In this document: piece after piece, positions 1 to 64,000 of the stretch
How the letters are laid out: each line of letters starts with the position of its first letter
How positions within the stretch are numbered: the first letter of the stretch is position 1
Assembly: GCA_017347465.1 (NCBI GenBank)
Contig: AP021858.1
Coordinates: 1,630,472 to 1,694,471 of the forward strand
DNA length: 64,000 nt
Direction of reading: 5' to 3'
DNA from: Candidatus Nitrosymbiomonas proteolyticus
Lineage (GTDB): Bacteria > Armatimonadota > Fimbriimonadia > Fimbriimonadales > Fimbriimonadaceae
Program-made: the position numbers and the translations under genes
The notes under the pieces: generated by a model
Told to the model about the DNA's origin: nothing
Databases searched by the model: none
What the model saw: only the letters and a program-made list of their open reading frames with translations

Positions 1-101
1 GGCGCGGAGTCAACGGGGCAGGCGAGGAGGCACTTGACGAGGGATTCTATGGCGGCGCGGTCGGTGGCTAGCTCGCCAACACTGACGGAGGGGATTAGGC
101 C

Positions 102-1349
102 TTGGCTTCCGGAGCAGCAATCCTCCATACTGAGTATGTGGACGAGCCAACCAAGAGTAAGAGTCCGTTCTTCCCTGGTCAGCCAGTTCCAGTTGAGTTC
201 TTCGTGGGGCGTGCGGACCAAGTCAATCGTATCCTGCAGCGTGGGGCGGGCCAGGTTGCGAGCGGAAAGCCCGTTTCGATCTTCGTGGAAGGCGAGTACG
301 GGATCGGGAAGAGTTCTCTAGTCACCTTCACCCAACGGCTCGCCGAAAAAAAGTACAAGCTGCTCCCGATTTACGTCACCTTGGGAGGCTGCAAGTCGAT
401 GGACGATGTCGCAGCCCGCACGGTCGAATGTACTTTGATAGCTGGGGGTCACGAATCCACCAGGGGCGAAAAACTGCGCAATTGGCTCGCCAAATATGTT
501 GGCGAACAGGGCTTGTTTGGATTCAAGATTAACTTGCAGGCCCTGAAGACGGACGCTCCCGACTTTTCCTCACCTCAAGGGATGCTGGCATTCTTCGAAG
601 AGGCCGTAAAGAGGTTGTCTGACGAAGGCGTCGCCGGGATATTCCTTGTCTTTGACGAGATCAATGGTATCGTTGGCGATCCCGGTTTCTCTATGTTCCT
701 GAAGAGCTTCGTCGACGAGAACGGTGTGAGACGAGAGCCCGTGCCCCTACTCCTCGCGCTCTGCGGCACTGATGACAAGCGTCGCGAGATGATCCAGCGG
801 CACAAGCCAGTTGATAGGATTTTCGATGTTATTCACGTCGATGCAATGAGCGATTCCGAAATGGACGAGTTCTTCACAAGCGCATTCAAGAGCGTCGGGA
901 TCAGCGTCGAGCCTGGGGCCCTAGTGCTGTTCAGAGTGTTCTCCGCCGGGTTGCCGAAGATCATGCAGATGCTCGGCGATTCCGCGTACTGGATCGACCG
1001 TGACGCGAACATTGATCGCGAAGACGTGGGGCAAGCGGCATTTGCAACTGCTGAGGACGTGGGACGCAAGTTCGTGGACCAGCAAGTTTTCAACGCGCTA
1101 CGTAGCGAGAAGTACCAGGCGATTCTCGATATTATTGGCCAACAGGCTCCGCTTGAAATGTCGTTCGTTCGCGGGGACATTATGGCTTCCCTTTCGGATG
1201 TCCAGCAAAAGGTGTTCGACAACTTTCTGCAGCGTATGCGGCAACTAAACGTAATTCGCCAAGGCGAGCGAAAGGGCGAGTATGTGTTCAACGTGCTGAT
1301 GGTGCGGTACTACATTTACATCACGGCTCAGCGGCGCAAGGCACAGTAG
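102..1349 (+). CDS. AAA-type ATPase, P-loop NTP-binding protein
   Basis: The protein has a Walker A motif (GEYGIGKSS, about residues 64-72) and a Walker B-like strand ending in FDE (about residues 180-188). The C-terminal third looks helical or winged-helix. This is the layout of AAA/STAND-type ATPases of the AAA_16 or Orc1-like kind, which couple ATP binding to conformational switching. The substrate or partner cannot be read from the sequence. The TTG start at 102 has a strong GGAGGGG Shine-Dalgarno at 87-93, 8 nt upstream. An alternative GTG at 138 is preceded by CATACT plus 6 nt, which fits the leaderless pattern seen elsewhere in the window. The gene stands alone, with about 245 nt of non-coding sequence after it. 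Confidence 0.75.
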   Translation: MASGAAILHTEYVDEPTKSKSPFFPGQPVPVEFFVGRADQVNRILQRGAGQVASGKPVSIFVEGEYGIGKSSLVTFTQRLAEKKYKLLPIYVTLGGCKSMDDVAARTVECTLIAGGHESTRGEKLRNWLAKYVGEQGLFGFKINLQALKTDAPDFSSPQGMLAFFEEAVKRLSDEGVAGIFLVFDEINGIVGDPGFSMFLKSFVDENGVRREPVPLLLALCGTDDKRREMIQRHKPVDRIFDVIHVDAMSDSEMDEFFTSAFKSVGISVEPGALVLFRVFSAGLPKIMQMLGDSAYWIDRDANIDREDVGQAAFATAEDVGRKFVDQQVFNALRSEKYQAILDIIGQQAPLEMSFVRGDIMASLSDVQQKVFDNFLQRMRQLNVIRQGERKGEYVFNVLMVRYYIYITAQRRKAQ

Positions 1350-1594
1350 GTCCGCCCTGCCTCAGCGTTTGCTGCCCAGGTTCCTGCTTGGCAAGTCATT
1401 CGTCGATGTTCGGGACTTCGTTTTAGCGACGAGGGACCGGAATCGATGAAGTACAGGGTTGGTTCTGACAGGCGGATGGGTCGTGCGGACTGTCAGGGTT
1501 CCAAGGGAAGCCCTTTCAAGTCCTCGCGGACCCCGCACTAACTCCGCGCGAGCCCTCGGAGCCTGCAGGGCCATTCGTCACTCGATCGAGTCCT

Positions 1595-2722
1595 TCACCG
1601 CCCAAGCCCAACGGTTCCGCCCATGTGCGGGTTCCTTGCAGGGCCGCGGGATCTATAGTAGGCCCTCAGCGACTCTGCATGGCTTTGGAGCAGGGATCGG
1701 CTGAACCAAAACACGTGCCCGGATTCAGTTTGGGCCAAGAGATCGAGGTTGGCGCGCACATCCTCCCAAGGTACGGTTCCTTGGGACCCGTCCACCATGA
1801 CCCCCGCGGCCAGTCTCGAACCCGGATTCTCAAATAACTCGAATTGCGACTTCCAGTCCCGCGCGAAATCGGCCGCCGCTTTGCGGTACACCTGAGGCAC
1901 GAATTCGGTCATCCATCCGTTCCGGAGCCACTTCGGCCAATCGCAAGCGTAATTCTCAAGGGACCACGGGTAGACAGCAGGGCTGATGCTCACGATGAGG
2001 TTCGGGCGAATGGCCTTGAGCTCCCTGCTCAGCCGCTCGGCGAACTCGGTGACTCGCTCAGCCCGCCACCGAACCCATGCGGGGTCCTTCGCGTTCTGGG
2101 GAGGCGAAGCGCCTTCGTGAGCCCTTGCGTAAGCTGCCACGGTAAAAGGGTCATATCCCATCGAGGTGGGCCAGGCGATTCGGTCATCGAGTTGAATGCC
2201 GTCGATCGGGTAGTTTCGAACCGCCTCCTTGATGAGTTTGAGCAAGAACTCTTGGCACTCCGGCCTTGACGGGTTCATCCAGACGAAGGGGTTTTGTTCG
2301 GAGATGAGGCTGCCGTCCGAGGTGGCCGTCATCCAGTGGCGTCGCTTTTCAAGGAGTTCGTTCTGCGTGTCCTCGTGAGCGGCCATGAACCCGTACTCGA
2401 ACCAGGCGATGTAGGTGAGGCCGTTGCGATGGGCTTCGCGAAGCGTCTCGTCTAGGAGATCCCGGCTCTTACCGAGATTCGGGTGCCGATCGACTCCCGT
2501 TACCGCCGAAAGGGCTCGCGAGGGAAACTGGGTGTAGCCGTTCTTCCAGACCTCCACGTACACCGTATTGAGTCCGATGTCTTTGAGCTTTCGCAGGGTG
2601 CTCTCGGTCTTTGCCGGCGTTTGCAGGGCATCGTTGGCGGTGGTCGTAAGCCACACGCCGCGCAATTCGGCCTTCGGTGGGGAGAGCGGCATCGTGAGAA
2701 GGGTGGCAAGAGCCCCGAGCAT
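1595..2722 (-). CDS. Secreted family-10-like glycosidase (GHL10 / DUF187 type)
   Basis: The mature region opens with ELRGVWLTT and continues with a TIM-barrel pattern (LNTVYVEVWKNG, YIAWFEYGF, YPIDGIQLDDR, VSISPAVYPW). This is typical of the GHL10/YngK family of glycosyl hydrolase-like proteins, thought to act on envelope or peptidoglycan-linked sugars. The start chosen is the ATG at 2722 (MLGALATLL), because it gives a short hydrophobic signal peptide. A longer reading frame to 2899 would run into the divergent beta-lactamase-like gene. The acidic residues in IDGIQLDDR are candidate catalytic or substrate-binding positions. It is transcribed away from the serine hydrolase at 2820. Confidence 0.8.
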   Translation of the reverse strand: MLGALATLLTMPLSPPKAELRGVWLTTTANDALQTPAKTESTLRKLKDIGLNTVYVEVWKNGYTQFPSRALSAVTGVDRHPNLGKSRDLLDETLREAHRNGLTYIAWFEYGFMAAHEDTQNELLEKRRHWMTATSDGSLISEQNPFVWMNPSRPECQEFLLKLIKEAVRNYPIDGIQLDDRIAWPTSMGYDPFTVAAYARAHEGASPPQNAKDPAWVRWRAERVTEFAERLSRELKAIRPNLIVSISPAVYPWSLENYACDWPKWLRNGWMTEFVPQVYRKAAADFARDWKSQFELFENPGSRLAAGVMVDGSQGTVPWEDVRANLDLLAQTESGHVFWFSRSLLQSHAESLRAYYRSRGPARNPHMGGTVGLGR

Positions 2723-2806
2723 CAAGGTTAGATTGTACGTGTCGGTCGGGGGAATTTCAAGCCGAAGCTTGCTAGGCAAGGCTCCAGTTCGTTCCCGAAC
2801 TCCATG

Positions 2807-2812
2807 TAGAAT
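2807..2812 (+). promoter_or_regulatory. -10-like element (TAGAAT) of the 2820 gene
   Basis: TAGAAT ends 7 nt before the ATG at 2820 and there is no Shine-Dalgarno. This fits a leaderless transcript. No good -35 box is visible. Confidence 0.4.
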
Positions 2813-2819
2813 CGCCCGT

Positions 2820-3767
2820 ATGTCGCTACTGACCTCCGCCCTTGTTGCCGTTTGCGCGCTGCAAGCGGCGCCGAAAGCTACCGACCTGCAAGCTCTCAAG
2901 CCGAAGCTCGATGCGATCTCGAAGTCGTTTCATGGCCGGTTAGGCTACTACGTCAAGCGGCTGGACAACGGCGAGGAGATCGGGATTCGGGACACGGAAC
3001 GATTCCCGAGCGCGAGCACGATCAAGACCGCGATCATGGTGGAGTGTTTCCGGCAGATTGAGCGCGGGGAATTGGCATGGGACGAGCGCTTGGAGACGCC
3101 GCCTGCCGACAAGAGAAGCGAAAGCATGTGGGTGGCCTTCCTCGCCGAAGGCGTCAAGATCAACATCGATGGCTTGATCCACCTCATGATGAACGTGAGC
3201 GACAACACGGCGACTGTGATGCTGGCCGACCGAGTGGGGATCAACAGTATCGAGCAACTGATGCTGTCGTGGGGATTGCGAGACACCGCCTGTACGATAC
3301 ATGTCGACGAGAAAGACAACCTCAGACTCTACCGCTTGCGCCAGATCTTCGCGAACATGGGTGTGACATCGCCGCGCGACATGGGTTTTCTCTTAGAGCA
3401 GATATACCGGAGTAAGGCCGCTTCGCCCGCCGCCTGCCAAAAGATGATCCGGATTCTCTCGCATCAGTACTGGGACGACTTTCTGAGCTACGCCATCCCT
3501 CCGACCGTTGGGGTCGCATCGAAGGTCGGCGCTCTGAACCGCAGCCGCTCCGATTCGGCGATCGTCTTCGGTCCCCGACCCTACATCGTTACGGTCTATA
3601 CCGACCACCAGAAGGACCAGCGCTGGGAGGATGACAACGAGGGGAACGTCGCGATTCGCCGTATTTCGGGGCTGATATGGAACCACCTCCACCCGGAGCG
3701 CCCGTACAACCCGCCACCCGACGCGCGCAAGTGGTATCCAACTGGTGGAGGGGTCGAGGGGGGCTAG
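2820..3767 (+). CDS. Secreted class A beta-lactamase-fold serine hydrolase
   Basis: A signal peptide (MSLLTSALVAVCALQA) precedes a class A beta-lactamase-like domain. The nucleophile motif is SxxK (STIK within SASTIKTAIM), followed by an SDN loop (NVSDNTA), and the KTG box is replaced by KVG (SKVGALN). TSPRDMG matches the conserved TTPRDMA helix start of class A enzymes. I see no clear Glu166 equivalent in the omega-loop region, so efficient penicillin deacylation is doubtful. A peptidase or amidase role on wall peptides is as likely. The C-terminal tail (PTGGGVEGG) is encoded by a DNA repeat that recurs at 12908 outside any gene, so the last residues look recently acquired. Confidence 0.85.
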   Translation: MSLLTSALVAVCALQAAPKATDLQALKPKLDAISKSFHGRLGYYVKRLDNGEEIGIRDTERFPSASTIKTAIMVECFRQIERGELAWDERLETPPADKRSESMWVAFLAEGVKINIDGLIHLMMNVSDNTATVMLADRVGINSIEQLMLSWGLRDTACTIHVDEKDNLRLYRLRQIFANMGVTSPRDMGFLLEQIYRSKAASPAACQKMIRILSHQYWDDFLSYAIPPTVGVASKVGALNRSRSDSAIVFGPRPYIVTVYTDHQKDQRWEDDNEGNVAIRRISGLIWNHLHPERPYNPPPDARKWYPTGGGVEGG

Positions 3768-3773
3768 GTCGCC
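3719..3773 (+). repeat. Dispersed 55-bp repeat, copy 1
   Basis: This copy matches 12908-12962 at about 49 of 55 positions, with core CCAACTGGTGGAGGGG. Here it encodes the last residues and stop of the serine hydrolase. The other copy is intergenic. Confidence 0.7.
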
Positions 3774-3839
3774 GAAGGCACTACGGGTTCGCAAGGTCTC
3801 TGGCTCTCCTTCACGAAAATCGGGTTACTATGAAAGTGC

Positions 3840-5234
3840 ATGGAAGGAGAAGGCTGCTTCCGAGTCGGTTGGGAGGGCGGATTTGTCGTGGAGCGCCCCT
3901 GTGGAGAGAAGGTCGTGTTTCCCACGGCCAAGACGACGAGCTTGGCGGCGAAGCTGATCTTCTTTGCCCCGCAGTCATTCGACCGTCGGAACCTTGCGGG
4001 CGAGTTTTGGCCGGACGCCGTGGACGACCACGCGCGAATGAGCCTCCGCACCGCACTGACGGCCCTGAGGCGCTTACTTGGCGAGGAGTGCGTGATTGCC
4101 GAAGGGTCGAACGTCGGACTCGCTGCGGAGCGTTTTCTGCGTCCGATCCTATCGAACCCCCACGACTTCGCGCCTGAAATCACGGACGACTGGGCGGAGT
4201 GGGTGCGCGGCGGGATCGGCGCCGCGGCCGACTTAATACCGCTCAGAGTGCCCGTAGAGGGGCTTCTGGATTCCCTCGATTATCTCTTAGATGTGGACCC
4301 TGCCTCAGCTACGGAGTTCACGAACGCTTCTAAGCGGCTCTTGGAGCACCTTCCGGTCGATGAAGTGCTCCCCCGGCTGGAACGGTTGGGCAGGCTTGCA
4401 GCAGGATCCAATGAAATCGCATTGGGCGTGCGGGTGTTCCTTGCGACCCGGTTTCTGGCGAAGGGCCAGTTTGTTCCAGCGATTGACATCTGCAAAGGTG
4501 TGGTTCGAGAGGCGGAGTCTCGTTCGCTCTGCTCGATCGCGGAAAGCGCAGCCTACCACCTCTTTGCTTCTTGGGTCCTGCTCGACCAGCCGATGCGAGC
4601 GCGGCCCTACAAGGATTGGCTAACGCGGAACGGAAGTACGGTTGTCGCACGAATGGCTGAGGGGATGTGGAGTTTTCAGTACGAAGGAGGTGAGACGACG
4701 ATTCGCCGCCTGAAAACGACCGCGGAAGTCGCGCGCGACGAAGGAAAACCCTATTTCGAGCAAACCGCTCTCGCTTGCTTGCTGTCGATCGATGCGGCCT
4801 CCGCGTCGGAAAACCTGACCGAGCGTCTCAGCGACCTCCGGAGTCTGTCAGGAAGCGGTATCGGCGTGTTCGCTTCGGCGTTCTCCTTTGCTAGGGGTGA
4901 GATTGGGGAGGGCCAAGCTGAAAGAGCGGTTGCCCGAATGGCCGGACTGCTTCTAGAACTGAAGGAGCGTGGCGAGACTCGCATTGGCCTCGGAGCCCTT
5001 CATTACACGAGTGCCATTCTTGCCGAAGCCGGTTTTTGGGCGCTCGCCGCAGAGTCATTTGGAGCTGCCGGAGCGTGGGCCGAGGAGATGGGGGTTCCTT
5101 TCTTGGCCTCTGAAAAGCGAGAGCGCTTGCACCTGTCGCGCCTTCTTTCTTCTCGCCTCAGCAAGGACCAGTTTCTCCTCCACGTCCGTCGCGGTGCGAC
5201 TCTCTGGAAGCGAAACCTCTTTGCAATCGGCTGA
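3840..5234 (+). CDS. SARP/BTAD-like regulator with N-terminal winged helix and helical repeats
   Basis: Residues about 25-85 carry the signature of the OmpR-like winged helix found in SARP/BTAD regulators: strands before PTAKTTSLAAKLIFFAPQ, an LAGEFWPD segment, then MSLRTALTALRRLLG. The remaining 380 residues are helical and TPR-like, without a P-loop. A transcription factor role is inferred from the fold. The target may be the PEP-CTERM gene 78 nt downstream, but nothing proves it. TACTAT lies 8 nt before the ATG, and no Shine-Dalgarno is visible. An out-of-frame ATG at 3830 leads only to a short shadow frame. Confidence 0.65.
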   Translation: MEGEGCFRVGWEGGFVVERPCGEKVVFPTAKTTSLAAKLIFFAPQSFDRRNLAGEFWPDAVDDHARMSLRTALTALRRLLGEECVIAEGSNVGLAAERFLRPILSNPHDFAPEITDDWAEWVRGGIGAAADLIPLRVPVEGLLDSLDYLLDVDPASATEFTNASKRLLEHLPVDEVLPRLERLGRLAAGSNEIALGVRVFLATRFLAKGQFVPAIDICKGVVREAESRSLCSIAESAAYHLFASWVLLDQPMRARPYKDWLTRNGSTVVARMAEGMWSFQYEGGETTIRRLKTTAEVARDEGKPYFEQTALACLLSIDAASASENLTERLSDLRSLSGSGIGVFASAFSFARGEIGEGQAERAVARMAGLLLELKERGETRIGLGALHYTSAILAEAGFWALAAESFGAAGAWAEEMGVPFLASEKRERLHLSRLLSSRLSKDQFLLHVRRGATLWKRNLFAIG

Positions 5235-5312
5235 TTTCACGGTCGAGCGCATGATTTCACGCCTCATCGAGTACATGTGACTTCATCGACTTCGGTCGAA
5301 AGGAGCAACAAC

Positions 5313-5981
5313 ATGAACAATTGGATTCTCAAGGCGACTGTCTGTCTGGCCTTGGGCGCAACTATGATGAGCGCTCGGGCCCAGGTGATTGACTTCGAAA
5401 CGATTCCAGGCAGCGGTCCTTCAGACGGCATGACCATCGATACCCAGTTCCAAGCGCTCTACGGAGTGACGTTCAGCCTCGAAACAGGTGGATCTCCGGT
5501 CCTTGCGAAGGTGGGCGCACCAAGGACCGCGTTCCAAGGATACAACCTGCTGCCCGACCAGCCGGCTCCGGGCACGAACGCGGGCGAGTACTTTCTAACG
5601 GACGATGGAGTTGTCTCGGGACCCCCCGAACCCCTTATCATCAGGTACTCCTATCCGGTTGCTGGGGCAGGTGGGATCATCTTGGACATCGACGGCGCCG
5701 AGGAGTTCACGGTGCAGGCGCGAAATGCCGTGGACGATGTGATTGGCACCGTGGTCCTGCCGCCCAACAACGAACTGGACGGATCGGCGACGCGATGGGG
5801 TTTCGACTTCGGCACAGACGTGATCCACTCGATTCGGATCGTGTTTACCGGTGCTGGAGGCGGCGTGGGCTTGGCCTTCGACAACTTCTCGACCAACGCG
5901 GTCCCCGAGCCCGCTTCGATGTTGGCGCTAGGCACCGGCTTCGCGGCGCTCGCGCTCAAGAGACGCGGGCGTCGGCATTGA
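5313..5981 (+). CDS. PEP-CTERM secreted protein
   Basis: The protein has an N-terminal signal peptide (MNNWILKATVCLALGATMMSARA) and a C-terminal sorting tag: VPEP, a hydrophobic stretch (MLALGTGFAALAL) and a basic end (KRRGRRH). Such tags are recognised by exosortase/EpsH systems for export and surface or exopolysaccharide attachment. The middle, beginning VIDFETIPG, is a beta-rich domain common among PEP-CTERM proteins. The start at 5313 has AGGAG 7 nt upstream. No exosortase gene is in the window. Confidence 0.85.
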   Translation: MNNWILKATVCLALGATMMSARAQVIDFETIPGSGPSDGMTIDTQFQALYGVTFSLETGGSPVLAKVGAPRTAFQGYNLLPDQPAPGTNAGEYFLTDDGVVSGPPEPLIIRYSYPVAGAGGIILDIDGAEEFTVQARNAVDDVIGTVVLPPNNELDGSATRWGFDFGTDVIHSIRIVFTGAGGGVGLAFDNFSTNAVPEPASMLALGTGFAALALKRRGRRH

Positions 5982-5988
5982 AGCTCTT

Positions 5989-6011
5989 CCCGGTCTGATT
6001 GCCGGACCGGG
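5989..6011. terminator. Possible hairpin after the PEP-CTERM gene
   Basis: CCCGGTC and GACCGGG pair around a 9-nt loop, 8 nt after the stop codon. There is no T-run, so a terminator role is tentative. The rest of 6012-6241 holds nothing I can identify. Confidence 0.35.
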
Positions 6012-6241
6012 TCCACTGACTCGGAACGATCTCGGAATCCGGGACACGAGTCGCTGTGATCCGGTTCGGTATCTTTTCTTATAGGGTCGGAGCCGATTGC
6101 TATTACTCTTCCCCCTGGAGTCGACGCTCGCGGAGGAACAGCTGTTTGGGACGAATCGAATAGGCCGCCCCTTGACGTCGATGCATTGCCGGGTTGTGTC
6201 GAACGGTGCCGCTCCTCAGGGGACCCATTCTGCTTCAGGCG

Positions 6242-6703
6242 CTACGATTTCACCGTGAAGAAACTGCGTATTGCACGTTCCCGGTAATCGAAAATCTTCG
6301 TAACCTGGCGGCTCACGAACATCCAGGATATCAGACCCTCGAAGGGACCGCCGGGTACGGCGTAGCGGAGCCGGTCCTCGATGAACGTTCCTTCGGAGGT
6401 CCCTCGGAATCGGTGTTCGTGCTCCCAGAGAAGGTAGGGGCCTCTTCGTTGAACGTCGACGAACCTCTCTTCAGGTTCCCACGAGGTAATCTCGGCTTCC
6501 CAGCGGAAGGGCACTCCAAAAAGGCGCAGCCTGTACTCGATGCGCACGCCCGACTTCATAATGATTGGCAAGGGGCTGAGGATCTCAAATCGCAGCGATT
6601 GCGGCGTGAGTATCTGTAGGTTCGTCGCTTGGGAAAAGAACTGAAAGACTTGTGACAGAGGCTCTTCGACGAGAATCTGTCGCTCGAGCGTTCGGACTTT
6701 CAT
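6242..6703 (-). CDS. SRPBCC-family ligand-binding protein
   Basis: The 153-residue protein has the START/SRPBCC helix-grip pattern: MKVRTLERQILVEEPLSQVFQFFSQATNL at the N-terminus, LTPQSLRFEI, a beta-sheet with EAEITSWEP and HRFRGTSEGTFIEDRLRYAVP, and a long C-terminal helix (VTKIFDYRERAIRSFF). Members bind hydrophobic ligands. Small SRPBCC genes of this type often sit beside photolyase, TspO and LitR/CarH genes in light-induced clusters, and CarH lies 4 kb away here. The ATG shares one base with the TAA of the preceding gene, so translation is probably coupled. Confidence 0.85.
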   Translation of the reverse strand: MKVRTLERQILVEEPLSQVFQFFSQATNLQILTPQSLRFEILSPLPIIMKSGVRIEYRLRLFGVPFRWEAEITSWEPEERFVDVQRRGPYLLWEHEHRFRGTSEGTFIEDRLRYAVPGGPFEGLISWMFVSRQVTKIFDYRERAIRSFFTVKS

Positions 6704-7209
6704 TAGATTCGCCTGGTGTCGTATGCCCAGTGCAAGAGGGCTTGACGCTGTCGCTTCCGACAGTTCAAGTCGCCTTGAGGGCAGTTCTTTTGGATTTGAA
6801 CAAGGTGGCGCCTCATGGCCTTCCATCGCCTAATCTGACGGTCATCGTCGGGACACCTTCGGCCCAGGTAGTAGCGGCAATACCACTGAAACCATCCCCG
6901 GGGGTCTTCAGGGTAAATCCAGCCCTTTGCGCGCCAGTACGAGAGCGACTTTGAAGCGTTGACGCCAAAGAAGTTGAGCGTTGGGTCATGGCGCCTGGAG
7001 CAGAGCTTAGCGCCGAGGAACCACTCTTCAGGAAACTCGTCGAGACAATCCGTCATGTACTTGCCGCCGAATACTCCGAGCTCAAGCATTTGTTGGGGTG
7101 TCAACTCGGGCCGAAACTCGGGATCGAAGTTCTTGCCCACAGGTTCCGATAGCTCATAGCAATAACCCTGCTGCATTCGGTCGTTCACCATGACAATTCG
7201 CGGTCTCAT
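6703..7209 (-). CDS. Conserved unknown protein of the TspO-SRPBCC operon
   Basis: I cannot assign a function to this 168-residue protein. It is rich in Trp, Tyr and Arg and contains a striking segment, RGWFQWYCRYYLGRR, followed by DDRQIRRWKAMRRH. The N-terminal part (YELSEPVGKNFDPEFRP, LTPQQMLELGVFGGKYM) is also well-formed and acidic. No signal peptide or membrane helix is evident, so it should be cytoplasmic. The C-terminal half is strongly basic, which would suit nucleic acid or polyphosphate binding, but that is inference. It lies 13 nt after tspO and is stop/start coupled to the SRPBCC gene, so all three are probably co-transcribed. Confidence 0.8.
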   Translation of the reverse strand: MRPRIVMVNDRMQQGYCYELSEPVGKNFDPEFRPELTPQQMLELGVFGGKYMTDCLDEFPEEWFLGAKLCSRRHDPTLNFFGVNASKSLSYWRAKGWIYPEDPRGWFQWYCRYYLGRRCPDDDRQIRRWKAMRRHLVQIQKNCPQGDLNCRKRQRQALLHWAYDTRRI

Positions 7210-7222
7210 CTTCGGTCAACTC

Positions 7223-7699
7223 CTACAAAGCGCTAGTGTTCATCCTCCAAAGAGCGAAATTCAGCGCCGCTGCAAACCCGACCCATGCCAGGTAAGGCAG
7301 AAGAAGGGCCCCCGCAACCGGCCTTATCCGCCAGAAAGCTATGATGTTGGCGAGGATCACAATCCAGAGCAGAACGATCTCAGCAAACGCCCAGCCTCCA
7401 AGCCGCCAGTGAAAGAACAACCAAGTCCACAAACCGTTGAACACAAGTTGAGCCCCGAACAGGCTTGTTGGGACGGGAGCTTTGTTCCATCCGACAGCAA
7501 GGAGCGCAAGGGTGCCCGAAATGCCGATGAGCACGTAGAGAACCGACCAAACAGGGCCAAATATCTGGGGGCTGGGTGCCCATGCGGGTTTCGCGAGGGT
7601 CGCGTAGAATGCGCCTGACTGGGCCGATGCCACGCCACCTGATAGAGCGGCGATCAGCGTCGCTCCGAATGAGGCGGCGAAGGCTGGCCAGAAGTTCAT
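7223..7699 (-). CDS. tspO: TspO/MBR-family tryptophan-rich sensory membrane protein
   Basis: Five hydrophobic segments and the family signatures are present: LAKPAWAPSPQIFGPVWSVLY near residues 35-55, a GLWTWLFF segment, and the C-terminal YLAWVGFAAALNFALWRMN. TspO proteins bind porphyrins and other tetrapyrroles, and in bacteria they are linked to light, oxygen and stress signalling. The length (158 aa) is normal. TAAGTT lies 6 nt before the ATG, matching the leaderless pattern. It leads the operon with the unknown 168-aa gene and the SRPBCC gene. Confidence 0.92.
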   Translation of the reverse strand: MNFWPAFAASFGATLIAALSGGVASAQSGAFYATLAKPAWAPSPQIFGPVWSVLYVLIGISGTLALLAVGWNKAPVPTSLFGAQLVFNGLWTWLFFHWRLGGWAFAEIVLLWIVILANIIAFWRIRPVAGALLLPYLAWVGFAAALNFALWRMNTSAL

Positions 7700-7737
7700 C
7701 TCGCAAACTTATCAGTCAGGCGTGGGGATTGTAAGGA

Positions 7738-8256
7738 CTACAATGGCTGCTTAATGAAGCGGGCCGTTCGAAGAAGGCGCTCAAAGTGCGCGCTCCATTG
7801 CTTGTCGGCTTCGCGGTTCGGCACGTGAACCGAAAGCGCGAGCAAGCGTCCGTCGACGTTGCGGATCAAGATGTATCTTCGAGCAGCAAAACCTTGTCGG
7901 TCGACAACCTCGAACGAAGCTGTTTCTAAGCCGTCCGAAGTCTTGCCCAAGCGGTAGGGAGTCGGCTTGCCCTTCTTTTCCCGAAGGATGAAAAAGAGTG
8001 AAGTATGATACAACTCGTCCCACGACTGCTGTCCAGGTGGAGCCGTCATAATGCCGAGTTCGCCGTTGGACCCGTTTGGATGCGCCTTGCGCTGACCCCA
8101 ACGAGTTTCAGAACTGATATCCCAACCGGTTGGCAGTTCGACTGAATACGTCGCAGTGACGACTCGTGAGTATCCGTCCCCCAAGTCCAGCACCTTTGCG
8201 TCTTGGGGAAGTTGCGAGAGCAGGGAAGTAGCAAGCAGAGTTACGAGTAGATTCAT
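7738..8256 (-). CDS. Secreted protein of unknown function
   Basis: The protein has an N-terminal signal peptide (MNLLVTLLATSLLSQL) and then about 155 residues with alternating strands (YSVELPTGWDISSETRWG, LGIMTAPPGQQSWDELY) and a region (RYILIRNVDGRLLALSVHVP) resembling small secreted beta-sandwich proteins. I do not recognise the family. Its 5' flank is only 21 nt long before the right end of an IS3 element, so its native promoter may have been cut off. An AGAGGG lies 5 nt before the ATG. Confidence 0.6.
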   Translation of the reverse strand: MNLLVTLLATSLLSQLPQDAKVLDLGDGYSRVVTATYSVELPTGWDISSETRWGQRKAHPNGSNGELGIMTAPPGQQSWDELYHTSLFFILREKKGKPTPYRLGKTSDGLETASFEVVDRQGFAARRYILIRNVDGRLLALSVHVPNREADKQWSAHFERLLRTARFIKQPL

Positions 8257-8304
8257 TGAGGCCCTCTTAGTCGTTGGTGGCCAGCCCCCATTGTTGAAGA
8301 CATC

Positions 8305-9135
8305 TTAAGAGTAGACCTCCGCTGATGATATCCCAGCAGGGTTGGGGGGCAGGCAGGGCGTAGCCCGACTGAACTCCAGACTCTGCGCGGCCACCGCCGG
8401 GGGGCGATAGCCAAGCGACGAATGCGGCCGAACCTCGTTGTAGTAGCGACGGTAGATCGCCGTCTTCATCTGAGCGTCGGCCAGATTGACAAAGACCTCG
8501 ACGTCGAGGTGATCCCGGCGCAGGGTCGAGTGGAACGACTCCACGAACCCGTTCTGCCAGGGTTTGCCCGGATCGATGAAGCGGCTGTTCGAACCGGATT
8601 CAGAGAGAAACACCGCGAGCAGCCGGGCAACGAACTCGCCGCCGTTGTCGCTCCGAACGAACCGGGGAGCCCCGCGATCGGCAAAGAGCGGAGCCAATAC
8701 GTCGCGCACCTTGCGAGCATTGATCCGCGTCGCCACCTCCAGAGCCAGGCACTCCCGAGTGAACTCATCCTCCACCGAAAGCACCTTCAGCTTCGTTCCG
8801 CTCAGGCAGGAATCATGGATAAAGTCCACCGTCCACACGTGGTTGGGATGCTCCGCCGACAGGGGAACCGGGTTCCCGGTCCGCTTCTTGCGATATCGCT
8901 TCTTGCGGCCGAGCCGCTCGTCCTTCCAGATTCGATGCACCCGCTTGAGGTTCAAGGGAGCGAACTCCTCCTTCACCAGGGCGTGCGCCATCCGGTAGCC
9001 CATGTTGGGCCGCCAGACCCTCCTGAGTGCTTCCCTGAGCGCAGCGTCCCGGTCCGGCCCTGGCTCCTCATAAACAGCGCGAGTCGAGATCCCGGTCATC
9101 CAGCAAGCCCTGCGAACCGTCATGTTCCGCTCCAT
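8305..9135 (-). CDS. IS3-family transposase OrfB (rve integrase domain)
   Basis: This is the catalytic subunit. An N-terminal HTH_21-like part (YRMAHALVKEEF, LNLKRVHRIWKDERL) precedes the DDE integrase core: D in WTVDFIHD, D in VRSDNGGEF and E in NGFVESFHSTLRRD. The C-terminal segment HSSLGYRPP is typical of the family. It lies in the -1 frame relative to orfA with a 1-nt overlap (TGATG). A slippery site upstream probably makes an OrfAB fusion, which is the active transposase in this family. Confidence 0.95.
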   Translation of the reverse strand: MERNMTVRRACWMTGISTRAVYEEPGPDRDAALREALRRVWRPNMGYRMAHALVKEEFAPLNLKRVHRIWKDERLGRKKRYRKKRTGNPVPLSAEHPNHVWTVDFIHDSCLSGTKLKVLSVEDEFTRECLALEVATRINARKVRDVLAPLFADRGAPRFVRSDNGGEFVARLLAVFLSESGSNSRFIDPGKPWQNGFVESFHSTLRRDHLDVEVFVNLADAQMKTAIYRRYYNEVRPHSSLGYRPPAVAAQSLEFSRATPCLPPNPAGISSAEVYS

Positions 9136-9440
9136 CAGGAATCGCGCCCCCGCGACGGGTTCGGGAGCGCGAGTCCGTTTTTTCGGAACAGCGCCCGTAC
9201 CGCGTCGATCTCAAGGTCTCTTTCGGCAAGAAGACGCTTGAGCTGAGCGTTCTCCCGCTCGAGCTCGCGCAGATGCCGCACATCGTCTGTCTGCATCCCC
9301 GCGTACTTGCGCTTCCACACGTAGAACGTGTTCGCGCTGACTCCGTGGTCGCGGCAAAGCTGGGCCTGCGTCTTCTGGCCCGATGCGGCCTCCTGCAGAA
9401 TCCTCACGATCTGCTCCTCGGTGAACTTCGATCTCTTCAT
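9135..9440 (-). CDS. IS3-family transposase OrfA (HTH_Tnp_1)
   Basis: A 101-residue DNA-binding protein that begins MKRSKFTEEQIVRIL with the helix-turn-helix QLCRDHGVSANTFYVWKRKYAG, followed by a leucine-zipper-like helix (LRELERENAQLKRLLAERDLEI). Members bind the IS ends. The zipper is thought to mediate dimerisation with OrfAB. The stop codon overlaps the orfB start. Confidence 0.95.
   Translation of the reverse strand: MKRSKFTEEQIVRILQEAASGQKTQAQLCRDHGVSANTFYVWKRKYAGMQTDDVRHLRELERENAQLKRLLAERDLEIDAVRALFRKNGLALPNPSRGRDS
9177..9183 (-). other. Programmed -1 frameshift heptamer (A AAA AAC)
   Basis: On the minus strand the orfA codons CGA AAA AAC GGA place A-AAA-AAC exactly in the X-XXY-YYZ register. 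After a -1 slip the frame stays open (CGG ACT CGC...) through to orfB. This is the standard way IS3 elements make OrfAB. Confidence 0.8.
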
Positions 9441-9519
9441 GATTGCCTCCAGTTTGAACCAGAGGACTACTTTTTTGACGTCTTCAATTTTGGGGGGCAG
9501 ACCATTGGAAGGTGAGGTC

Positions 9520-9541
9520 GTCCCGACCGTACGGTCGGGAC
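9520..9541. repeat. Perfect 22-bp palindrome
   Basis: The half-site GTCCCGACCGT is followed directly by its exact reverse complement. It lies 17 nt after the fasciclin stop codon on the minus strand. It could end that transcript as a hairpin, but no T-run follows, and it could equally be a protein-binding or REP-like site. Confidence 0.6.
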
Positions 9542-9557
9542 AGACGGTCTGGAAGTG

Positions 9558-10070
9558 CTACCGAGTCTCCTTGGGAAGGATCACAGTATCGATCACGTGG
9601 ATCACGCCGTTCGTGCAATTGATGTCGGTCTTGACGACCTTGGCGTCATTGATGCGCACACCCTTTGCGTTGTTGATTACGACGGACTGACCTTGAACAG
9701 TCTTGACAGCCGTTCCGTTCTTGAGCTTCATCACGTCGGCAGCCATGACCTTTCCGGGCACGACGTGGTACTTCAGGATCGCAGCCAACTTCTCCTTGTT
9801 CTCAGGCTTGAGAAGCATCTCGAGCGTTCCCTTAGGAAGCTTCTTGAACGCCTCTTCCGTAGGTGCGAACACCGTGAACGGGCCCTTGCCCTTGAGCGTT
9901 TCGACCAGTCCAGCCGCCTGAACAGCAGCGACGAGAGTCGGGAACTGCTTGGAAGCCACCGCAGTGTCTACGATGTCGGCTTCAGGAGCCTTTCTCCATG
10001 CGCCGACGGAAAGCGTGGTTGCGGCCATGACAGCGAGAGAGAGAGTGAGTACGAGAGTGTTCTTCTTCAT
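9558..10070 (-). CDS. Secreted fasciclin (FAS1) domain protein
   Basis: A signal peptide ([24 protein letters not shown]) precedes one complete FAS1 domain of about 135 residues. The H1 box is [14 protein letters not shown], the central motif is [13 protein letters not shown], and the H2-like end is [16 protein letters not shown]1 domains mediate cell adhesion or extracellular binding. It follows the DUF378 gene by 55 nt on the same strand and probably shares its promoter, which carries CarH-type operator repeats. Confidence 0.92.
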
Positions 10071-10125
10071 TCTTTGGTTTCCTTGTGATTTCGTAGATTG
10101 ATCGGATTTCCTCTGGCAGGCGCCG

Positions 10126-10344
10126 TTAGTGAGCGCGCACCGATACAGGGGTCTTGGGCATGGCCGCTAGACGAGCCGCTTGGATGACAGCCGAGATGCC
10201 GACGAGCGTGTAAACCGTGTTCGACATCAAAGTTCCATTCCCTAGAACTGCGGCAACGAGGTCGAACTTGGCCAATCCGACGAGACCCCAATTGAGTCCG
10301 CCGACGATGACGAGGATCTTTGTGATCAGGTCGATAGTTTTCAT
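10126..10344 (-). CDS. DUF378 small membrane protein (YuzA-like)
   Basis: The 72-residue protein has two hydrophobic helices and the family signature [29 protein letters not shown], then [13 protein letters not shown]. The function of DUF378 is unknown. The ATG is preceded by GGGAGA, with a 38-nt leader from a strong promoter at 10389-10418. It is the first gene before the fasciclin gene. Confidence 0.9.
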
Positions 10345-10388
10345 GTTGTCTCCCTTCGCCCGAGCCCCTTGGGGTGAGCGACAGGGGA

Positions 10389-10430
10389 ATGATACAACGC
10401 CTGTCGAGAGTTTGTCAAGATTTTGTTCAA
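10389..10430 (-). promoter_or_regulatory. DUF378-fasciclin promoter with putative CarH operator
   Basis: On the minus strand TTGACA (10413-10418) and TATCAT (10389-10394) are separated by 18 bp. Three consecutive 11-bp units fit nTnnACAnnnn: tTGAACAaaat (10420-10430), cTTGACAaact (10409-10419) and cTCGACAggcg (10398-10408). The middle unit covers the -35 box. This matches, from memory, the direct-repeat operator of Thermus CarH. Confidence 0.7.
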
Positions 10431-10469
10431 AATATTTTCAACAATTGTCCGAAGCGCAAGCTGGCATTC

Positions 10470-10502
10470 CTTGACACAAATTAGACAAAGGCTTCATAAT
10501 CG
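10470..10502 (+). promoter_or_regulatory. carH promoter with putative CarH operator (autoregulation)
   Basis: TTGACA (10471-10476) and CATAAT (10495-10500) are 18 bp apart. The -10 ends 6 nt before the ATG, so the transcript is probably leaderless. Two perfect 11-bp nTnnACAnnnn units (10470-10480, 10481-10491) and one near match (10492-10502) overlap it. Confidence 0.7.
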
Positions 10503-10506
10503 GGTC

Positions 10507-11430
10507 ATGAGTCGTTTCTATTCCATTCGAGCGGTCGCGGAGGAGACGGGCCTGTCTCCGCATACGATACGCGCGTGGGAAAGGAGGTACAACGTTCTTT
10601 CGCCGGAGCGCACGGGCACGAACCGCCGCGTTTATGATGAGGGGGACGTCGAACTCCTGAAGCTCTTGCATTCTGCAGTGAAGGCTGGCCACAGCATCGG
10701 AATGATCGCCTCGCTTTCGACTGAGGAACTGCAAAGGGTCGCTCAGTCCGAGGTGGCGAGCCCAACAGGCCAAGATGACCCTACGCGTTTTCTAAGAGAT
10801 TGCTGCCAATCGCTGCTGGACCTCAATGCGGAGCGGCTCAATTCTGAGTTGGGGCGAGCGTCCTCCGTATTTGGAGTCGATACGTTCATTAGGGACTTGA
10901 TCTTGCCGATGATGGCGTTCATCGATGGTGAGTGGAGCGAAGGCAGGCTCAGTATTGCTCAGGAGCACCTGGCGTCTGCCCTTGTAAGAACTCATTTGGA
11001 TCGTCTTCGTCACTCCATCCAACCACCCAGCAATGCTCCGCGTGCGGTAGTGGCTACTCCCGCGAACCAGCAGCATGAGATTGGCGCATTGTTGGCGGCG
11101 ATCGTAGCTGCTCGGGCGGACTGGAATGTAACCTATCTTGGGCCGAACCTCCCTGCTTCGGAGATTGCTCAAGCGGCCGTCCGGACGAAGGCTAAGGTGG
11201 TGGCGTTGAGCCTCGTGTACCCCCTGAGTGAAGCTGCGGTGGAGGCGGAGTTGGTGACCCTTAGGGCCCTTCTTGGTCAAGGCGTTCACTTGTTGATCGG
11301 AGGTAGGGCCGCGCGAAGCTATACTGAAGCAATCCGCGAGATTCGCGCACAAATATGCGAAGACTTAGACAGCCTTCGAGAATCACTTCTCCGACTCAGG
11401 CAGTCCTCCGCGTTGAGAAGGCAAGAATGA
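10507..11430 (+). CDS. CarH/LitR-type B12-dependent photoreceptor regulator (MerR family)
   Basis: The N-terminal MerR winged helix (YSIRAVAEETGLSPHTIRAWERRY) precedes a four-helix bundle with EWSEGRLSIAQEHLAS. That corresponds to the WxxGxxxxAxEH segment of CarH which caps adenosylcobalamin, although Trp is followed here by SEG. A B12-binding Rossmann domain then follows with the lower axial histidine in QQHEIGALL and the YLGPNLP loop. Known CarH proteins bind DNA as tetramers in the dark and release it when light breaks the Co-C bond. The start has a -35/-10 pair and no Shine-Dalgarno. Its stop overlaps the next ATG (ATGA), so the SDR gene is co-translated. Confidence 0.9.
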   Translation: MSRFYSIRAVAEETGLSPHTIRAWERRYNVLSPERTGTNRRVYDEGDVELLKLLHSAVKAGHSIGMIASLSTEELQRVAQSEVASPTGQDDPTRFLRDCCQSLLDLNAERLNSELGRASSVFGVDTFIRDLILPMMAFIDGEWSEGRLSIAQEHLASALVRTHLDRLRHSIQPPSNAPRAVVATPANQQHEIGALLAAIVAARADWNVTYLGPNLPASEIAQAAVRTKAKVVALSLVYPLSEAAVEAELVTLRALLGQGVHLLIGGRAARSYTEAIREIRAQICEDLDSLRESLLRLRQSSALRRQE

Positions 11431-12860
11431 TTCTTCTCACGGGTGCCTCGGGCTATGTCGGCGGTCGCCTTCTCACGAGATTGTTGGACGCAGGGCACAG
11501 CGTCCGTTGCTTGGTTCGAGGCGCACGGTCGGTGGCAGGCTTTGGGTCGTCAAACTGCGAAGTTGTGCAGGGCGACATCCTTGAACTCGCATCCCTCAGA
11601 GCGGCTATGGAGGGAGTGGACCAGGCGTACTATCTCGTGCATTCAATGGCGGTCGGAAAGGGCTTCGAAGAACAAGACCGCCAATGCGCTGCCAACTTTG
11701 CACGGGCCGCTGCCGACGCTGGAGTGCGGCGGATCATTTATTTGGGCGGACTGAGTCACGACGAAACGGGCCTTTCAAGCCACTTTCGAAGCCGAAACGA
11801 GGTAGGGCAGATTCTTCGGTCGACGGGAGTCCCGGTCGTTGAGTTTCGAGCCTCTGTCATCATTGGTTCTGGCAGCTTGAGCTTTGAGTTGATGCGGTCT
11901 CTGGTCGAGCGACTTCCCGCTATGGTTGCCCCTCGGTGGGTGCAGATGCCTGCCCAGCCAATCGCCATCGACGACGTATTGGCGTACCTTGTCGAGGCAG
12001 CCAGTTTGGGAGGAGCCGATAGTAAGACCTTTGAAATTGGAGGGTCGGACGTGCTTTCGTATCGGGAGATGATGTTGGAATACGCCAAGTTGCGAGGCCT
12101 CAAGCGCTGGATTGTTCCTGTGCCTGTGTTAACCCCGCGGCTTTCGAGCCTATGGTTGGGTCTGGTGACTCCGGTTTATGCTCGCGTAGGCCGGAAGCTC
12201 ATCGAAAGCGTACGTCATCCCTCAGTCGTTCGATCCAAGGAGGCCTTGCAGGAGTTCGCCGTTCGCCCGATGGGTTTCGTTGAGGCACTCGTCTTGGCGA
12301 TGCGGAATGAGGATCGGGAGTTTGCGGAGACTCGCTGGGAGGATTCCTTTGGGTCTTCGACAAAATCGTCCAGGTCAGGAGTCAGGCGATTTGGGAATCG
12401 TCTCGTCGACTCGAGAAGCGTGTTGATTCGCTGTTCGCCGTCCGCTGCCTTTCGCCCGATCCGCGAAATCGGAGGGCGGCGTGGGTGGTACAGCGCTGAC
12501 TGGCTGTGGAATCTACGAGCTGCGATCGACCTCCTGCTCGGAGGGGTCGGAAAAAGGCGGGGCCGGAGGCATCCATCCGAACTCCGAGTTGGGGACTTCT
12601 TGGATTGGTGGCGTGTCGAAGGTTTTGAGGAGGACCGGCTACTTCTTCTGTCAGCTGAGATGAAACTGCCCGGACGCGCCTGGCTCCAGTTTGAAGTCGT
12701 GCCCGTCGAAGAGGGAAGTATTATCCGCCAGACCGCCATGTTTGACCCACTCGGTGGCGCGGGTCTGGCCTACTGGTATCTTGTCTATCCACTGCACAAA
12801 CTAGTGTTTCGCGGGATGCTGAAAGGGATCCAGTCGAGAGCGCTTGGCCCCTCCGGTTGA
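11427..12860 (+). CDS. SDR-family NAD(P)-binding protein with C-terminal DUF2867
   Basis: Residues 1-290 form an atypical short-chain dehydrogenase with the dinucleotide motif GASGYVGG, the substrate-tunnel region YYLVHSMAVG, and IYLGGL. The C-terminal 150 residues match DUF2867 (GWYSADWLWNLRAAIDLLLGGVG, RPSELRVGDFLDWWRVE-like, LAYWYLVYPLHKLVFRGML), an SRPBCC-like fold. SDR-DUF2867 fusions are frequent members of light-induced gene sets near LitR/CarH and photolyase. The substrate is unknown; ubiquinone- or isoprenoid-like molecules have been suggested for relatives. The gene overlaps carH by 4 nt. Confidence 0.88.
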   Translation: MILLTGASGYVGGRLLTRLLDAGHSVRCLVRGARSVAGFGSSNCEVVQGDILELASLRAAMEGVDQAYYLVHSMAVGKGFEEQDRQCAANFARAAADAGVRRIIYLGGLSHDETGLSSHFRSRNEVGQILRSTGVPVVEFRASVIIGSGSLSFELMRSLVERLPAMVAPRWVQMPAQPIAIDDVLAYLVEAASLGGADSKTFEIGGSDVLSYREMMLEYAKLRGLKRWIVPVPVLTPRLSSLWLGLVTPVYARVGRKLIESVRHPSVVRSKEALQEFAVRPMGFVEALVLAMRNEDREFAETRWEDSFGSSTKSSRSGVRRFGNRLVDSRSVLIRCSPSAAFRPIREIGGRRGWYSADWLWNLRAAIDLLLGGVGKRRGRRHPSELRVGDFLDWWRVEGFEEDRLLLLSAEMKLPGRAWLQFEVVPVEEGSIIRQTAMFDPLGGAGLAYWYLVYPLHKLVFRGMLKGIQSRALGPSG

Positions 12861-12907
12861 GGTTCTCTGCGAGAACTCAGGAGGATGGTCAGCGCGATCG
12901 AAGCGGC

Positions 12908-12962
12908 CGACGCGCACAAGTGGTTTCCAACTGGTGGAGGGGTTGAGGGGGGATAGATCGGC
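12908..12962 (+). repeat. Dispersed 55-bp repeat, copy 2
   Basis: This copy is homologous to 3719-3773 with about 6 mismatches in 55. It is intergenic, downstream of the SDR gene, and is not in a supported reading frame. Confidence 0.7.
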
Positions 12963-13012
12963 AAACCTGGGGCCGAGTTCCGCACTTAGGGGGACCTTCG
13001 GACTTTTGGCGC

Positions 13013-13018
13013 TATCAT
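13013..13018 (+). promoter_or_regulatory. -10-like element (TATCAT) of the pentapeptide gene
   Basis: TATCAT ends 6 nt before the GTG start at 13025 and no Shine-Dalgarno is present, which suggests a leaderless transcript. Confidence 0.45.
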
Positions 13019-13024
13019 AGATTT

Positions 13025-15067
13025 GTGGCAGGGTTGAACCAACCAGAAGGAAAGGACGAGGGTTTAAGATCGCGGTTTCGGCGCTTTCTCTTTCCGGAGA
13101 CCCATGCGAACCAGAAGCCCGAATACTGGAAACGCCCTAGGCTTTATGTGCCGCTCTCCATCCTTTTGTTCGCAATTCTCAGCGCTGACTACCTTTTCGC
13201 CGTAGCGGGAGTAGGCTTCTTCGACTTCTTTCCCCTGGTGTGGATTCGCGTCGATCCCGTGGATGCGTCGGCGGCAGGACAAGTAATCGGCGCCGCGGCG
13301 GCGTCGATGGGAGGAGCGGTCGCCCTCATCACGCTCTACGTGAACCTCTGCGAAAAGAGGTTTGCCCAGGAGCAAACGCTGGAAAAGGACCGAAGGATCG
13401 CTCGGGACCAACGAGAGAACGAGCGGAACATTGCGGAACTCCAGCGCTTAGAAGAGCAGTTCAACCAGCTTTCCGCCGACTTTGCGGGCGCGGAATTGCT
13501 GGCGCGAGTCAACGCGGGGATCGGGCTCGCGCACATCGCGACAACCCACAGGCCCGGCATCAGCGACACAGAGGCCGACGCTCGAACGGAGCAGAACTAC
13601 CCGTTCTACCGGCGGGCGGCCAACCAGCTTGCCGCGGCCTCGCACCTCTACAAGGAGCAGCCGGCTCGCGACGAGGTGCGCAAGGCGATTCGGCATATGG
13701 GGCAATTCGACACGAGCGAAGATCAGCCGCTTCTGCACCTGCTTCTCAATTCCCTGGGGGAGGCGAACCGCACGGCCTTCCGCACGTTCCTCGATACCCT
13801 CGCAGAAGGGGCGGCATGCAAGCCCCCTTCCTTCTGCAATACGTGTTGCCTTGCCGTGCGAATCTGCTCGGACGATGGCAAGAACCAAGAATTGCTGAAG
13901 GCGGTGGTCGAGTCTGAGGGCTGCCGAGCGCTCCTCCCCTTAAAGAGGCATTTGGCGAAGCTGCCAGGCAATACGGGAAAGAAACAAGCCGCCGGTGCGA
14001 TCGACGGAGCTTATCTCGGCAGGCTGGGGACCGCTTGGCAGAGCCTCGCCGACACCAGGGACGCGATCGCAGAACTCTTGAGAGTGCGTAGGCCCCCGCC
14101 TGCCATGCGGGAAGCGTTAGCGAAGACGGAGAACACGGTTGTTCCAAGTGAATGGGAAGAACTGGGTAGAGAGATCGGGCAGGCATCCACGAAGGATCCG
14201 GACCTCTCGGATTGCTTTCTGCAGGGGGCGTACCTCCTTGAGGCGCAGATGCAGGGGGCGGAACTCTGGGGGGCGCAGATGCAAAGGGCAGACCTCCGGG
14301 GGGCGCAGATGCAGGGGGCGGACCTCAGGGAGGCGGAGATGCAGGGGGCGGACCTCAGGGAGGCGGAGATGCAGGGGGCGAACCTCACTATGGCGCAGAT
14401 GCAGGGGGCGAACCTCCCTAGGGCGCAGATGCAGGGGGCGAACCTCACTATGGCGCAGATGCGGGGTGCGGACCTCACTAGGGCGCGGATGCAGGGGGCG
14501 GACCTCTATACGGCGCAGATGCAGGGGGCGGACCTCCTTGAGGCGCAGATGCAGGGGGCGAACCTCACTATGGCGCAGATGCAGGGGGCGAACCTCTCTA
14601 GGGCGCAGATGCAGGGGGCGAACCTCACTATGGCGGAGATGCAGGGGGCGGACCTCAGGGAGGCGGAGATGCAGGGGGCGAACCTCACTATGGCGCAGAT
14701 GCAGGGGGCGAACCTCTCTAGGGCGCAGATGCAGGGGGCGAACCTCACTATGGCGCAGATGCGGGGGGCGGACCTCTATACGGCGCAGATGCAGGGGGCG
14801 AGATTATACGCCACAAACTTCGGACAAGCCCTGGGCCAAGAGGAGTGGGCTCGCCTGACGTCCTGTGAACTCGGCCTTCCCGACTTTCGCCATTGGAAGT
14901 GGGACCCTTCGAGCGAAAAGGTGCGTCCCACCGACATAGAGGACACCGCACTCATTGACTGGCTGAAGGCCAACTTCCCGGTAGAGTCCGCATCCATCCC
15001 AGGCGACGCAGGAGAGAGGTTTAACGAATACCGTAAGTGGGACGAGGCTGCCGGCGTCACGATGTAG
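13025..15067 (+). CDS. Membrane-anchored pentapeptide-repeat protein with 10-residue periodicity
   Basis: The 680-residue protein has a basic N-terminus and two transmembrane segments (about residues 42-65 and 84-108). A charged coiled coil follows (about 112-155, KRFAQEQTLEKDRRIARDQ) and then a helical domain of about 230 residues containing CKPPSFCNTCC. Residues about 400-592 are 19 tandem decapeptides alternating A(D/N)Lxx with AQMQG. Pentapeptide repeats fold as a right-handed quadrilateral beta-helix. The alternation of Leu and Met at the inward position is unusual in its regularity. After the repeats comes an 85-residue tail (TNFGQALGQEEW...). The N-terminal part resembles membrane-bound pentapeptide proteins that act as sensors or effectors. 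The function is unknown. The start is GTG. Confidence 0.85.
   Translation: MAGLNQPEGKDEGLRSRFRRFLFPETHANQKPEYWKRPRLYVPLSILLFAILSADYLFAVAGVGFFDFFPLVWIRVDPVDASAAGQVIGAAAASMGGAVALITLYVNLCEKRFAQEQTLEKDRRIARDQRENERNIAELQRLEEQFNQLSADFAGAELLARVNAGIGLAHIATTHRPGISDTEADARTEQNYPFYRRAANQLAAASHLYKEQPARDEVRKAIRHMGQFDTSEDQPLLHLLLNSLGEANRTAFRTFLDTLAEGAACKPPSFCNTCCLAVRICSDDGKNQELLKAVVESEGCRALLPLKRHLAKLPGNTGKKQAAGAIDGAYLGRLGTAWQSLADTRDAIAELLRVRRPPPAMREALAKTENTVVPSEWEELGREIGQASTKDPDLSDCFLQGAYLLEAQMQGAELWGAQMQRADLRGAQMQGADLREAEMQGADLREAEMQGANLTMAQMQGANLPRAQMQGANLTMAQMRGADLTRARMQGADLYTAQMQGADLLEAQMQGANLTMAQMQGANLSRAQMQGANLTMAEMQGADLREAEMQGANLTMAQMQGANLSRAQMQGANLTMAQMRGADLYTAQMQGARLYATNFGQALGQEEWARLTSCELGLPDFRHWKWDPSSEKVRPTDIEDTALIDWLKANFPVESASIPGDAGERFNEYRKWDEAAGVTM
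14224..14805 (+). repeat. 30-bp tandem repeat array, about 19 units, coding
   Basis: The unit is approximately GCGCAGATGCAGGGGGCG plus 12 variable bases. Many units are identical at DNA level. Units 5-8 recur as units 15-18, exactly 300 bp later, with single-base differences. This shows recent segmental duplication. Confidence 0.95.
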
Positions 15068-15411
15068 GTACTTGGGGATCAAGCCATGGAGACATCGGCC
15101 GCAGAGTCAACAGCGTCGGAAATCGTCGATGCAGAACCTGATGAGTCAGACGCCGACCAATGAACTCCTGCGGCTCCCCGCAGTCCTTGACTGCGTCGAG
15201 GACGCAGGGCCGACTCCCTCTGGGGGCCTATCGAATTCAGAGAGCCAGAATCGAAGGCTGTCCATACCGTGTCGATTGCTTCCGGTCCGAACGCTGGTAG
15301 AAATGCTGGGAATCTCGAAACAGGTCCATTCTGAGTATTGCTTTGCGCCGAAGGTTGATACAATTCGAGAGACGGAGCCCTCGTTTTGGGGTGCGTTCGA
15401 GGAGGGTCATT
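15068..15411. other. 344-bp gap, no supported gene
   Basis: An open frame crosses this gap but it has no coding character and runs into the next gene's leader. A possible -10, TACAAT, is at 15359-15364, upstream of the PEP-CTERM gene at 15412. I see nothing else. Confidence 0.4.
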
Positions 15412-16359
15412 ATGGTGTTCGCTTATTTGGGGCATGGTCCCCGCTCGCCTGAAAACTACCGGCAACGCCCTTTGCGATCAAGGCGGTTCGCTGGGGTACT
15501 TCACGGGGCAGGATTGGTTGGCCTTCTTGTCGTTTCTGCGGTTGCCCAAGCCGACATCGCAAACGGCTTTGCCGAATTTCTGCACGATGTCAACGCCAAG
15601 TTTCTGGTTGATTCATTTCCTCCGGGCTTCACAGTAGCTGAAAACGGCAGTGTCGGGGAGGGCGTACTCTGGTCCAACGCATACCACGGTGCGCACGACT
15701 TCAAGCTGTTTCCGACCACACCGGCTTACGACAAGTCGACGGCTTCAAACGGCGACTTCGAGAACTCCCACAACAGAGTGAAATACGAGTTCTTACCGAA
15801 CTTTCCCACGTACGTCTCGGTGTCCGCAGGGACGCAGTCGGACAGTCAGGCCGCCTCGGGGGAGTTCAAGCTTCATTATTCCGAATCCTACGCGCGGACG
15901 TCGGTGCTTCAAAAACTCGGAGTGACCCGTTCGGGCGCGGGAATCGCAGACCCGCCCATCTTCGGAGTTCTCATTCGGGCGGATGCTGACGCGGTCCACC
16001 TCAAGGCCAGGAAAGAAGGAAACGCACATGCCATTTCCTCCGTCTCCGTTAACCTCATCGGAACGATCAAGAATAACAAGGTGGCTGGCGCGCCGACCGA
16101 GAACCTGTTGGGGAAGCAGGTCCTGGGCAAACGCATTACGGCGAACGACGAGTGGTTCTCTCCGCGCATCAACCAGTCTATGTGGCTGGACTTGCCCGAT
16201 TGGACTCGCTTGTCCGGGGCGGATTTCGACCTGAATCTTGGGCTGGAATTGAGGATGGTCACTTATGCCGAAGTCGTGCCAGAACCAGGGACGCTTGGAG
16301 CCCTATGCCTAGGCCTGCTCGCCCTGCGCACAAGCCGAAAACGCTGCCGGAAGGGCTGA
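15412..16359 (+). CDS. PEP-CTERM secreted protein
   Basis: The start is the ATG at 15412, with GGAGGG 6 nt upstream. A basic N-region (RSRRFAGVLHG) and hydrophobic core (AGLVGLLVVSAVAQA) form the signal peptide. The C-terminus is VVPEPGTLGALCLGLLAL followed by RTSRKRCRKG, a full PEP-CTERM exosortase tag. The roughly 270-residue mature domain is beta-rich and has no family I recognise. It faces the sulfatase-sialidase gene tail to tail. Confidence 0.85.
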   Translation: MVFAYLGHGPRSPENYRQRPLRSRRFAGVLHGAGLVGLLVVSAVAQADIANGFAEFLHDVNAKFLVDSFPPGFTVAENGSVGEGVLWSNAYHGAHDFKLFPTTPAYDKSTASNGDFENSHNRVKYEFLPNFPTYVSVSAGTQSDSQAASGEFKLHYSESYARTSVLQKLGVTRSGAGIADPPIFGVLIRADADAVHLKARKEGNAHAISSVSVNLIGTIKNNKVAGAPTENLLGKQVLGKRITANDEWFSPRINQSMWLDLPDWTRLSGADFDLNLGLELRMVTYAEVVPEPGTLGALCLGLLALRTSRKRCRKG

Positions 16360-16404
16360 TCGCCTGATCTTGGGCGGCAAGGGGAGGAGGCGGGGCGCGC
16401 TCCG

Positions 16405-18927
16405 TTACCTCCCGGCGCTCTCCATCGCGAGCCGGTCGAGTTCAGTAAGTTTGAACCGAACGCTGACAATATAGGGAGGTTTACCGGCTTCCCAATGGCC
16501 ATACGTGGTGCAAACGAAGGTTCCGTCAGGCAGAACCTCGACGCCAGGGTAGGCGCAATCGGCGCCTTGGAGGTTGTCCATGAGACGAACCCGGTACTGC
16601 CCCGGCTTGCCGGATTCAATATCTTCGAACCTCCCCACCCAGGCCACCCAGTCGCCGTGGGTCGGGCTTCCCGAAGCCATGTCGCGGAAGCTGATGACCA
16701 GGCGGCCGTCCGGCGCGTACTTCGCAGTATGACGGTCCCCCGTAAGTTCCCTTGCAACCTCTCGCGGCTCAGACCAGGAGGCTCCTTCGTCCTCGGAGAC
16801 GATCACGAACGAGTTCTTCAGGCGGCGGTTTTCGCGAAGCAATACGGCCATGCGTTTCCCACCGGGCGAACGCACCAGGCCTGGTTCGCAAAGGTGGACA
16901 TCGGATCGGCTCAGGACCTCGTCGGGGAAGGACCACGATAAACCACCGTCGCTTGAGAAGGTCTTATAGAGCGTGAACGTCCCGGCCGCCTTGCCGCCTG
17001 CTCGAAAGAACCTGCCATCGTCGTGGAACATTGCCAAATAGCGTCCGTCCGAGAGCCTTTCGACGAAACCCATGACGACGATTCCGCCCCAATCGCCTGC
17101 GGGCTTGAGCGGAGTCCAATTCGCGCCGTCGTCTTCGCTGAACGAAAGCCTCGCCGGGTACAAACCAGACCACAGGATGAGGCGCTTCTTGCCGGAAGGG
17201 TCGATCGTTCGAAAGACCGTGGGGGTCTCCAGGCTCGTCGCCCAGCTCTCAGGGACCGGGAGCCTACCGCTCCAAGTGAGCCCGCCGTTCGTGCTCTTCT
17301 TGAGGACGATCGGGCCATTGCCGTGGCCTCGGGGGTAGGCGGCAAGAATCGTGCGCTGGTCTTCGAGCAGCAGAGTCGACACGTGGCCGAGGTACTGGCC
17401 CTCCTCTCGATCGACGACGACCTGCCTTCCTCGATCCTGCGAGAGGTCGAGCCACTTCGCCTGGTCCCCCTTATCGAGAGCCTGAATCGGGAAGTCCCGC
17501 GAGGGAAGATGCTCGCGCTCGGCAAGGGCAAGGAGTTCCCGGACGGCTTGGGGACGTTGCTTGGCGAGGTCGTTCGATTCCGTTGGGTCAGCGGAAAGGT
17601 CATAGAGTTCAACCGCTTCGGGAGCGTTCTTTAGGTTCGGCCGAACGATCTTTAGGTCGCCTCGAATCACGGCTTGCTGCTGCGTGCCTTCCGGGTACTC
17701 GAAATAGAGAAAGTCGTGTTTCCTCACTTGGGATAGGCCGAGCAACGTTGGCGCGAAGCTGACCCCGTCGAGACCGGTTGGGACGCTCGCGCCGCAGATC
17801 TCTGCGATCGTGGGGAACAGGTCATACGTTGCCCACATCGAGTTCTCAACCCTAGCGGGCCGGATTCTTGACTTCCAACGAGCCAGGAAGGGAACCCGAA
17901 TCCCGCCCTCATACAGGTTCGTTTTCATGCCGCGCAACTCGCCCAGCGAAGCGAAGAACTGCCGGTCGACGCCTCCGTTTGGCGCGGTTCCATTGTCGGA
18001 CTTGAATATGAAAAGGGTGTCGTCCGCAAGGCCCAAACCCTCGACGAGGTCGACGAGCCTCCCGACCGAGTGGTCGAGGTACGAGATCATCGCTGCGTAG
18101 GTGGCGCGGGGCCTCTCGCTGGGAAGGTAGCCGTTTTGACCGAGGTAAGGCGCAGGGTCCCACTCCCTCGGAAAACGCTGTACCCAGTCTTTGGGTGCTT
18201 GCAGTGCTGCGTGGGGAATCGTGGACGCAAAGTACAAGAAGAACGGCTTGTCCTTGCTCCTTGTGACGAACTCTTCTGCTTGTTCGAGCATGAGTTCGGG
18301 CGCATACTGCTCTCCCATAAACGAATCATAGGTTTCTGGCGGGGAACTGAGCCGCTGGTGGGCGCCGAAGTACTGATTCCTTTCAAGAAGGTGCACGTCG
18401 TGGTTGCGCCAGAGGTGGGTGGGAGTGTAGTTGTGGGCTTGCCGCTGGCACAGGTACCCGAAGAAGAAGTCGAAGCCCTGCCGAAGGGGATGGCCCTCCG
18501 AACCGGGACCTCCCAGCCCCCACTTGCCTACGCAGGCCGTCGCGTAGCCCTTCTGTCGAAGCACCTCTGCGAGAGTGACCTCTTCGTCGGGCAGGGGGTG
18601 TTGCCCTTCACCTTGGTTGAGCCCCCAACCACCGACCTCCTTGTTCCCTCGAATCGAAGCGTGGCCGGTGTGCTTTCCCGTAAGCAGCGAACACCGTGTA
18701 GGGGCGCAAACGGTGCTGGCCGAGTAGAACCTCGTGAACCGAACCCCCTCTTCGGCAAAGGCATCGAGGCGGGGCGTGGCCATTCGCTGTTGCCCATAGG
18801 AGCCCAGCTCACCGATGCCGAGGTCGTCGGCCATAATCAGGATCACGTTGGGCGGCCGGGAGCCTTGGAGCGGGGCGCCGGGTTCGATCGCCGAAAACGC
18901 AAGGAGAGTCGTCAGGGCCCCAAGCAT
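16405..18927 (-). CDS. Sulfatase-sialidase fusion enzyme
   Basis: The first 480 residues are a type I sulfatase: PPNVILIMADDLG metal-site start, the formylglycine motif CAPTR (Cys at about residue 74 from this start), then GKWGLGG and KSDNGTAPNGG. The last 350 residues are a BNR-repeat sialidase-like beta-propeller with Asp-boxes STNGGLTW, SEDDGANW, SSDGGLSW and SEDEGASW. A signal peptide (MLGALTTLLAFSA) predicts export. One polypeptide could remove both a sulfate and a sugar from a host or algal glycan, but the propeller's substrate is not certain. The ATG at 18927 has TAAAGT 6 nt upstream. A GTG lies two codons earlier, at 18933. Confidence 0.9.
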   Translation of the reverse strand: MLGALTTLLAFSAIEPGAPLQGSRPPNVILIMADDLGIGELGSYGQQRMATPRLDAFAEEGVRFTRFYSASTVCAPTRCSLLTGKHTGHASIRGNKEVGGWGLNQGEGQHPLPDEEVTLAEVLRQKGYATACVGKWGLGGPGSEGHPLRQGFDFFFGYLCQRQAHNYTPTHLWRNHDVHLLERNQYFGAHQRLSSPPETYDSFMGEQYAPELMLEQAEEFVTRSKDKPFFLYFASTIPHAALQAPKDWVQRFPREWDPAPYLGQNGYLPSERPRATYAAMISYLDHSVGRLVDLVEGLGLADDTLFIFKSDNGTAPNGGVDRQFFASLGELRGMKTNLYEGGIRVPFLARWKSRIRPARVENSMWATYDLFPTIAEICGASVPTGLDGVSFAPTLLGLSQVRKHDFLYFEYPEGTQQQAVIRGDLKIVRPNLKNAPEAVELYDLSADPTESNDLAKQRPQAVRELLALAEREHLPSRDFPIQALDKGDQAKWLDLSQDRGRQVVVDREEGQYLGHVSTLLLEDQRTILAAYPRGHGNGPIVLKKSTNGGLTWSGRLPVPESWATSLETPTVFRTIDPSGKKRLILWSGLYPARLSFSEDDGANWTPLKPAGDWGGIVVMGFVERLSDGRYLAMFHDDGRFFRAGGKAAGTFTLYKTFSSDGGLSWSFPDEVLSRSDVHLCEPGLVRSPGGKRMAVLLRENRRLKNSFVIVSEDEGASWSEPREVARELTGDRHTAKYAPDGRLVISFRDMASGSPTHGDWVAWVGRFEDIESGKPGQYRVRLMDNLQGADCAYPGVEVLPDGTFVCTTYGHWEAGKPPYIVSVRFKLTELDRLAMESAGR

Positions 18928-19007
18928 GGGCACACTTTACCGCAGACAATATTGCCGACGGCTCGGGACGGAAGTTCGTAGACGTTCGCAAGGAGACCCG
19001 CCGCGCA

Positions 19008-19916
19008 ATGTCCATCCGACCCGTCAAGCGAATCGCCAAGGCTAAGCCGACCCTCGAAGGAGCCGGGGTCCACCTCCACCGTGCGTTTGGCTTCGGGGCG
19101 ACGAGGGAATTCGATCCTTTCTTGCTGCTCGACGACTTTCGCAACGAGAGCCCCGAGGACTACTTGGCGGGGTTCCCCTGGCACCCTCACCGCGGAATTG
19201 AGACGATCACTTATGTTCTAGCGGGGACGGTTCAGCACGGCGACAGCATCGGCAACTCGGGCGTGATCGGCCCTGGAGACGTTCAATGGATGACCGCAGG
19301 AAGCGGGATTATCCACCAGGAAATGCCCAAAGGCGATGCGCTCGGCAAGATGCACGGATTCCAGCTTTGGGGCAACCTGCCGAGTTCGCTCAAGATGACC
19401 GCGCCGCATTATCAGGAGGTGCAGTCTGCGGCGATCCCGGTGGTGGTCGAAGACGATGGCGTGGCGGCAAGGGTCGTTTGCGGAGAGTTTTGGGGGGCGA
19501 ATGGGCCGGTCGACGGACTCGCTGCGGAGCCGATCTATTTGGACCTATCGGTTCCGGCTGGACGTCGAAAGACATTTCGGGTGGACACCAGCCGCAACGC
19601 GTTCGCTTACGTGTTTGAGGGCGCGGCCAAGTTCTGCAACGCCTCTGAGCCGTTTGCCGTCCCGACCGAGAGCATGGGATGGCATGAAACGAACGCACCC
19701 ACGCAGGCCGACAACCGATCCCTCGTGCTGTTTGATACGGGCGACGAGGTGACGGTCGAGGCGGGTGAAGAGGGCGTGCGGTTTCTGTTCGTGTCCGGTA
19801 AGCCTCTCAGGGAGCCGGTCGCTTGGTATGGCCCGATCGTGATGAACACTGCGGAGGAACTGAAGGCGGCGTTCGACGAGTTGCAAAAGGGTACGTTTTT
19901 GAAGCATACGGAGTAG
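19008..19916 (+). CDS. Pirin-family cupin protein
   Basis: The bicupin architecture is clear. The N-terminal cupin carries the metal ligands in WHPHRGIETITYV and SGIIHQEMP, and the C-terminal Pirin_C domain covers about residues 170-290 (GPIVMNT near the end). Bacterial pirins can have quercetin dioxygenase activity or regulatory roles; which applies here is unknown. The length (302 aa) is slightly above the usual 235-290. GGAGA lies about 10 nt upstream. The FMN reductase gene follows after 42 nt and may be co-transcribed. Confidence 0.92.
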   Translation: MSIRPVKRIAKAKPTLEGAGVHLHRAFGFGATREFDPFLLLDDFRNESPEDYLAGFPWHPHRGIETITYVLAGTVQHGDSIGNSGVIGPGDVQWMTAGSGIIHQEMPKGDALGKMHGFQLWGNLPSSLKMTAPHYQEVQSAAIPVVVEDDGVAARVVCGEFWGANGPVDGLAAEPIYLDLSVPAGRRKTFRVDTSRNAFAYVFEGAAKFCNASEPFAVPTESMGWHETNAPTQADNRSLVLFDTGDEVTVEAGEEGVRFLFVSGKPLREPVAWYGPIVMNTAEELKAAFDELQKGTFLKHTE

Positions 19917-19958
19917 GGCAGAAGAACGGGTTGGCAAAAGCAGAAGGAGTCGGAGTTC

Positions 19959-20513
19959 ATGAGATCGCAGGTTATTGCATTCGCGGGTTCGCTACGAAAG
20001 GGCTCGTATAACCGATGTCTCATCGAAAATTCGAAGCGGCTCGCTCCCGGGGTGATGGAGTTCGAACACGTGTTTCTGGACGACGTTCCGCTTTACAACA
20101 CTGATGTCGAAACCGAGAAGTTCCCCGAAGCGGTCGTCCGACTCAAGGAGCAGATACGCGCCGCTGACGGAGTATTGATGGCAGTACCTGAGCACAACTT
20201 CTCGTTTTCAGCGGTACTGAAGAACGTCACCGAATGGCTATCCCGCCCGCCGCGGGAGAATTCCGTACTCGAAAACAAGCCGGTGATTCTCCAGTCGGCC
20301 TCGACTTCTTGGTCAGGTGGCCTTCGGGCTCAACTCCAGCTACACCAAACCTTGAACTACTTCCCCGTGCGCCTCATGCGGTTTCCTGAGGTGTGTGTAG
20401 GGAACTGCGCGACGAAATTCGACGACGCAGGCATCCTGATCGATGAACCCACAGTCAAGCGGATCCAGACTCAGTTAGAATCGTTTCAGCAATTCATGCG
20501 AGGCGAGGGGTGA
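19959..20513 (+). CDS. NADPH-dependent FMN reductase (flavodoxin-like, chromate/quinone reductase type)
   Basis: The FMN phosphate loop GSLRKGSYN is at residues 10-18. MAVPEHNFSFSAVLKNVTEWLSRP is the characteristic second flavin-binding segment of the NADPH_dep_FMN_reductase family. The length of 184 residues is normal. Members reduce quinones, azo dyes or chromate with NAD(P)H and limit oxidative stress. It follows the pirin gene on the same strand, a common oxidative-stress pairing. Confidence 0.9.
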   Translation: MRSQVIAFAGSLRKGSYNRCLIENSKRLAPGVMEFEHVFLDDVPLYNTDVETEKFPEAVVRLKEQIRAADGVLMAVPEHNFSFSAVLKNVTEWLSRPPRENSVLENKPVILQSASTSWSGGLRAQLQLHQTLNYFPVRLMRFPEVCVGNCATKFDDAGILIDEPTVKRIQTQLESFQQFMRGEG

Positions 20514-20522
20514 GGGCCGGAC

Positions 20523-21254
20523 TTATTCCGCGATCCCCATGGACTCCTCGAACCCTGCCATCAGGTTGAGGGCGTGGACGAGTTGGGCTGCGCCGCATTT
20601 GCCGTTGCGATCGGCGATCACGCGGACGGCCACCAAGCACGTCGGCTCGTCGCTCGCGCTCACTTCAACCGAATAGAATGCGTAGGGAGACCCCTCGACC
20701 TCGTCCCAGGGCAAGGTCGGTCCGGGCCTCTCCCAGACGAAGAACGACCGGCCGAAGGACTCTTCATACAGGGACCGGAACTCCTCCGGAGAATCGGGCG
20801 TCCGGACGACCGCCATGCCCGTGCAGGCGAGGACCGTTCCCGCATCGACGGGCTCGTAAACGCAATGTGCTTCGCCCGTCCAAGACTCGGTCGCCAGCCA
20901 CGCGGCGACGTCTTCCCCCGAGTCTTCGAAGGAGAAGGCGATGCTCGGAGGCTCAAGGGGCGCGCCGGCGCGGAGCAACGGCCCGAGCGCGATCAGGGCA
21001 AGTGTGGAGGCGGGTCCAGGAACCGACATCTCGTCGGCGCATACGATCGGGTTGTTGTCCATCAACTCGATCAGTCCCTTGATCGGGAGGTCGGGACGAT
21101 CCGCCTCGATGCGGCGCTCCCAAGCGCCTTGCTGGAACCGAATGCCGGAGCTCGCTTCCCCCATCCACTCGATATGCGGATGGCGAGACAGAAGGCGCGA
21201 CAGCCCCTCGATAGGGGCGGCCCACACCTGCACCGTCGAAGTAGCGACTTCCAT
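20523..21254 (-). CDS. Degenerate ArgC-like protein (N-acetyl-gamma-glutamyl-phosphate reductase fold), probably non-catalytic
   Basis: The protein aligns by eye with ArgC along its length. An HPH segment follows the first helix, IALGPLLRAG matches LALAPLFQKG, EFRSLYEESFGRSFFV matches ELxxLYEEFYxxxPFV, and the end (NGKCGAAQLVHALNLMAGFEESMGI) matches NLxKGAAGQAVQNFNLMxGxxETxGL. The GxxGxxG nucleotide loop is replaced by AAPIEG. The catalytic NPGCY(A/P)T motif is VPGPAST, with no cysteine. About 100 residues of the catalytic domain are missing (about 243 against 345 aa). A regulatory or scaffold role in arginine synthesis is possible but unproven. An in-frame GTG at 21272 overlaps the previous stop. 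Confidence 0.75.
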   Translation of the reverse strand: MEVATSTVQVWAAPIEGLSRLLSRHPHIEWMGEASSGIRFQQGAWERRIEADRPDLPIKGLIELMDNNPIVCADEMSVPGPASTLALIALGPLLRAGAPLEPPSIAFSFEDSGEDVAAWLATESWTGEAHCVYEPVDAGTVLACTGMAVVRTPDSPEEFRSLYEESFGRSFFVWERPGPTLPWDEVEGSPYAFYSVEVSASDEPTCLVAVRVIADRNGKCGAAQLVHALNLMAGFEESMGIAE

Positions 21255-21268
21255 GCGGTCCCCGCCCG

Positions 21269-21961
21269 TCACACCCTCTTGACGGTGACGGTCGAGTTCA
21301 GTTTCATGGGTTTTCCGCCGTTCTGGCCGGGCATCGTGACGGTCATCTTGATGTTCGACGATTGCAGCGAGCCGTCGGAAAGGCGAAGCATCGACTCGCC
21401 TGAGCCGGTGATCGTCATGCCGCTTCCGCCCCCCTTGACCGTTGAGGAGACCACGGCGATGTCGAGGTTACCGACCTTCTTGACGGCGACCAGCTTATAG
21501 GTTGCGGTGAGTTTGCCGCCCGCTCCCATCTGCCCTGGACCCGCCATCTCGCCGCTCCACGTTCCTCCGATGCCGACCGGCTTGTCAGGGAACGTAATGT
21601 TCGAAACCTGCTGAGAAGCAGACCCTCCCACGATCTTGCCTTTGCTATCGAGCTTGAGCGTCTGAATGGTCGGTTTGCCTTGCGCCTGGCCGTTCACAAC
21701 CGGCGGGCCGACGGTGAACTCGACGGTTGCGACTCCGTTGGCGACCGACAGGACTTTCTGACTGAACGGGGTACTGAAGGGCATTGAACCGCCGGTGGGC
21801 AGGGACGTCGTTGCCGTCATCTGGTACTTGGAGATCACGCCCTTGGTGAACTTCATGCGGAAGAGATAACCGTTGCCGCTCTTGCTGATTTGGGGTAGCG
21901 CCGCCGTAGCTGAGAAGCCGAGCAGCAGCGCCGCGGGGACGACCTTTCGCAGTGTTTTCAT
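21269..21961 (-). CDS. Secreted beta-rich protein of unknown function
   Basis: The signal peptide is MKTLRKVVPAALLLGFSATAALPQ. The rest is Gly/Ser/Thr-rich with regular amphipathic strands (FTKGVISKYQMTATTSLP, QKVLSVANGVATVEFTV, VGIGGTWSGEM, STVTVKRV). The overall shape resembles the DUF6263-like secreted proteins, but I am not certain. GGAAAC lies 4-5 nt before the ATG. It starts 9 nt after the ald stop, so it probably reads from the same transcript. Confidence 0.65.
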   Translation of the reverse strand: MKTLRKVVPAALLLGFSATAALPQISKSGNGYLFRMKFTKGVISKYQMTATTSLPTGGSMPFSTPFSQKVLSVANGVATVEFTVGPPVVNGQAQGKPTIQTLKLDSKGKIVGGSASQQVSNITFPDKPVGIGGTWSGEMAGPGQMGAGGKLTATYKLVAVKKVGNLDIAVVSSTVKGGGSGMTITGSGESMLRLSDGSLQSSNIKMTVTMPGQNGGKPMKLNSTVTVKRV

Positions 21962-21970
21962 CTTGTTTCC

Positions 21971-23098
21971 TTATACGTTGACGGTTCGCGGCAGGTTGAG
22001 GTACTCGATCGCTGGGACGAACGGGTACCCGAATTGCTCCGCGATAGGCTGCAGCGTGACCGCGCCCTCGGCGACGTTGAGTCCCTTTCGGAGCGCCTCG
22101 TCTTGCCGGAGGGCGTCGAGTCCGTGGTCGGCGATTCTGAGCACGTAGGGAAGGGTGGCGTTTGTGAGGGCATAGGTGCTGGTGTGGGCCACCGCGCCGG
22201 GCATATTGGCCACCGCATAATGAACGACCCCGTCCACGGTATACACCGGGTTCCCGTGCGTGGTGGCTTTCGTCGTCTCAAAACAGCCGCCTTGGTCGAC
22301 GCTGACGTCCACCATCACGGAACCCTGCTTCATGGAACTCAGCATGTCTCGGCGGATCAGTACGGGCGCGCGAGCCCCCACAAGGTAAACGGCGCCCACC
22401 ACGAGGTCGGCTTCTTGAATGACGTCCGCGATCGTTCCGGGGTTGCTGTGGAGGGTGATGACGTTGTTCGGGAAGATGTCGTCGAAGTAGCGAAGCCGGT
22501 CTAAGTTCACGTCGAGAACGTACACCGTCGCCCCAAGGCCAGCGGCGAGCTTCACTGCGTTGATCCCGACGATCCCTCCGCCGATCACGGCAACGATGCC
22601 CGGCCGGACTCCCGGCACGCCGGAGAGAAGCACGCCGCGTCCGCCCATGGGCCTTTCGAGGTATTTCGCGCCCTGCTGGATGCTCAGCCGGCCGGCAACT
22701 TCGCTCATCGGAGTCAGCAGCGGCAGGGTTCCATGCAACTCGACTGTCTCGTAGGCGATGCAGACCGCCTGGCTCTCGACCATCCCCCGCATGAGCGTTT
22801 CCGAGGCCGCGAAGTGGAAGTAGGTGAAGATGACCTGCTTGGGGCGGGTTCGCGGGAACTCGACGGACTGGGGCTCCTTCACCTTCACGATCAGGTCGGC
22901 TTGGCTCCACACCTCGTCGACCGGCGCGATTTCTGCGCCCGCCGCTCGGTAGTCGGAATCGGGAATGTGCGTGCCTTCGCCAGCGCCTTGCTCGACCACA
23001 ACGCGGTGCCCGTGTTGGGTCAAGAGGAGGACTCCGGCAGGGGTCATGGCGACGCGGTATTCGTCAGGTTTGATCTCTTTGGGGACGCCGACAACCAT
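21971..23098 (-). CDS. ald: Alanine dehydrogenase
   Basis: Starting from the ATG at 23098 the protein is 375 residues, close to the usual 371. It begins VVGVPKEIKPDEYRVAMTPAGV. It has the conserved MSEVAGRLSIQQGAKYLE region, the NAD-binding loop VIGGGIVGINAVKLAAGLGA with the acidic residue in VLDVNLDRL, and SVDQGGCFETTKATTH. The enzyme interconverts alanine with pyruvate and ammonia using NAD(H). The frame stays open another 110 codons upstream, but that extension has no homology pattern and is not counted. Confidence 0.95.
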   Translation of the reverse strand: MVVGVPKEIKPDEYRVAMTPAGVLLLTQHGHRVVVEQGAGEGTHIPDSDYRAAGAEIAPVDEVWSQADLIVKVKEPQSVEFPRTRPKQVIFTYFHFAASETLMRGMVESQAVCIAYETVELHGTLPLLTPMSEVAGRLSIQQGAKYLERPMGGRGVLLSGVPGVRPGIVAVIGGGIVGINAVKLAAGLGATVYVLDVNLDRLRYFDDIFPNNVITLHSNPGTIADVIQEADLVVGAVYLVGARAPVLIRRDMLSSMKQGSVMVDVSVDQGGCFETTKATTHGNPVYTVDGVVHYAVANMPGAVAHTSTYALTNATLPYVLRIADHGLDALRQDEALRKGLNVAEGAVTLQPIAEQFGYPFVPAIEYLNLPRTVNV

Positions 23099-23190
23099 AG
23101 GTTCGTGAACTCCGAATCGAGAAGTCAGAAAGCCCCACGAGTGTACCTTCGCGCGGGGTAGCCGCAGGGGCGGTCCAGCGCGCCCGCGAG

Positions 23191-23970
23191 CTACTCGATG
23201 GACTTGAGCTCGATTTCGAAGAACAGCAGGCTTTCGCCGGGGATGAAACCGGTCCCGCTCCTTCCGAAGGCGGTTTCTGGCGGAAGTCGCAGGCGACGCT
23301 TGCCGCCAACCTTCATGCCGATCATTCCCGCGTCCACTCCCTTGAGCGCTTGCCCGACGCCCAATGTGAAGCTGACCGGCTGCTTCTTCTTGTAAGTCGA
23401 ATCGACCAGCTTTCCGTTGGCCAAGGTGCAAATGTACTCGACGGTGACGTGATCGCCTTTCTTGGCCTCGCGACCCGATCCCGCGACGAGGTCTTGCTGG
23501 TCGAAAACTCGCTCCTCGCCCTTTTTCACGATCTCGTCGAGCCGCACCTCGAACTCGAGGTCGCTGTTTGCGGGGATGGGCCCGAGTTCCATGTCGCCGT
23601 AGGCAAGGCGGGACGGGATCCTCAGCTTGCGAACTCCCCCCACCTTCATCCCCATGATGCCGAGCCTCCAGCCTTCGATGACCTGATCCCGCAAGCCAAG
23701 GTCAAACGTGAACGGCATCGCTTCGGGCTTGTCGTTCGATTCAAACACGGTACCGTCCATCAGCCTGCCCGTGTAGGTGATATAGACGCGGTCGCCCTCT
23801 TCGGCGAGTTGCCCGGTTCCTACCTTGAGGTCGGACGTTTCCAACTCCTTGAGACCCTTCGTATCGGGTTGGGAGGCGTCGCCCGAGGCGCTCGGCGAAG
23901 CTGAACTCCCGCATCCCACGACGAACGCGAGGGCAGGCACGACAAAAAAGGCGCAAAGGGTGGCGCGCAT
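23191..23970 (-). CDS. Lipoprotein with two FKBP-type peptidyl-prolyl isomerase domains
   Basis: A lipobox (FVVGCGSS) ends the signal peptide, so the protein should be lipid-anchored. Two FKBP domains follow, about residues 45-150 and 155-258. Each has the GDRV(Y/T)xxYTG-like strand, VIEGWRLGIMGMKVGG or ALKGVDAGMIGMKVGG, and the RxLxxPxxxAxG segment. FKBPs assist folding of exported proteins. Duplicated FKBP lipoproteins are uncommon but known. TAAATT lies 6 nt before the ATG. The gene diverges from smpB. Confidence 0.93.
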   Translation of the reverse strand: MRATLCAFFVVPALAFVVGCGSSASPSASGDASQPDTKGLKELETSDLKVGTGQLAEEGDRVYITYTGRLMDGTVFESNDKPEAMPFTFDLGLRDQVIEGWRLGIMGMKVGGVRKLRIPSRLAYGDMELGPIPANSDLEFEVRLDEIVKKGEERVFDQQDLVAGSGREAKKGDHVTVEYICTLANGKLVDSTYKKKQPVSFTLGVGQALKGVDAGMIGMKVGGKRRLRLPPETAFGRSGTGFIPGESLLFFEIELKSIE

Positions 23971-24030
23971 AGCAGCAATTTACCTCTAACAACAGGCGAT
24001 TCGCCCCAGTTCCCAAGGCGCCTGAACCGG

Positions 24031-24036
24031 TACAAT
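24031..24036 (+). promoter_or_regulatory. -10-like element (TACAAT) of smpB
   Basis: TACAAT lies 8 nt before the smpB ATG. No Shine-Dalgarno is present and the leader would be at most one or two bases. Confidence 0.45.
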
Positions 24037-24044
24037 TCCGCCCC

Positions 24045-24527
24045 ATGTCGGGCAAAGCCAAAGCCAAGAGCGAGCCTGCCGGGCCCAAGGCGATCGAGAA
24101 TCGCCGGAGCCGCCACGACTACGAGTTCGTCGAGACCTTCGAAGCTGGGATCGCGCTGGTCGGTTCGGAGGTCAAGAGCCTCTATCTGGGCAGGGCCAAC
24201 CTCACCGACGCTTATTGCAAGGTGGAGAACGGCGAACTATGGCTCCATGAGTTCGACATCGAGCCCTACAAGTTCTCGACGGCGTATTCGCCCCCCCGCA
24301 GGCGGGAAAGAAAGCTCCTCATGCACCGCAAGGAGATCGATACGTTGGAGCGCAAAGTGCAAGAAAAGGGCCTCGCGCTCATCCCTTTCAAAGTTTATTT
24401 CAAGAACGGGCGCGCCAAGGTGGCTCTTGCTCTTGCACGAGGGAAAAGGCAATACGATAAGCGCAAGCAAATCGCGGACCGCGAACAGCGCCGCGAGGTC
24501 GAGCGGCTTCAAGGTCGAAGAAAGTAG
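24045..24527 (+). CDS. smpB: SsrA-binding protein SmpB
   Basis: The 160-residue protein matches SmpB from start to end: ENRRSRHDYEFVETFEAGIALVGSEVKSLYLGRANLTDAY, then LHEFDIEPYKFSTAYSPPRRRERKLLMHRKEI, and the C-terminal KGKRQYDKR-type tail. SmpB binds tmRNA and enters stalled ribosomes to start trans-translation. I found no ssrA gene in the window. Confidence 0.97.
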   Translation: MSGKAKAKSEPAGPKAIENRRSRHDYEFVETFEAGIALVGSEVKSLYLGRANLTDAYCKVENGELWLHEFDIEPYKFSTAYSPPRRRERKLLMHRKEIDTLERKVQEKGLALIPFKVYFKNGRAKVALALARGKRQYDKRKQIADREQRREVERLQGRRK

Positions 24528-24585
24528 TCGCTGAACGTCTGAGTTTCTTCCCTAAGCCTGCCGATACTGTACGTGGGAGAACCCG

Positions 24586-25191
24586 ATGCAGACAGGCCCG
24601 CTTGAACCTGACGTTACCACCGCTTCGCTCGTTTGCTACATTGACGGCGAACCTCGCTGCGTGGATTCGGAGATCGTGCAGTTCGACCCGATCGTGGTGC
24701 GTTGCCCGAGAGCTTCGCTTCACGACGTTCCACAATCTGGCCGAATTATGGCGATTATTGGTGAAGGTTATGACCCCAAGAGGGTGGACTTTCATGTGAA
24801 CCGGGTGTGGACGGAGGACGGCGCGACCTTGATCGAAGGGCGCAACGCCTCATGGTCCACGGTGGACCGCCGCCGATTCCCCCGTTACGAGCTTCGGATT
24901 CCGCTCTCCTTGAGAGTCGTTTCGAGCGAGGCCGACGGCATTAAGATGAAGGAATGGCACGGCGAAACCATCGATATCAGCATGGGCGGCGCGTGGCTTT
25001 CGGGGGATGTGGACGTCAACAAGGGCACTTTGGTGCAGACGCAAATCCAACTTGGCGGCTCAGAACCTCTACGCGTGCTCTCGATGGTGGCGTGGAAAGA
25101 GGACGATCGTTCCAGCTTCGGGATTACGTTCCTCGACTTCATTGGCGCGGGTAGCTACGTTTTGCACCAATACTTGAATACAGCCGCTTGA
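24586..25191 (+). CDS. PilZ-domain protein, putative c-di-GMP receptor
   Basis: The C-terminal half is a PilZ domain with both binding motifs, RRRFPR (RxxxR, about residue 97) and DISMGGAWL (D/NxSxxG, about residue 135), which are the residues that grip cyclic di-GMP. The N-terminal 90 residues resemble the YcgR N-terminal split barrel and may bind a partner. GGGAGA lies 5-6 nt before the ATG. Effectors in this family act on flagella, pili or exopolysaccharide. The pilus ATPase at 51342 is a candidate target. Confidence 0.9.
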   Translation: MQTGPLEPDVTTASLVCYIDGEPRCVDSEIVQFDPIVVRCPRASLHDVPQSGRIMAIIGEGYDPKRVDFHVNRVWTEDGATLIEGRNASWSTVDRRRFPRYELRIPLSLRVVSSEADGIKMKEWHGETIDISMGGAWLSGDVDVNKGTLVQTQIQLGGSEPLRVLSMVAWKEDDRSSFGITFLDFIGAGSYVLHQYLNTAA

Positions 25192-25195
25192 ACCG

Positions 25196-26032
25196 CTAGC
25201 GCTCATCGGGCTCGAGCCATCCGCCCTCGAACACGAACTCGGCGGGTCCGGCCATGAATACGTGTCCCGAAGGGGCATACTCGATTTTCAGGTTTCCGCC
25301 CGGAAGTTCCACGGTTACTGCAGAATCCGCGCGCCCAGTGACGTGCGCCGCAACTGTCGCCGCGCAAGCTCCCGTTCCGCAAGCGAGCGTCGCTCCAGCG
25401 CCCCTTTCCCAGGTTCTTTGACGTAGCGTTGTGGGTGAGAGAACCTGCACGAAATGGACGTTGACCCGGTTCGGGAAGAGTGAGTGCGCCTCCAATTCGG
25501 GCCCCCAGACCTCGAGCGGGACCGCCTGGACATCGTCCACGATCACGACCAGGTGGGGGTTGCCCATCGAAACCGCGGTTCCGTTGAGGCCGGACGAGTG
25601 CGCGAGAGGCTCGTCGACGAACTTAGCCTGGGGGTCGCCCGACATCCCGATTTCACCGCGCAAGAGCCTCGCGGGCCCCATGTCCACCCGAACCCAGCCG
25701 TTGGAGGCAAGTTCAAGTTGCAGGACTCCCGCGCCGGTCTCCAATGAAACGACAGGCTCTTGGGTCCATCCTTCGCGGTGCAGCCAGCGCAGGACGCACC
25801 GGACCCCATTGCCGCACATTTCGCTTTCGGATCCGTCGGGGTTCAGCATCCGCATCTGAAAATCCGCGTTCGTGGCGCGGCTTATCAGAAGCAAGCCATC
25901 CGAGCCAACGCCGAACCTGCGGTCGCACATCGCGCGGGCAAGATTGGGCCACCCAGACTCGGGGCCGCAACGTTCGGCGTCAGCAACCACGAAGTCGTTG
26001 CCGATGCCGTGCATCTTAGTGAATCGAATCAC
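25196..26032 (-). CDS. dapF: Diaminopimelate epimerase
   Basis: The protein starts [16 protein letters not shown]. The two catalytic cysteines are in the conserved contexts [10 protein letters not shown] and LACGTGACA. The length (278 aa) is normal. The enzyme converts LL- to meso-diaminopimelate for lysine and peptidoglycan, so this organism uses the DAP pathway. The ATG overlaps the hfq stop by 4 nt (ATGA), so dapF is translationally coupled to hfq. Confidence 0.97.
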
Positions 26033-26295
26033 TCCCCTTCAGAACTCGACGGGCCTTCGGACTCGCCATGAGGCCGATAGGTGGCGATTTGCTTATTGGG
26101 AACGATGCTTGCGACCGCGTGCTTGTAAACGAGCTGAGTCGGCTTGCCCGGTGAGTCGAGGAGCACCGTGAATGCGTCGAATCCACGAACGTGGCCGCGA
26201 AGCTGAACGCTGTTGGTGAGGTAGATGGTGACTCCGATGCCGTCTTTTCTCACCTGGTTCAGAAACATATCCTGCAGGTTGATCGATTTTGCCAT
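26029..26295 (-). CDS. hfq: RNA chaperone Hfq
   Basis: The 88-residue protein has the Sm1 fold, with [39 protein letters not shown], and the Sm2 signature VYKHAVASI (YKHA). The acidic, Ser-rich tail is short. Hfq pairs small RNAs with mRNAs. It lies 9 nt after miaA, the same miaA-hfq order found in Proteobacteria, and overlaps dapF. Confidence 0.96.
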
Positions 26296-26304
26296 TGCCC
26301 TAAA

Positions 26305-27252
26305 TCACACAGTAGTAAGGTACGGCATGCTTTGCTCCAGCCAACCCTCCACCTCCTCGGATGCGGAAACGGGGATCAGGCCCGGCTCGGCTTTCAGCCA
26401 AGTTAACTGCCGCTTTGCGTACCTTAGCGTATCTGCTTCAATTTCTGCCACGGTTTCGGGCCACGAAGTGCGTCCTTGAAGGTGTCGCAGGATCGGAAAA
26501 TATCCTATTGCCCGCAGGGCAGGGTAGGACTCATCGACGCCTGCGCGCAATAGAGACTCCACTTCCTCTCGCCAGCCTCTTGCGATCATTTCCGCAATCC
26601 TTTGCCGTATGCGCTCCTTTCGATCTTCGGGGCTTCGCCACACTTCGAATTTGATTTTTCGGAACGGCGGGACCTCGAACTGGATCGGCTCGGAGGTTTC
26701 TTCGAGCCTTTCGAGCGCGCGGCAGACTCGGACCGGGTTCTTCAGGTCGATCCGCGAAGCTACCTCCGGTGCTCTCCTGAGAAGATCGGTTGCAAGAGAT
26801 TCGATGCCTTCCTCCCGAAGTCTCGCCTGAAGGCGCCTCCGAAGATCGGGGTCGGGGGCGCTGTGAAGCTCGCGAAACTCCTCGAAAAGCGCCCGAACGT
26901 ACTGGCCGGTGCCGCCGACGACGATGACATGCCGCCGCTCGCTCCAGAGGGCGCGCAGTTCTTCGGTTGCACGAAGCACCCAATCGCCTACGCCGAACGG
27001 CTCGCTGGGGTCGAGGATGTCGATCAGCCGGTATCGCTCGCGATGCTCGGGCTTGGCCGTGCCGATGTCGAGGCCCCTATAAACCTGAAACGCATCGGCG
27101 TTGACGAGAACTGCGCCGAGGCGGTCGGCGAGCCTCTCAGCGGCCTCGGTTTTCCCCGACGCGGTCACGCCCATCACGGCGATCAGCCAGGGCGTTTCGG
27201 GCTCTACTTCGCTTCCTTGATCCCGAACGGCTTGTCTTTCTTGACCGTGCAA
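26305..27252 (-). CDS. miaA: tRNA dimethylallyltransferase MiaA
   Basis: The P-loop is GVTASGKT. NADAFQVYRGLDIGTAKP is the family's DSxQVYxxxDIGTAKP with two changes. VVGGTGQYVRAL and YAKRQLTWLK near the C-terminus complete the match. The enzyme adds a dimethylallyl group to A37 of tRNAs reading UNN codons. The start is uncertain: the TTG at 27252 would overlap the OB-fold gene by 49 nt and has no Shine-Dalgarno. A later start would cut the first beta-strand. Confidence 0.93.
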   Translation of the reverse strand: MHGQERQAVRDQGSEVEPETPWLIAVMGVTASGKTEAAERLADRLGAVLVNADAFQVYRGLDIGTAKPEHRERYRLIDILDPSEPFGVGDWVLRATEELRALWSERRHVIVVGGTGQYVRALFEEFRELHSAPDPDLRRRLQARLREEGIESLATDLLRRAPEVASRIDLKNPVRVCRALERLEETSEPIQFEVPPFRKIKFEVWRSPEDRKERIRQRIAEMIARGWREEVESLLRAGVDESYPALRAIGYFPILRHLQGRTSWPETVAEIEADTLRYAKRQLTWLKAEPGLIPVSASEEVEGWLEQSMPYLTTV

Positions 27253-27614
27253 TCGATTTCGTTCTTGTACGTGAAGTCGCCGATGACCTTCTCCTTGCGA
27301 TACGTTCCGGTCACCGTCACCTTCAATCCGTCCTTCAACTCGAACGTGGGTTCGTTTTGGCCGTAGATATTGGCCGACGCCGACTCCGACGATCCCTTGA
27401 CGGACCTTAGGATGAACTTGAAATACTTGTTGCCCCGCTGGGAGGTCTTCTGTTGGAAACTGGCCACAAAGCCCGTGACTTCCACGACCTTCTCGTTGTA
27501 TTTGTCCTGGTCCTTCTTGAGCGCGTCGAGCGTGATCTTCTCGACTTCGGCGAGCGAAGCGGCCAAGCTGAGCGCGGCCATCAAAACGAGTGAAAAGCTG
27601 AGGAGTTTCTTCAT
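27204..27614 (-). CDS. Secreted OB-fold protein
   Basis: A signal peptide (MKKLLSFSLVLMAALSLAASLA) precedes a compact OB-fold-like domain: VVEVTGFVASFQQKT, YFKFILRSVKG, ANIYGQNEP, LKVTVTGTYRKEKV, DFTYKNEIDCTV. Secreted OB-fold proteins bind oligosaccharides or nucleic acids; the ligand here is unknown. It lies 1 nt after apt and overlaps the long version of miaA. Confidence 0.75.
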   Translation of the reverse strand: MKKLLSFSLVLMAALSLAASLAEVEKITLDALKKDQDKYNEKVVEVTGFVASFQQKTSQRGNKYFKFILRSVKGSSESASANIYGQNEPTFELKDGLKVTVTGTYRKEKVIGDFTYKNEIDCTVKKDKPFGIKEAK

Positions 27615-27615
27615 G

Positions 27616-28137
27616 TCAATACTCGAGCAAAGTGTACACCGGATATTCGAGGAGGTTCTGCCGTCCCGAAAGAAAAGTGAGCTCGACCATGAATCCGAAC
27701 CCCGCGACCTTGCCTTGGAGTCTCTCGACCAGGCGCGCCGCCGCCGCCGCAGTGCCGCCCGTTGCGAGGAGGTCGTCTACGATGTACACGCGTTGGCCCG
27801 GGTTGACGGCGTCGATATGCATCTCCACGGTGTTGGTGGCGTATTCGAGAGCGTACTCTTCGGAAATTCGGTCGTAGGGAAGTTTGCCGAGCTTCCGAGC
27901 CATCGAAAACGGCAGGCCCAATTCCAGGGCGATCGGCGCGCCGAACACGAACCCACGGCTTTCGATCCCCACGATCACATCGGCTTCCTGCTGCCGGGCG
28001 TCGTCAGCGAGCATTCCCACGACTTCAGCGAAGGCCGCAGGACTCTGAAGGACGGGGTGGATGTCCTTGAACTGAATCCCTCGGTGAGGGAAGTCCGGTA
28101 CGTTGCGAATCAGCGAAGCTGCAAGAAGCTCGGGCAT
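27616..28137 (-). CDS. apt: Adenine phosphoribosyltransferase
   Basis: From the ATG at 28137 the protein is 173 residues, the normal APRT length. NVPDFPHRGIQFKDIHPVL matches the type I APRT N-terminus, VGIESRGFVFGAPIA the hood region, and VYIVDDLLATGGTAAAA the PRPP-binding loop. The enzyme converts adenine and PRPP to AMP. TATAGT lies 10 nt upstream of the ATG. It heads a run with the OB-fold gene, miaA, hfq and dapF. Confidence 0.95.
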   Translation of the reverse strand: MPELLAASLIRNVPDFPHRGIQFKDIHPVLQSPAAFAEVVGMLADDARQQEADVIVGIESRGFVFGAPIALELGLPFSMARKLGKLPYDRISEEYALEYATNTVEMHIDAVNPGQRVYIVDDLLATGGTAAAAARLVERLQGKVAGFGFMVELTFLSGRQNLLEYPVYTLLEY

Positions 28138-28186
28138 ACCGGGCGTCACTATACCCGCGCTCAAGCAATCCCGCCGGCCGCCGCGT

Positions 28187-28774
28187 TCAGCTTGAATGGA
28201 CCTGAGTGACGTCCGGCGCGTCTCGCTGACTGGGGAGATCGACTTCAAAGAACTCCGCGGACTCGAAGTTGCCTAAGGACGCGACGAGGTTGCTTGGGAA
28301 CGACTCGATCTTGGTGTTGTAGTCCCGGACGCACGCGTTGAAGTACTGCCGAGCTGAGGCGATGAGGCGCTCAGATTCGGCAAGCTCCGTTTGCAGCGAG
28401 GCGAAGTTCTTGTTGGCCTTTAGTTCGGGATAGGCCTCCGCGAGCGCGACGACTCTCACGAGGCTTTCGCCCAGTTGAGTTTCCGCTTGGGCGTGCTGGG
28501 CGGTGGGCCCGACGAGAGCCGTGGCGCGCGCGCGAGCTTCGGCGACGGCTTCAAGTACGGTCTTTTCGTGCTGTGCGTACGCTCGAACGGTCTCGACGAC
28601 GTTCGGGACCAGTTCGGCCCGCCTCTTCAGGTACACGTCCACGTCGGCCCAAGCGCTCTTGACCAACTGCCGCAAGCGCACCAACCCGTTGTAGGAAACG
28701 ATGAGCGCGACGAGCAGCGCACCGCCCACAACTGCGATTCCCCAAACCACGAGCGAACCCGATCCGCCGATCAT
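28187..28774 (-). CDS. lemA: LemA-family membrane protein
   Basis: One N-terminal transmembrane helix (VVWGIAVVGGALLVALIVSYNGLV) is followed by the LemA helical domain: AWADVDVYLKRRAELVPNVVETVRAYAQHEKTV, then YPELKANKNFASLQTELAESERLIASARQYFN and YNTKIESFPSN. The length (195 aa) is typical. LemA proteins have no settled role. They often pair with a TPM or peptidase gene, which is absent here. Confidence 0.94.
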   Translation of the reverse strand: MIGGSGSLVVWGIAVVGGALLVALIVSYNGLVRLRQLVKSAWADVDVYLKRRAELVPNVVETVRAYAQHEKTVLEAVAEARARATALVGPTAQHAQAETQLGESLVRVVALAEAYPELKANKNFASLQTELAESERLIASARQYFNACVRDYNTKIESFPSNLVASLGNFESAEFFEVDLPSQRDAPDVTQVHSS

Positions 28775-28846
28775 TCGACATTACGACGGAACATCCCGCC
28801 GGGGGGATTCAAGGGAGTCGATTCGTATGCGGTCTGCCGGAGTAGC

Positions 28847-28852
28847 TACAAT
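28847..28852 (+). promoter_or_regulatory. -10-like element (TACAAT) of the M20 peptidase gene
   Basis: TACAAT ends 6 nt before the ATG at 28859. There is no Shine-Dalgarno, which fits a leaderless transcript. Confidence 0.5.
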
Positions 28853-28858
28853 GGAACC

Positions 28859-30004
28859 ATGATCAACGAAGAGCGATTGATCGACCTGTTCTTGAGCCTC
28901 TGCAATATCAACTCGCCTGCGCTTCAGGAAAGGGAGATCGTCGACTGGGTGACGGGTTATCTTGAGAGTCAGGGGCTCGAGGTGGCTGAGGACGACGCCG
29001 GAAGGCGTATCGGCGGAAACGCAAACAACGTGATCTCTTGGCTACGAGGCGATCCTTCGCTGCCCAAGGTGTTTCTTTCGGCCCATTTCGACACGGTTGA
29101 GCCCACTGCTGGGCTGGTGATCGAAGAGGTGGAGGGGGTGTTTCGTAGCGCGAGCGACACCATTCTTGGGGCCGACGACAAGGGCGGAATGGCACCCGCG
29201 ATCGAAGCTCTGCTTTCACTGAAGGAATCCGGGAAGCCGCATGGCGACGTGGCCTTGCTGCTTTCGTGCGCGGAGGAGATTGGGCTCAAGGGGGCCGAAG
29301 CCCTCGACATTCAGTCACTCGGGTTGGACTTCGGCTACGTTCTGGACACTGGCCCCCCCGTGGGCTCTTTCGTCACGCGGACCGCAACTCACGACAAGCT
29401 GGACGTCAAGATCGTCGGGAAACCCGCCCACGCAGGCAAGGACCCAGAGCATGGAATCAACGCCATTCAGGTGCTGTCCGAAGCCGTTCACGGAATGAGA
29501 CTGGGGAGGATCGGACCGGAAACTACGGCCAACATCGGGCTGATTCAAGGAGGAACGGCCGTCAATGTGGTGTGTCCGTTCGTCACCGTCCGCGCCGAAG
29601 CCCGTTCGACCGACGTGAAGGCGCTGGAGGCGCAGATCGACCACATGATCCGTCAGTTCGAAGAGGCCGCCGCAGCTTGGGGAGCGACTGTAGAGATCGA
29701 GCACGAGCGCCACTACGAGGCCTATCAGATTCCCGAGGACTCCGAGGTGGTTGCGGTGGCCGTCGAGGCGAGCAAGTCGTTGGGATTCGATCCGACCCTC
29801 CGGGTGACTCTGGGAGGGAGCGACGCCAACGTGTACAACTCCAAACAAACGCCGTGCATCGTGATGGCGACGGCAATGGACAAGATTCACACTCACGACG
29901 AGCAGATTTCGCGGCAAGGTCTCATCGACACGGCCCGGCTTGCTTTGAAGGTCCTCGAAGTGGCTGCGGAGAGGGCGACGAGGAAGAAGCTTGAGTTCGT
30001 TTGA
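28859..30004 (+). CDS. M20-family metallopeptidase, peptidase T-like
   Basis: All zinc and catalytic elements are visible: H and D in SAHFDTVEP, the bridging D in LGADDKGGM, the E-E pair in SCAEEIGLKG, the dimerisation domain (THDKLDVKIVGKPAHAGKDPEHGINAI), and the late His in IHTHDEQIS. The length is 381 residues. Peptidase T-like enzymes release N-terminal residues from short peptides. The protein has no signal and should be cytoplasmic. Confidence 0.93.
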   Translation: MINEERLIDLFLSLCNINSPALQEREIVDWVTGYLESQGLEVAEDDAGRRIGGNANNVISWLRGDPSLPKVFLSAHFDTVEPTAGLVIEEVEGVFRSASDTILGADDKGGMAPAIEALLSLKESGKPHGDVALLLSCAEEIGLKGAEALDIQSLGLDFGYVLDTGPPVGSFVTRTATHDKLDVKIVGKPAHAGKDPEHGINAIQVLSEAVHGMRLGRIGPETTANIGLIQGGTAVNVVCPFVTVRAEARSTDVKALEAQIDHMIRQFEEAAAAWGATVEIEHERHYEAYQIPEDSEVVAVAVEASKSLGFDPTLRVTLGGSDANVYNSKQTPCIVMATAMDKIHTHDEQISRQGLIDTARLALKVLEVAAERATRKKLEFV

Positions 30005-30094
30005 TGCGAGAGGGCGCTCCGACGCGGTAGCATCTGCCAGCATCGGAACGGACCTGAAACACGTCCGTTCTAAGGACAAGGAGGCAAGGAAGCA

Positions 30095-30598
30095 GTGAAA
30101 CGAAGTATTTGGATGGGGCTCGCGCTGCTCGCGCTATCAGGCTCGGCCTTAGCCCAAGGCGACCGTTCCTACGCCGGCACGTTTCGGATTGGGCAGTTCC
30201 AGCCCAACTCGGAACCGGCACGATCGGAAGGGAAGACTTGGACGCTGGTTGGCGTGGACTTCAAAGTGGCCCGACTGGGCGGGAACGGTGCGGGCCTAAC
30301 GCTGTCGATCGACAACTACACGAAGGGCGACTACTCCGTCAGTCCGGCGCTCTTGAACGTTCTGTGGCAGCGCGACGACGTGTATTTCTCGATGGGCGTT
30401 GGCGCATCGTTCAACCGGGAGTATCGAATCGTGGGCGGCCAGCGGGATCGGTTCAACAAGATGCGATTCGCGTACCAGATCGGTGGCGGCTGGGCTTTTC
30501 AGGGCGACAAGTCCCCCCTCGTCGTCGAGGCGCACTTTTTCGGAAACGAACAGGAGCACTTAGGCGGCTTCGCGGTGGTTGCAGGTCTCCGGTTCTAG
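30095..30598 (+). CDS. Small outer-membrane beta-barrel-like protein
   Basis: A signal peptide (MKRSIWMGLALLALSGSALA) and alternating amphipathic strands ending in an aromatic residue (FAVVAGLRF) suggest an 8-strand outer-membrane barrel. Length is 167 residues. The start is GTG with GGAGG about 12 nt upstream. The family is unclear. A weak GC hairpin at 30628-30654 follows. Confidence 0.7.
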   Translation: MKRSIWMGLALLALSGSALAQGDRSYAGTFRIGQFQPNSEPARSEGKTWTLVGVDFKVARLGGNGAGLTLSIDNYTKGDYSVSPALLNVLWQRDDVYFSMGVGASFNREYRIVGGQRDRFNKMRFAYQIGGGWAFQGDKSPLVVEAHFFGNEQEHLGGFAVVAGLRF

Positions 30599-30678
30599 CG
30601 CCCTGAACGAATCCCCGAAGATTACTGGCCCTTCCCGGTGAACACTGGGAGGGCTGGGTCGTATATGCCTATACCGCT

Positions 30679-31302
30679 ATGGAGCTTTGCCTTGACATGG
30701 CCATGAGACGCAGTCCGCAGCTCGACCCTTCTGCGGAGCTTGCGCTTGTGGAGCGCTGCCGGTCCAATGACGCTGAAGCGTTCGCTCAGATCATTGACCG
30801 TTATCAAGGACGGCTGTTCGGGTTCGTCAAGCGGATGGTGGCCGACCCGGAAGACGCCGCCGACCTCACGCAAGAGGCCTTCATCCGAGCGTATCAAGCG
30901 ATCGGCCGATTCGACGGCAGGTCGTCGGTGAGGACGTGGCTTTTCCGAATCGCGCACAACCTCTGCATCGACCGGGCGCGGAGAAACGAAAGGCGACTGG
31001 CGGAGACTCGGCTCGACGCGGCCTTCGACGATGCTGAGGAACTGCAAGTCAGCGACGAGCGGTGGGACCCTGAGCGCTGGGTGATTGAAGAAGAACTCCG
31101 TCAGGTCATTGAATCCGCGATCTCCACCATGAGCGCAAAACTCAAATCGGTTCTGTTGCTCCACGATAAGGAAGATATGTCGTATGAGGAGATCTCGGCC
31201 GCCCTGGAAATACCGGTCGGAACCGTAAAGAGCCGCCTGTTCTTGGCTCGTTTGCACGTTCAAAAGGCCGTCAGCCCTTACATCGATGGGGGGGCAACTT
31301 AA
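30679..31302 (+). CDS. ECF-type RNA polymerase sigma factor
   Basis: Region 2 is clear (AFAQIIDRYQGRLFGFVKRMVADPEDAADLTQEAFIRAYQ, then RTWLFRIAHNLCIDRARR), as is region 4 (LLHDKEDMSYEEISAALEIPVGTVKSRLFLARLHVQKAV). There is no region 1 or 3, so it is group 4. It is followed 1 nt later by a one-helix membrane protein and then an RseB-like secreted protein, the usual envelope-stress arrangement. Alternative starts are at 30697 and 30703. TATACC at 30670-30675 would place the transcript start before 30697. Confidence 0.93.
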   Translation: MELCLDMAMRRSPQLDPSAELALVERCRSNDAEAFAQIIDRYQGRLFGFVKRMVADPEDAADLTQEAFIRAYQAIGRFDGRSSVRTWLFRIAHNLCIDRARRNERRLAETRLDAAFDDAEELQVSDERWDPERWVIEEELRQVIESAISTMSAKLKSVLLLHDKEDMSYEEISAALEIPVGTVKSRLFLARLHVQKAVSPYIDGGAT

Positions 31303-31303
31303 A

Positions 31304-31756
31304 ATGAAGAGATTTCGAATTGCGCAACGACAAGAGGCCAAGCTGGACGCTTCGCTCGAAACCCAAGCTCAGAAGACGGTCGCCGGCCTTGTCTCCCAAC
31401 TGGAAGACGAGACTCCGACTCTAACTTGGCGAAGCGAACTCAATGAAAGGTTGTTGAAGGTCGGCCGTTCGCGCCCAAGGCAGCAGACTTTGATCTGGAA
31501 GACCGCGTTTGGGCTGGGATTGGCAGCTTGTTTGGCGTGGGTCGCGCTGACGGTTCGGCCCCTGCCGACGGGCCCGTCCACCGTCGCCTCGCCTTCGTCC
31601 CAGTCGCTCGAAGCTCAGTTGCTGGAGGTTCACGAGCAACACGTCAACGTCAGGTTGGTCGCGGGTTCGGGGCTGCTGAATCACATCGAGTCCGAGCCTG
31701 CCCCAGACCCGTCGGCTGCGATTCAATGGAGCGAGTCGGACCTGGGAGTGTATTGA
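31304..31756 (+). CDS. Putative anti-sigma factor, single-pass membrane protein
   Basis: From the ATG at 31304, about 60 cytoplasmic residues precede one transmembrane helix (TLIWKTAFGLGLAACLAWVALTV) and an outside tail of about 70 residues (SLEAQLLEVHEQHVNVRLVAGSG). I see no zinc-binding HxxxCxxC motif. The role is inferred from position between an ECF sigma gene and an RseB-like gene, and from the RseA-like topology. Confidence 0.65.
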   Translation: MKRFRIAQRQEAKLDASLETQAQKTVAGLVSQLEDETPTLTWRSELNERLLKVGRSRPRQQTLIWKTAFGLGLAACLAWVALTVRPLPTGPSTVASPSSQSLEAQLLEVHEQHVNVRLVAGSGLLNHIESEPAPDPSAAIQWSESDLGVY

Positions 31757-31758
31757 GG

Positions 31759-32745
31759 ATGAAGCTCGTTTTCCGATACTCTCTTGCCTTCGTGGCGCTC
31801 GTGGCGATCTCGGCCTCGGTTCCTGCGCAGGGGCCCGCGCGCCAAGGCCAGACGGCTCCGGGCAACCACCCTCTGATGAGGAAGATGTTTGAGGCTGCCG
31901 GAACGGTCACTTACTCCGGCAGGCGCGTCATCGAGTTCAAGCGCGGGGTTGAGCGCATGAGGCACGAAGAGCTCGTCCTGAAGTCAGGCCCCCGAATGAG
32001 GATCGAGTTTCCGCGCGGCTCCGCGTTCGAGGGGCAGGTGATCGTGGAAACGGGCGCTGAGAGGCGGCATTACTATCCGGGCCGCAACGAGATTCACGTG
32101 CTTCCGGCCCGCAAAGATGAGGCGCTCGAACGGCTTCGCGGGTTGATCGCGCGCTTGGGCCCCCAGGGCCTTTCCGTCGCATTGGAAGGCCAGGCGAAAG
32201 TCGCCAAGCAAGACACTTCGATCCTCTCGCTGCGCGACGGCCGGGGAAACCGATTGATGCGGCTCTGGATTCAACCGAGCACAGGCGTCGTCTTGAAGCG
32301 GGAGCTGTACGACGAAGTGGGGGCCGTCGTTGGATTGTTCGAGTTCACTGAGTACAACCCAAGCCCCCTGATCCGCCGAACCGATTTCGTATTGCAGCGG
32401 GAGGGAGCGACGATCGTGACTCCCATGGATATCGCCCAGCGCCTGATCCGGGAGCACAAGTTCGAGCCGGTGTTTCTGCCTGCCGAGGGCGGGTTCCGCC
32501 TCGATACCGCTCAACTGGTCGAGAACCTGCCTGTCCCTGTGCTGTTGCTCCTGTACCAGAGCCCGCACGGTCCGATCTCGTTCTATCAGGTAGCGGGAAA
32601 GGTCAATCCTGAACGGCTTGCACGTCTCTCGGGCGCAGGCTTCAAGAGCTTCGCATGGACCAAGGGAACTAGGTCGTTTGTCCTAGTTGGCTCCCTTGAA
32701 GCAAGGCAGCTTCAGCAACTGGCTGCTCGCGTTCAGAACCCCTAA
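31759..32745 (+). CDS. MucB/RseB-like periplasmic protein (LolA fold)
   Basis: A signal peptide (MKLVFRYSLAFVALVAISASVPA) precedes a LolA/RseB-like N-terminal domain: TVTYSGRRVIEFKRGVERMRHEELVLKSGPRMRIEFP, VIVETGAERRHYYPGRNEIHVLP, and LWIQPSTGVVLKRELYDEVGAVVGLFEFTEY. A smaller C-terminal domain follows (VPVLLLLYQSPHGPISFYQVAG). RseB binds RseA and senses mislocalised lipopolysaccharide or lipoprotein. This gene, 3 nt after the anti-sigma gene, probably completes that circuit. Confidence 0.8.
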   Translation: MKLVFRYSLAFVALVAISASVPAQGPARQGQTAPGNHPLMRKMFEAAGTVTYSGRRVIEFKRGVERMRHEELVLKSGPRMRIEFPRGSAFEGQVIVETGAERRHYYPGRNEIHVLPARKDEALERLRGLIARLGPQGLSVALEGQAKVAKQDTSILSLRDGRGNRLMRLWIQPSTGVVLKRELYDEVGAVVGLFEFTEYNPSPLIRRTDFVLQREGATIVTPMDIAQRLIREHKFEPVFLPAEGGFRLDTAQLVENLPVPVLLLLYQSPHGPISFYQVAGKVNPERLARLSGAGFKSFAWTKGTRSFVLVGSLEARQLQQLAARVQNP

Positions 32746-32770
32746 GAAACCTCGGGGGGCTTCAGGGCGT

Positions 32771-32776
32771 TATACT
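32771..32776 (+). promoter_or_regulatory. -10-like element (TATACT) of the PBP1A gene
   Basis: TATACT ends 6 nt before the GTG at 32783. It supports that start over the upstream methionine at 32687, which overlaps the previous gene. Confidence 0.5.
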
Positions 32777-32782
32777 TGCGTT

Positions 32783-35071
32783 GTGGCTGTCAAAGCAGCT
32801 CGCAGAGCCGCTTCGAAGGAACGGGTTAGCGCGACGGCTAAGCGCTCGCCGTGGAAACGCCGCGTTAAGCTCGCGGTTTCGTTCCTCTTTATCGCCCTAA
32901 CCGTATCCTTCCTCTACTTCGGATTCCGGTTCTACCGGGAGTTGGAGTGGGCGGCGGGCATCGTTCCCAACCTCGACGAAGAGATCAGCAAGATTTCGAC
33001 GAACCCGAGCGTGATCGTGAGCGCGGACGGAAAGACGCTGTATCGGGTTCAGACGGAGTACCGAAAACCCGCCGACTTCGGCGACATCCCTCAGATCGTC
33101 CGAGACGCCACCCTTGCGGCCGAGGACCACAGGTTCTATGACCACTCGGGGGTCGATTGGCTCGGGCTTGCGAGGGCCGCGTTCGTGAACGCGAAGGAGG
33201 GCCGAAGCGCCCAAGGCGCGAGCACGATCACGATGCAATTGGCCAAACGGCTGTACACCGGAACTCAGCGGACGTTTGATCGCAAGCTGAAGGATATGGC
33301 GCTTGCGGTTCAGATCGAAAGATACAGCACGAAGGACCAGATACTCACCACGTACCTGAACCAGGTCTATTACGGTTCTGGCGCGTATGGCGTCCGGGCG
33401 GCTGCGGATGTTTACTTCGGCAAGTCGCTTGACGAGTTGAGTTTGGGCGAAGCCGCGATGCTGGCTCGGATGGTCCGGAGGCCCAGTTACGACAACCCGT
33501 TCGACGACCTCGATCGGGCGATCCGGAACCGCAACCTCGTGTTGCAGAGGATGCTGGAGTACGGGATGATCGCGCAGGATCAGTATGAGGCCGCCTCCCA
33601 GGAGGAGGTCAAGCTGGCGCCGCGTAGGTTTGGCAGCGGGGCTCGAACCCTTGCTGCGTCGTACTTCACGGACTGGGTGCTGGAGACTCTCAAGAAGGAG
33701 TTCCCGGACCTCGATATCACGAAGGGCGGATACCGCATCGAGACCACGCTCGACCTCGAACTCCAAGAATATGCCGAGAAGCAGGTGGCTGAGGTCATCG
33801 AGAAGTTCCGCAAGCAGAAGCTCACGACCGGAGCGTTCGTCCTGCTCAACGATTCGGGCCAAGTCCTCGCTATGGTCGGGGGGGCGGACTACGACCGGAA
33901 CCAGTTCAACGTCATCACGCACGGAGTTCGGCAACCCGGTTCTTCGTTCAAGCCGTTCGTCTACGCCACTGCCTTGTCGTCCGGAGTCATCGACACCCAC
34001 TCCCGAATCTCCAATGAGCCGCTTTCGATCGAAGACCCTGTCAAGGGGAGGGTGACCTGGCCCAAAAATGCCAACGGCAAGTACGGCGGTGAGGTGAGCG
34101 TCCGAACGGCGCTGGCTTCTTCGATCAACGTTCCGGCCGCGCGGGTTTGCATCGACGTGGGACCGCAGACGGTGTCCAACTTCGCAAGGGATGTTTTCGG
34201 CATCCGATCCCCGATGGCGCCCGTACCCTCATTGGCGTTGGGTTCGAGTGGCCTCTCACTGATGGAGATGGCAGAGGGGTACAGCGTCTTCATGCTCAAG
34301 GGCGACCGGCTCCGTCCCTATGGGATCGTGCGAATCGTGGGCCCGGAGGGCGAGGTCGTCAGGTCGTATTCGCCGAAGTTCCAAAGGGGCGTGCTCGACC
34401 GCCGCGTCGCCGAAGCGATGGATGGGTTCTTGAGGGCGGTCATCACCGGCGGCACTGGCACCCGCGCGAGAACGGTGGAGAACGCTCGCGGAAAGACGGG
34501 CACGACGTCCGACCACAGGGACGCCTGGTTCTGCGGGTACACGAACAGCCTCCTTGGGATCGGCTGGGTTGCGAGTGAGAAGCGGGTCAACGGCCGTTGG
34601 GAATACGATCCGATGTCACGAGTTTTCGGCGGACAGGTTACGATCCAGATTTGGGAAGGCGTGATGAAGGAAGCCGTCAAGAAGTACAAGGCACGCGAAG
34701 ATGTGCTCCCAGGACCTTCCAGCATCCCGGCATCGGCGGACCCCGATCCGGACCCTGACGAGCCTCCCGTCGACGATGCCGCCGGTCACGGAGAAGACCC
34801 ACTTGCCGCTCCGCCCGGAAACCCTCCTGCGGGCGAGACTGCTGCCCCGCTTCCAAGTACCTCCGAGCGAGCCACCGACGCGGTGCCCTCGCCGATCGTT
34901 CCGGGCCAATCTGAATCCGGGCCGACCGGCGAACGAAACGCGATTCGCTTGGAAATCTGCGTCGATAGCGGCCTAATCGCCAATCGGTATTGCCCCGAAA
35001 CGGTGCGCCGTCGGTTCGACCGAGGCGCCGAACCCCGCAACGTCTGCCCGCTTCACGGCCCCCACCCCTAG
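32783..35071 (+). CDS. Class A penicillin-binding protein (bifunctional transglycosylase/transpeptidase)
   Basis: The 762-residue protein has one N-terminal transmembrane helix, then a GT51 domain (AAEDHRFYDHSGVDWLG, QGASTITMQLAKRLYTG, NQVYYGSGAYGV). The transpeptidase domain carries SSFK (nucleophile), SIN and KTGTT. The Pro/Glu-rich C-terminal tail of about 100 residues ends in a Cys-containing segment (CVDSGLIANRYCPETV...NVCPLHG) seen in many PBP1A proteins. It polymerises and cross-links peptidoglycan at the outer face of the inner membrane. PBP2 follows 3 nt later. Confidence 0.95.
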   Translation: MAVKAARRAASKERVSATAKRSPWKRRVKLAVSFLFIALTVSFLYFGFRFYRELEWAAGIVPNLDEEISKISTNPSVIVSADGKTLYRVQTEYRKPADFGDIPQIVRDATLAAEDHRFYDHSGVDWLGLARAAFVNAKEGRSAQGASTITMQLAKRLYTGTQRTFDRKLKDMALAVQIERYSTKDQILTTYLNQVYYGSGAYGVRAAADVYFGKSLDELSLGEAAMLARMVRRPSYDNPFDDLDRAIRNRNLVLQRMLEYGMIAQDQYEAASQEEVKLAPRRFGSGARTLAASYFTDWVLETLKKEFPDLDITKGGYRIETTLDLELQEYAEKQVAEVIEKFRKQKLTTGAFVLLNDSGQVLAMVGGADYDRNQFNVITHGVRQPGSSFKPFVYATALSSGVIDTHSRISNEPLSIEDPVKGRVTWPKNANGKYGGEVSVRTALASSINVPAARVCIDVGPQTVSNFARDVFGIRSPMAPVPSLALGSSGLSLMEMAEGYSVFMLKGDRLRPYGIVRIVGPEGEVVRSYSPKFQRGVLDRRVAEAMDGFLRAVITGGTGTRARTVENARGKTGTTSDHRDAWFCGYTNSLLGIGWVASEKRVNGRWEYDPMSRVFGGQVTIQIWEGVMKEAVKKYKAREDVLPGPSSIPASADPDPDPDEPPVDDAAGHGEDPLAAPPGNPPAGETAAPLPSTSERATDAVPSPIVPGQSESGPTGERNAIRLEICVDSGLIANRYCPETVRRRFDRGAEPRNVCPLHGPHP

Positions 35072-35074
35072 TCC

Positions 35075-36925
35075 ATGTCCGTCATCCATGCCCCTCGCGA
35101 ACAGGAAGTCGAATGGCGGCACTGGGCGTTGCTTGCGGTCGTGCTCGTGGTGCTCGTGACCCTGTTCTTGAAGCTGTGGTACCTGCAGGTCGTCCGGTCC
35201 GACGAACTAGCCTCCAAAGCTGAGTCGTATCGAACCGTCAGCGTCAGCAAGTTGGCGCCGAGGGGACTGGTGTTCGACCGCAACCGGAAGTTGCTTGCGG
35301 GAGTCGAACCGAGGATCATCTTGACCGCTGTGCCAGCGCGAGTAAGGAGCGAGCCCTGGGTACTCGATAAGGTCGCGGCGATGCTCGGCGTGCCCGTAGA
35401 GGGTCTCAAGGCGAAGGTGGACGAGGCGCTTTGGCGGCCGTTTCTCCCCGCGCCCCTTTACATCGGGGTTCCCATCGACGTCGCGACAAGGATCGCAGAG
35501 TCCGGAGAGCACCTTCCCGGAATCGGCGTCGAGACGCTGCCTTTGCGAAGCGTGTCCGATCCGGTCGCGTACTCCCACGTGATTGGATACGTGTGGACCC
35601 CGAGCGGTGAGGATGTCGAGAGGCTGGAAGCGTTGGGCGTGGGAGCCCCCGAATACGTGGGCAAGACCGGGATCGAACGAATCTATGAGCTTGAATTGAT
35701 GGGGAAGGCGGGCGTCGAGAGGTTGGAAGTCGATGTCCACCGAAGGCCGTTGCGGGTTGCAGGGCGTGACGCCCCTTCGCCAGGTTCGAAGCTCGTGCTT
35801 GGGATCGACGACGGCCTGCAGGCGCTTGCCGCGCAACTCCTCGAAGGCAAGCGGGGAGCTGCGGTCGCTCTCGATCCCACCACGGGCGAGGTTCTGTGCT
35901 TGGTCAGCAGCCCCGCCTACGATTCGTCGCTGTTCGCAAGCGGAATCTCGAAGGCGGATTGGAGCCGACTGCAATCCGATCCGAACGTTCCTCTGATGAA
36001 CCGGGCCATCGCCGCCCGATACGCGCCAGGATCGACCTTCAAGATCGTCACTACGCTCGCGGCCTACCGGCAGGGCGTTTTCAGCGAGAGCCGAACGACG
36101 TTTTGCCCTGGGTTCTTCAAGCTCGGAAATCAGCAATATCGGTGTCTGGGCAAGCACGGCGCGGTGTCGTATCGGACGGCGATCTCCAAGTCCTGCAATA
36201 CCTACTTTTGCGACCTGGCGCATCGGGCTGGGTACGAAGCCATGATCCAAGCCGCCCTCGACCTGGGGCTGGGCCAACCTACCGGAATCGACTTACCTAG
36301 TGAATCCAGGGGGCTGGTGCCTACGCGCGATTGGCTGCAAAGCTTCGAGCCGCCTCGGCCGTGGTATCCCGGCAACACGGTTCTGCTCGGCATCGGCCAG
36401 GGAGAGATCGCGGCGACCCCCATTCAGATGGCGACCCTCCTTTCGCTCGTGGCCAACCGTGGGACGTCGTATAAGCCGCACCTCGTGAAGGCTATTGAGT
36501 CGTCGACCGGGGATCGGAAACTTGTCGCCGTCGAGCCGGAGGTATACCATCGAGTCGAAGCCGACGACAGGATTTGGGATGCGCTGATCGGGGGCCTGAA
36601 CGAGGTGATGATGAGCGGAACGGCCTCGTACGCAGGGAGAATCGAGGGCCTCAACTGGGCAGGCAAGACCGGCAGCGCAGAGCACCGAAGAGACGAACTG
36701 ACTCACAGTTGGTTTGTGGGCTTTGCACCTGTCGAGTCCCCTCGAATCGCGGTCGCCGTCGTCGTCGAAGCCGCGGGACACGGAAGCGAAGTCGCCGCGC
36801 CGATCGCGCGTCAGCTTGTGAGCCACTACTTGGGGTTCGACAGGAAGCCTGCCCTGGACGACGCGAATTCGCCAGCCGCCTCGAGGGCTTCCCCTGCTAG
36901 CTCCGGGTCGCCGAACTCTCGATAA
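35075..36925 (+). CDS. mrdA: Class B penicillin-binding protein (PBP2, transpeptidase)
   Basis: A single transmembrane helix (WALLAVVLVVLVTLFLKLWYLQVV) is followed by the PBP dimerisation domain (KLAPRGLVFDRNRKLLA, GKTGIERIYELELMGKAG). The transpeptidase domain has PGSTFKI (SxxK), SKSCN (SxN) and AGKTGSAE (KTG). The length (616 aa) is normal. PBP2 serves the elongasome. The last 33 codons overlap the O-antigen ligase gene on the other strand, and the C-terminal tail (NSPAASRASPASSGSPNSR) is low complexity. Confidence 0.95.
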   Translation: MSVIHAPREQEVEWRHWALLAVVLVVLVTLFLKLWYLQVVRSDELASKAESYRTVSVSKLAPRGLVFDRNRKLLAGVEPRIILTAVPARVRSEPWVLDKVAAMLGVPVEGLKAKVDEALWRPFLPAPLYIGVPIDVATRIAESGEHLPGIGVETLPLRSVSDPVAYSHVIGYVWTPSGEDVERLEALGVGAPEYVGKTGIERIYELELMGKAGVERLEVDVHRRPLRVAGRDAPSPGSKLVLGIDDGLQALAAQLLEGKRGAAVALDPTTGEVLCLVSSPAYDSSLFASGISKADWSRLQSDPNVPLMNRAIAARYAPGSTFKIVTTLAAYRQGVFSESRTTFCPGFFKLGNQQYRCLGKHGAVSYRTAISKSCNTYFCDLAHRAGYEAMIQAALDLGLGQPTGIDLPSESRGLVPTRDWLQSFEPPRPWYPGNTVLLGIGQGEIAATPIQMATLLSLVANRGTSYKPHLVKAIESSTGDRKLVAVEPEVYHRVEADDRIWDALIGGLNEVMMSGTASYAGRIEGLNWAGKTGSAEHRRDELTHSWFVGFAPVESPRIAVAVVVEAAGHGSEVAAPIARQLVSHYLGFDRKPALDDANSPAASRASPASSGSPNSR

Positions 36926-38973
36926 GCCGCCGCGAGCAACTGAGCGCAGGTTGCAGCGTCAGAAAGCACCTCAGCCACTTCTTCAGGCGTCATACCGCCG
37001 ATCCGAACAGGAGGATCGGCCTCGTTTGCCCGTTTCGCATCCGGAACCGTCAGCGCAAGGTAGCTCTTGTAGCCTTCGAGCGCGGGCTTCAGCAAGTCGA
37101 TCTTTTGCTTCCAGGTCGGAGCTTCTTGGGCGAGGAACATCCGTGCCGCGTAGGTCTCGGTAGGCACCAACTGAGGTAAGGCGCGAACGGTGAAGTAGGG
37201 CTTGCTTTCCACCTCGATCATCGACTGAGCGGTAGCGAGCGCCTCCTCTCGGTTTCCTTGCGACTGATAGAGCTCCATGAGTTGCTTGAGGGCGAGGAGG
37301 TTGTTGGGGTCCCATTTGAGCGATCGTTTCAGCGAGGTGATCGCTCCCGACGGGTTCTTCGCAGCGAGTTGTTCTCGTGCGAGAGCGCGGAGATGCTTTG
37401 GGGTCGGGGTCAGTTCAGCGGCCCGCTCGAGAAGATGCAGACGTTCCTGACTCTGAGGAGTGTAGAGGGCAAGCAGGTAACTCGCCTCGCCGTCTCCAGG
37501 AGTCAGTTCTTGGGCGCTCTTGGCCGCCTTATGGGCGCCGACGACCTCGCCTTCGCTCGCGAGGGTATAGGCAGTCCACTTGCTCGCTTCAGACGCCGCC
37601 TGCCAGATCAGCACGAGCCAGGTAGCGGCCGCGAGCCCAGCGCAGATGCGGCGAAGCCCGGCTCCCATCTGCTCCGGCGTAATCCCATCGGCTGCCATCG
37701 CTAGACCGACTCCCATCAGCAAGAAGAACGAGAACCCGGTGCCGAAGACGTGGAGGTCGCTATCGAACAGCGAGTGAGTGGCGAGGGCGAACACGCCGGC
37801 CCAAACCCCGATCCTCAGCGACAGATTCTCTCCGGCCAGTCGTCTTGCGCCTCGCCAAACGTCGATGCACCACCTTACGAACAGCGCCAAAAGCGCGAGC
37901 AGCCCGAGCGCCCCGATTTCGACCCCGACCTGAAGGAGCGAGTTGTGCGCCATGTGGGTGGGCGGTACGATTCCGGGCGCGGACGACACAGCGCGGAAGG
38001 TCCCCATTCCATAGCCGACAGGTTGGGAAGCGAGGAGAGCGGCGGAGGACTTCCAAAGGAGAAGCCTGAATCCAAAGGACTGGGCTTGCCGACCGCTGGA
38101 GTCGGAAACCCTTTGCATGAGCCCCGATCCGCCGGGTTCCGCTGAAGAAGGCGCGGTCCTCGCGGAGAGGGTCACCAGGCTCAGGGCAAGGCCCGCCAGC
38201 AGCAACGGCGCCAAGGCAGGCTTCCAGCCCGATCGTGCGCCGATCCATACAAGCGATGCGAGCGCGAAGGCAACGACGCCTACCGCAAGGCTGAGCAGCC
38301 CTGCCGTCGACTGCGTGAACATGAGGGCGAGCAGAATCATCAACGAGAGGGCCCAGAGAGCCAATGCGACGTGGCGCTTGGCCCGGAGAGCCAAACCGCA
38401 CCCCACGAACACGGCCGGAAGCAGCATTCCCGCCAAAGCATTGGGGTTCACCCACGTGGAAAAGACCCGCCAGGAAGGATCGACGGGCCTCATTTGGCCG
38501 TACTCGATGACGCCCAGAGCCGCGACGACGACGCAGCCGGAGACAAACGCCGCTAGGACCGCCACCGGTCCTCCCTTGCGGCCCGAGACCGCAACGGCCG
38601 TCAAGAAGGCGATAAGGTAGGTCAGCCATTCTGCTGTTGCAGGAAGCGTATAGGATCGGAAGCTGGAGACCGCAATCGATCCTATCGACAGCACCGCAAG
38701 GACAAGCAGCGGCAACACGAGCCTTCCGAAGGGGATTTGGACAACTTTACGCGTCAAAAGGTGTATCGCAATGGCCAGAATGAGGGGAAGAGAAATCAAC
38801 GCGTGAGCCAGTAACGGGGGAAGTCCTTGCGTGAGGACGGAACCCATCATCGATCCGTCCAAGATCATGGCGTCAACGCTGACGTTTCCCCCAAGGATGG
38901 GCGCAAGGAACGCGCTCAGGCAAACGAGTGCCAGCGGGAGGTTCATCGGGTTGGAATGCGAATCCGAGGTCAT
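36826..38973 (-). CDS. O-antigen ligase/polymerase-like membrane protein with C-terminal TPRs
   Basis: Residues 1-450 contain about 10-12 transmembrane helices with the Wzy_C signature region (FSTWVNPNALAGMLLPAVFVG, GRQAQSFGFRLLLWKSSAALLASQPVGYGMGTF, THMAHNSLLQVGVEIG). Residues 460-715 are helical repeats (KHLRALAREQLAAKNPSGAITSLKRSLKWDPNNLLALKQLMELYQSQGNREEALA), TPR-like and outside the membrane. Such proteins join or polymerise surface polysaccharide. The start at 38973 overlaps the preceding glycosyltransferase by 4 nt. Its end overlaps PBP2 tail to tail by 100 nt. Confidence 0.88.
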   Translation of the reverse strand: MTSDSHSNPMNLPLALVCLSAFLAPILGGNVSVDAMILDGSMMGSVLTQGLPPLLAHALISLPLILAIAIHLLTRKVVQIPFGRLVLPLLVLAVLSIGSIAVSSFRSYTLPATAEWLTYLIAFLTAVAVSGRKGGPVAVLAAFVSGCVVVAALGVIEYGQMRPVDPSWRVFSTWVNPNALAGMLLPAVFVGCGLALRAKRHVALALWALSLMILLALMFTQSTAGLLSLAVGVVAFALASLVWIGARSGWKPALAPLLLAGLALSLVTLSARTAPSSAEPGGSGLMQRVSDSSGRQAQSFGFRLLLWKSSAALLASQPVGYGMGTFRAVSSAPGIVPPTHMAHNSLLQVGVEIGALGLLALLALFVRWCIDVWRGARRLAGENLSLRIGVWAGVFALATHSLFDSDLHVFGTGFSFFLLMGVGLAMAADGITPEQMGAGLRRICAGLAAATWLVLIWQAASEASKWTAYTLASEGEVVGAHKAAKSAQELTPGDGEASYLLALYTPQSQERLHLLERAAELTPTPKHLRALAREQLAAKNPSGAITSLKRSLKWDPNNLLALKQLMELYQSQGNREEALATAQSMIEVESKPYFTVRALPQLVPTETYAARMFLAQEAPTWKQKIDLLKPALEGYKSYLALTVPDAKRANEADPPVRIGGMTPEEVAEVLSDAATCAQLLAAAYREFGDPELAGEALEAAGEFASSRAGFLSNPK

Positions 38974-39869
38974 TTTCTGAGTTTGCGCATCATTGCGTCG
39001 TAGAGGTTCTTGCCGAGGAAGATCGAGGCCCGAAGCGCAAGCGCTCCGGCGGCACAAAGATACAAGAAAGGACGCCAAAGCAGAAAAACTCGCGGCAGCA
39101 TCCTGAGTCGATAGAACCGGAGCATCGAACGATGGAATCGAACGATCATCTGATTGGCGATCCGATCGGTGCTGCGGCCGATTGCGTGAGTGACGACCGA
39201 GGTCGGCAAATACACGATCTCCCAGCCGTTTTCACGGGCTCTCCAGCACCAATCGACGTCTTCGCAATACATGAAGTACCCCTCATCCATGACCCCCACC
39301 GATTCGATCATCGCCTCGCTGGCGAGCATCGCCGCGCCGGAAACCCAATCGACGGGACGTGGCGCGTCGTGCTCCCAGTCGGTCATGAGGTACTCACGAG
39401 TGAACCTGTTGTGCGGAAAGAGCTTCCCAAGCGGGGTGTTGCGAAACATTGCGGCGACGGGGTTGGGAAAGCGGCGGCAACTGTACTGCAGCGATCCGTC
39501 TGGGTTCAGTATTTTCGGGCCCACGATTCCGACGCTTGGGCGAGCCTCCACGTATTCGGCCAAAGTTCGCAAGGCGCCGGCGTGGACGTATGCGTCGGAG
39601 TTGAGCAGGAAAGCGTGTTTACCTTTACGATTTCGAATCGCAAGATTGTGCCCTCCCGCAAATCCCAAGTTCACCGATTGCCGCATCAGCCGCACCCAAG
39701 GGAACTCGCGTTCGACCATTTCAGGCGACCCATCCTCAGAAGCGTTATCGACTACGATCGCTTCGAAGGAGGTCTCGGCGCGAACGTCTTCCAGGCTCTG
39801 CAGGCATTTGCGCAGGTCCTCCGCTGTGTTCCAGCTACAGATCGTCACGCTAAGCTCGAAATCCCACAT
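38970..39869 (-). CDS. GT2 glycosyltransferase (rhamnosyltransferase-like)
   Basis: GT-A fold with SVTICSWNTAEDLRKCLQSL at the N-terminus, IVVDNASEDGSPEMV, LGFAGGHNLAIR, LLNSDAYVHAGAL (DxD-like site NSDA), and MDEGYFMYCEDVDWCWRARENGW. A C-terminal hydrophobic segment (VFLLWRPFLYLCAAGALALRASIFL) suggests membrane association. The last codons overlap the ligase gene. It probably builds the polysaccharide handled by that ligase. Confidence 0.92.
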   Translation of the reverse strand: MWDFELSVTICSWNTAEDLRKCLQSLEDVRAETSFEAIVVDNASEDGSPEMVEREFPWVRLMRQSVNLGFAGGHNLAIRNRKGKHAFLLNSDAYVHAGALRTLAEYVEARPSVGIVGPKILNPDGSLQYSCRRFPNPVAAMFRNTPLGKLFPHNRFTREYLMTDWEHDAPRPVDWVSGAAMLASEAMIESVGVMDEGYFMYCEDVDWCWRARENGWEIVYLPTSVVTHAIGRSTDRIANQMIVRFHRSMLRFYRLRMLPRVFLLWRPFLYLCAAGALALRASIFLGKNLYDAMMRKLRK

Positions 39870-40719
39870 CGTATCCTCGGGCTCGGAGTAGTGCGCCGAA
39901 CCAAATCAGTGCCGCGACCACCGGAAAGACCATTCGGCTACCCAGGGAACGGCTGTGTTTGCGTAGGAACCGAATCAGGCTCCGATGGGATTCCCAGATC
40001 ATCGACTTTTGAACTTGTTTCGTGCTCGCACCGCCGTGATGCAGGATTCTGATGTCCGGCACGTAGAGGCACTTCCCTCCATGTTGCGCGAGGCGAAGCA
40101 GCAGGTCGACCTCATTAAAGAAGATCGGGAATTGCGGGTCGAACGGGCGCTGCGGATCGCCGACCTCGCTGACGGCGCTTTGGCGATAGAGCAGGAATGT
40201 TCCCATCGGCTGAGGGGCGCGCTGCTCGGTTTCATAGTCGAACGCGGTGAGCCTGTAACTGTCGAGGAAGCTCCCCGGAAACAACCTTCCGAGTCCGGAG
40301 AGATCGCCGAGAATTCCCCCTACGGTGGGAAACCCGCGCACCGACTTCTGGGTCAGTCCGTCGGGCCCGATGAGTCTGGGCGCGAGAACGGCGCAATCGA
40401 GGCTCGCCTCGAGCTTGGCTACTGCTGCGTCGATCGCTCCTGGCGGGACTTCGGTGTCGGGGTTGAGGGAGAGCCGCCACTCGCCTTGCGCGCGAGACCA
40501 GGCTTCGTTGTTTCCTTCGGCGTATCCGAGGTTCCTGGGAGAGGCCACGAGGGTGACTTGGGGGAACTCGGCGCGAACCATATCTGCGGACCCGTCGCTG
40601 GACGCGTTGTCGACGACGATGACCTCTTGCGGGGACTTGGGAGGGTTCGAAAGAAGCGATTTCAGGCACGCGCGCAAGAGTTCTCGTGTGTTCCAATTGA
40701 CTACGAGAACGCTAACCAT
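39850..40719 (-). CDS. GT2 glycosyltransferase (rhamnosyltransferase-like)
   Basis: The protein begins MVSVLVVNWNTRELLRACL and has IVVDNASSDGSADMV, LGYAEGNNEAWSRA, LSLNPDTEVPPGAI (DxD-like NPDT), and FFNEVDLLLRLAQHGGKCLYVPDIRILHHGG. It shares the fold of the next gene, with which it overlaps by 20 nt. Both probably act in one surface-glycan pathway. A C-terminal hydrophobic helix is present. Confidence 0.92.
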   Translation of the reverse strand: MVSVLVVNWNTRELLRACLKSLLSNPPKSPQEVIVVDNASSDGSADMVRAEFPQVTLVASPRNLGYAEGNNEAWSRAQGEWRLSLNPDTEVPPGAIDAAVAKLEASLDCAVLAPRLIGPDGLTQKSVRGFPTVGGILGDLSGLGRLFPGSFLDSYRLTAFDYETEQRAPQPMGTFLLYRQSAVSEVGDPQRPFDPQFPIFFNEVDLLLRLAQHGGKCLYVPDIRILHHGGASTKQVQKSMIWESHRSLIRFLRKHSRSLGSRMVFPVVAALIWFGALLRARGYDVGFRA

Positions 40720-40842
40720 GCCGGAGGCAATCCTACCTGAGCGCGTAGTTTTGCGCGTTTCCTGGAAACTTTGCTAGGGGATTCGTTCGTAAGTTCCCAT
40801 ATAGAAGAAGGCGCTGTCCGAGCGGGTCCGTTGGCCTCGGGG

Positions 40843-40872
40843 TTGACTCTTTTGAATCTGATTCGGTAGGAT
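40843..40872 (+). promoter_or_regulatory. Sigma-70-type promoter of the LysM-NlpC/P60 gene
   Basis: TTGACT (40843-40848) and TAGGAT (40867-40872) are 18 bp apart. The leader is about 80 nt and ends in a GGAGGGGG Shine-Dalgarno region. Positions 40720-40842 hold nothing else I can identify. Confidence 0.6.
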
Positions 40873-40958
40873 AGTGCGGTGCGCCGAACGATCGTGTAGG
40901 CATTTTTTGTGCCTCCCAACGTTCAGGCGAAGGACGATACGGAGGGGGAAGGACCGGA

Positions 40959-42371
40959 ATGCTGATTGCAATCGCCGCAGGGGTTCTGCTGGCTACGAAC
41001 ATTTCCACATCGCCGACAACGTATTCCATCAAGGAGGGTGACACGCTTTCTCTGATCGCGGCGCGACACAACGTCACCGTCAATGCCCTCGTCGAGTTCA
41101 ATCATCTGGAGAATCCCCACAAGTTGGCCTTGGGGACCCAAATCAGGATCCCGACTCCGAAGAAATCCCCATCCGTTTCGTTGCCGACCGGCAAGTACCG
41201 CGTGTCGGAGGGCGAGAACGACTGGACCATCGCCCGCAAGTTCGGCGCTTCCGTTTCCGAAATCCATCGACTCAACCCAGGCGTGAAGTGGACGAAGCTG
41301 CAGCTTGGGCAGATTCTGAGCGTTCCCACGGTGAAGTCGGTCGCAGGCATGGCGCTCGCCAGCGCGAACAAGGCGAAGAAGCCTACGAGCTACTCGGTCG
41401 TGCAAGGCGACAACGATTGGATCATCGCCCGAAAGCTGGGGTCGACGCCCTCGAAATTGCGAGCGGCGAATCCCGGAGTCGTATGGACCCGCCTGCAAAT
41501 CGGCCAAAAGCTCAACCTTCCGGGCGGTGTGACGGCGGTTTCGCTCAAGAGCCCCGCGATCAACACCCGCCACGCCAAGATCATTCGAGATTCCGTCAAC
41601 ATTCGCCGAGGGCCCGGCACCCAACACGCTACGGTCACGATCGTAGGCAGTGGAACCCAAGTCACAGTGCTCGACCGGGACGGCGATTGGTATAAGCTCA
41701 AGTTTCCCAAGGGCACGGTCGGCTGGGTGCGTGGGGATATGCTGAAACCCCTCAGCGCCACGGCGGTCGCGCGAAGCTCCTCGACGCGCAACCCACGATC
41801 GATCGTCGCCAAGTCGGCAAGTTCTGCCAAGCCCGTCGCCTACAACGCCAAAACGGGGAACTCCCTCGTAGACAAGGCCCTTTCGCTTCAGGGAATTCGG
41901 TATCGATACGGCGGCATGTCCCGGTCCGGAACGGACTGCTCCGGCTTCACCTCGATGGTCTTCGCCGAGCATGGGATCAAGCTCCCTCGCACGAGCGGCT
42001 CACAGGCGGGCGCGGGCTCAAAGGTCGACAAGGGTTCGCTCAAGCCGGGCGATCTGGTGTTTTTCAAGACGAGCCGGTCCTCGCGCATCAACCACGTCGG
42101 CATCTACATCGGCAGCGGGAAGTTCGTCCATGCGAGCAGCGCGAAGGGCCGAGTCCGCACCGACAGCTTGAGCGACGGCTATTATTCGAATCGGTACGTG
42201 ACGGCCCGGCGAGTCGCGGGTGGGAGCGTGGCCGCCAAAGAGGAGGCGAAGCCCGCCGCGAAACCCGATTCTGCGGCGACGGACAAGTCTGAGCCGGAAG
42301 CCAAGCCGCCAGTCAAGCCCGAAGAGAAGCCCGCTTCGACGGGGATCGGCGCGGACCCGGTGAGCGGCTAG
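40959..42371 (+). CDS. Secreted LysM-SH3-NlpC/P60 peptidoglycan hydrolase
   Basis: A short signal-like start (MLIAIAAGVLLATNIS) precedes three LysM domains (about residues 20-66, 75-122, 144-190), an SH3b domain (about 205-265, VNIRRGPGTQHATV) and an NlpC/P60 domain (about 300-430). The catalytic Cys is in TDCSGFTSMV, and the His residues are in INHVGIYIG and FVHASS. The tail is a Lys/Pro/Glu-rich low-complexity stretch of about 40 residues. Such enzymes cut D-Glu-DAP bonds in wall peptides. Confidence 0.94.
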   Translation: MLIAIAAGVLLATNISTSPTTYSIKEGDTLSLIAARHNVTVNALVEFNHLENPHKLALGTQIRIPTPKKSPSVSLPTGKYRVSEGENDWTIARKFGASVSEIHRLNPGVKWTKLQLGQILSVPTVKSVAGMALASANKAKKPTSYSVVQGDNDWIIARKLGSTPSKLRAANPGVVWTRLQIGQKLNLPGGVTAVSLKSPAINTRHAKIIRDSVNIRRGPGTQHATVTIVGSGTQVTVLDRDGDWYKLKFPKGTVGWVRGDMLKPLSATAVARSSSTRNPRSIVAKSASSAKPVAYNAKTGNSLVDKALSLQGIRYRYGGMSRSGTDCSGFTSMVFAEHGIKLPRTSGSQAGAGSKVDKGSLKPGDLVFFKTSRSSRINHVGIYIGSGKFVHASSAKGRVRTDSLSDGYYSNRYVTARRVAGGSVAAKEEAKPAAKPDSAATDKSEPEAKPPVKPEEKPASTGIGADPVSG

Positions 42372-42464
42372 CTTTTCGGCGAGTCTGCGGCGAGGAGGGG
42401 CGAGTCGCTCGGACCCACTGACCTCAACCTGTTCGGGTATCCTGCAAGCTCATCGGAAGCTTCC

Positions 42465-42540
42465 GGCCCGGTCGTCTAGTGGTTAGGATGCCGCCCTTTC
42501 AAGGCGGAGGTCGCGGGTTCGAGTCCCGTCCGGGCTACCA
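42465..42540 (+). tRNA. tRNA-Glu (TTC)
   Basis: The cloverleaf is complete: acceptor GGCCCGG paired with CCGGGCT, T8, a D-arm starting CGTCTAGTGG, anticodon loop CTTTCAA giving TTC, T-arm GGTTCGAGTCC, and an encoded CCA. Confidence 0.97.
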
Positions 42541-42632
42541 CAATTTCAACGTGAACTCCGCCAGGTGGCAAAGGTAAGCGCTTCGACACGTCCCCTTTTG
42601 GCCGTGTTGCGGGAAGCAAGGCTGGATGCCGG

Positions 42633-43391
42633 TCAAGCTGGGCGCCCTTTCAGCGTCATGCGTACGAAATCGCAGAGATAACAGTTGGCGTTCCCGTCGC
42701 GCACGATCGGAAGGAGCGAATACCACGCCAAGAGGCTCACGGATAGCATCTCGCCTCCGCCCTCGACAAACTCCAGAATGAGACCGATTGGCCTTCCCAT
42801 GTCTATGGCTGAATGCACCATATCGACGACCACACCGAAGAACACTAAGAGGAGAATGAGAAGGGTAAGGTCTTTGGACGTTTTCTTGAAATCGGCAGAG
42901 CCGCCTCGATAGGCAAAAACGCCAGCGATCAAGAGAAGACTCCCTGCGCTTGCAGAGACGGCAAGTTCGCCGAAGTCTTGAAGTCTCAGCCCCAGAGGGG
43001 GAATGAAGTCGAGCTTCTCGGCTAGGAGGGCCCCAAGTTGTTCATGAAGCTTCAAGGAGTCGTCCGCAAGGAAGTACCCAAGAACGAGCACCCACGAAAC
43101 GTAACGCCAAACTCTGTTCTTCCAAGCCGTCAGCACCAACGACACGAGGATCAAGGAGTACTTGGCATACTGGAACGCTTCCGCATATCCTCTGTCGCAC
43201 TCGATATTGAACAGCGGGTTCCTTAGCTGCGGCGAAAGGACATTTGCAAAATGCAGCACAACGAACGCGAGATCGCAGCAAAGAAGGACGATCAAGAGTA
43301 CGGATGCGCCAGGCCTATTGAGAGCCCGAAAACATTCTCGAAATGTCATGTTTGGCTTCCGAACTACTGACTTGTTCGCAGATTTCTTCAA
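42633..43391 (-). CDS. Multi-pass membrane protein of unknown function
   Basis: I do not recognise the family. About six hydrophobic helices are visible (VLLIVLLCCDLAFVVLHFANVL, YSLILVSLVLTAW, VSWVLVLGYFLADDSLKLHEQ, VSASAGSLLLIAGVFAYRG, LTLLILLLVFFGVVVDMVHSAID, LSVSLLAWYSLLPIV). Loops include SADFKKTSKD and a C-terminal NCYLCDFVRM, which has a C-x-x-C pair. It lies between tRNA-Glu and the phage-type genes. Its lower GC and Leu/Phe-rich composition may reflect acquisition. Confidence 0.6.
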   Translation of the reverse strand: MKKSANKSVVRKPNMTFRECFRALNRPGASVLLIVLLCCDLAFVVLHFANVLSPQLRNPLFNIECDRGYAEAFQYAKYSLILVSLVLTAWKNRVWRYVSWVLVLGYFLADDSLKLHEQLGALLAEKLDFIPPLGLRLQDFGELAVSASAGSLLLIAGVFAYRGGSADFKKTSKDLTLLILLLVFFGVVVDMVHSAIDMGRPIGLILEFVEGGGEMLSVSLLAWYSLLPIVRDGNANCYLCDFVRMTLKGRPA

Positions 43392-43560
43392 GGCCCGGTC
43401 GCAACCGGCTTGTCTTCAATAGTCGGACGGCTTAGGAACTCGAATTGGACTATGGGCTTGCTGAAAATAACCGCAAAGAAGTCAAAGTAGTTTGCCCGAG
43501 CCCGCGCTCTTGCAAGGCCCAGGGTTCGTTGCTGGCGGGCCAAACGAGCCTCACACGCCC

Positions 43561-44646
43561 TTAAGCGATATCTCCACTCGCGAAGGCGCTGAGGAGCGTC
43601 GGCTCGAACTCGAAACGCGGGAGCTCGGCCTTACCGAAGTTCAGTTCGACCAGCGGGCGGATCACCTGCTCCGTCATCACCGTATCCGCAAGCTCGCGGC
43701 GCACGGCTTCGAGTTGAAGAAGGAGCACCTGAAGATGCACCTTCCCCAGCGCGAGCGAGCCCACGCGCTTGCCTTCGTCGGTCGTCAGGGTCTGGCCGAG
43801 GATCGACCTCACCATCTCCCTATTGTGGAATTCGACCGCCTCCATGAAGCCCGTGGACGCCTCCTTTTGGCCGCCTAACGTATCGACGGTGATCTCTTCA
43901 GGGTAGATGATCGCCGACCTCTTGGCGAGGTCTTGCAGGGCGCTGAGGATCGCCGCCTGCTCTTCGGCCGAAAGGCCCCGCTCGAACTTCCCGAGGACGG
44001 TGGGCGAAGCGAACCTTTCGAGATGGAGTCCCCAAGCCGCAAGGAGCGTGTTCTTGACCTTCCAGTGCTTGTGCGCGGCGTCGAGATCGCTTCGTCCCTT
44101 CGGGCGGCCATACCCAGGGCGGTTGAGGTACACGACGAACTTCCCTCGGGGAAGGTCCTCCGGTGATTCGCCGGGAAGCTGCAACCGGAGCGAGCGGATG
44201 TTCCCAAACTCGTCCACGTCCAACCCGAACAGCGAGGGGTCTTTGGGGCGCACTCCCTTGAGCCAAATCCGACCCTCGTTCGCTTCAAACACCAGTTCCT
44301 GCACCGACCAGCCCTTCGAGAACGCGTCCATGGCTTGCAACAGAACCGTGTGGGGCGAGCCCACCATCCGCTCAAAGGCGGTCTCGACGAACTCCGCGAT
44401 GCGCCGGCCCTCGGCGGATTCTGATGCCGGGATCAACTTGTATGGGGCCGCAAGCACTCCCAGCTTCTTCACGGTGAGGGCCGTTTGGATCATCGAGTCG
44501 CCCTCCATCTGGTCGTAGACGTTGTAGGGCAAGCCGCCCGGGGGCACGCCCGGCAGCTCGAGCGCGTACCTCTGCGGCGCGGTCAGTTGCTGAGCGATCT
44601 CGCGCAGAATCGCGGTTCGCTTCTTGCGTTGAAAGGGGTTTCTCAT
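43561..44646 (-). CDS. Phage portal protein, Mu gp29-like (DUF935), C-terminally short
   Basis: The 361-residue protein carries the DUF935 pattern: LPYNVYDQMEGDSMIQTALTVKKLGVLAAPYKLIP, VRPKDPSLFGLDVDEFGNI, FVVYLNRPGYGRPKGRSDLDAAHKHWKVKNTLLAAWGLHLERFASPTVLGKF, and LGQTLTTDEGKRVGSLALGKVH. Portal proteins form the dodecameric DNA entry of phage heads. Mu-type portals are about 500 residues, so the C-terminus appears cut off. It is coupled to the terminase gene by a 4-nt overlap. Confidence 0.85.
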   Translation of the reverse strand: MRNPFQRKKRTAILREIAQQLTAPQRYALELPGVPPGGLPYNVYDQMEGDSMIQTALTVKKLGVLAAPYKLIPASESAEGRRIAEFVETAFERMVGSPHTVLLQAMDAFSKGWSVQELVFEANEGRIWLKGVRPKDPSLFGLDVDEFGNIRSLRLQLPGESPEDLPRGKFVVYLNRPGYGRPKGRSDLDAAHKHWKVKNTLLAAWGLHLERFASPTVLGKFERGLSAEEQAAILSALQDLAKRSAIIYPEEITVDTLGGQKEASTGFMEAVEFHNREMVRSILGQTLTTDEGKRVGSLALGKVHLQVLLLQLEAVRRELADTVMTEQVIRPLVELNFGKAELPRFEFEPTLLSAFASGDIA

Positions 44647-45977
44647 TGTGGGTTTTCTCCTAGTGGGGTGTGTCTGTCGGTGCCGCGGTGGAACGTCCTG
44701 ACCGGCCCGACCTGGACTCCGGGGCGGTAGGAGCGGGGAAGCTGATGAGCGGCAAGGGCCAGGGCGATGACGAGGTCGTCATGGAATCCCGGCTTCGCGC
44801 TCAACTTGGTGTTGCCCGCCGCCGAAGTGCGAGCCTCGAAGTGCTGAAGCTCTCTCAACAACTCGGGGTCAGGCTCCATTCGGAGCGACCGGTTCTCGAT
44901 CATCCAGGCGAGGTTGTCGATGAGTTCCGACTTGAACGCGGCGTTGAAGAGCCTGCCTTTCACGGCTTGCCCCGGCGACTGCTCGCGGAGCATTTCGAGC
45001 AAGGGATCGCCGACGCCGGTCGAATCGCACAGCACCCGCGCCGAAGGGTATCGCGCCACCAGACGAGCCGCGTGGCGCACCAACTCCTTCCACGGCAGCC
45101 CGTGAATGCGGACGATTTCGACCAGATCGCAGGCCTGACGGGTCCCCGCCAAGACGCAGATCGCAGTGAAGTCCGCGTACCTCGCCCAGTCGATCCCGAT
45201 CGAGTAGGGCGGTTGGGGAGGGGAAGTAAGGCGGGGCACGATGCAGGCTTCGACCGATTCCGTGCGGAACACTTGACCCGACGAATCCAGGAACTCGGCT
45301 TCGTATTCGACCCTGAACGCGCGGCTACTGATGAGCGCTTTCTGAACTTCGAGGAACTCGCGCCGTACGTGCGGGCTCTCCGCCGACGGCGCCCTTCGGC
45401 TCCAGATGCCATGCTCCCCGCGCTGCCCCATCTGGAAGAACCGCCAAAAGTGGTTGAGGCCGTGCGGGGTGCTGATCATCGTGAGGTGCCCGTCCGTTGT
45501 CGCCAGCATAGGCATTGCGACCTCGGTGATCAGCTCTTCGGGCACGTAGGCGGCTTCGTCGACCACGATGTGGGTCGCCTCGTTCCCCCGCAGCGAGCGT
45601 CCCAGGTGTCCTGATCGGGCGACGACCGTGTGCTCGCCCCATCGCAGCTTGGGATGCGGCGAGCGGGTGACTTTCAAGTCGGCCCTCGTGTCGCCGGGCG
45701 GGAGGAGCCGCGAGAGGATGCTGGAGGAGTGCGAAAGGAACTCGACGACGCGGTCGAAGATGAGCTTGGCCTGTTCGAGGGTCGGCGCGAGCACGATATG
45801 ACGCGTGGGGGAGGGCCGCGTCAGAGCATGCACGATTTGAACGGCGCAAACTTCGGTCTTTCCCCAGCGCCGCCCGCAGGCCAGGACCTTGAACCGGGCG
45901 GGCTGCGCGAGAAACTCCCGCTGGCCTTCATGGGGCCGCCAGACCGCCTCGATCGCATCGAGAAACTCTTCCACCAA
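44643..45977 (-). CDS. Phage terminase large subunit (TerL)
   Basis: The ATPase half has Walker A CGRRWGKTE and Walker B THIVVDEAAYVPEEL. The RNase H-like nuclease half has the first Asp in SIGIDWARYADFTAI, the second in VLCDSTGVGDP and the last in FHDDLVIALALAA. At 444 residues it looks complete. TerL packages DNA through the portal. No small terminase, capsid, protease, tail or integrase genes are next to it, so this is either a remnant or a component of a dispersed particle system. Confidence 0.92.
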   Translation of the reverse strand: MVEEFLDAIEAVWRPHEGQREFLAQPARFKVLACGRRWGKTEVCAVQIVHALTRPSPTRHIVLAPTLEQAKLIFDRVVEFLSHSSSILSRLLPPGDTRADLKVTRSPHPKLRWGEHTVVARSGHLGRSLRGNEATHIVVDEAAYVPEELITEVAMPMLATTDGHLTMISTPHGLNHFWRFFQMGQRGEHGIWSRRAPSAESPHVRREFLEVQKALISSRAFRVEYEAEFLDSSGQVFRTESVEACIVPRLTSPPQPPYSIGIDWARYADFTAICVLAGTRQACDLVEIVRIHGLPWKELVRHAARLVARYPSARVLCDSTGVGDPLLEMLREQSPGQAVKGRLFNAAFKSELIDNLAWMIENRSLRMEPDPELLRELQHFEARTSAAGNTKLSAKPGFHDDLVIALALAAHQLPRSYRPGVQVGPVRTFHRGTDRHTPLGENPQ

Positions 45978-46150
45978 GGGATGGACCCGGAACTTGGGTC
46001 GAGGTCAACCACGGTTGGACGGAGTGGGACGAGTGTGTGAGTGGCCTGCGAGAACTGGGGAAGCTAGGGACTGGGCTTTACCTTCGCATTGTCCTTTGAT
46101 CTCTATTGTTCATTGGCGTTGACATCAATCACCCGGTGCCATTTGTTTCT

Positions 46151-46280
46151 CGGTGTCGTCTGCGAGTCGGACGCGGGGCCACCCCGAGAGTCCCTCACCC
46201 CCTGGCCCCCTCTCCCTCGGACGGGCGAGGGGGAATCTCCTTCGTTTCCCCGGTGTCGTCTGCGTGTCAGACACGGGGCA
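46151..46280. repeat. Intergenic repeats upstream of rpmB
   Basis: The 379-bp gap 45978-46356 holds two 30-bp copies (46151-46180 and 46251-46280, 26 of 30 identical), starting CGGTGTCGTCTGCG and exactly 100 bp apart. Between them lies a CCCCCTC...GAGGGGG inverted repeat (46207-46233 region) of the kind often dispersed in intergenic DNA. No gene is supported in the gap. Confidence 0.7.
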
Positions 46281-46356
46281 GTTGCATCTGGCGCAGGGGA
46301 ACGAGTATCCTTTTCAGTCCGTGCGCCCATTGAGGGCGCGGGCGTTAGGAATCGAG

Positions 46357-46623
46357 ATGGCGAAGATCTGTCAGGTTAGCGGCAAGAAGGGCAACAACGC
46401 CAAGCACATCCGGCATAGGCACTCCGGCGCTTGGAAGTTTCGCGCTCCCAAGAAAAACCGATTGCAGGACCCGAACTTGCAGACGGTCCGGTTGCGGCTG
46501 CCTCAAGGGACGGTCAAGCTGACGGTTTCGACGAAGGTTCTGAAGAGTCCCGAATTTGCGGCGGTCGCAAGCGGCGTGAAGCCCATGCCCAAGAGCTGGC
46601 TGAAAAAGCCGTCCTACGACTAG
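46357..46623 (+). CDS. rpmB: Ribosomal protein L28
   Basis: The 88-residue protein matches bL28: MAKICQVSGKKG, then HRHSGAWKFRAPKKNRLQDPNLQTVRLRLPQGTVKLTVSTKVLKS. The start at 46357 has a TTAGGA Shine-Dalgarno 6 nt upstream. In-frame upstream codons lack ribosomal sequence and cover the repeats. Highly basic composition fits 50S binding. It is convergent with the VanX-like gene. Confidence 0.92.
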   Translation: MAKICQVSGKKGNNAKHIRHRHSGAWKFRAPKKNRLQDPNLQTVRLRLPQGTVKLTVSTKVLKSPEFAAVASGVKPMPKSWLKKPSYD

Positions 46624-46638
46624 AGCCGCCCGCGAGCC

Positions 46639-47376
46639 TCAGTGATCTTCCGGGTGGAGGAACGGGTTGGGCCGATCCTTGAACATCTCTTCGGCGAGCC
46701 TTTCCTGCTCTTCATACAGTTCAGGATCGAGTTCGATCTTCCCATAGACGCACGAGGACTGCCCGGTTCGAACGGCCCACGCGGCGTCTCCGTAGCTGTA
46801 GTGCCACCACTCTTCGCGGCAGTTCGAAAACCCCGCATTCAGCATCGCCTCGACGAGGGTCATTCGCATCTCCGCCGCGCGAGGCTCAAGGCCCAGTGAA
46901 TAGGTCCAATGGGCTTGGTAGCGACTGAAAGGGGCCGAGACGTCGATGGGCTCGCCCTGGGCGTCGAACAGCCACACGTCGACCGCGGCTCCCGTGCAAT
47001 GTCCCGGTGGCGCCTTGCGGTCGTAGGCATGGACCAGCGCGTTGACGGTTCTCTTGAGGGCTGCGTGGCTGCGCTGCGGAAACGCCTCTTGCGCGCACCT
47101 AAAGATAAAGTCATAGATGCGCTTCTGTCGGGCGAAAGGACGCCACGCGTCGGTGACCCCGATCTTAAGTCCCCCAGGCAAGCTCCGCGCGGCGTTTTCC
47201 AGCCTCTCGGCGACGGTTTTGCGCAGGTAAGGGATCACGCTTTCGCGCGCGATCAGGACGGAAGGGGCCGCTTCGGCAAGTCGTGCCAAGGGTTCTCCGG
47301 ACTCGATCTCAGCCACGCGGTCGAGCGCGGCCATCGGCTCGGGAGAGCCCTTCGAACGGTCCCACTTGACCCTCAC
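46639..47376 (-). CDS. D-alanyl-D-alanine dipeptidase, VanX/DdpX-like (M15D)
   Basis: The zinc and catalytic motifs of family M15D are present: GHCTGAAVDVWLFD (H and D ligands) and EEWWHYSYGDAAWAV (catalytic Glu and third His). The upstream arginine in VTDAWRPFARQ matches the conserved DAYRP segment. The enzyme splits D-Ala-D-Ala, for wall recycling or, in resistance clusters, vancomycin resistance. No VanH or VanA partner is nearby, so recycling is more likely. The GTG start overlaps the SLBB gene stop by 4 nt. Confidence 0.92.
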   Translation of the reverse strand: MRVKWDRSKGSPEPMAALDRVAEIESGEPLARLAEAAPSVLIARESVIPYLRKTVAERLENAARSLPGGLKIGVTDAWRPFARQKRIYDFIFRCAQEAFPQRSHAALKRTVNALVHAYDRKAPPGHCTGAAVDVWLFDAQGEPIDVSAPFSRYQAHWTYSLGLEPRAAEMRMTLVEAMLNAGFSNCREEWWHYSYGDAAWAVRTGQSSCVYGKIELDPELYEEQERLAEEMFKDRPNPFLHPEDH

Positions 47377-48446
47377 CCGCCCCCATCCTTAGGGATGAGG
47401 ACCGGGACATCGACCACGTCGCCCATTTGAAGTTCGGGATCGGGGACTTCTCTGGAGTCGATCTTTGCGAGGTCGAAGGTGAACCGTTTGAGGTTGCCGT
47501 TGATTCGCCGGAGGATTTGCACCCGGCTGAGGTCGGCGTTGGACAAGCCCCCACCCGCTCCCCGGATGGCTTGTGTGAGGGTGAGGCCGCTGCGAAAGCT
47601 CACGCGCCCTTCGCGACGCACCAGGCCGATCACGAGCACATAAGGACCTTCCTCTTTCCGGGGGACCTTTACGACATCGCCACGCTCCAGAGGGGCGTCG
47701 TCACCGGCGGTCCAATCGACCCACGACACCAGCCTGCCTTCCCGCTCGACCACGATGGCGGCCATTTGGGCATCGGGGTGCAATCCCCCCGCATAGGCGA
47801 TCGCCGAGCGGACCGTCAGGCCAGGAACGAATCGGATCGGCCCCGGCTTGAGGACCCCGCCCAAGACGCTCACGTCGCTCGTTCGGTTGCGGAGCGCAAA
47901 GTAGACGCGGTCGCCCGGACGCAACAGCGGATCGCCTGACGTGGGGTCCGAGGGATCGAATGCGACCGTTACCCGCTCGCCGGCCGCCGAGGTGATTTCG
48001 ACTTCTTGTAGGTCGGCGGCCTCGGTCGGAGAGGCCAGCGCGGCGACCTGGGAGAGCCGGAGCCCCTCGCGGAAAGGCACCGTACCGCTTCGCAGCACGG
48101 CCCCTCGGAATCGAACCGGCATGTCGGGCAGGGCAACCAGCCTCACTTGAAGCGTGGCGGTCTTGGGGTAGCCGGCGGATACCAACCTGTCTTTCAGGAC
48201 CTCCTGGACTTGAGGGAGGGTGAGACCGGCGAGGTCCATGGGGCCGATTCCGGGCATCAGAGTCGAGCCGCCCACCTGAATCCGAAAGACGCCGCACAGC
48301 GCGGGGTCGGCGTCGGTTTCCAATCGAAGGGCGTCGCCCGGTTCGACCTTGACCTGCGTCCATGCGGCGGCGGCAAAGAGGAGCAGACCGAGGAAGCTCA
48401 AGGCTCGCGCCGTTAGGAGTTGGCGGGACGCGCGTCGCTCGACCAT
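47373..48446 (-). CDS. SLBB-domain polysaccharide export protein
   Basis: A signal peptide (LLTARALSFLGLLLFAAAAWTQ) is followed by a short polysaccharide-export segment (VKVEPGDALRLETDADP) and three beta-grasp SLBB-type units, for example VRFRGAVLRSGTVPFREGLRLSQVAALA, VSVLGGVLKPGPIRFVPGLTVRSAIAYAGG and VLVIGLVRREGRVSFRSGLTLTQAIRGAGG. Wza-like proteins form the outer-membrane export channel, but this one lacks an obvious C-terminal amphipathic helix. It may be a periplasmic subunit. It is coupled to the VanX-like gene. Confidence 0.85.
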   Translation of the reverse strand: MVERRASRQLLTARALSFLGLLLFAAAAWTQVKVEPGDALRLETDADPALCGVFRIQVGGSTLMPGIGPMDLAGLTLPQVQEVLKDRLVSAGYPKTATLQVRLVALPDMPVRFRGAVLRSGTVPFREGLRLSQVAALASPTEAADLQEVEITSAAGERVTVAFDPSDPTSGDPLLRPGDRVYFALRNRTSDVSVLGGVLKPGPIRFVPGLTVRSAIAYAGGLHPDAQMAAIVVEREGRLVSWVDWTAGDDAPLERGDVVKVPRKEEGPYVLVIGLVRREGRVSFRSGLTLTQAIRGAGGGLSNADLSRVQILRRINGNLKRFTFDLAKIDSREVPDPELQMGDVVDVPVLIPKDGGG

Positions 48447-48473
48447 CTTGACCCAACCTTCTGACAGGGCGCC

Positions 48474-48549
48474 TGGTGCCGCAGGCCGGATTCGAACCGG
48501 CGACCCAAGGATTTTCAGTCCTTTGCTCTACCAACTGAGCTACCGCGGC
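48474..48549 (-). tRNA. tRNA-Phe (GAA)
   Basis: The cloverleaf is complete: acceptor GCCGCGG with CTGCGGC, D-arm AGCTCAGTTGGTAGAGC, anticodon loop CTGAAAA giving GAA, T-arm GGTTCGAATCC, and an encoded CCA. Confidence 0.97.
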
Positions 48550-48561
48550 ATTGAGGGCGGA

Positions 48562-48637
48562 TGGCGAGGATGACGGGACTTGAACCCGCGACCTCCGGCG
48601 TGACAGGCCGGCGCTCTGACCACTGAGCTACACCCCC
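48562..48637 (-). tRNA. tRNA-Asp (GTC)
   Basis: The acceptor GGGGGTG pairs with CATCCTC (two G-U pairs). The anticodon loop CTGTCAC gives GTC, the T-arm is GGGTTCAAGTCCC, and CCA is encoded. It lies 12 nt upstream of tRNA-Phe on the same strand, so they are probably co-transcribed. Confidence 0.96.
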
Positions 48638-48694
48638 GCGCAGCTTCGGAGTATGGCACTCAACGAGCCGCCATTTCAAGGTTCTTGGGTCCTA

Positions 48695-49159
48695 TCAGGA
48701 TGCGATCCCGTGCCCGTGGTTCGAAGGCAACTGGTTCAACAGGAGCCAGTACATCATGCACTGAACGACCACATCATCGAACTCGTCGGCGCTGTTCGGC
48801 TTCTTGAGAAAGCTGTTGACTCCGCATTCGTAAGCCTGCTTCAAAAGTTCGGGGTCTTCGGAGGAGGTCAACGCGACGACGGGGATCGCAAGCGTGTGAG
48901 GCGTGGACCGGATTCTCTGGAGGACCTCGAGGCCGCTCACCTTGGGCAGTTGCAGGTCGAGGATGATCAGCGAAAGCGATTCCATTTCTCGGGGGACGCC
49001 CGGGTTCGCGTCGTCGCCGAAAAGCAGGCGCATCGCCTCTTGTCCGTCACAGGCGACCACAACCTCATTCATGATGTTGGTCCGCCGGAGCGCCCGTAGC
49101 GTCATGCGCTCGTCGTCGACGTTGTCCTCGATCAAAAGAATCCGCTTCGTCTGCGTCAT
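48695..49159 (-). CDS. Single-domain response regulator (Rcp1/CheY-like)
   Basis: From the ATG at 49159 the 154-residue protein is one receiver domain: acidic pocket in LLIEDNVDDE, phosphoacceptor Asp in LIILDLQLPKVSG, Thr/Ser in VVALTSSED, and Lys in SFLKKPNSADEFDD. The DNxDDE plus LDLQLPxxxG pattern is of the Rcp1 type, whose partners are often phytochrome-like histidine kinases. No kinase is adjacent. Confidence 0.93.
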   Translation of the reverse strand: MTQTKRILLIEDNVDDERMTLRALRRTNIMNEVVVACDGQEAMRLLFGDDANPGVPREMESLSLIILDLQLPKVSGLEVLQRIRSTPHTLAIPVVALTSSEDPELLKQAYECGVNSFLKKPNSADEFDDVVVQCMMYWLLLNQLPSNHGHGIAS

Positions 49160-49303
49160 CGATCCGTTGCACCCTTTACGCAAAGTACGACTGCTCCAGA
49201 GGAGCAATTGTTGCTATCGCACCGCCTTTCGGCGAAGTACACTTTAGATCGTACCCGCATTCGAATCCCGGTAAGTACAAGGTTTTTGATTAGTTTATTG
49301 ACA

Positions 49304-50686
49304 ATGACAGTCGCTGCCGAATCCTCTTACTTGTCGCAAAAAGGCCTATCGGGCGACATACAGCGTCCACTTAGGATTTGCATGATGGGCGCCGGCAGCT
49401 TCTTCACGAACTCAATTCTGCGCGACGTGGTGCTCATTCCCGGCTCCCTCGGGGGCGAACTGAGGCTTGTGGACGTCGACGAAGGCCGTTTGGAACTCGC
49501 CCGAGCTCTGATGGAGCGAATCGTCGAGGCGTCAGGTGATGCGGGGAAGTGGGTAGTCCGCGCGTCTCTCGACCGCGCACCTTTACTTGAAGGTGCAGAT
49601 TACGTCATCAACTCGATCGAAGTTAGCGGACTGCAATGCGTTCGGTGGGACAACGACATTCCGCTCAAGTACGGGGTTAGTCAGAACATCGGTGACACCC
49701 TAGGCCCCGGAGGGCTGTTCAAGGCGCTGCGAACCGTTCCCACGTTGCTCGAAATCCTCGCTGACTGCGAAAGGTATTGCCCCGATGCGGTCGTGCTGAA
49801 CTACACGAATCCCATGAACGTGATGGTGCTCGCGGCAGCCCGTTCCTCGAAGATGAGAGTCGTCGGCCTTTGCCACTCCGTACAGGGAACTTCGCGAATG
49901 CTGGCACGGTATGCGGGCGTTCCTTACGAGGAGATGGTTTGGCAATGCGCGGGGATCAACCACCTTGCGTGGTTCACCGAGTTGCGCGGACCTGATGGCG
50001 GCGACCTCTACCCACGATTGCTGGAACTGGCGGCGGATCGCTCGTCGGAGTTCGCCCAGGCCGAGCCGGTCCGCACGGACGTCCTGCTGCACTTCGGCGG
50101 GTTTGTCACGGAGTCAAGCGGGCACCTGAGCGAGTACTTGCCCTACTATCGCAAGCGCGCCGACCTTCTGCAGAAATACACCGATACCGGCTACCGGGGC
50201 GAAGAGGGTTTCTACGCCAACAACTGGCCGACTTGGAGACGGCAGCAAGACGAGCAGCGCAAGAGGATGATTTCGGGCGAGGAGCCGCTGGACCTGAGCC
50301 GAAGCCTTGAATACGGAGCTTGGATCATCGAGGCCATTGAGAAGGACGATCCGATCGAGATTCATGGAAACGTCGCTCCCAACACCGGGCTTATCGACAA
50401 TCTCATGCCCGATGGCTGCGTGGAGGTCGCTTGTACGGTCGATCGGCGGGGCGTGACCCCTGGGCGTGTGGGCAGGTTGCCCAAGCAGATGGCGGCGATC
50501 TGCGAATCGAATATGAGGTGCTTCGACCTGATGGCGGACGCTTGCTTAGAGCGATCGAAATCCCTCGCAATCCAATCCCTGCTGCTGGACCCGCTTACTG
50601 CGGCGGTCTGCAGTCCGGCCGAGATAAGGGCGATGGCCGAAGAGATGTTCGAGGCAGAAGACGAATTTTTGCCTGGATTCGGCTAG
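49304..50686 (+). CDS. Glycoside hydrolase family 4 (alpha-galactosidase-like)
   Basis: GH4 enzymes use NAD+ and a divalent metal. The dinucleotide loop is MMGAGSFFTNSIL. NYTNPMNVM and GLCHSVQGTSRML (metal-binding Cys/His) are present, followed by QCAGINHLAWFTEL. The C-terminal part (GVTPGRVGRLPKQMAAI, LLLDPLTAAVCSPAEIRAMAEEMFEAE) matches the alpha-galactosidase/alpha-glucuronidase branch. Exact substrate is uncertain. TAGTTT lies 7 nt before the ATG and no Shine-Dalgarno is visible. Confidence 0.9.
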   Translation: MTVAAESSYLSQKGLSGDIQRPLRICMMGAGSFFTNSILRDVVLIPGSLGGELRLVDVDEGRLELARALMERIVEASGDAGKWVVRASLDRAPLLEGADYVINSIEVSGLQCVRWDNDIPLKYGVSQNIGDTLGPGGLFKALRTVPTLLEILADCERYCPDAVVLNYTNPMNVMVLAAARSSKMRVVGLCHSVQGTSRMLARYAGVPYEEMVWQCAGINHLAWFTELRGPDGGDLYPRLLELAADRSSEFAQAEPVRTDVLLHFGGFVTESSGHLSEYLPYYRKRADLLQKYTDTGYRGEEGFYANNWPTWRRQQDEQRKRMISGEEPLDLSRSLEYGAWIIEAIEKDDPIEIHGNVAPNTGLIDNLMPDGCVEVACTVDRRGVTPGRVGRLPKQMAAICESNMRCFDLMADACLERSKSLAIQSLLLDPLTAAVCSPAEIRAMAEEMFEAEDEFLPGFG

Positions 50687-51243
50687 TCGCCTGTCGACCG
50701 GGCGAACTCGAAGCGAACGTAGCCGATCCTCGTTTCGGAGTTCTGCGACACGGTTAGGGCCAGAACGTCGAACTCGACTGCTGCATTCGATTCGGTCTCT
50801 GCGCGGAGCCTCAACCGGACCCACCGAGTCCATGAGGAGACCGGATCGTCGGTGTCGATCCCGAATTGTTCCCTTGCGACGAACTGCGAGTCCGGGGGCA
50901 GGACGGCTTTCGATTGAGTCCAATCGACCGCCGCCTTGCTCGGCAGCGCCCCCGCGGCCCCTTTGCGGAACCTGGCCTTGAGCCCTTCCGAAGTGAACTT
51001 CGCTTGGGCGGACACGGAGAGCCGCGCATGCGCCTCGGCCCAGTTCTGATCCACGAGGCCCTTGAGGAACTCCTCTACGAACAGGGCGGAGGGGTCGGCA
51101 CGCGCGTCGATGGGGGCAGGCTCGGTCGGTTTCCCTGAGGGCTCGGCTGCAGGTCCGCAGCCAACCGCCACTCTCCCCACGGCAGCAAGGCAACCGAGGC
51201 AGACCGCCAGCGAAACGTTACGGACGACCCTCTTGACGAACAA
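50683..51243 (-). CDS. Putative lipoprotein of unknown function
   Basis: A hydrophobic signal region (VVRNVSLAVCLGCLAAVGRVAVGC) ends in a lipobox-like VAVGC. The mature part has a helical segment (DPSALFVEEFLKGLVDQNWAEAHARLS) resembling DUF3887/NTF2-like lipoproteins, then strands (WTRWVRLRLRAETESNAAVEFDVLALTV). The start is uncertain. I favour the TTG near 51243 because the frame further upstream runs into the pilB leader. The end overlaps the GH4 gene tail to tail by 4 nt. Confidence 0.6.
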   Translation of the reverse strand: MFVKRVVRNVSLAVCLGCLAAVGRVAVGCGPAAEPSGKPTEPAPIDARADPSALFVEEFLKGLVDQNWAEAHARLSVSAQAKFTSEGLKARFRKGAAGALPSKAAVDWTQSKAVLPPDSQFVAREQFGIDTDDPVSSWTRWVRLRLRAETESNAAVEFDVLALTVSQNSETRIGYVRFEFARSTGD

Positions 51244-51341
51244 TTCCCAGATTCCTGAGAACCCAAAAACATTACCGTGGCAATCCGCAGGGCTGGCGGC
51301 CGATGTTTGTTTGGGGCAACCCATCACGGAGGATGTTGGTA

Positions 51342-53087
51342 ATGGCGGTTTCACAGTTTCAAAGTCCCGATAGGCTCGGGCAGATTCTACTTGACCAGAG
51401 GTTGATCTCGAAGGCCCAGCTCGAAGAGGCCCTGGAATTCCAGAAGACGAACCCCTCGCCGTTGGGGACGATCTTGGTCACGCGAGGGATGATCACGAAC
51501 GACCTCTTGCTGCGGGCTCTTGCCGCGCAAATGGGAGTCACGCCGTGGCACCTTGAAGCGGACCTACCCGACAGCGAAGTCGTGGATCTGATTCCGCTCG
51601 AAGTGTGCGAGAAGTATCAGGTCTTGCCGGTGCGAAAGCAGGGCGATCTGCTGACGTTGGCGATGCGAAACCCGCTCGATTTTCCGGCGATCGATTTGGT
51701 GCGAAAAACCACGGGCCTGAGAATCGAGCCCGTGCTCGCCAACGCCGAGCGGCTCTCGAAGGCGGTGGAAGATGGCACGATCACCAAGACCCGTACGCGG
51801 TCGATGGACACGCTCATTTCGTTGGCGATCCAGGAGTTTGGCTCGGACAGCCGAGGCCGGGAGTCCAACAAGCTGGGCGAAGAAGATACGCGGCCCGTCG
51901 TCGAGATCGTCAACCAAATCGTGGGCGATGCGATTCAGGCTGGGGCCAGCGACGTCCATATCGAGCCTCGGGAATCGTGCATCGAGATTCGGTATCGACA
52001 GGACGGGGAACTCCGAACCGCACGGGAGATGCCTCTGGCTCTGATGCCTTTGATCGCCACGCGGCTCAAGATCATCGCCGGCCTCGATATCGTCGAGACC
52101 CGGTTGCCGCAAGACGGTAGGTTTGACGTTGAGATCGACCGACGCAAGGTGGACCTTCGCGTCGCGGTCATTCCCAACCACTTCGGGCAGCGATTCGTAT
52201 TACGAATCCTCGATCGGAGGGCATCAGTGAAGAAGCTCACCGAGTTAGGGTTCAACGATGAGAACCTCGGGCTATTTCGGGCGATGGTGGACAAGCCCTA
52301 CGGAATGGTGCTGGTCACCGGGCCTACGGGGAGCGGAAAAACGACGACCTTGTACGCGGCGCTTCAGGAACTTCGGAAAAGGACCAGCAACATCATGACC
52401 GCCGAAGACCCGGTCGAATATGAGATCGAAGGGATCAGCCAGTCGCAGGTGAACGAGAAGATCGAGCTTTCTTTCCCTGAACTCTTGCAGGCGATTCTTC
52501 GTCAGGACCCCGATGTGATTCTGGTCGGCGAGATTCGCGACGCGGAGACGGCGCAAACCGCGGTCAGGGCCGCGCTTACGGGACACCTGGTGCTTAGCAC
52601 GCTTCACTGCAACGACGCTACGGGCGCTGTCCCACGGATGCTCGATTTGGGCGTCGATCCGTTCCTGCTCAGCACGAGCTTGATCGGCGTTACCGCCCAG
52701 CGACTCGTGCGGACGCTGTGCCCCCATTGCTCTGAGTTCGTGGAAGACAGCGAGGAGTCGGACTTCATCGCTTCGGTCACTGGGGAATCGAACCGGAAGG
52801 GCAGTTGGCACGAGGTCGGTTGTTCGCGATGCCGCCATACCGGGTTCAAGGGTCGAATGGCCGTCCACGAGTTGCTGGCGGTGACTCCCGACGTATCGAG
52901 CGCGATCGCCAGGCAAGACGCGATCGAGACGCTTCGCGAATTGGCGGGGCGACATGGGTTCCGCTCGCTTCAGGAAGACGCCCTTCAGCGCGTTCTCGAA
53001 GGCAAGACCACTCTCGAAGAGGTCAAGCGCCAGGTGTTCCTTACCGCAGGATCGAAGCTGGCACCGGCCCTCAAGCTTGCGGCATGA
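51342..53087 (+). CDS. Type IV pilus / type II secretion assembly ATPase (PilB/GspE)
   Basis: The N-terminal MshEN/T2SSE_N domain (LGQILLDQRLISKAQLEEALEFQ) is followed by the ATPase: VTGPTGSGKTTTLYAA (Walker A), the Asp box TAEDPVEYEIEGI, the Walker B ILVGEIRDAETA, the His box LTGHLVLSTLHCND, and a tetracysteine zinc motif (CPHC ... CSRC). The length (581 aa) is normal. It powers pilus extension or secretion. The start at 51342 has GGAGG 9 nt upstream. The other pilus genes are not in the window. Confidence 0.93.
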   Translation: MAVSQFQSPDRLGQILLDQRLISKAQLEEALEFQKTNPSPLGTILVTRGMITNDLLLRALAAQMGVTPWHLEADLPDSEVVDLIPLEVCEKYQVLPVRKQGDLLTLAMRNPLDFPAIDLVRKTTGLRIEPVLANAERLSKAVEDGTITKTRTRSMDTLISLAIQEFGSDSRGRESNKLGEEDTRPVVEIVNQIVGDAIQAGASDVHIEPRESCIEIRYRQDGELRTAREMPLALMPLIATRLKIIAGLDIVETRLPQDGRFDVEIDRRKVDLRVAVIPNHFGQRFVLRILDRRASVKKLTELGFNDENLGLFRAMVDKPYGMVLVTGPTGSGKTTTLYAALQELRKRTSNIMTAEDPVEYEIEGISQSQVNEKIELSFPELLQAILRQDPDVILVGEIRDAETAQTAVRAALTGHLVLSTLHCNDATGAVPRMLDLGVDPFLLSTSLIGVTAQRLVRTLCPHCSEFVEDSEESDFIASVTGESNRKGSWHEVGCSRCRHTGFKGRMAVHELLAVTPDVSSAIARQDAIETLRELAGRHGFRSLQEDALQRVLEGKTTLEEVKRQVFLTAGSKLAPALKLAA

Positions 53088-53122
53088 AGTAAGTCCCTCG
53101 GTTCTGAGGTCCGGCCCACGAA

Positions 53123-53162
53123 GGCCCCGCTCCCCCTCGATGGAGGAGCGGGGCCGTTATCT
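53123..53162 (+). terminator. Rho-independent terminator after the PilB/GspE gene
   Basis: GGCCCCGCTCC (53123-53133) and GGAGCGGGGCC (53145-53155) form an 11-bp stem around an 11-nt loop. GTTATCTTT follows, a weak T-tract. Confidence 0.75.
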
Positions 53163-53297
53163 TTCCCGAGCACGCCTTCGCCCTTCAGAAACGAAAGATT
53201 CTGCGCGAATCTGTCACGAAACGTCGTTGCCTCGCGGATCAGTTCATAGGCGAGACCTCGCCAATTCACGAGGTCAAAGCCTGCAAGGAGGTTCGAT

Positions 53298-54047
53298 ATG
53301 TTACGACGGCTCTTTGTCGGACGTTCTGGGTTCCTCATCGCGTGTTTGATGGCTGTCACCGCGGCGAGTTGGGCTCAGTCGTTCAACGTCACCAAGTACT
53401 TCACTCGCAACCCTCAAGGGGGAGTGGGGATCGAGGCGCAGTACGACTTGGGTCCTGACTGGGATTGCTGCCCGCCTGAGGACATTCGGTGGATGCAGCG
53501 CATCGTCCTCCGTGACGCCAATGGGGACGTGAAGAACAACGTTCCCGGATACCCGAACGGGGACTTCATCGACCCGAGACCAGACCAAGCGGGTGGGCCC
53601 TGGGACACTCTGCCCTGGTATGACGTGACTTACACGGATGCAGCGCACACGAGTGGTCTACAGCGCGGCAAAGGGAAGTACATGGAAGACTACCCCTCGG
53701 GCTGGGGTCCGTTCGGGCCGATGTCGTTCAACGCGCAGACGTTTCTCGTTTGCGTGGACGAGGACCTTGAGGCCTTCTGCTTCATCGCGGGCTTTACGTG
53801 GGGCTTCAGCGTCGCCGCGGACGGGACGATCACGCGCCACGGGGCTGCTCTGTTTGGGGACAGTCCGGAGTTTGGCGCCGGTGTGAATGCCGGTCTCGAC
53901 CGGATTCCAGATTTCGAGCCCTGGGACTATTGGGGCGAGTGCGCCGACTGCCCGGAATTCACCCTCACGGTAGTGCCTGAGCCGACGACGATGACGGCGA
54001 TGGTGCTGGGAGTCCTTGCCTTGGCAAGAAGGCGGAAACGAGCCTGA
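53298..54047 (+). CDS. PEP-CTERM secreted protein
   Basis: The start at 53298 has AAGGAGG upstream (GCAAGGAGGTTCGAT). A signal peptide (RSGFLIACLMAVTAASWAQ) and a C-terminal tag (VVPEPTTMTAMVLGVLALARRRKRA) are complete. The mature domain has a high Trp/Asp content (DLGPDWDCCPPEDIRWMQ, YPSGWGPFGPMSFNAQTFLVCVDED) and four or more cysteines, suggesting disulfides. The family is unknown. Confidence 0.88.
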   Translation: MLRRLFVGRSGFLIACLMAVTAASWAQSFNVTKYFTRNPQGGVGIEAQYDLGPDWDCCPPEDIRWMQRIVLRDANGDVKNNVPGYPNGDFIDPRPDQAGGPWDTLPWYDVTYTDAAHTSGLQRGKGKYMEDYPSGWGPFGPMSFNAQTFLVCVDEDLEAFCFIAGFTWGFSVAADGTITRHGAALFGDSPEFGAGVNAGLDRIPDFEPWDYWGECADCPEFTLTVVPEPTTMTAMVLGVLALARRRKRA

Positions 54048-54058
54048 ACGGGAGCGCA

Positions 54059-54556
54059 ATGGCGATCATTGGCCTCTTGGCCTCGTTGGGATTGGCGGCC
54101 CTCATCGGCTGCCAGTCCCCTTCCGACCTTCGCATCGAAAACGTTCGCAGCCTCGGCGGACGCCCATTCATTTTTGGAAAGGCGTTTCTCGTTTCGTTCC
54201 GCCTTACGAACACCGGCGATCAACCGGTCGACTTATGGGCGCCGGGTTCGGTCGAAGGTGACCTCATGTTTCGAGCGATCCTGCAAGGCGAAGGAAAGAC
54301 GACGACTCTTGTCCCGCAGCCCATCCCGCGAGCAGCGGGAGTTCCAAGCCTAGTCAGGATCGAACCTGGGAAGTCCTTGGCCGTACAGTACGACTTGGGA
54401 GCGTGGAAGTCTGCTGTCCCGCTTTCGGACGGGGAAGCCACCTTGATGCTGGTGCTCGAAAACCGAGACCGAATGATCGGAAGATTCGGGCCGACGTGGG
54501 TCGGCAAGATCGAGTCGAAGCCAATCGCACTCCGGGTCGATTCGAAAGGGTCGTAA
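54059..54556 (+). CDS. Putative lipoprotein with immunoglobulin-like fold
   Basis: A lipobox, LIGC in LASLGLAALIGCQS, ends a short signal. About 145 residues follow with beta-sandwich features (FLVSFRLTNTGDQPVDLWAP, ATLMLVLENRDRMIG), resembling DUF4369/intracellular proteinase inhibitor-like Ig domains. I cannot name the family. It starts 11 nt after the PEP-CTERM gene, so they are probably one operon. It is convergent with hutU. Confidence 0.65.
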   Translation: MAIIGLLASLGLAALIGCQSPSDLRIENVRSLGGRPFIFGKAFLVSFRLTNTGDQPVDLWAPGSVEGDLMFRAILQGEGKTTTLVPQPIPRAAGVPSLVRIEPGKSLAVQYDLGAWKSAVPLSDGEATLMLVLENRDRMIGRFGPTWVGKIESKPIALRVDSKGS

Positions 54557-54563
54557 AGCTCGG

Positions 54564-56222
54564 CTACTCCGAGCTCATGGGAATCCGAATGCCCCTCGTC
54601 CTCGCCGTCTCCGCCGCGTCCTCATAACCGGCGTCAACGTGCCGAGCGACGCCAATGCCGGGATCGCACGTCAAGACCCTTTCGATCCGGGCGTCCATTC
54701 CAGCCGAACCGTCCGCGACGATCACCATGCCCGAATGTTGCGAATATCCGATGCCGACTCCACCACCGTTGTGGATCGAAACCCAAGAGGCGCCTGCTGC
54801 AGTGTTGAGAAGAGCGTTGAGCAAGGCCCAGTCTGCCACGGCGTCGCTACCATCCTTCATCATCTCGGTCTCGCGAAACGGCGACGCGACCGATCCGCAA
54901 TCGAGGTGATCTCGCCCGATCACGATCGGCGCGCTGAGCTGGCCGTTCCGCACCCATTCGTTGATCGCTCGTCCAAACTGCGCTCTTTCGCCGTAGCCCA
55001 GCCAGCAGATTCTCGCCGGGAGCCCTTGGAACTGAATCTTGTCGGCGGCAAGCGTGATCCATCTTCTGAGAACTTCGTCGTGAGGGAAGAGTTCCAGCAC
55101 CAGTTGGTCGGTTTTTCGGATGTCCTCGGGGTCTCCGGAAAGCGCTGCCCAGCGGAAGGGTCCCCTGCCCTCGCAGAACATCGGCCGTATGTACTCGGGC
55201 ACGAATCCGGGGATGTCGAACGCGTCTTGAACTCCGGCCGAGAAAGCGAACCCTCGAATGTTATTTCCGTAGTCGAAAGTTACAGCCCCCTTCGCCTTGA
55301 GTTCGAGCATCGCCCTCACATGCTCGGCCATCGATGCCAGCGACCGTCGAACGTACTCGTCAGGGTCGTTGGCCCGAAGCTCGAGCGCTTCGCTCAGCGA
55401 CAACCCAGACGGGACATAGCCGTTCAGAGGGTCGTGGGCGCTGGTTTGGTCGGTCAGCAGGTCGGGCACGACCCCACGGCGGGCGAATTCGGGGAGCACG
55501 TCGGCGCAATTGCCCACCAGCCCCACGCTGAGCGGCTCGTCGTTTTGCCTCGCTTCCTCCAGCCAAGCGAGCGCTTCGTCGAGGCTCGCTGATATCCGGT
55601 CGCAATAGCCCGTGTCGATCCTCTTCTGAATGCGAGCGGCGTCTACGTCCACGCCGAGGAACTGAGCTCCGTTGAGCGTAGCCGCGAGAGGCTGCGCGCC
55701 CCCCATTCCGCCCATGCCGCCGCTCACCACAAGCTTGCGCGAGAGCCCGCCTCCAAAGTGCTTGCGGCCGGCAGCGGCGAACGTCTCGAACGTGCCTTGG
55801 ACGATCCCTTGACTGCCGATGTAGATCCAAGAGCCGGCGGTCATTTGCCCGTACATCATCAGGCCCTTGCGGTCGAGTTCGCGGAAGTGCTCCCAATTCG
55901 ACCAGCGCCCCACGAGGTTGGCGTTGGCGATCAGAACGCGGGGAGCGTGTTCGTGAGTTCGAAACACCCCAACGGGCTTGCCCGATTGAATGAGCAGCGT
56001 TTCGTCGTTTTCGAGGTTTCTCAGCTCCCTGACGATCGCCTCGAAGCACGCCCAATTGCGGGCCGCCTTACCCGTCCCCCCGTAGACGATCAGATCGTCC
56101 GGACTCTCAGCGACCTCCGGGTCAAGGTTGTTCATGAGCATCCGCAGGGCGGCCTCTTGGTGCCAGCCCTTGCAAGAAACCTGGGACCCTCTGGGCGCCC
56201 GAATGGCAGTGCGCGTACCCAT
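54564..56222 (-). CDS. hutU: Urocanate hydratase
   Basis: The 552-residue protein matches urocanase throughout: [77 protein letters not shown]-like [14 protein letters not shown], and [33 protein letters not shown] around the catalytic Cys/Arg. It hydrates urocanate using NAD+ as cofactor. The ATG at 56222 has TACAAT 6 nt upstream and no Shine-Dalgarno. Confidence 0.97.
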
Positions 56223-56260
56223 AGGCTCATTGTAGCCCGACTTCCCCCCGCGCTCCCTGC

Positions 56261-57793
56261 CTACTGCGATGCGTCGTCGAGGATTCGGCGGATCGAGGGG
56301 TCGTTTCGAATAGCGAGGGCGAGACGCTCGAACTCGAATCCGAGGGGACGGTCCGAGGCGAGAGGAGCGAAGTGCGAGCGCACCCACTCGTACACACCCC
56401 TCAGCCTCGCCCCCGGCCGAAGAGGTTTGCGATGATCCAAGCCTTCCGCGCTCGCGGCGAGTTCGATCGCGAAGATCCGCTCCGCAAGTTCGGCGGTCCG
56501 CCTGAGCTTGAGCGCCCCCGTCATGCCCATCGAAACATGGTCCTCCTTCCCTCCCGAGGTCGGAACGTTATCCACGCTGCTGGGATGAGCCAGCACACGA
56601 GCCTCCGCAAGCAACGCTGCGGCCGTGACTTGAGCGATCATGAACCCCGACTCAACCCCAGGTTTTCGGGCCAGAAACGGGGGAAGGCCCTCGTTGAGAT
56701 CGGGATTGACCAAGCGTTCGATTCTCCGCTCGCTGATGCTCATAAGATCGGCCATCGCGATCGCCGCAAAGTCCCACGCCAAGGCCAGAGGCGCGCCATG
56801 GAAATTGCCGCCGGAAATCACGCTCCTGGTCTCGGGGAACACGAGCGGATTGTCGGTGACGGAACCGGTCTCCGTTTCGAGCGATTGGCGGGCGAAGTCG
56901 AGCGCGCCGAGCGCCGCTCCATGCACTTGCGGCATACATCTCAGGCTGTACGCGTCCTGCACGCGAGGGTCTTCGAACCTGTGCGACTCTCGAATCTCGC
57001 TGTCGGCGAGGAAAGCGCGGAGCCTCGCGGCTGATTCGATTTGGCCGGGATGGGGCCGCAGCGCATGAATCCGTTCGTCGAATGCGGCGGGGGTGCCTTT
57101 GAGGGCTTCGAGGGTCATCGCTCCCGCGGCGTCCGCCAGCTTGGAAAGGTGGAGGCACCGGGCGAGCGCGAGGCCCCCGACGCTGCTCATCGCTTGGGTT
57201 CCGTTGAGTAGCGCAAGCCCTTCCTTGGCTTGAAGGCGCAACGGGGGGAGGCCAGCGCCCTGGAGTGCCTCACCTCCGGGCATGCTCCCCGAAGGCCCGT
57301 GAGCTTCACCCTCGCCGATCATCACCAGCGCCAGGTGCGCAAGAGGCGCAAGGTCTCCGCTCGCTCCGACCGACCCCCATTCCGGGACAATCGGATGAAC
57401 GCCGAGGTTCAGCATCTCGACGAGCCTCTCTGCGACTTCGGGTCGCGCTCCGCTGGCGCCGGCAGCGAGCACGTTCGCCCGCAGGAGCATCAATCCTCGC
57501 GTCTCGGGAAGAGAAAGCGGGGCGCCCACTCCACAGGCGTGACTTCGGACGAGGTTGACTTGAAGCGCTTCGAGGTCCTCTGCGCCGATGGAGACGTCCG
57601 AGAGCTTGCCAAAGCCCGTGTTCACGCCATAAACGACTTCATCGGAGGCGAGCACTTGCTCGACCGTTGCGCGCGAACGTGACATGCGGTGGGCGGCGGC
57701 CTTGGCAAGCGAAATCGCGGGCGCGCCGGGCACACCTTCCGCAACGGCCCGAAGCGTTTCGAGGGGAATTGACCCTCCTGTCAGTTCGATCAT
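56261..57793 (-). CDS. hutH: Histidine ammonia-lyase
   Basis: From the ATG at 57793 the protein is 510 residues, the typical length. The self-forming MIO cofactor tripeptide Ala-Ser-Gly is in [29 protein letters not shown] near the N-terminus and [15 protein letters not shown] later are also conserved. It converts histidine to urocanate, which hutU (38 nt downstream) then hydrates. No hutI or hutG is present, so the pathway ends here within the window. Confidence 0.97.
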
Positions 57794-57851
57794 GGGACAC
57801 TTGCAGATTACCTTTGGGGAGGGGTGTCGCCGACCATAATGTGGGTACGGC

Positions 57852-58229
57852 ATGGCGAAGAAGCGGATCGCGATCCTATACAACGAGTTCGAGGCGCGGG
57901 AACTCGAACTCCGGCTGAAGGACATCGGCCTTCCGGTGTGGATTCAAGTGGGCCACACGGGGATCCCGCTGTTTCAGCCGAGCGGTCCGTTCGAGATTTG
58001 GATCAATGACGAATCGCTCTTGCGAGATCCCGCGATTCGGGAGCGGGTCGACTCGGCGCTTGGGACGGTGAAGTTCAGCCCCGAGGACGAGGAGCGAATC
58101 GCTTCGATGAAGTTCGTGGACTACCCGATCGAGCGGGGTCTGTGGTTCGCGCTCGCAGGGTTCGTGCTCTTCATCGCGCTGATCGTGTGGCTGGTCCCTA
58201 AACTCGCGACTCTGTTCAGCGGGTATTGA
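57852..58229 (+). CDS. Small membrane-anchored DUF2007-like protein
   Basis: The 125-residue protein begins MAKKRIAILYNEFEARELELRLKDIGLPVWIQVGHTGIPLFQ. This resembles the DUF2007 (GlnB-like signal transducing) ferredoxin-like fold. One C-terminal transmembrane helix (GLWFALAGFVLFIALIVWLVPKLATL) anchors it. The function is unknown. CATAAT lies 11 nt before the ATG. The gene diverges from hutH. Confidence 0.7.
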   Translation: MAKKRIAILYNEFEARELELRLKDIGLPVWIQVGHTGIPLFQPSGPFEIWINDESLLRDPAIRERVDSALGTVKFSPEDEERIASMKFVDYPIERGLWFALAGFVLFIALIVWLVPKLATLFSGY

Positions 58230-58305
58230 AGTACGGCAATGAGTCGCCCCTATCGAACGGGAGTTGAGTTCGGTCTGCCGGTTTTTCCACAAAATCAATG
58301 TTTTT

Positions 58306-58335
58306 TTCTCAAATTTGCGAAAGGTATCGTATAAT
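58306..58335 (+). promoter_or_regulatory. Promoter of the PEP-CTERM gene at 58417
   Basis: TTCTCA (58306-58311) and a perfect TATAAT (58330-58335) are 18 bp apart. A leader of about 75 nt carries AAAGGAG just before the ATG. Confidence 0.55.
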
Positions 58336-58416
58336 TACGTGGGCGCTCGCGGACGTCCAAATCTGGCTGTACTGCCAGGATACGCATTCCGCGCATTGTC
58401 TAAAGGAGATCTGAAT

Positions 58417-59037
58417 ATGATTCTGTTGGGTCGAAAGGCCGCGTTTGTCGCGTTTGCGTCCCTCATGGGCGTAGCTGCGAACGCGATTGTCTTCACTAAC
58501 GTAACCATCAAGTCGCCGCCGCTGTCGGACGGTTCGTCCTACAGCACAGCGGTCAACGCGATCACGTTCTTCGTTCCCAATGCTCTCGTCGGAGACGGGT
58601 TGCCCTTGCGCTTCGGCACGCTGAATATTCAGTACGATGCCGACTCGTCCGGCGAACTCATGGTCGCCGATGAAGTCGTTATCAGCATGGGGACGGGGAT
58701 ATTGGGTCGCGGGACCATCCTGTTCCGAGAGACCGTTCATGAACTCGACTCGATCGGAGCTGAAATCGGGGAGCCGATCGGTTCGTCGTACCACACGTTC
58801 GACGTGAACAGCAACCCGTTCTTCAGCGACACGATCGTGTTCTCAAGGGCTGTGACCCGATTCCGGGCGAAAAAGTCCTTCACGCTGAGCGCCCCCGATT
58901 CCGCGGATCCGAATGTAACGGACCTCGCGGCGGTCGCCTACGTGAACCAGAACATCCACCTCGTGCCCGAACCGGCGACGCTGGGGGCGTTGGCGCTGGG
59001 TGCGTTGGGTGTGCTCCGGCGACGGAACAAGAGATAA
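58417..59037 (+). CDS. PEP-CTERM secreted protein
   Basis: AAAGGAG sits 9 nt before the ATG. The signal peptide (AAFVAFASLMGVAANA) and terminal tag (VPEPATLGALALGALGVLRRRNKR) are complete. The 150-residue mature domain is beta-rich and lacks a recognised family. It is preceded by a sigma-70-type promoter at 58306-58335. The 160 bp after it (59041-59199) contain no feature I can support. Confidence 0.88.
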   Translation: MILLGRKAAFVAFASLMGVAANAIVFTNVTIKSPPLSDGSSYSTAVNAITFFVPNALVGDGLPLRFGTLNIQYDADSSGELMVADEVVISMGTGILGRGTILFRETVHELDSIGAEIGEPIGSSYHTFDVNSNPFFSDTIVFSRAVTRFRAKKSFTLSAPDSADPNVTDLAAVAYVNQNIHLVPEPATLGALALGALGVLRRRNKR

Positions 59038-59199
59038 AGGAATACCGAGAGCGATTGTAGCGAAGTAATAAGGATCGGATCCTCTGTCTTGTGCGCGATG
59101 GGTGTGGCGCGAAGGCAGAGGGTCCCGGTCCGAAGTTCGCTGCCAATTACGCTCTATGCTCAGGGCGTGTAGCTTTGCTGCTACGCCTGTGTCGGGCCG

Positions 59200-60027
59200 C
59201 TAGGCGATCTTTCGCGCTTTTCCGCCCAGTATCGCGCGTAGCCGGTCAACCAAAGTCGGAGCAGTTCCCGAGTCTTCCGGACGCCTCTCCGCGCCGATCC
59301 CGAGCAAGTTCTCGGCGATTCTGCCCACGTCTCGCGAAGCTCCGCATTGGGGCTCGGCAAGCGCGAACGGTTGGCGGCGGCGGGCGCATCGAACCACAGT
59401 CGGGTCGTGCCGAACCCACCCGGCAAACTCCATCGACTTGCCCAGATATTGCTGGGCGACTTGGGAAAGCCGGTCGAAAACCAGCCGAGCGTGTTCCTCG
59501 CTTTCGGCGGCGTTCATGACCACTCGAACTCTTGCGGCCGGCTGCCGCGAAAACAGTGTCTTTGCAGTGGCATAGGCGTCCGTAATGCTCGAAGGGTCGG
59601 GAGTCACGACCAGCAGGACCTCGTCCGCTGCCTGCAAGAACGTCATTACGGAGTCGTCGATGCCCGCGCCCGTGTCAAAAATGAGGTAATCGGTCTCGCA
59701 GGCAAGGGTGTTGAGCTCCGAAAGGAATCGATCTAGCTGGGGGCCGGAAAGCTGCACGAGAGTCGACACCCCGGACCCGCCGGGAATGATTCGAATGCCT
59801 CCGGGCGCATCGAACAGGACCTCCGGAATCGTTCGCTCGCCCGAAACCACTTGCTCCAGCGTGAACCTCGGATTCACGCCCAGGATCACGTCGAGGTTCG
59901 CCAACCCCAAGTCGGCATCGAACACCACGACCTTGCGGTTCTTCGCGGCAAGCGTGATGGCGAGATTCGCCGAGAGACTCGACTTGCCGACGCCGCCCTT
60001 TCCGCTAGTTACCGCAATCACACGCAT
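59200..60027 (-). CDS. MinD/FlhG-like deviant Walker ATPase
   Basis: The deviant Walker A is KGGVGKSS (residues 10-17), followed by FDADLGLANLDVILG and the switch II region YLIFDTGAGID, with Gly-Ala rather than the usual PPG. A C-terminal extension (about 60 residues) is helical. The combination resembles FlhG/YlxH and MinD-type regulators that position flagella, pili or division. GGAGG lies 11-13 nt before the ATG. It starts 34 nt after the pseudokinase gene, so both are likely in one operon. Confidence 0.9.
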   Translation of the reverse strand: MRVIAVTSGKGGVGKSSLSANLAITLAAKNRKVVVFDADLGLANLDVILGVNPRFTLEQVVSGERTIPEVLFDAPGGIRIIPGGSGVSTLVQLSGPQLDRFLSELNTLACETDYLIFDTGAGIDDSVMTFLQAADEVLLVVTPDPSSITDAYATAKTLFSRQPAARVRVVMNAAESEEHARLVFDRLSQVAQQYLGKSMEFAGWVRHDPTVVRCARRRQPFALAEPQCGASRDVGRIAENLLGIGAERRPEDSGTAPTLVDRLRAILGGKARKIA

Positions 60028-60061
60028 AATCGTTCACTTTCCTCCAATCGATCGACAAGCC

Positions 60062-61342
60062 CTAAGCCGCCTTACGGCCGAACAGCCCCTCAAGCCAGGA
60101 CCGTTTCTTCGTCGGCAGGGTTTCCACACTCCCCAATAGCGCAGTCTTGTCCGCCTGTTGCAGCGTCCCCAAATCGGGCGCATTCGCAAACGGCTTCGGC
60201 GCCCATGAAAAGCTTCTGAGCCTGCGGGCAACTTGGAGCGGACTGGCAAACGGCTCTTCGGTCCGGACTCCGATGCATCGGTCGATGACATCTTGCATAG
60301 CGGGCAACGTGTAGCTGCCGGTGGGTTGAGGGGCGTTAACCTGGCCCGCAAGGCAGTCCTTCATGAAGTGTCCCAATTCGTAAAGGTCCATCGAAACACC
60401 CGCCCGACTAGTTCCAAAGACCGCATAGGATGGCAAGGCCAGAGGGGCCAGCGAAGCGGCTCCATCGGCCTTGACCACCACGTTCTGCGGGGTGATGATT
60501 CCGCTGGATCGGGACCCGAACGTCAAAAACTCGATCGCCTCGGCGACCTGAATCGCGATGCGTGCAGTCTGAGCTACGTCGCGCGGACCGAGCTTGGCGA
60601 GGATTCGGTCGAGCGGCTCGCCCTCAAGCTTGTCCAAGACGAAATAGTCGAAGCTCGGAGTTGATACCCAGTCATGTACCGCGGCCACTCCGGGAACGCT
60701 GCGCTCCGCGGCCGTCCGAACGAGTTCGAACTGCTCCTCACGAGCTGGGGAATTGGCGGGGACTGCGATCAGGGAAACCCGTCGCCCGAACTTCTCATCC
60801 CAGCAATGAAGAACAGAGTTGTGCCCGCAGTGCCACCCAAGCTCCAAATTGCAGAATCTCGGCTCCAGGCCGGGGAATTCGCTTGCGTCGACCGACCGGG
60901 AGTCGCTCGCCAGCCCATAGGCCCTTCGAACGGCAGCTTCGATCTTGCTCGCCGTAGAGAGCAGGAGCCTCACGCGCTTGCCCGTGCGCTGGGTAATCGC
61001 GTCGGTAAGGTTGATATCGACAGGGTCGGAGACCACGCACTCCAGCGCATCCTCGTTGACTCGCAGAGGGAGAACGCCGCTCGCGTAGGCAAAATCGGCG
61101 TCGATCAAATCGATCGCCTCAGGCGAAGGCTCGAGTTGGAACTCTTCGGCGACCCGAAGCCCATATTGCTCGGCCAAGAACGACACGATTTGGTCCTCGG
61201 TCGTGTAACCGCGCTCGACTACGATCTCTCCGAGACGCCTGTGCGTCGATTCTTGCGCCGCCAAGGCAGCCATAAGCTGTAAGTTCGTGAGAATGCCGCT
61301 CTCGACCAACAGCTCGCCGAGCATCTGATAGCGTTGTTGCAT
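60062..61342 (-). CDS. MshEN domain fused to a protein-kinase-like (pseudokinase) domain
   Basis: Residues about 1-145 form the MshEN/T2SSE_N domain of GspE-like proteins: MLGELLVESGILTNLQLMAALAAQ, LGEIVVERGYTTEDQIVSFLAEQYGL, GVLPLRVNEDALECVVSDPVDI. Residues about 160-400 look like a Ser/Thr kinase fold (RRVSLIAVP as a VAIK-like strand, FDYFVLDKLEGEPLDRIL, then GIITPQNVVVKADGAASLAPLA). The catalytic Lys, the HRD aspartate and the DFG aspartate are all missing. A short tail (SWLEGLFGRKA) ends the protein. It probably acts as a c-di-GMP-sensing or scaffold factor. The start at 61342 has GAGG upstream. Confidence 0.75.
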   Translation of the reverse strand: MQQRYQMLGELLVESGILTNLQLMAALAAQESTHRRLGEIVVERGYTTEDQIVSFLAEQYGLRVAEEFQLEPSPEAIDLIDADFAYASGVLPLRVNEDALECVVSDPVDINLTDAITQRTGKRVRLLLSTASKIEAAVRRAYGLASDSRSVDASEFPGLEPRFCNLELGWHCGHNSVLHCWDEKFGRRVSLIAVPANSPAREEQFELVRTAAERSVPGVAAVHDWVSTPSFDYFVLDKLEGEPLDRILAKLGPRDVAQTARIAIQVAEAIEFLTFGSRSSGIITPQNVVVKADGAASLAPLALPSYAVFGTSRAGVSMDLYELGHFMKDCLAGQVNAPQPTGSYTLPAMQDVIDRCIGVRTEEPFASPLQVARRLRSFSWAPKPFANAPDLGTLQQADKTALLGSVETLPTKKRSWLEGLFGRKAA

Positions 61343-61447
61343 GGTCGTGCCTCTTGTGACCCATTCCATTGTCGGAGCTTCGCACCCGGACCTTTAGTAA
61401 TCGGTCAGCGCTCCCAAAAGCCCGAGGGAAAGTACGAAAGAAGGAAA

Positions 61448-61523
61448 TGGCAGGGGCAGCAGGGCTCGAACCCGCGACCTTCGGTTTTGGAGACCGACGC
61501 TCTACCAACTGAGCTATACCCCT
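61448..61523 (-). tRNA. tRNA-Trp (CCA)
   Basis: The acceptor AGGGGTA pairs with TGCCCCT. The D-arm is AGCTCAGTTGGTAGAGC, the anticodon loop CTCCAAA gives CCA, the T-arm is GGGTTCGAGCCC, and CCA is encoded at the 3' end. Confidence 0.97.
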
Positions 61524-61652
61524 GCGCGAGCCACCGTCCGGACTATTGTCGGACGGCCCGAGAGTCAGGCACACCGTATTTTGCCCGTTGTGGCCCGGCT
61601 CTGGCAACAGGGTCCCAGGGGCTCCGGCGAAATTGGGGTACAAGGATGCGCT

Positions 61653-62615
61653 ATGGCGGGAATCCAAGCCCCGACGTTTGAGCCCAACGACGATCCTTCC
61701 GCGGCAACTTACGAGTGGATGGCGACGATTCACAACGCCTGCTTCCCCGATTGGCCGGTCACGGCAGACGACGTGCGCCACGAACGCGAATCGAGAGACC
61801 CTTCCAAGTTCATCGAACGCTACTTGGTGCGCGTTCAAGGCGAGGTCGTCGGGTACGCCGAAACCGGCCATCTGCAAATGTCGCATCGCGAAGGGAAGTA
61901 CTTCCTCCACACGCAAATCCACCCTGACCATGAGGAAGCGACTCTTGCGACGCTCACGTTTTTGATGGGCAGGTTGCAGCAGCGAGGCTACGACCACCTC
62001 ATTTCCTACACGCGAACGGACAAGTCCCATCGTATCGAAGCTCTGGAACGCCTAGGTTTCGCTTGCCTGCAGAAAAACCCCGACGTGCGATTGGACCTCG
62101 AGCCATTCGACCCCTCGCTTTGGACCGAATCGCTCACGCGGGTGGCCGCTCTTGGCTACCGGCTCGTGACTTTGGAAGAGCTAGGGGATTCGGAGGATGT
62201 GTGGCGCGCGTACTATGACCTCGACTGGGAGTTGATGCAAGACGTGCCGTATACCGATTCTTTTACGAAGAGGCCGTTCGAGGTTTGGGTCGATCAGATC
62301 AAGACCCCGCAGTTCGACCCCAGCCTGTTTCATTTCGCTCTTCGAGGCGACGAATGGGTTGGCATGACCGAGTGTTATTGGAGCGGCGCCGATCACGTCA
62401 TCGCTGGGACCGGGCTGACAGGGGTCAGGCGGCCCCACCGGCGCGTCGGGGTGGCGACCGCCCTCAAGGTCAAGGCTCTTTGCGACCTGAAGCGCAGGGG
62501 CGCTAAGCTGATTCGATCGGATAACGAAGAGAGCAATCCCATGCTCGACCTCAACTACCGGCTCGGCTTTCGGTCCACCGGGGCTTGGCTGCACTACGAA
62601 CTCAAAGTCGAATAG
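61653..62615 (+). CDS. Tandem GNAT-family N-acetyltransferase
   Basis: Two GNAT-like units are visible. The first (about residues 20-150) has YLVRVQGEVVGYAETGHLQM and IHPDHEEATLATLTFLMGRLQQRGY. The second (about 165-320) has FALRGDEWVGMTECYW, TGVRRPHRRVGVATALKVKALCDLKRRGAKLIRSDNEESNPMLDLNYRLGF, with the acetyl-CoA loop RRVGVA. The substrate is unknown. The second domain has the better conserved loop; the first may be degenerate. TACAAG lies 8 nt before the ATG. Confidence 0.88.
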   Translation: MAGIQAPTFEPNDDPSAATYEWMATIHNACFPDWPVTADDVRHERESRDPSKFIERYLVRVQGEVVGYAETGHLQMSHREGKYFLHTQIHPDHEEATLATLTFLMGRLQQRGYDHLISYTRTDKSHRIEALERLGFACLQKNPDVRLDLEPFDPSLWTESLTRVAALGYRLVTLEELGDSEDVWRAYYDLDWELMQDVPYTDSFTKRPFEVWVDQIKTPQFDPSLFHFALRGDEWVGMTECYWSGADHVIAGTGLTGVRRPHRRVGVATALKVKALCDLKRRGAKLIRSDNEESNPMLDLNYRLGFRSTGAWLHYELKVE

Positions 62616-62695
62616 GGCTTCGGCGCCCGAGGTGGCGGCGACTCAGATTGACAGTTTTCAGGCGGCATCGCTAAACTCCGAGACTGGCAGCCCTC

Positions 62696-63724
62696 ATGAA
62701 ACGGACTCTTCAAGCAGTCGCAACGTCCCCCCAGTTTGGCCTCGTCGTGGTGATTCTGCTGCTTTCTGCTGCGCTTACCCTCCTCGCGGGTACTCACATC
62801 GACCGCGTTTCGGGGCAAGAAGTGAACAGCTTTCTCAACCGAGGGACGCTCCTTCAGGTGTTTACCGATGCGTCGTTCTTTGCGATCATGGCGGTCGGGG
62901 CGACCGTCGTCATCATCTCAGGGGGGATCGACCTCTCTGTGGGCGCTGTGTATGCGTTGAGCGGCGTTTTCATGGCGTCTGTCCTTCGGTCGGCCGAACT
63001 TACTGGGCCGGAAGCGCTTGTCTTGGGTTTCGGGCTTGCGTGCGCCGTGGGAATCGCGTGCGGCCTGGCCAACGGCGTGTTAATCTGCGGCTTGAAGGTG
63101 CATCCGTTCATCATCACACTTGGCTCGATGATGGTGTTTCGCGGGGTCGCATTCGTGACGACTCGGGCCGAGAGCATCCTCGTGCCGGGTTCTCTCACGG
63201 AGTTCGCCAAGGCGACGCTCGGCCTGGGGAAGGGCCTCTACCCAGTTCCCCTGCTTCTCACGCTCGTTGTGGGCGGATTGGGGTGGCTGTTCCTCACGCG
63301 AACGGCCCCGGGACGGCAGGTGTTTGCGATCGGTGGCAACGAGGTCGCGAGCCTCTATTCTGGCGTGCCCGTATCGAGGGTTCTGGTCCTCGTATACGCG
63401 ATCTCCGGACTTTGCGCCGGCATAGCCGCTTACTTGGGCGCCTCGTACTATGGGTCGGCATCGAGCAGCGACGGCCAAGGTTACGAGCTGCTAGTGATCG
63501 CCTCCGCTGTGGTGGGTGGCGCGAGCCTCCGAGGTGGGAAGGGCAGCGCCGTGAGCGCGCTTCTCGGAGCGCTGTTGATCGCGCTGTTCCGTCAGGCTGT
63601 GCGAACGCTCAAGTTCGACCAGAATTACGAGCAGATCCTAATAGGCTGTGCTATCATCGTTGCGGTCGTCCTCGACCGATGGAGTTCTCGGATCGGCGAA
63701 TCGAGGTCCACTCGATCGCAGTAG
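62696..63724 (+). CDS. Sugar ABC transporter permease (RbsC-like)
   Basis: About nine to ten transmembrane helices and the BPD_transp_2 signatures are present: AVGATVVIISGGIDLSVGAVYALSG, GLANGVLICGLKVHPFIITLGSMMVFRG and GGNEVASLYSGVPVSRV. The length (342 aa) is normal. It forms the membrane channel of ribose-type or other simple-sugar importers. The substrate-binding lipoprotein gene follows after 10 nt. The ATPase gene is not in the window, and is presumably upstream or downstream. Confidence 0.93.
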   Translation: MKRTLQAVATSPQFGLVVVILLLSAALTLLAGTHIDRVSGQEVNSFLNRGTLLQVFTDASFFAIMAVGATVVIISGGIDLSVGAVYALSGVFMASVLRSAELTGPEALVLGFGLACAVGIACGLANGVLICGLKVHPFIITLGSMMVFRGVAFVTTRAESILVPGSLTEFAKATLGLGKGLYPVPLLLTLVVGGLGWLFLTRTAPGRQVFAIGGNEVASLYSGVPVSRVLVLVYAISGLCAGIAAYLGASYYGSASSSDGQGYELLVIASAVVGGASLRGGKGSAVSALLGALLIALFRQAVRTLKFDQNYEQILIGCAIIVAVVLDRWSSRIGESRSTRSQ

Positions 63725-63734
63725 GTTATCTGCG

Positions 63735-64000
63735 ATGAAGTTATCGATAGCATCTATCCTCGCCCTTACTTCCGCGCTGCTTCTCATTGGATGCGGTTCG
63801 CCTGCCGTGCCAAGGGACGCGAGCCCGGGTACCCAAACGGAGTCGACCCACCCGAAGAAGAAGCTGCGGATCGTTTTGATAGCGAAAAGTTCTACAAATC
63901 CTGTGTTCCTAGCGGCTCGGGTCGGAGCCGAGGCAGCGGCCAGGGACCTGTCGGCCAAGGGGGAAGCCGAAGTCACGATCGACTGGAGGACTCCCGAGGT
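63735..64000 (+). CDS. Sugar ABC transporter substrate-binding lipoprotein (partial)
   Basis: The 3' end lies outside the window. The ATG at 63735 begins a lipoprotein signal (MKLSIASILALTSALLLIGCGSP) with lipobox LIGC. The mature start (KKKLRIVLIAKSSTNPVFLAARVGAEAAARDLSAKGEAEVTIDWRTP) is the first strand-helix-strand of a type I periplasmic binding protein (RbsB-like). It pairs with the permease just upstream. Confidence 0.85.
   Translation, partial: MKLSIASILALTSALLLIGCGSPAVPRDASPGTQTESTHPKKKLRIVLIAKSSTNPVFLAARVGAEAAARDLSAKGEAEVTIDWRTPE

Follow-up and report, generated by a model that had tools for sequence, protein, structure and literature searches.

A predicted CarH-type regulator at the divergent promoters of its own gene and of a DUF378-fasciclin operon in Candidatus Nitrosymbiomonas proteolyticus

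Which genes answer to a CarH-type regulator in an organism that appears to lack the classical targets of such proteins? To our knowledge, the roles described for CarH are almost confined to the switching of carotenoid and photolyase genes. In the genome of Candidatus Nitrosymbiomonas proteolyticus the phytoene/squalene synthase (SQS/PSY) family is without a match, while control genomes do match, and the photolyase family gave no match either. The classical CarH targets therefore appear to be absent. The SQS/PSY family was likewise without a match in seven of eight other genomes searched. The window studied here, that is the whole stretch of 64,000 nucleotides, nevertheless contains a carH-type gene back to back with a DUF378-fasciclin operon. 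Its DNA provides predicted operators and promoters, conserved protein motifs, gene order and conservation across genomes as evidence. On this basis we consider it highly probable that a CarH-type repressor acts on both divergent promoters, is released by light and governs a photo-stress response that is independent of carotenoids.

The regulator and its predicted operators

10507..11430, plus strand: carH-type regulator, 307 aa, with a MerR DNA-binding domain, a B12-binding helical bundle with Wx9EH and a Rossmann B12-binding domain with HEIG

The regulator matches the Pfam families MerR, B12-binding_2 and B12-binding, and its closest solved structures are those of Thermus CarH (3whp, 9.2e-27; 5c8d, 1.2e-26). 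RxWERRY, Wx9EH and HxxG are the marks of CarH; Wx9EH is reportedly crucial for photoreceptor activity and separates CarH from CarA (PMC9304148). The original prediction of a CarH-type protein with intact MerR, cap and B12 motifs is borne out for all three: the recognition-helix motif is present as RAWERRY, the cap motif as WSEGRLSIAQEH, and the lower axial histidine resides in QQHEIG, which aligns with RHEIG of Thermus CarH. The His and Gly of HEIG are invariant across eight aligned sequences, and the residue two positions before the His is Q, not D or E. The His following the cap Trp is not kept; this position is occupied by Ser144 and is rarely His in relatives. As this residue is common in CarH but not universal, it is not defining; in Thermus CarH exposed to light, however, it serves as the upper ligand, such that the light state may differ here. 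With NCBIfam CarH equivalog NF052513 the regulator scores 134 bits (E 4.9e-39), which is below the 400-bit cut-off. At another place the same genome encodes a PduO-type adenosyltransferase, so that AdoCbl can be made from cobalamin.

The missing equivalent of H132 would also fit a regulator that does bind the operators yet responds to cobalamin status or to some other cue, with the level of AdoCbl rather than photolysis setting repression, and B12-independent CarA and LitR proteins with partner photoreceptors do exist (PMC9304148, PMC9758184). We hold this to be unlikely, because the very motif tied to photoreceptor activity and distinguishing CarH from CarA is intact and because links of the target genes to photo-oxidative stress have been documented in other organisms. 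A light-released repressor remains our preferred reading, and its predicted sites of action lie in the 162-bp intergenic gap between the starts of DUF378 (10344, minus strand) and the regulator (10507, plus strand):

10402..10429, minus strand: predicted CarH-type operator on the DUF378 side, TGAACA-aaatc-TTGACA-aactc-TCGACA, all three TnnACA units being perfect and following in 11-bp steps
10389..10418, minus strand: sigma-70-like promoter of DUF378-fasciclin, TTGACA-18-TATCAT, 11/12 match
10471..10498, plus strand: predicted CarH-type operator of carH itself, with two perfect units followed by a near match
10471..10500, plus strand: sigma-70-like promoter of carH, TTGACA-18-CATAAT

The CarH operator reads 5'-nnnnTnnACAn-3' and in Thermus is present in three tandem copies, one of which includes the -35 element (PMC9304148), just as the original prediction had it; its account of both promoters is confirmed as well. 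Read on the minus strand from 10429 to 10402, the DUF378 promoter carries three perfect units with 11-bp spacing, the middle one being identical with the -35 TTGACA (10418-10413). The -10 TATCAT ends at 10389, and a fourth, imperfect unit, TGAAAA (10440-10435, minus strand), is located 11 bp upstream of the triplet. On the carH side, the units are TTGACA (10471-10476), which is the -35, TAGACA (10482-10487) and TTCATA (10493-10498), which has one mismatch and overlaps the -10 CATAAT (10495-10500). Operator placement differs in that the DUF378 repeats span the -35 and the sequence preceding it, and the carH repeats extend from the -35 to the -10. Promoter-like sites on either strand numbered 0.2 on average in shuffled sequence.

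Whole-genome operator scans were done by pattern. The perfect nnnnTnnACAn triplet with 11-bp spacing occurs once in the 2.81-Mb genome, at the DUF378 promoter, and three of the four places with triplets of at most one mismatch are within the carH/DUF378 gap; the reversed pattern, at the same tolerance, yielded no triplet in the whole genome. When the gap was dinucleotide-shuffled 20,000 times, no shuffle produced a perfect triplet and three contained a triplet of at most one mismatch; the gap itself has three triplets of the latter kind at 11-bp spacing and none at spacings of 7-10 and 12-16. The objection that these triplets might occur at chance frequency across the genome therefore fails. 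The only other TTGACA-linked pairs of the genome, at positions 1322292 and 1048082, were considered as further targets and rejected; they lack a proper third unit, and the number of such pairs is about that expected by chance.

Genes on both sides of the gap and the interrupted operon

11427..12860, plus strand: SDR (NAD(P)-binding/NmrA)-DUF2867 fusion, overlapping the stop codon of carH in ATGA
10126..10344, minus strand: small DUF378 protein of 72 aa, encoded at the head of the divergent operon
9558..10070, minus strand: fasciclin protein, single FAS1, apparent signal peptide
8278..9504, minus strand: IS3-family insertion sequence with imperfect terminal repeats TGGCCAGCCCCC / TGGTCTGCCCCCC
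7738..8256, minus strand: hyp172, conserved operon gene of no assigned family
7223..7699, minus strand: TspO/MBR (tryptophan-rich sensory protein)
6703..7209, minus strand: hyp168, no Pfam or NCBIfam match
6242..6700, minus strand: SRPBCC (polyketide cyclase/lipid transport-like) protein

The genes for carH and SDR-DUF2867 presumably share one transcript, and their order is kept in the sister genome L035, whose divergent operon reads DUF378-fas-hyp172-NmrA-TspO-hyp168-SRPBCC. The window holds the same genes in the same order, without NmrA and interrupted between fasciclin, the only such gene in this genome, and hyp172. The IS3 element that divides the operon at this point is flanked by a 4-bp duplication, TTGG (8274-8277 and 9505-9508), and copies about 99% identical to it reside at several places in the same-species genome G159. 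Without the element the gap between fasciclin and hyp172 would measure about 70 bp, and hyp172, TspO, hyp168 and SRPBCC were therefore very likely once part of the CarH-controlled transcript. Control of carH itself, the SDR-DUF2867 gene and the DUF378-fasciclin operon, as originally predicted, is well supported by sequence and comparison, and the regulon is very likely larger than first read, the divergent operon having once run on into these four genes. With the IS3 copy in between, their predicted light control is probably weakened or lost, and they may now be uncoupled from the CarH-controlled transcript. A perfect palindrome, GTCCCGACCGTACGGTCGGGAC (9519-9540), is found just past the fasciclin gene and before the insertion sequence; it may form a hairpin in the RNA and so separate fasciclin from the genes further along the operon.

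Hyp168 belongs to a strongly conserved family without assignment that travels with TspO. It is 65-70% identical to alphaproteobacterial (rhizobial) homologues (e.g. L101:6772-7278 and L146:6771-7277), which sit in fasciclin-DUF378-TspO-hyp168 operons without CarH; a search of these operons for RpoE-like promoters (TGATCC-TAAG) gave no consistent match. The AlphaFold model of hyp168 is too poor for a fold search (mean pLDDT 60).

The cluster is part of a segment bounded by direct repeats:

3718..3771, plus strand: left 54-bp direct repeat, 49/54 identical to the right repeat
12907..12960, plus strand: right 54-bp direct repeat

Genome G159 is devoid of the stretch between approximately 3772 and 12906 (9.1 kb, carH included) and retains a single copy of the 54-bp repeat (L204:14398-14451), which shows that the carH system is dispensable. 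The carH cluster is present in the sister species; the two same-species genomes by themselves are compatible with either gain or deletion of the segment. No tRNA gene that could point to tRNA-linked integration is present within 3000-14000. MQGA(N/D)L pentapeptide repeats form an extended array at 14180-14800, and many offset matches there between the two same-species genomes suggest that the repeat copy number differs between them.

Conservation among relatives and in other phyla

The 60 nearest genomes supplied seven additional CarH genes for comparison. DUF378 is divergent from carH in six of these relatives and is followed by fasciclin in five, the sixth locus stopping at a contig edge, while in the seventh relative fasciclin itself is directly divergent. 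All six DUF378 loci carry repeats at both promoters (the carH-side site is weak in L040), and the two-unit arrangement at the carH promoter recurs in relatives.

A strong CarH match was obtained in 30 of 291 Armatimonadota genomes. In 24 of the 33 CarH loci read in the phylum, fasciclin and/or DUF378 is divergent from carH, and 23 loci bear an operator triplet (at most one mismatch, 11-bp spacing) within 350 bp upstream of carH, 13 of them perfect. At any other spacing such triplets were present in 0-1 of the 33 loci, and the reversed motif at 11 bp was present in three. The operator almost always reads toward the fasciclin side and is present in 21 of the 24 loci with divergent fasciclin/DUF378 as opposed to two of the nine without (Fisher p = 0.0008, the loci not being fully independent). 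Perfect triplets in genomes with a strong CarH match (E<=1e-60) are located at carH, and those in genomes without one are nearly all near-identical unit arrays (e.g. TTATCCACA-like). RxWERRY, Wx9EH and HxxG are kept in nearly all operator-bearing loci. The CarH-like proteins of L189, L190 and L191 have neither the Wx9EH cap nor the HE-G-A motif, no operator lies upstream of their genes, and they are candidate B12-independent relatives. In L038, hyp172, SDR, hyp168 and SRPBCC are situated downstream of carH together with a further perfect operator, which is independent evidence linking the gene set to CarH, and in L169 the carH-linked fasciclin gene adjoins genes for a flavin oxidoreductase and DUF1365 (Pfam).

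The two operators in the window are only some 30-40 bp apart, so that a single nucleoprotein complex could cover both, and CarH might then regulate nothing but its own gene, the DUF378-side repeats being remnants or acting on carH at a distance. This is very improbable given that in the window, as in most relatives, the stronger operator is the one next to DUF378/fasciclin, that this is the operator conserved among relatives, and that L038 has a further perfect triplet between carH and the next operon gene. Mimicry of the repeats by TTGACA -35 boxes in an AT-rich gap, conceivable because the operator motif contains the consensus -35, is refuted statistically by the single perfect triplet in the genome, the shuffles, the spacing control and the conservation in 23 of 33 loci, and its probability is negligible.

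Control of both promoters thus stays the preferred reading, and a scan of GTDB genomes with a DUF378 profile revealed the CarH-DUF378(-fasciclin) divergence also in Zixibacteria/GN15, Gemmatimonadota and Latescibacterota, together with a LitR-like version lacking the cap motif in Xanthomonadales (Luteimonas, Pseudoxanthomonas). In the latter genera (L077, L094, L124, L134) the LitR-like genes are divergent from fasciclin-DUF378, and TGTACA units, some of them 11 bp apart, occur near the start. On balance, we are inclined to think that in Armatimonadota and in a number of further phyla the principal conserved targets of CarH are fasciclin, DUF378, TspO, SRPBCC and SDR-DUF2867 rather than carotenoid or photolyase genes, and that this module serves a carotenoid-independent photo-stress response under a B12 photoreceptor, the same genes occurring elsewhere without CarH. 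As the arrangement recurs across the phylum and beyond, this may be a principal role of CarH that has been overlooked.

A proposed carotenoid-independent photo-stress response and its known counterparts

Fasciclin genes under light or photo-oxidative control have precedents. A fasciclin of Azospirillum brasilense is under RpoE-ChrR control according to work cited in PMC10949492, RSP_1409 of R. sphaeroides is a fasciclin gene induced in photo-oxidative stress (PMC7074977), and FAS1 genes are induced by light along with tspO in Mycobacterium kansasii (PMC9861118). The suggestion that light control of a fasciclin would be new hence does not stand as such, whereas direct control by a CarH/LitR repressor was not found in the literature searched. 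That fasciclin acts as an adhesion protein, as first proposed, is one reading only; its company, comprising TspO, SRPBCC and SDR-DUF2867 here and DUF1365 and flavin oxidoreductase elsewhere, points to photo-oxidative stress. Together with these precedents and the apparent absence of the classical outputs, this leads us to interpret the locus as a photo-stress regulon that works without carotenoids and under a B12 photoreceptor. A carotenoid-binding (AstaP-like) role was considered on account of homology to 8c18 (7.4e-14) and is disfavoured because the carotenoid-synthase family was not found in the genome.

In the dark, the AdoCbl-loaded, oligomeric CarH-type protein would occupy the tandem 11-bp repeats and thereby cover the -35 of both promoters. 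One of these would drive carH-SDR/DUF2867, resulting in autorepression, and the other DUF378-fasciclin and, ancestrally, then hyp172-TspO-hyp168-SRPBCC. Light would split the Co-C bond, the oligomer would disassemble and both transcription units would be turned on, providing a response to photo-oxidative stress that does not rely on carotenoids. AdoCbl binding, binding in the dark, release by light and the stress role of the targets are ascribed to this system by analogy with the CarH family. Sensor and operators are conserved in genomes in which neither carotenoid synthase nor photolyase was detected, and Armatimonadota thereby gain a predicted light response. The conserved target, consisting of the poorly understood fasciclin, DUF378, hyp168 and hyp172 proteins plus TspO, acquires a testable role in photo-oxidative stress, and the natural divergent CarH promoters represent a ready series for optogenetic use.

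LitR light operons contain photolyase, DUF1365 and flavin oxidoreductase. The carH-linked fasciclin of L169 has the latter two as neighbors; the window locus and its genome differ in that no photolyase was found. Thermus thermophilus CarH shares with the window regulator the domain order, Wx9EH, the lower-ligand His motif and RxWERRY, and its operator is likewise a row of three 11-bp TnnACA repeats, one of which contains the -35. In contrast, the window regulator is only moderately similar in sequence, has Ser in place of the His after Trp and faces two divergent operators with DUF378-fasciclin and SDR-DUF2867 as targets, no phytoene/squalene synthase having been found. Bacillus megaterium CarH differs by its carotenoid target and is likened here by operator layout only. 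Its binding sites consist either of four repeats in tandem or of three and a pseudorepeat (PMC9304148), and the latter layout resembles the 3+1 units at the window DUF378 promoter. The RpoE-ChrR (ECF11) system of Azospirillum and Rhodobacter also has fasciclin as a photo-oxidative-stress gene but senses singlet oxygen through a sigma/anti-sigma pair and not through a B12 photoreceptor repressor. With fasciclin predicted to be under CarH in the window and placed under RpoE-ChrR in Alphaproteobacteria, these systems suggest that one stress module has been wired to different sensors of light and singlet oxygen.

Follow-up and report, generated by a model that had tools for sequence, protein, structure and literature searches.

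An MshEN-pseudokinase protein paired with an FlhG-like ATPase in Armatimonadota, a candidate adaptor for flagellar placement

Introduction

The association of MshEN domains with Ser/Thr protein kinase domains was already listed by Wang et al. 2016 (PMC5013675), and the portion of that paper available describes no pseudokinase, paired ATPase or short form among such fusions. FlhG, an ATPase of the flagellar placement type, carries an N-terminal DQAxxLR helix (PMC12826062, in the text available), and its residues K177, F215 and one Arg are reported to be crucial for FliY binding; the accessible text of the paper concerned (PMC12327844) numbers this Arg as 277 in one place and gives the mutant as R207E in another.

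Here we describe a protein, P1, and the ATPase encoded beside it, P2, both found in a stretch of 64,000 nucleotides (the window). P1 shares the MshEN domain with the PilB/GspE traffic ATPases, but the T2SSE ATPase domain of those proteins is missing. Like the partners of ParA/MinD ATPases, as the available parts of PMC10241942 present them, P1 is encoded by an adjacent gene and has a short motif outside its folded domains, the other parts of such partners being diverse; it is unlike them in that the motif is C-terminal where theirs are charged N-termini, and in carrying MshEN plus a pseudokinase. Literature searches, which covered few subscription journals, gave unrelated papers among the matches listed for MshEN with MinD and two papers that mention both MshEN and FlhG, once each; no pseudokinase was named together with c-di-GMP or MshEN among the matches listed.

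Gene pair and domain layout

The features of the locus, in window coordinates, are as follows.

60062..61342, minus strand: P1, MshEN-pseudokinase protein of 426 aa with ATG start (from ORF, Pfam, NCBIfam and fold)
61166..61324, minus strand: two c-di-GMP motifs of 24 residues each in tandem, separated by 5 residues, P1 aa 7-59 (NF053729); motif I begins with Met, not Arg
60908..61165, minus strand: C-terminal MshEN subdomain, P1 aa 60-145 (Pfam PF05157)
60197..60880, minus strand: pseudokinase domain, P1 aa 155-382; no beta-3 Lys, HRD Asp or DFG Asp
60125..60163, minus strand: conserved motif of D-R-x-x-L-L type, LQQADKTALLGSV, P1 aa 394-406; Lys replaces Arg in the window's copy
60065..60112, minus strand: basic/aromatic C-terminal tail, SWLEGLFGRKAA, P1 aa 411-426; candidate membrane anchor
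59200..60027, minus strand: P2, FlhG/FleN-like ATPase of 275 aa; deviant Walker A KGGVGKS
59446..59562, minus strand: P2 aa 156-194, holding K156, R186 and Y194, equivalents of FlhG K177/R207/F215
59203..59259, minus strand: P2 C-terminal tail, aa 257-275, in the place of the FlhG membrane-targeting sequence
61448..61523, minus strand: tRNA-Trp, upstream of P1, neighbour only

A first-pass annotation of this DNA had assigned the N-terminus of P1 to the MshEN class, found the usual ATPase missing and noted a MinD/FlhG-like ATPase 34 nt further on, and all three points were borne out. PF05157 matches P1 with E 2.1e-17 (63.3 bits against a curated cut-off of 23.1), the NCBIfam c-di-GMP motif NF053729 covers aa 8-59 (E 4.9e-18; 64.7 bits against a cut-off of 38), and a T2SSE ATPase domain is absent from the Pfam matches of P1. 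A 34 nt gap separates the P1 stop from the P2 start, and the best solved matches of P2 are FleN (188 bits) and FlhG (165), with E. coli MinD at 73.

The P1 tail is a possible membrane anchor. In a relative from outside the order (G208) a hydrophobic stretch resembling a transmembrane helix, judged by eye, occupies the same place; the hydrophobic moment (amphipathicity) of the long-form P1 tails is no higher than that of shuffles, and the same holds for the P2 tail, which is present.

A PEP-CTERM protein (PF07589; window 58264-59037) adjoins the pair on the opposite strand.

Conservation of the pair

A search for the same pair in other Armatimonadota, proposed in the first-pass annotation, found a P2 homologue directly adjoining P1 on the same strand in 30/30 loci (L007-L036, the window's own included). 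P1 occurs in a long form, as in the window, and in a short form made of the MshEN domain, a linker and the C-terminal D-R-x-x-L-L motif, without a kinase; the motif at the C-terminus is common to both. Among 18 further stretches P2 adjoins P1 at nine of the 10 testable short-form loci, L168 being the single one without it, and adjoins all three divergent kinase-like relatives (3/3); not counted among the 10 are L171, L172, L175 and L176, which end at contig ends, and L173, a PilB-sized frame. A single peptide pattern, run against the genome collection and covering 80 loci of 133 relatives, gave at least seven long forms with P2 adjacent; at L136 in this set the P2-like match is just a weak one and lies on the other strand. 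Because the pair is nearly always adjacent, P1 is probably the ATPase's signal-sensing partner, not an enzyme.

Neighbouring genes were called mechanically in the window and in 20 further stretches, each spanning 7-19 kb about a homologue (L037-L056), and apart from the pair no gene recurs in more than 4 of these 21 stretches. Membership of the pair in a pilus operon was considered and rejected on this count.

One record, L059 (JADZEW010000035.1), is titled Methanoregulaceae archaeon; its P2 is near-identical to that of the Fimbriimonadaceae record L068, and it is probably mislabelled. At L188 and L189 (from the 1.5 Mb genomes G068 and G069) the gene preceding P2 encodes a protein of 396-443 aa, and the L188 product is Lys/Ala-rich and ends LTDRSALIDSYFDN.

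A kinase fold without catalytic residues

Sequence searches match the kinase domain of P1 weakly (PknB_PASTA, E 5e-4; PknA, E 2e-5 with the domain alone). The structure model agrees with the kinase-like domain of the first-pass annotation and has a PknB-like fold: the AlphaFold model, built with 8 sequences, has pLDDT 74.5, Foldseek ranks PknB of M. tuberculosis first (E 5.1e-12), and VIA aligned residues 155-380 of the model with 2fum_C (Z 20.9, rmsd 3.0, 219 residues aligned). In the alignment to PknA, Ile takes the place of the beta-3 Lys, a shortened ...TPQN stands at the HRD loop, and DFG becomes PLA, so that the DFG Asp is Pro.

Long-form P1 was found in 14/113 genomes of the order. The window's species is represented twice among these, and the 13-protein count used below leaves out its second genome; L008, 98% identical, is left out of the P1 alignments. 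The 12 others share 29-38% identity with the window's P1. The beta-3 Lys, the HRD Asp and the DFG Asp are each present in 0/13, and in 13/13 a Pro stands where the DFG Asp would be. Since these three residues are lost throughout, we class the domain as a pseudokinase, as the first-pass annotation had supposed. The HRD Asp is also missing from the three divergent kinase-like relatives that adjoin P2 homologues; one of these, G208, the one extra long relative that a phylum search found outside the order, retains the Lys.

Comparison of the window with isolate H1_ARM1 (L057) gave 13 synonymous changes and one nonsynonymous change over pseudokinase aa 161-382, a dN/dS of 0.024; values for MshEN, the tail and P2 were 0.11, 0.41 and 0.16. 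The missing catalytic residues together with the dN/dS of 0.024 argue that the domain is, as far as its sequence tells, dead as an enzyme yet maintained under purifying selection.

c-di-GMP motif

The window's P1 keeps the key motif positions (one Leu of motif II being Ile) save for a Met at Arg1 of motif I, and the second isolate of the species likewise has Met there. Motif I opens with R or K in 12 of the 13 long forms and with M in the window's copy, and both motif glutamines are kept in 13/13. The window's genome has six GGDEF matches. In the accessible parts of the published work, Arg9 matters in MshE (PMC5013675), and Ser replacing the motif II Arg abolished binding by a PilF construct (PMC12002112). 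The long-form family is expected from its motifs to bind c-di-GMP; the window's copy, however, has Met for Arg1 of motif I, an Arg that is important in MshE, and its binding may be weak or lost. The c-di-GMP link drawn in the first-pass annotation is borne out as far as the MshEN domain goes, and is weakened by the Arg1 to Met change in the very copy from which it was drawn.

An FlhG-type ATPase and a FliM-like motif

P2 is of FlhG-type ancestry. It is like FlhG/FleN (PDB 4rz2 and 5j1j; PMC12327844 and PMC12826062, in the portions available) in sequence, Walker A, FliY-binding residues and position of the C-terminal tail, and unlike them in that it has no DQAxxLR helix, its genome has no FlhF, it lies away from flagellar genes and it is paired with P1. 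Its ATPase core begins at residue 2, where the N-terminal helix is missing. FlhG K177/R207/F215 were carried over to P2 K156/R186/Y194 by one common numbering offset, +8. At these positions the long-clade ATPases have K, R/K and F/Y in 14/14 each; short-form P2s have K in 24/24, F/Y in 24/24 and R/K in 2/24. Past the ATPase core, long-clade P2s have 25-32 residues, and short-form P2s have 7-14 (20/24) or 20-32 (4/24). In a tree of 58 ATPases, with L008, L025 and L029 left out of both the set and the tree, the long-form P2s cluster (13 rows, 99/92; 14 rows, 91/73, when one P2 without P1 is included), as do most short-form P2s (24 rows, 100/99) and the ATPases adjoining EIDALL-bearing proteins (98/85).

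At the level of residue pattern the D-R-x-x-L-L motif of P1 appears to resemble the EIDAL helix of FliM. With FliM/FliY (PMC6946799, in the text available) it shares the helix pattern D/E-x-x-x-L-L, the EIDALL copies in related partners being closer; it differs in that Ile is replaced by Arg or Lys in most P1s, and no SPOA domain is among the P1 Pfam matches. Of eight FliM N-termini from these genomes, seven follow the pattern LSQ-x-E-I-x-x-L-L and the eighth is cut short by a contig end. Against the FliM profile the tail motif of the window's P1 scores 12.0, reached by 0.01 of shuffles, and the best matches of the other 12 long forms are reached by 0.065-0.91 of shuffles. The tail motif is the best FliM-like segment in 4/13 long and 11/16 short P1s, most single p values being weak.

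Six partner proteins of related ATPases (L194, L195, L199, L200, L201 and L205) bear FliM-like EIDALL motifs, from one to several per protein. Where the full protein was examined (L194, L201 and L205) the EIDALL is followed by an MshEN-like C-terminal segment, detected by Pfam in L194 only, that is without the c-di-GMP motif region. Fold prediction of the P1 tail joined to P2 gave the tail a pLDDT of about 40-55, with no docking seen. As that fold is not confident, docking of the D-R-x-x-L-L helix on the FliY-binding surface of P2 is a proposal.

Flagellar genes and FlhF

FliF was found in 92/113 genomes of the order, the window's included; there FliF and FliG lie together about 0.3 Mb from the pair, and FliM is present. 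P2 (E 1e-30 or better) was found in 55/113. FliF is present in 54/55 genomes with P2 against 38/58 without (Fisher 3.8e-6, not corrected for phylogeny), and by genus in 31/31 with P2 against 12/16 without (p 0.010, not corrected for descent). The sole P2 genome without FliF is G040, 88% complete.

FlhF gave nothing above the curated cut-off in the window's genome (G000). It is above cut-off in 18/113 genomes, with P2 co-present in one (G112), and is nearly confined to family f3 and G112 and nearly exclusive of P2. The 92 FliF-positive genomes divide into 1 with both P2 and FlhF, 53 with P2 only, 13 with FlhF only and 25 with neither. In four stretches around FlhF (L215-L218) no FlhG-like ORF was found close to it. 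Flagellar genes were sought beside P2 relatives, and none was found save the EIDALL-bearing partner proteins.

Alternative readings and proposed role

Our preferred reading, held with confidence slightly above even, is that P1 is a non-catalytic adaptor of c-di-GMP type that docks on the FlhG-like P2, probably for flagellar placement or assembly, in flagellated Armatimonadota that are mostly without FlhF. Its computed basis is the conserved pair, the dead kinase fold under purifying selection, the FlhG ancestry of P2 and the kept FliY-binding residues. Weighing against it are the low-confidence fold of the joined tail, the mostly weak FliM-like scores of the tail motif, the distance of the pair from flagellar genes, the missing DQAxxLR helix of P2, the Met at Arg1, the tail amphipathicity no higher than in shuffles, the 25 FliF-positive genomes with neither P2 nor FlhF, and a FliF co-occurrence that is uncorrected for phylogeny.

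The first-pass annotation had instead pointed to pilus or secretion placement. On that account the pair would act on type II secretion or on type IV pili, placing or gating them: P1 would compete with or recruit PilB-type ATPases, and P2 would position these. MshEN is common in PilB/GspE ATPases and the window's genome has five MshEN-T2SSE proteins, but MshEN matches occur in 112/113 genomes of the order, mostly in PilB-sized frames, and being near-universal, pili therefore do not account for the patchy P2. At one locus, L190 of G014, the genes after a P2 relative are one of PilB type, with MshEN and T2SSE, and one of 302 aa; across the 21 stretches, however, no third gene passes four occurrences, and P2 is FlhG-type and tracks FliF. 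Because the ATPase type, the FliF co-occurrence, the FliM-like motifs and the FlhF avoidance favour flagella, pilus or secretion placement is not the best reading, and we consider it unlikely.

We regard as quite improbable that P2 is a MinD-like division-site ATPase or one for other cargo, with P1 as its regulator and unrelated to flagella. The best NCBIfam model for P2 is minD_arch, at 141.7 bits below its cut-off of 201.75, but solved FlhG/FleN far outscore E. coli MinD; FliM-type motifs occur in partners of related ATPases, and FliF accompanies P2 in all genomes except G040. Finally, some other pseudokinases bind nucleotide or phosphorylate by an unusual mechanism and P1 keeps the kinase fold, but the loss of all three catalytic residues in every long form, the invariant Pro and the shortened catalytic loop make such activity in P1 highly improbable.

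In the preferred adaptor reading, the MshEN domain of P1 would read c-di-GMP, the pseudokinase would relay or scaffold, and the C-terminal D-R-x-x-L-L helix would dock on P2 as the N-termini of FliM/FliY do on FlhG. The C-terminal tails would keep the P1/P2 complex at the membrane, and c-di-GMP would gate whether P2 delivers or withholds C-ring parts, which would set flagellar number, placement or assembly. The further claim, that in one order FlhF has been replaced by a flagellar-placement switch in which a c-di-GMP-gated, FliM-mimicking pseudokinase serves as adaptor of an FlhG-type ATPase, is tentative and on the doubtful side.

If true, a dead kinase would tie c-di-GMP directly to a placement ATPase of FlhG type, which the searched literature was not found to describe, and a c-di-GMP-gated pseudokinase placement switch would be of a kind not described there. 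It would also give a selected function to a bacterial pseudokinase. P1 would be a named partner in an ATPase family where many members are called orphans (PMC10241942, in the parts available). It also becomes testable what replaces FlhF in those flagellated bacteria that lack it.

As a minor observation on both proteins, P2 ends in Ala/Ser in 26/27 and long P1 in 13/13 across L007-L036 (window positions 59203 and 60065), against 48/250 control ORFs. These ends resemble a C-terminal degron.
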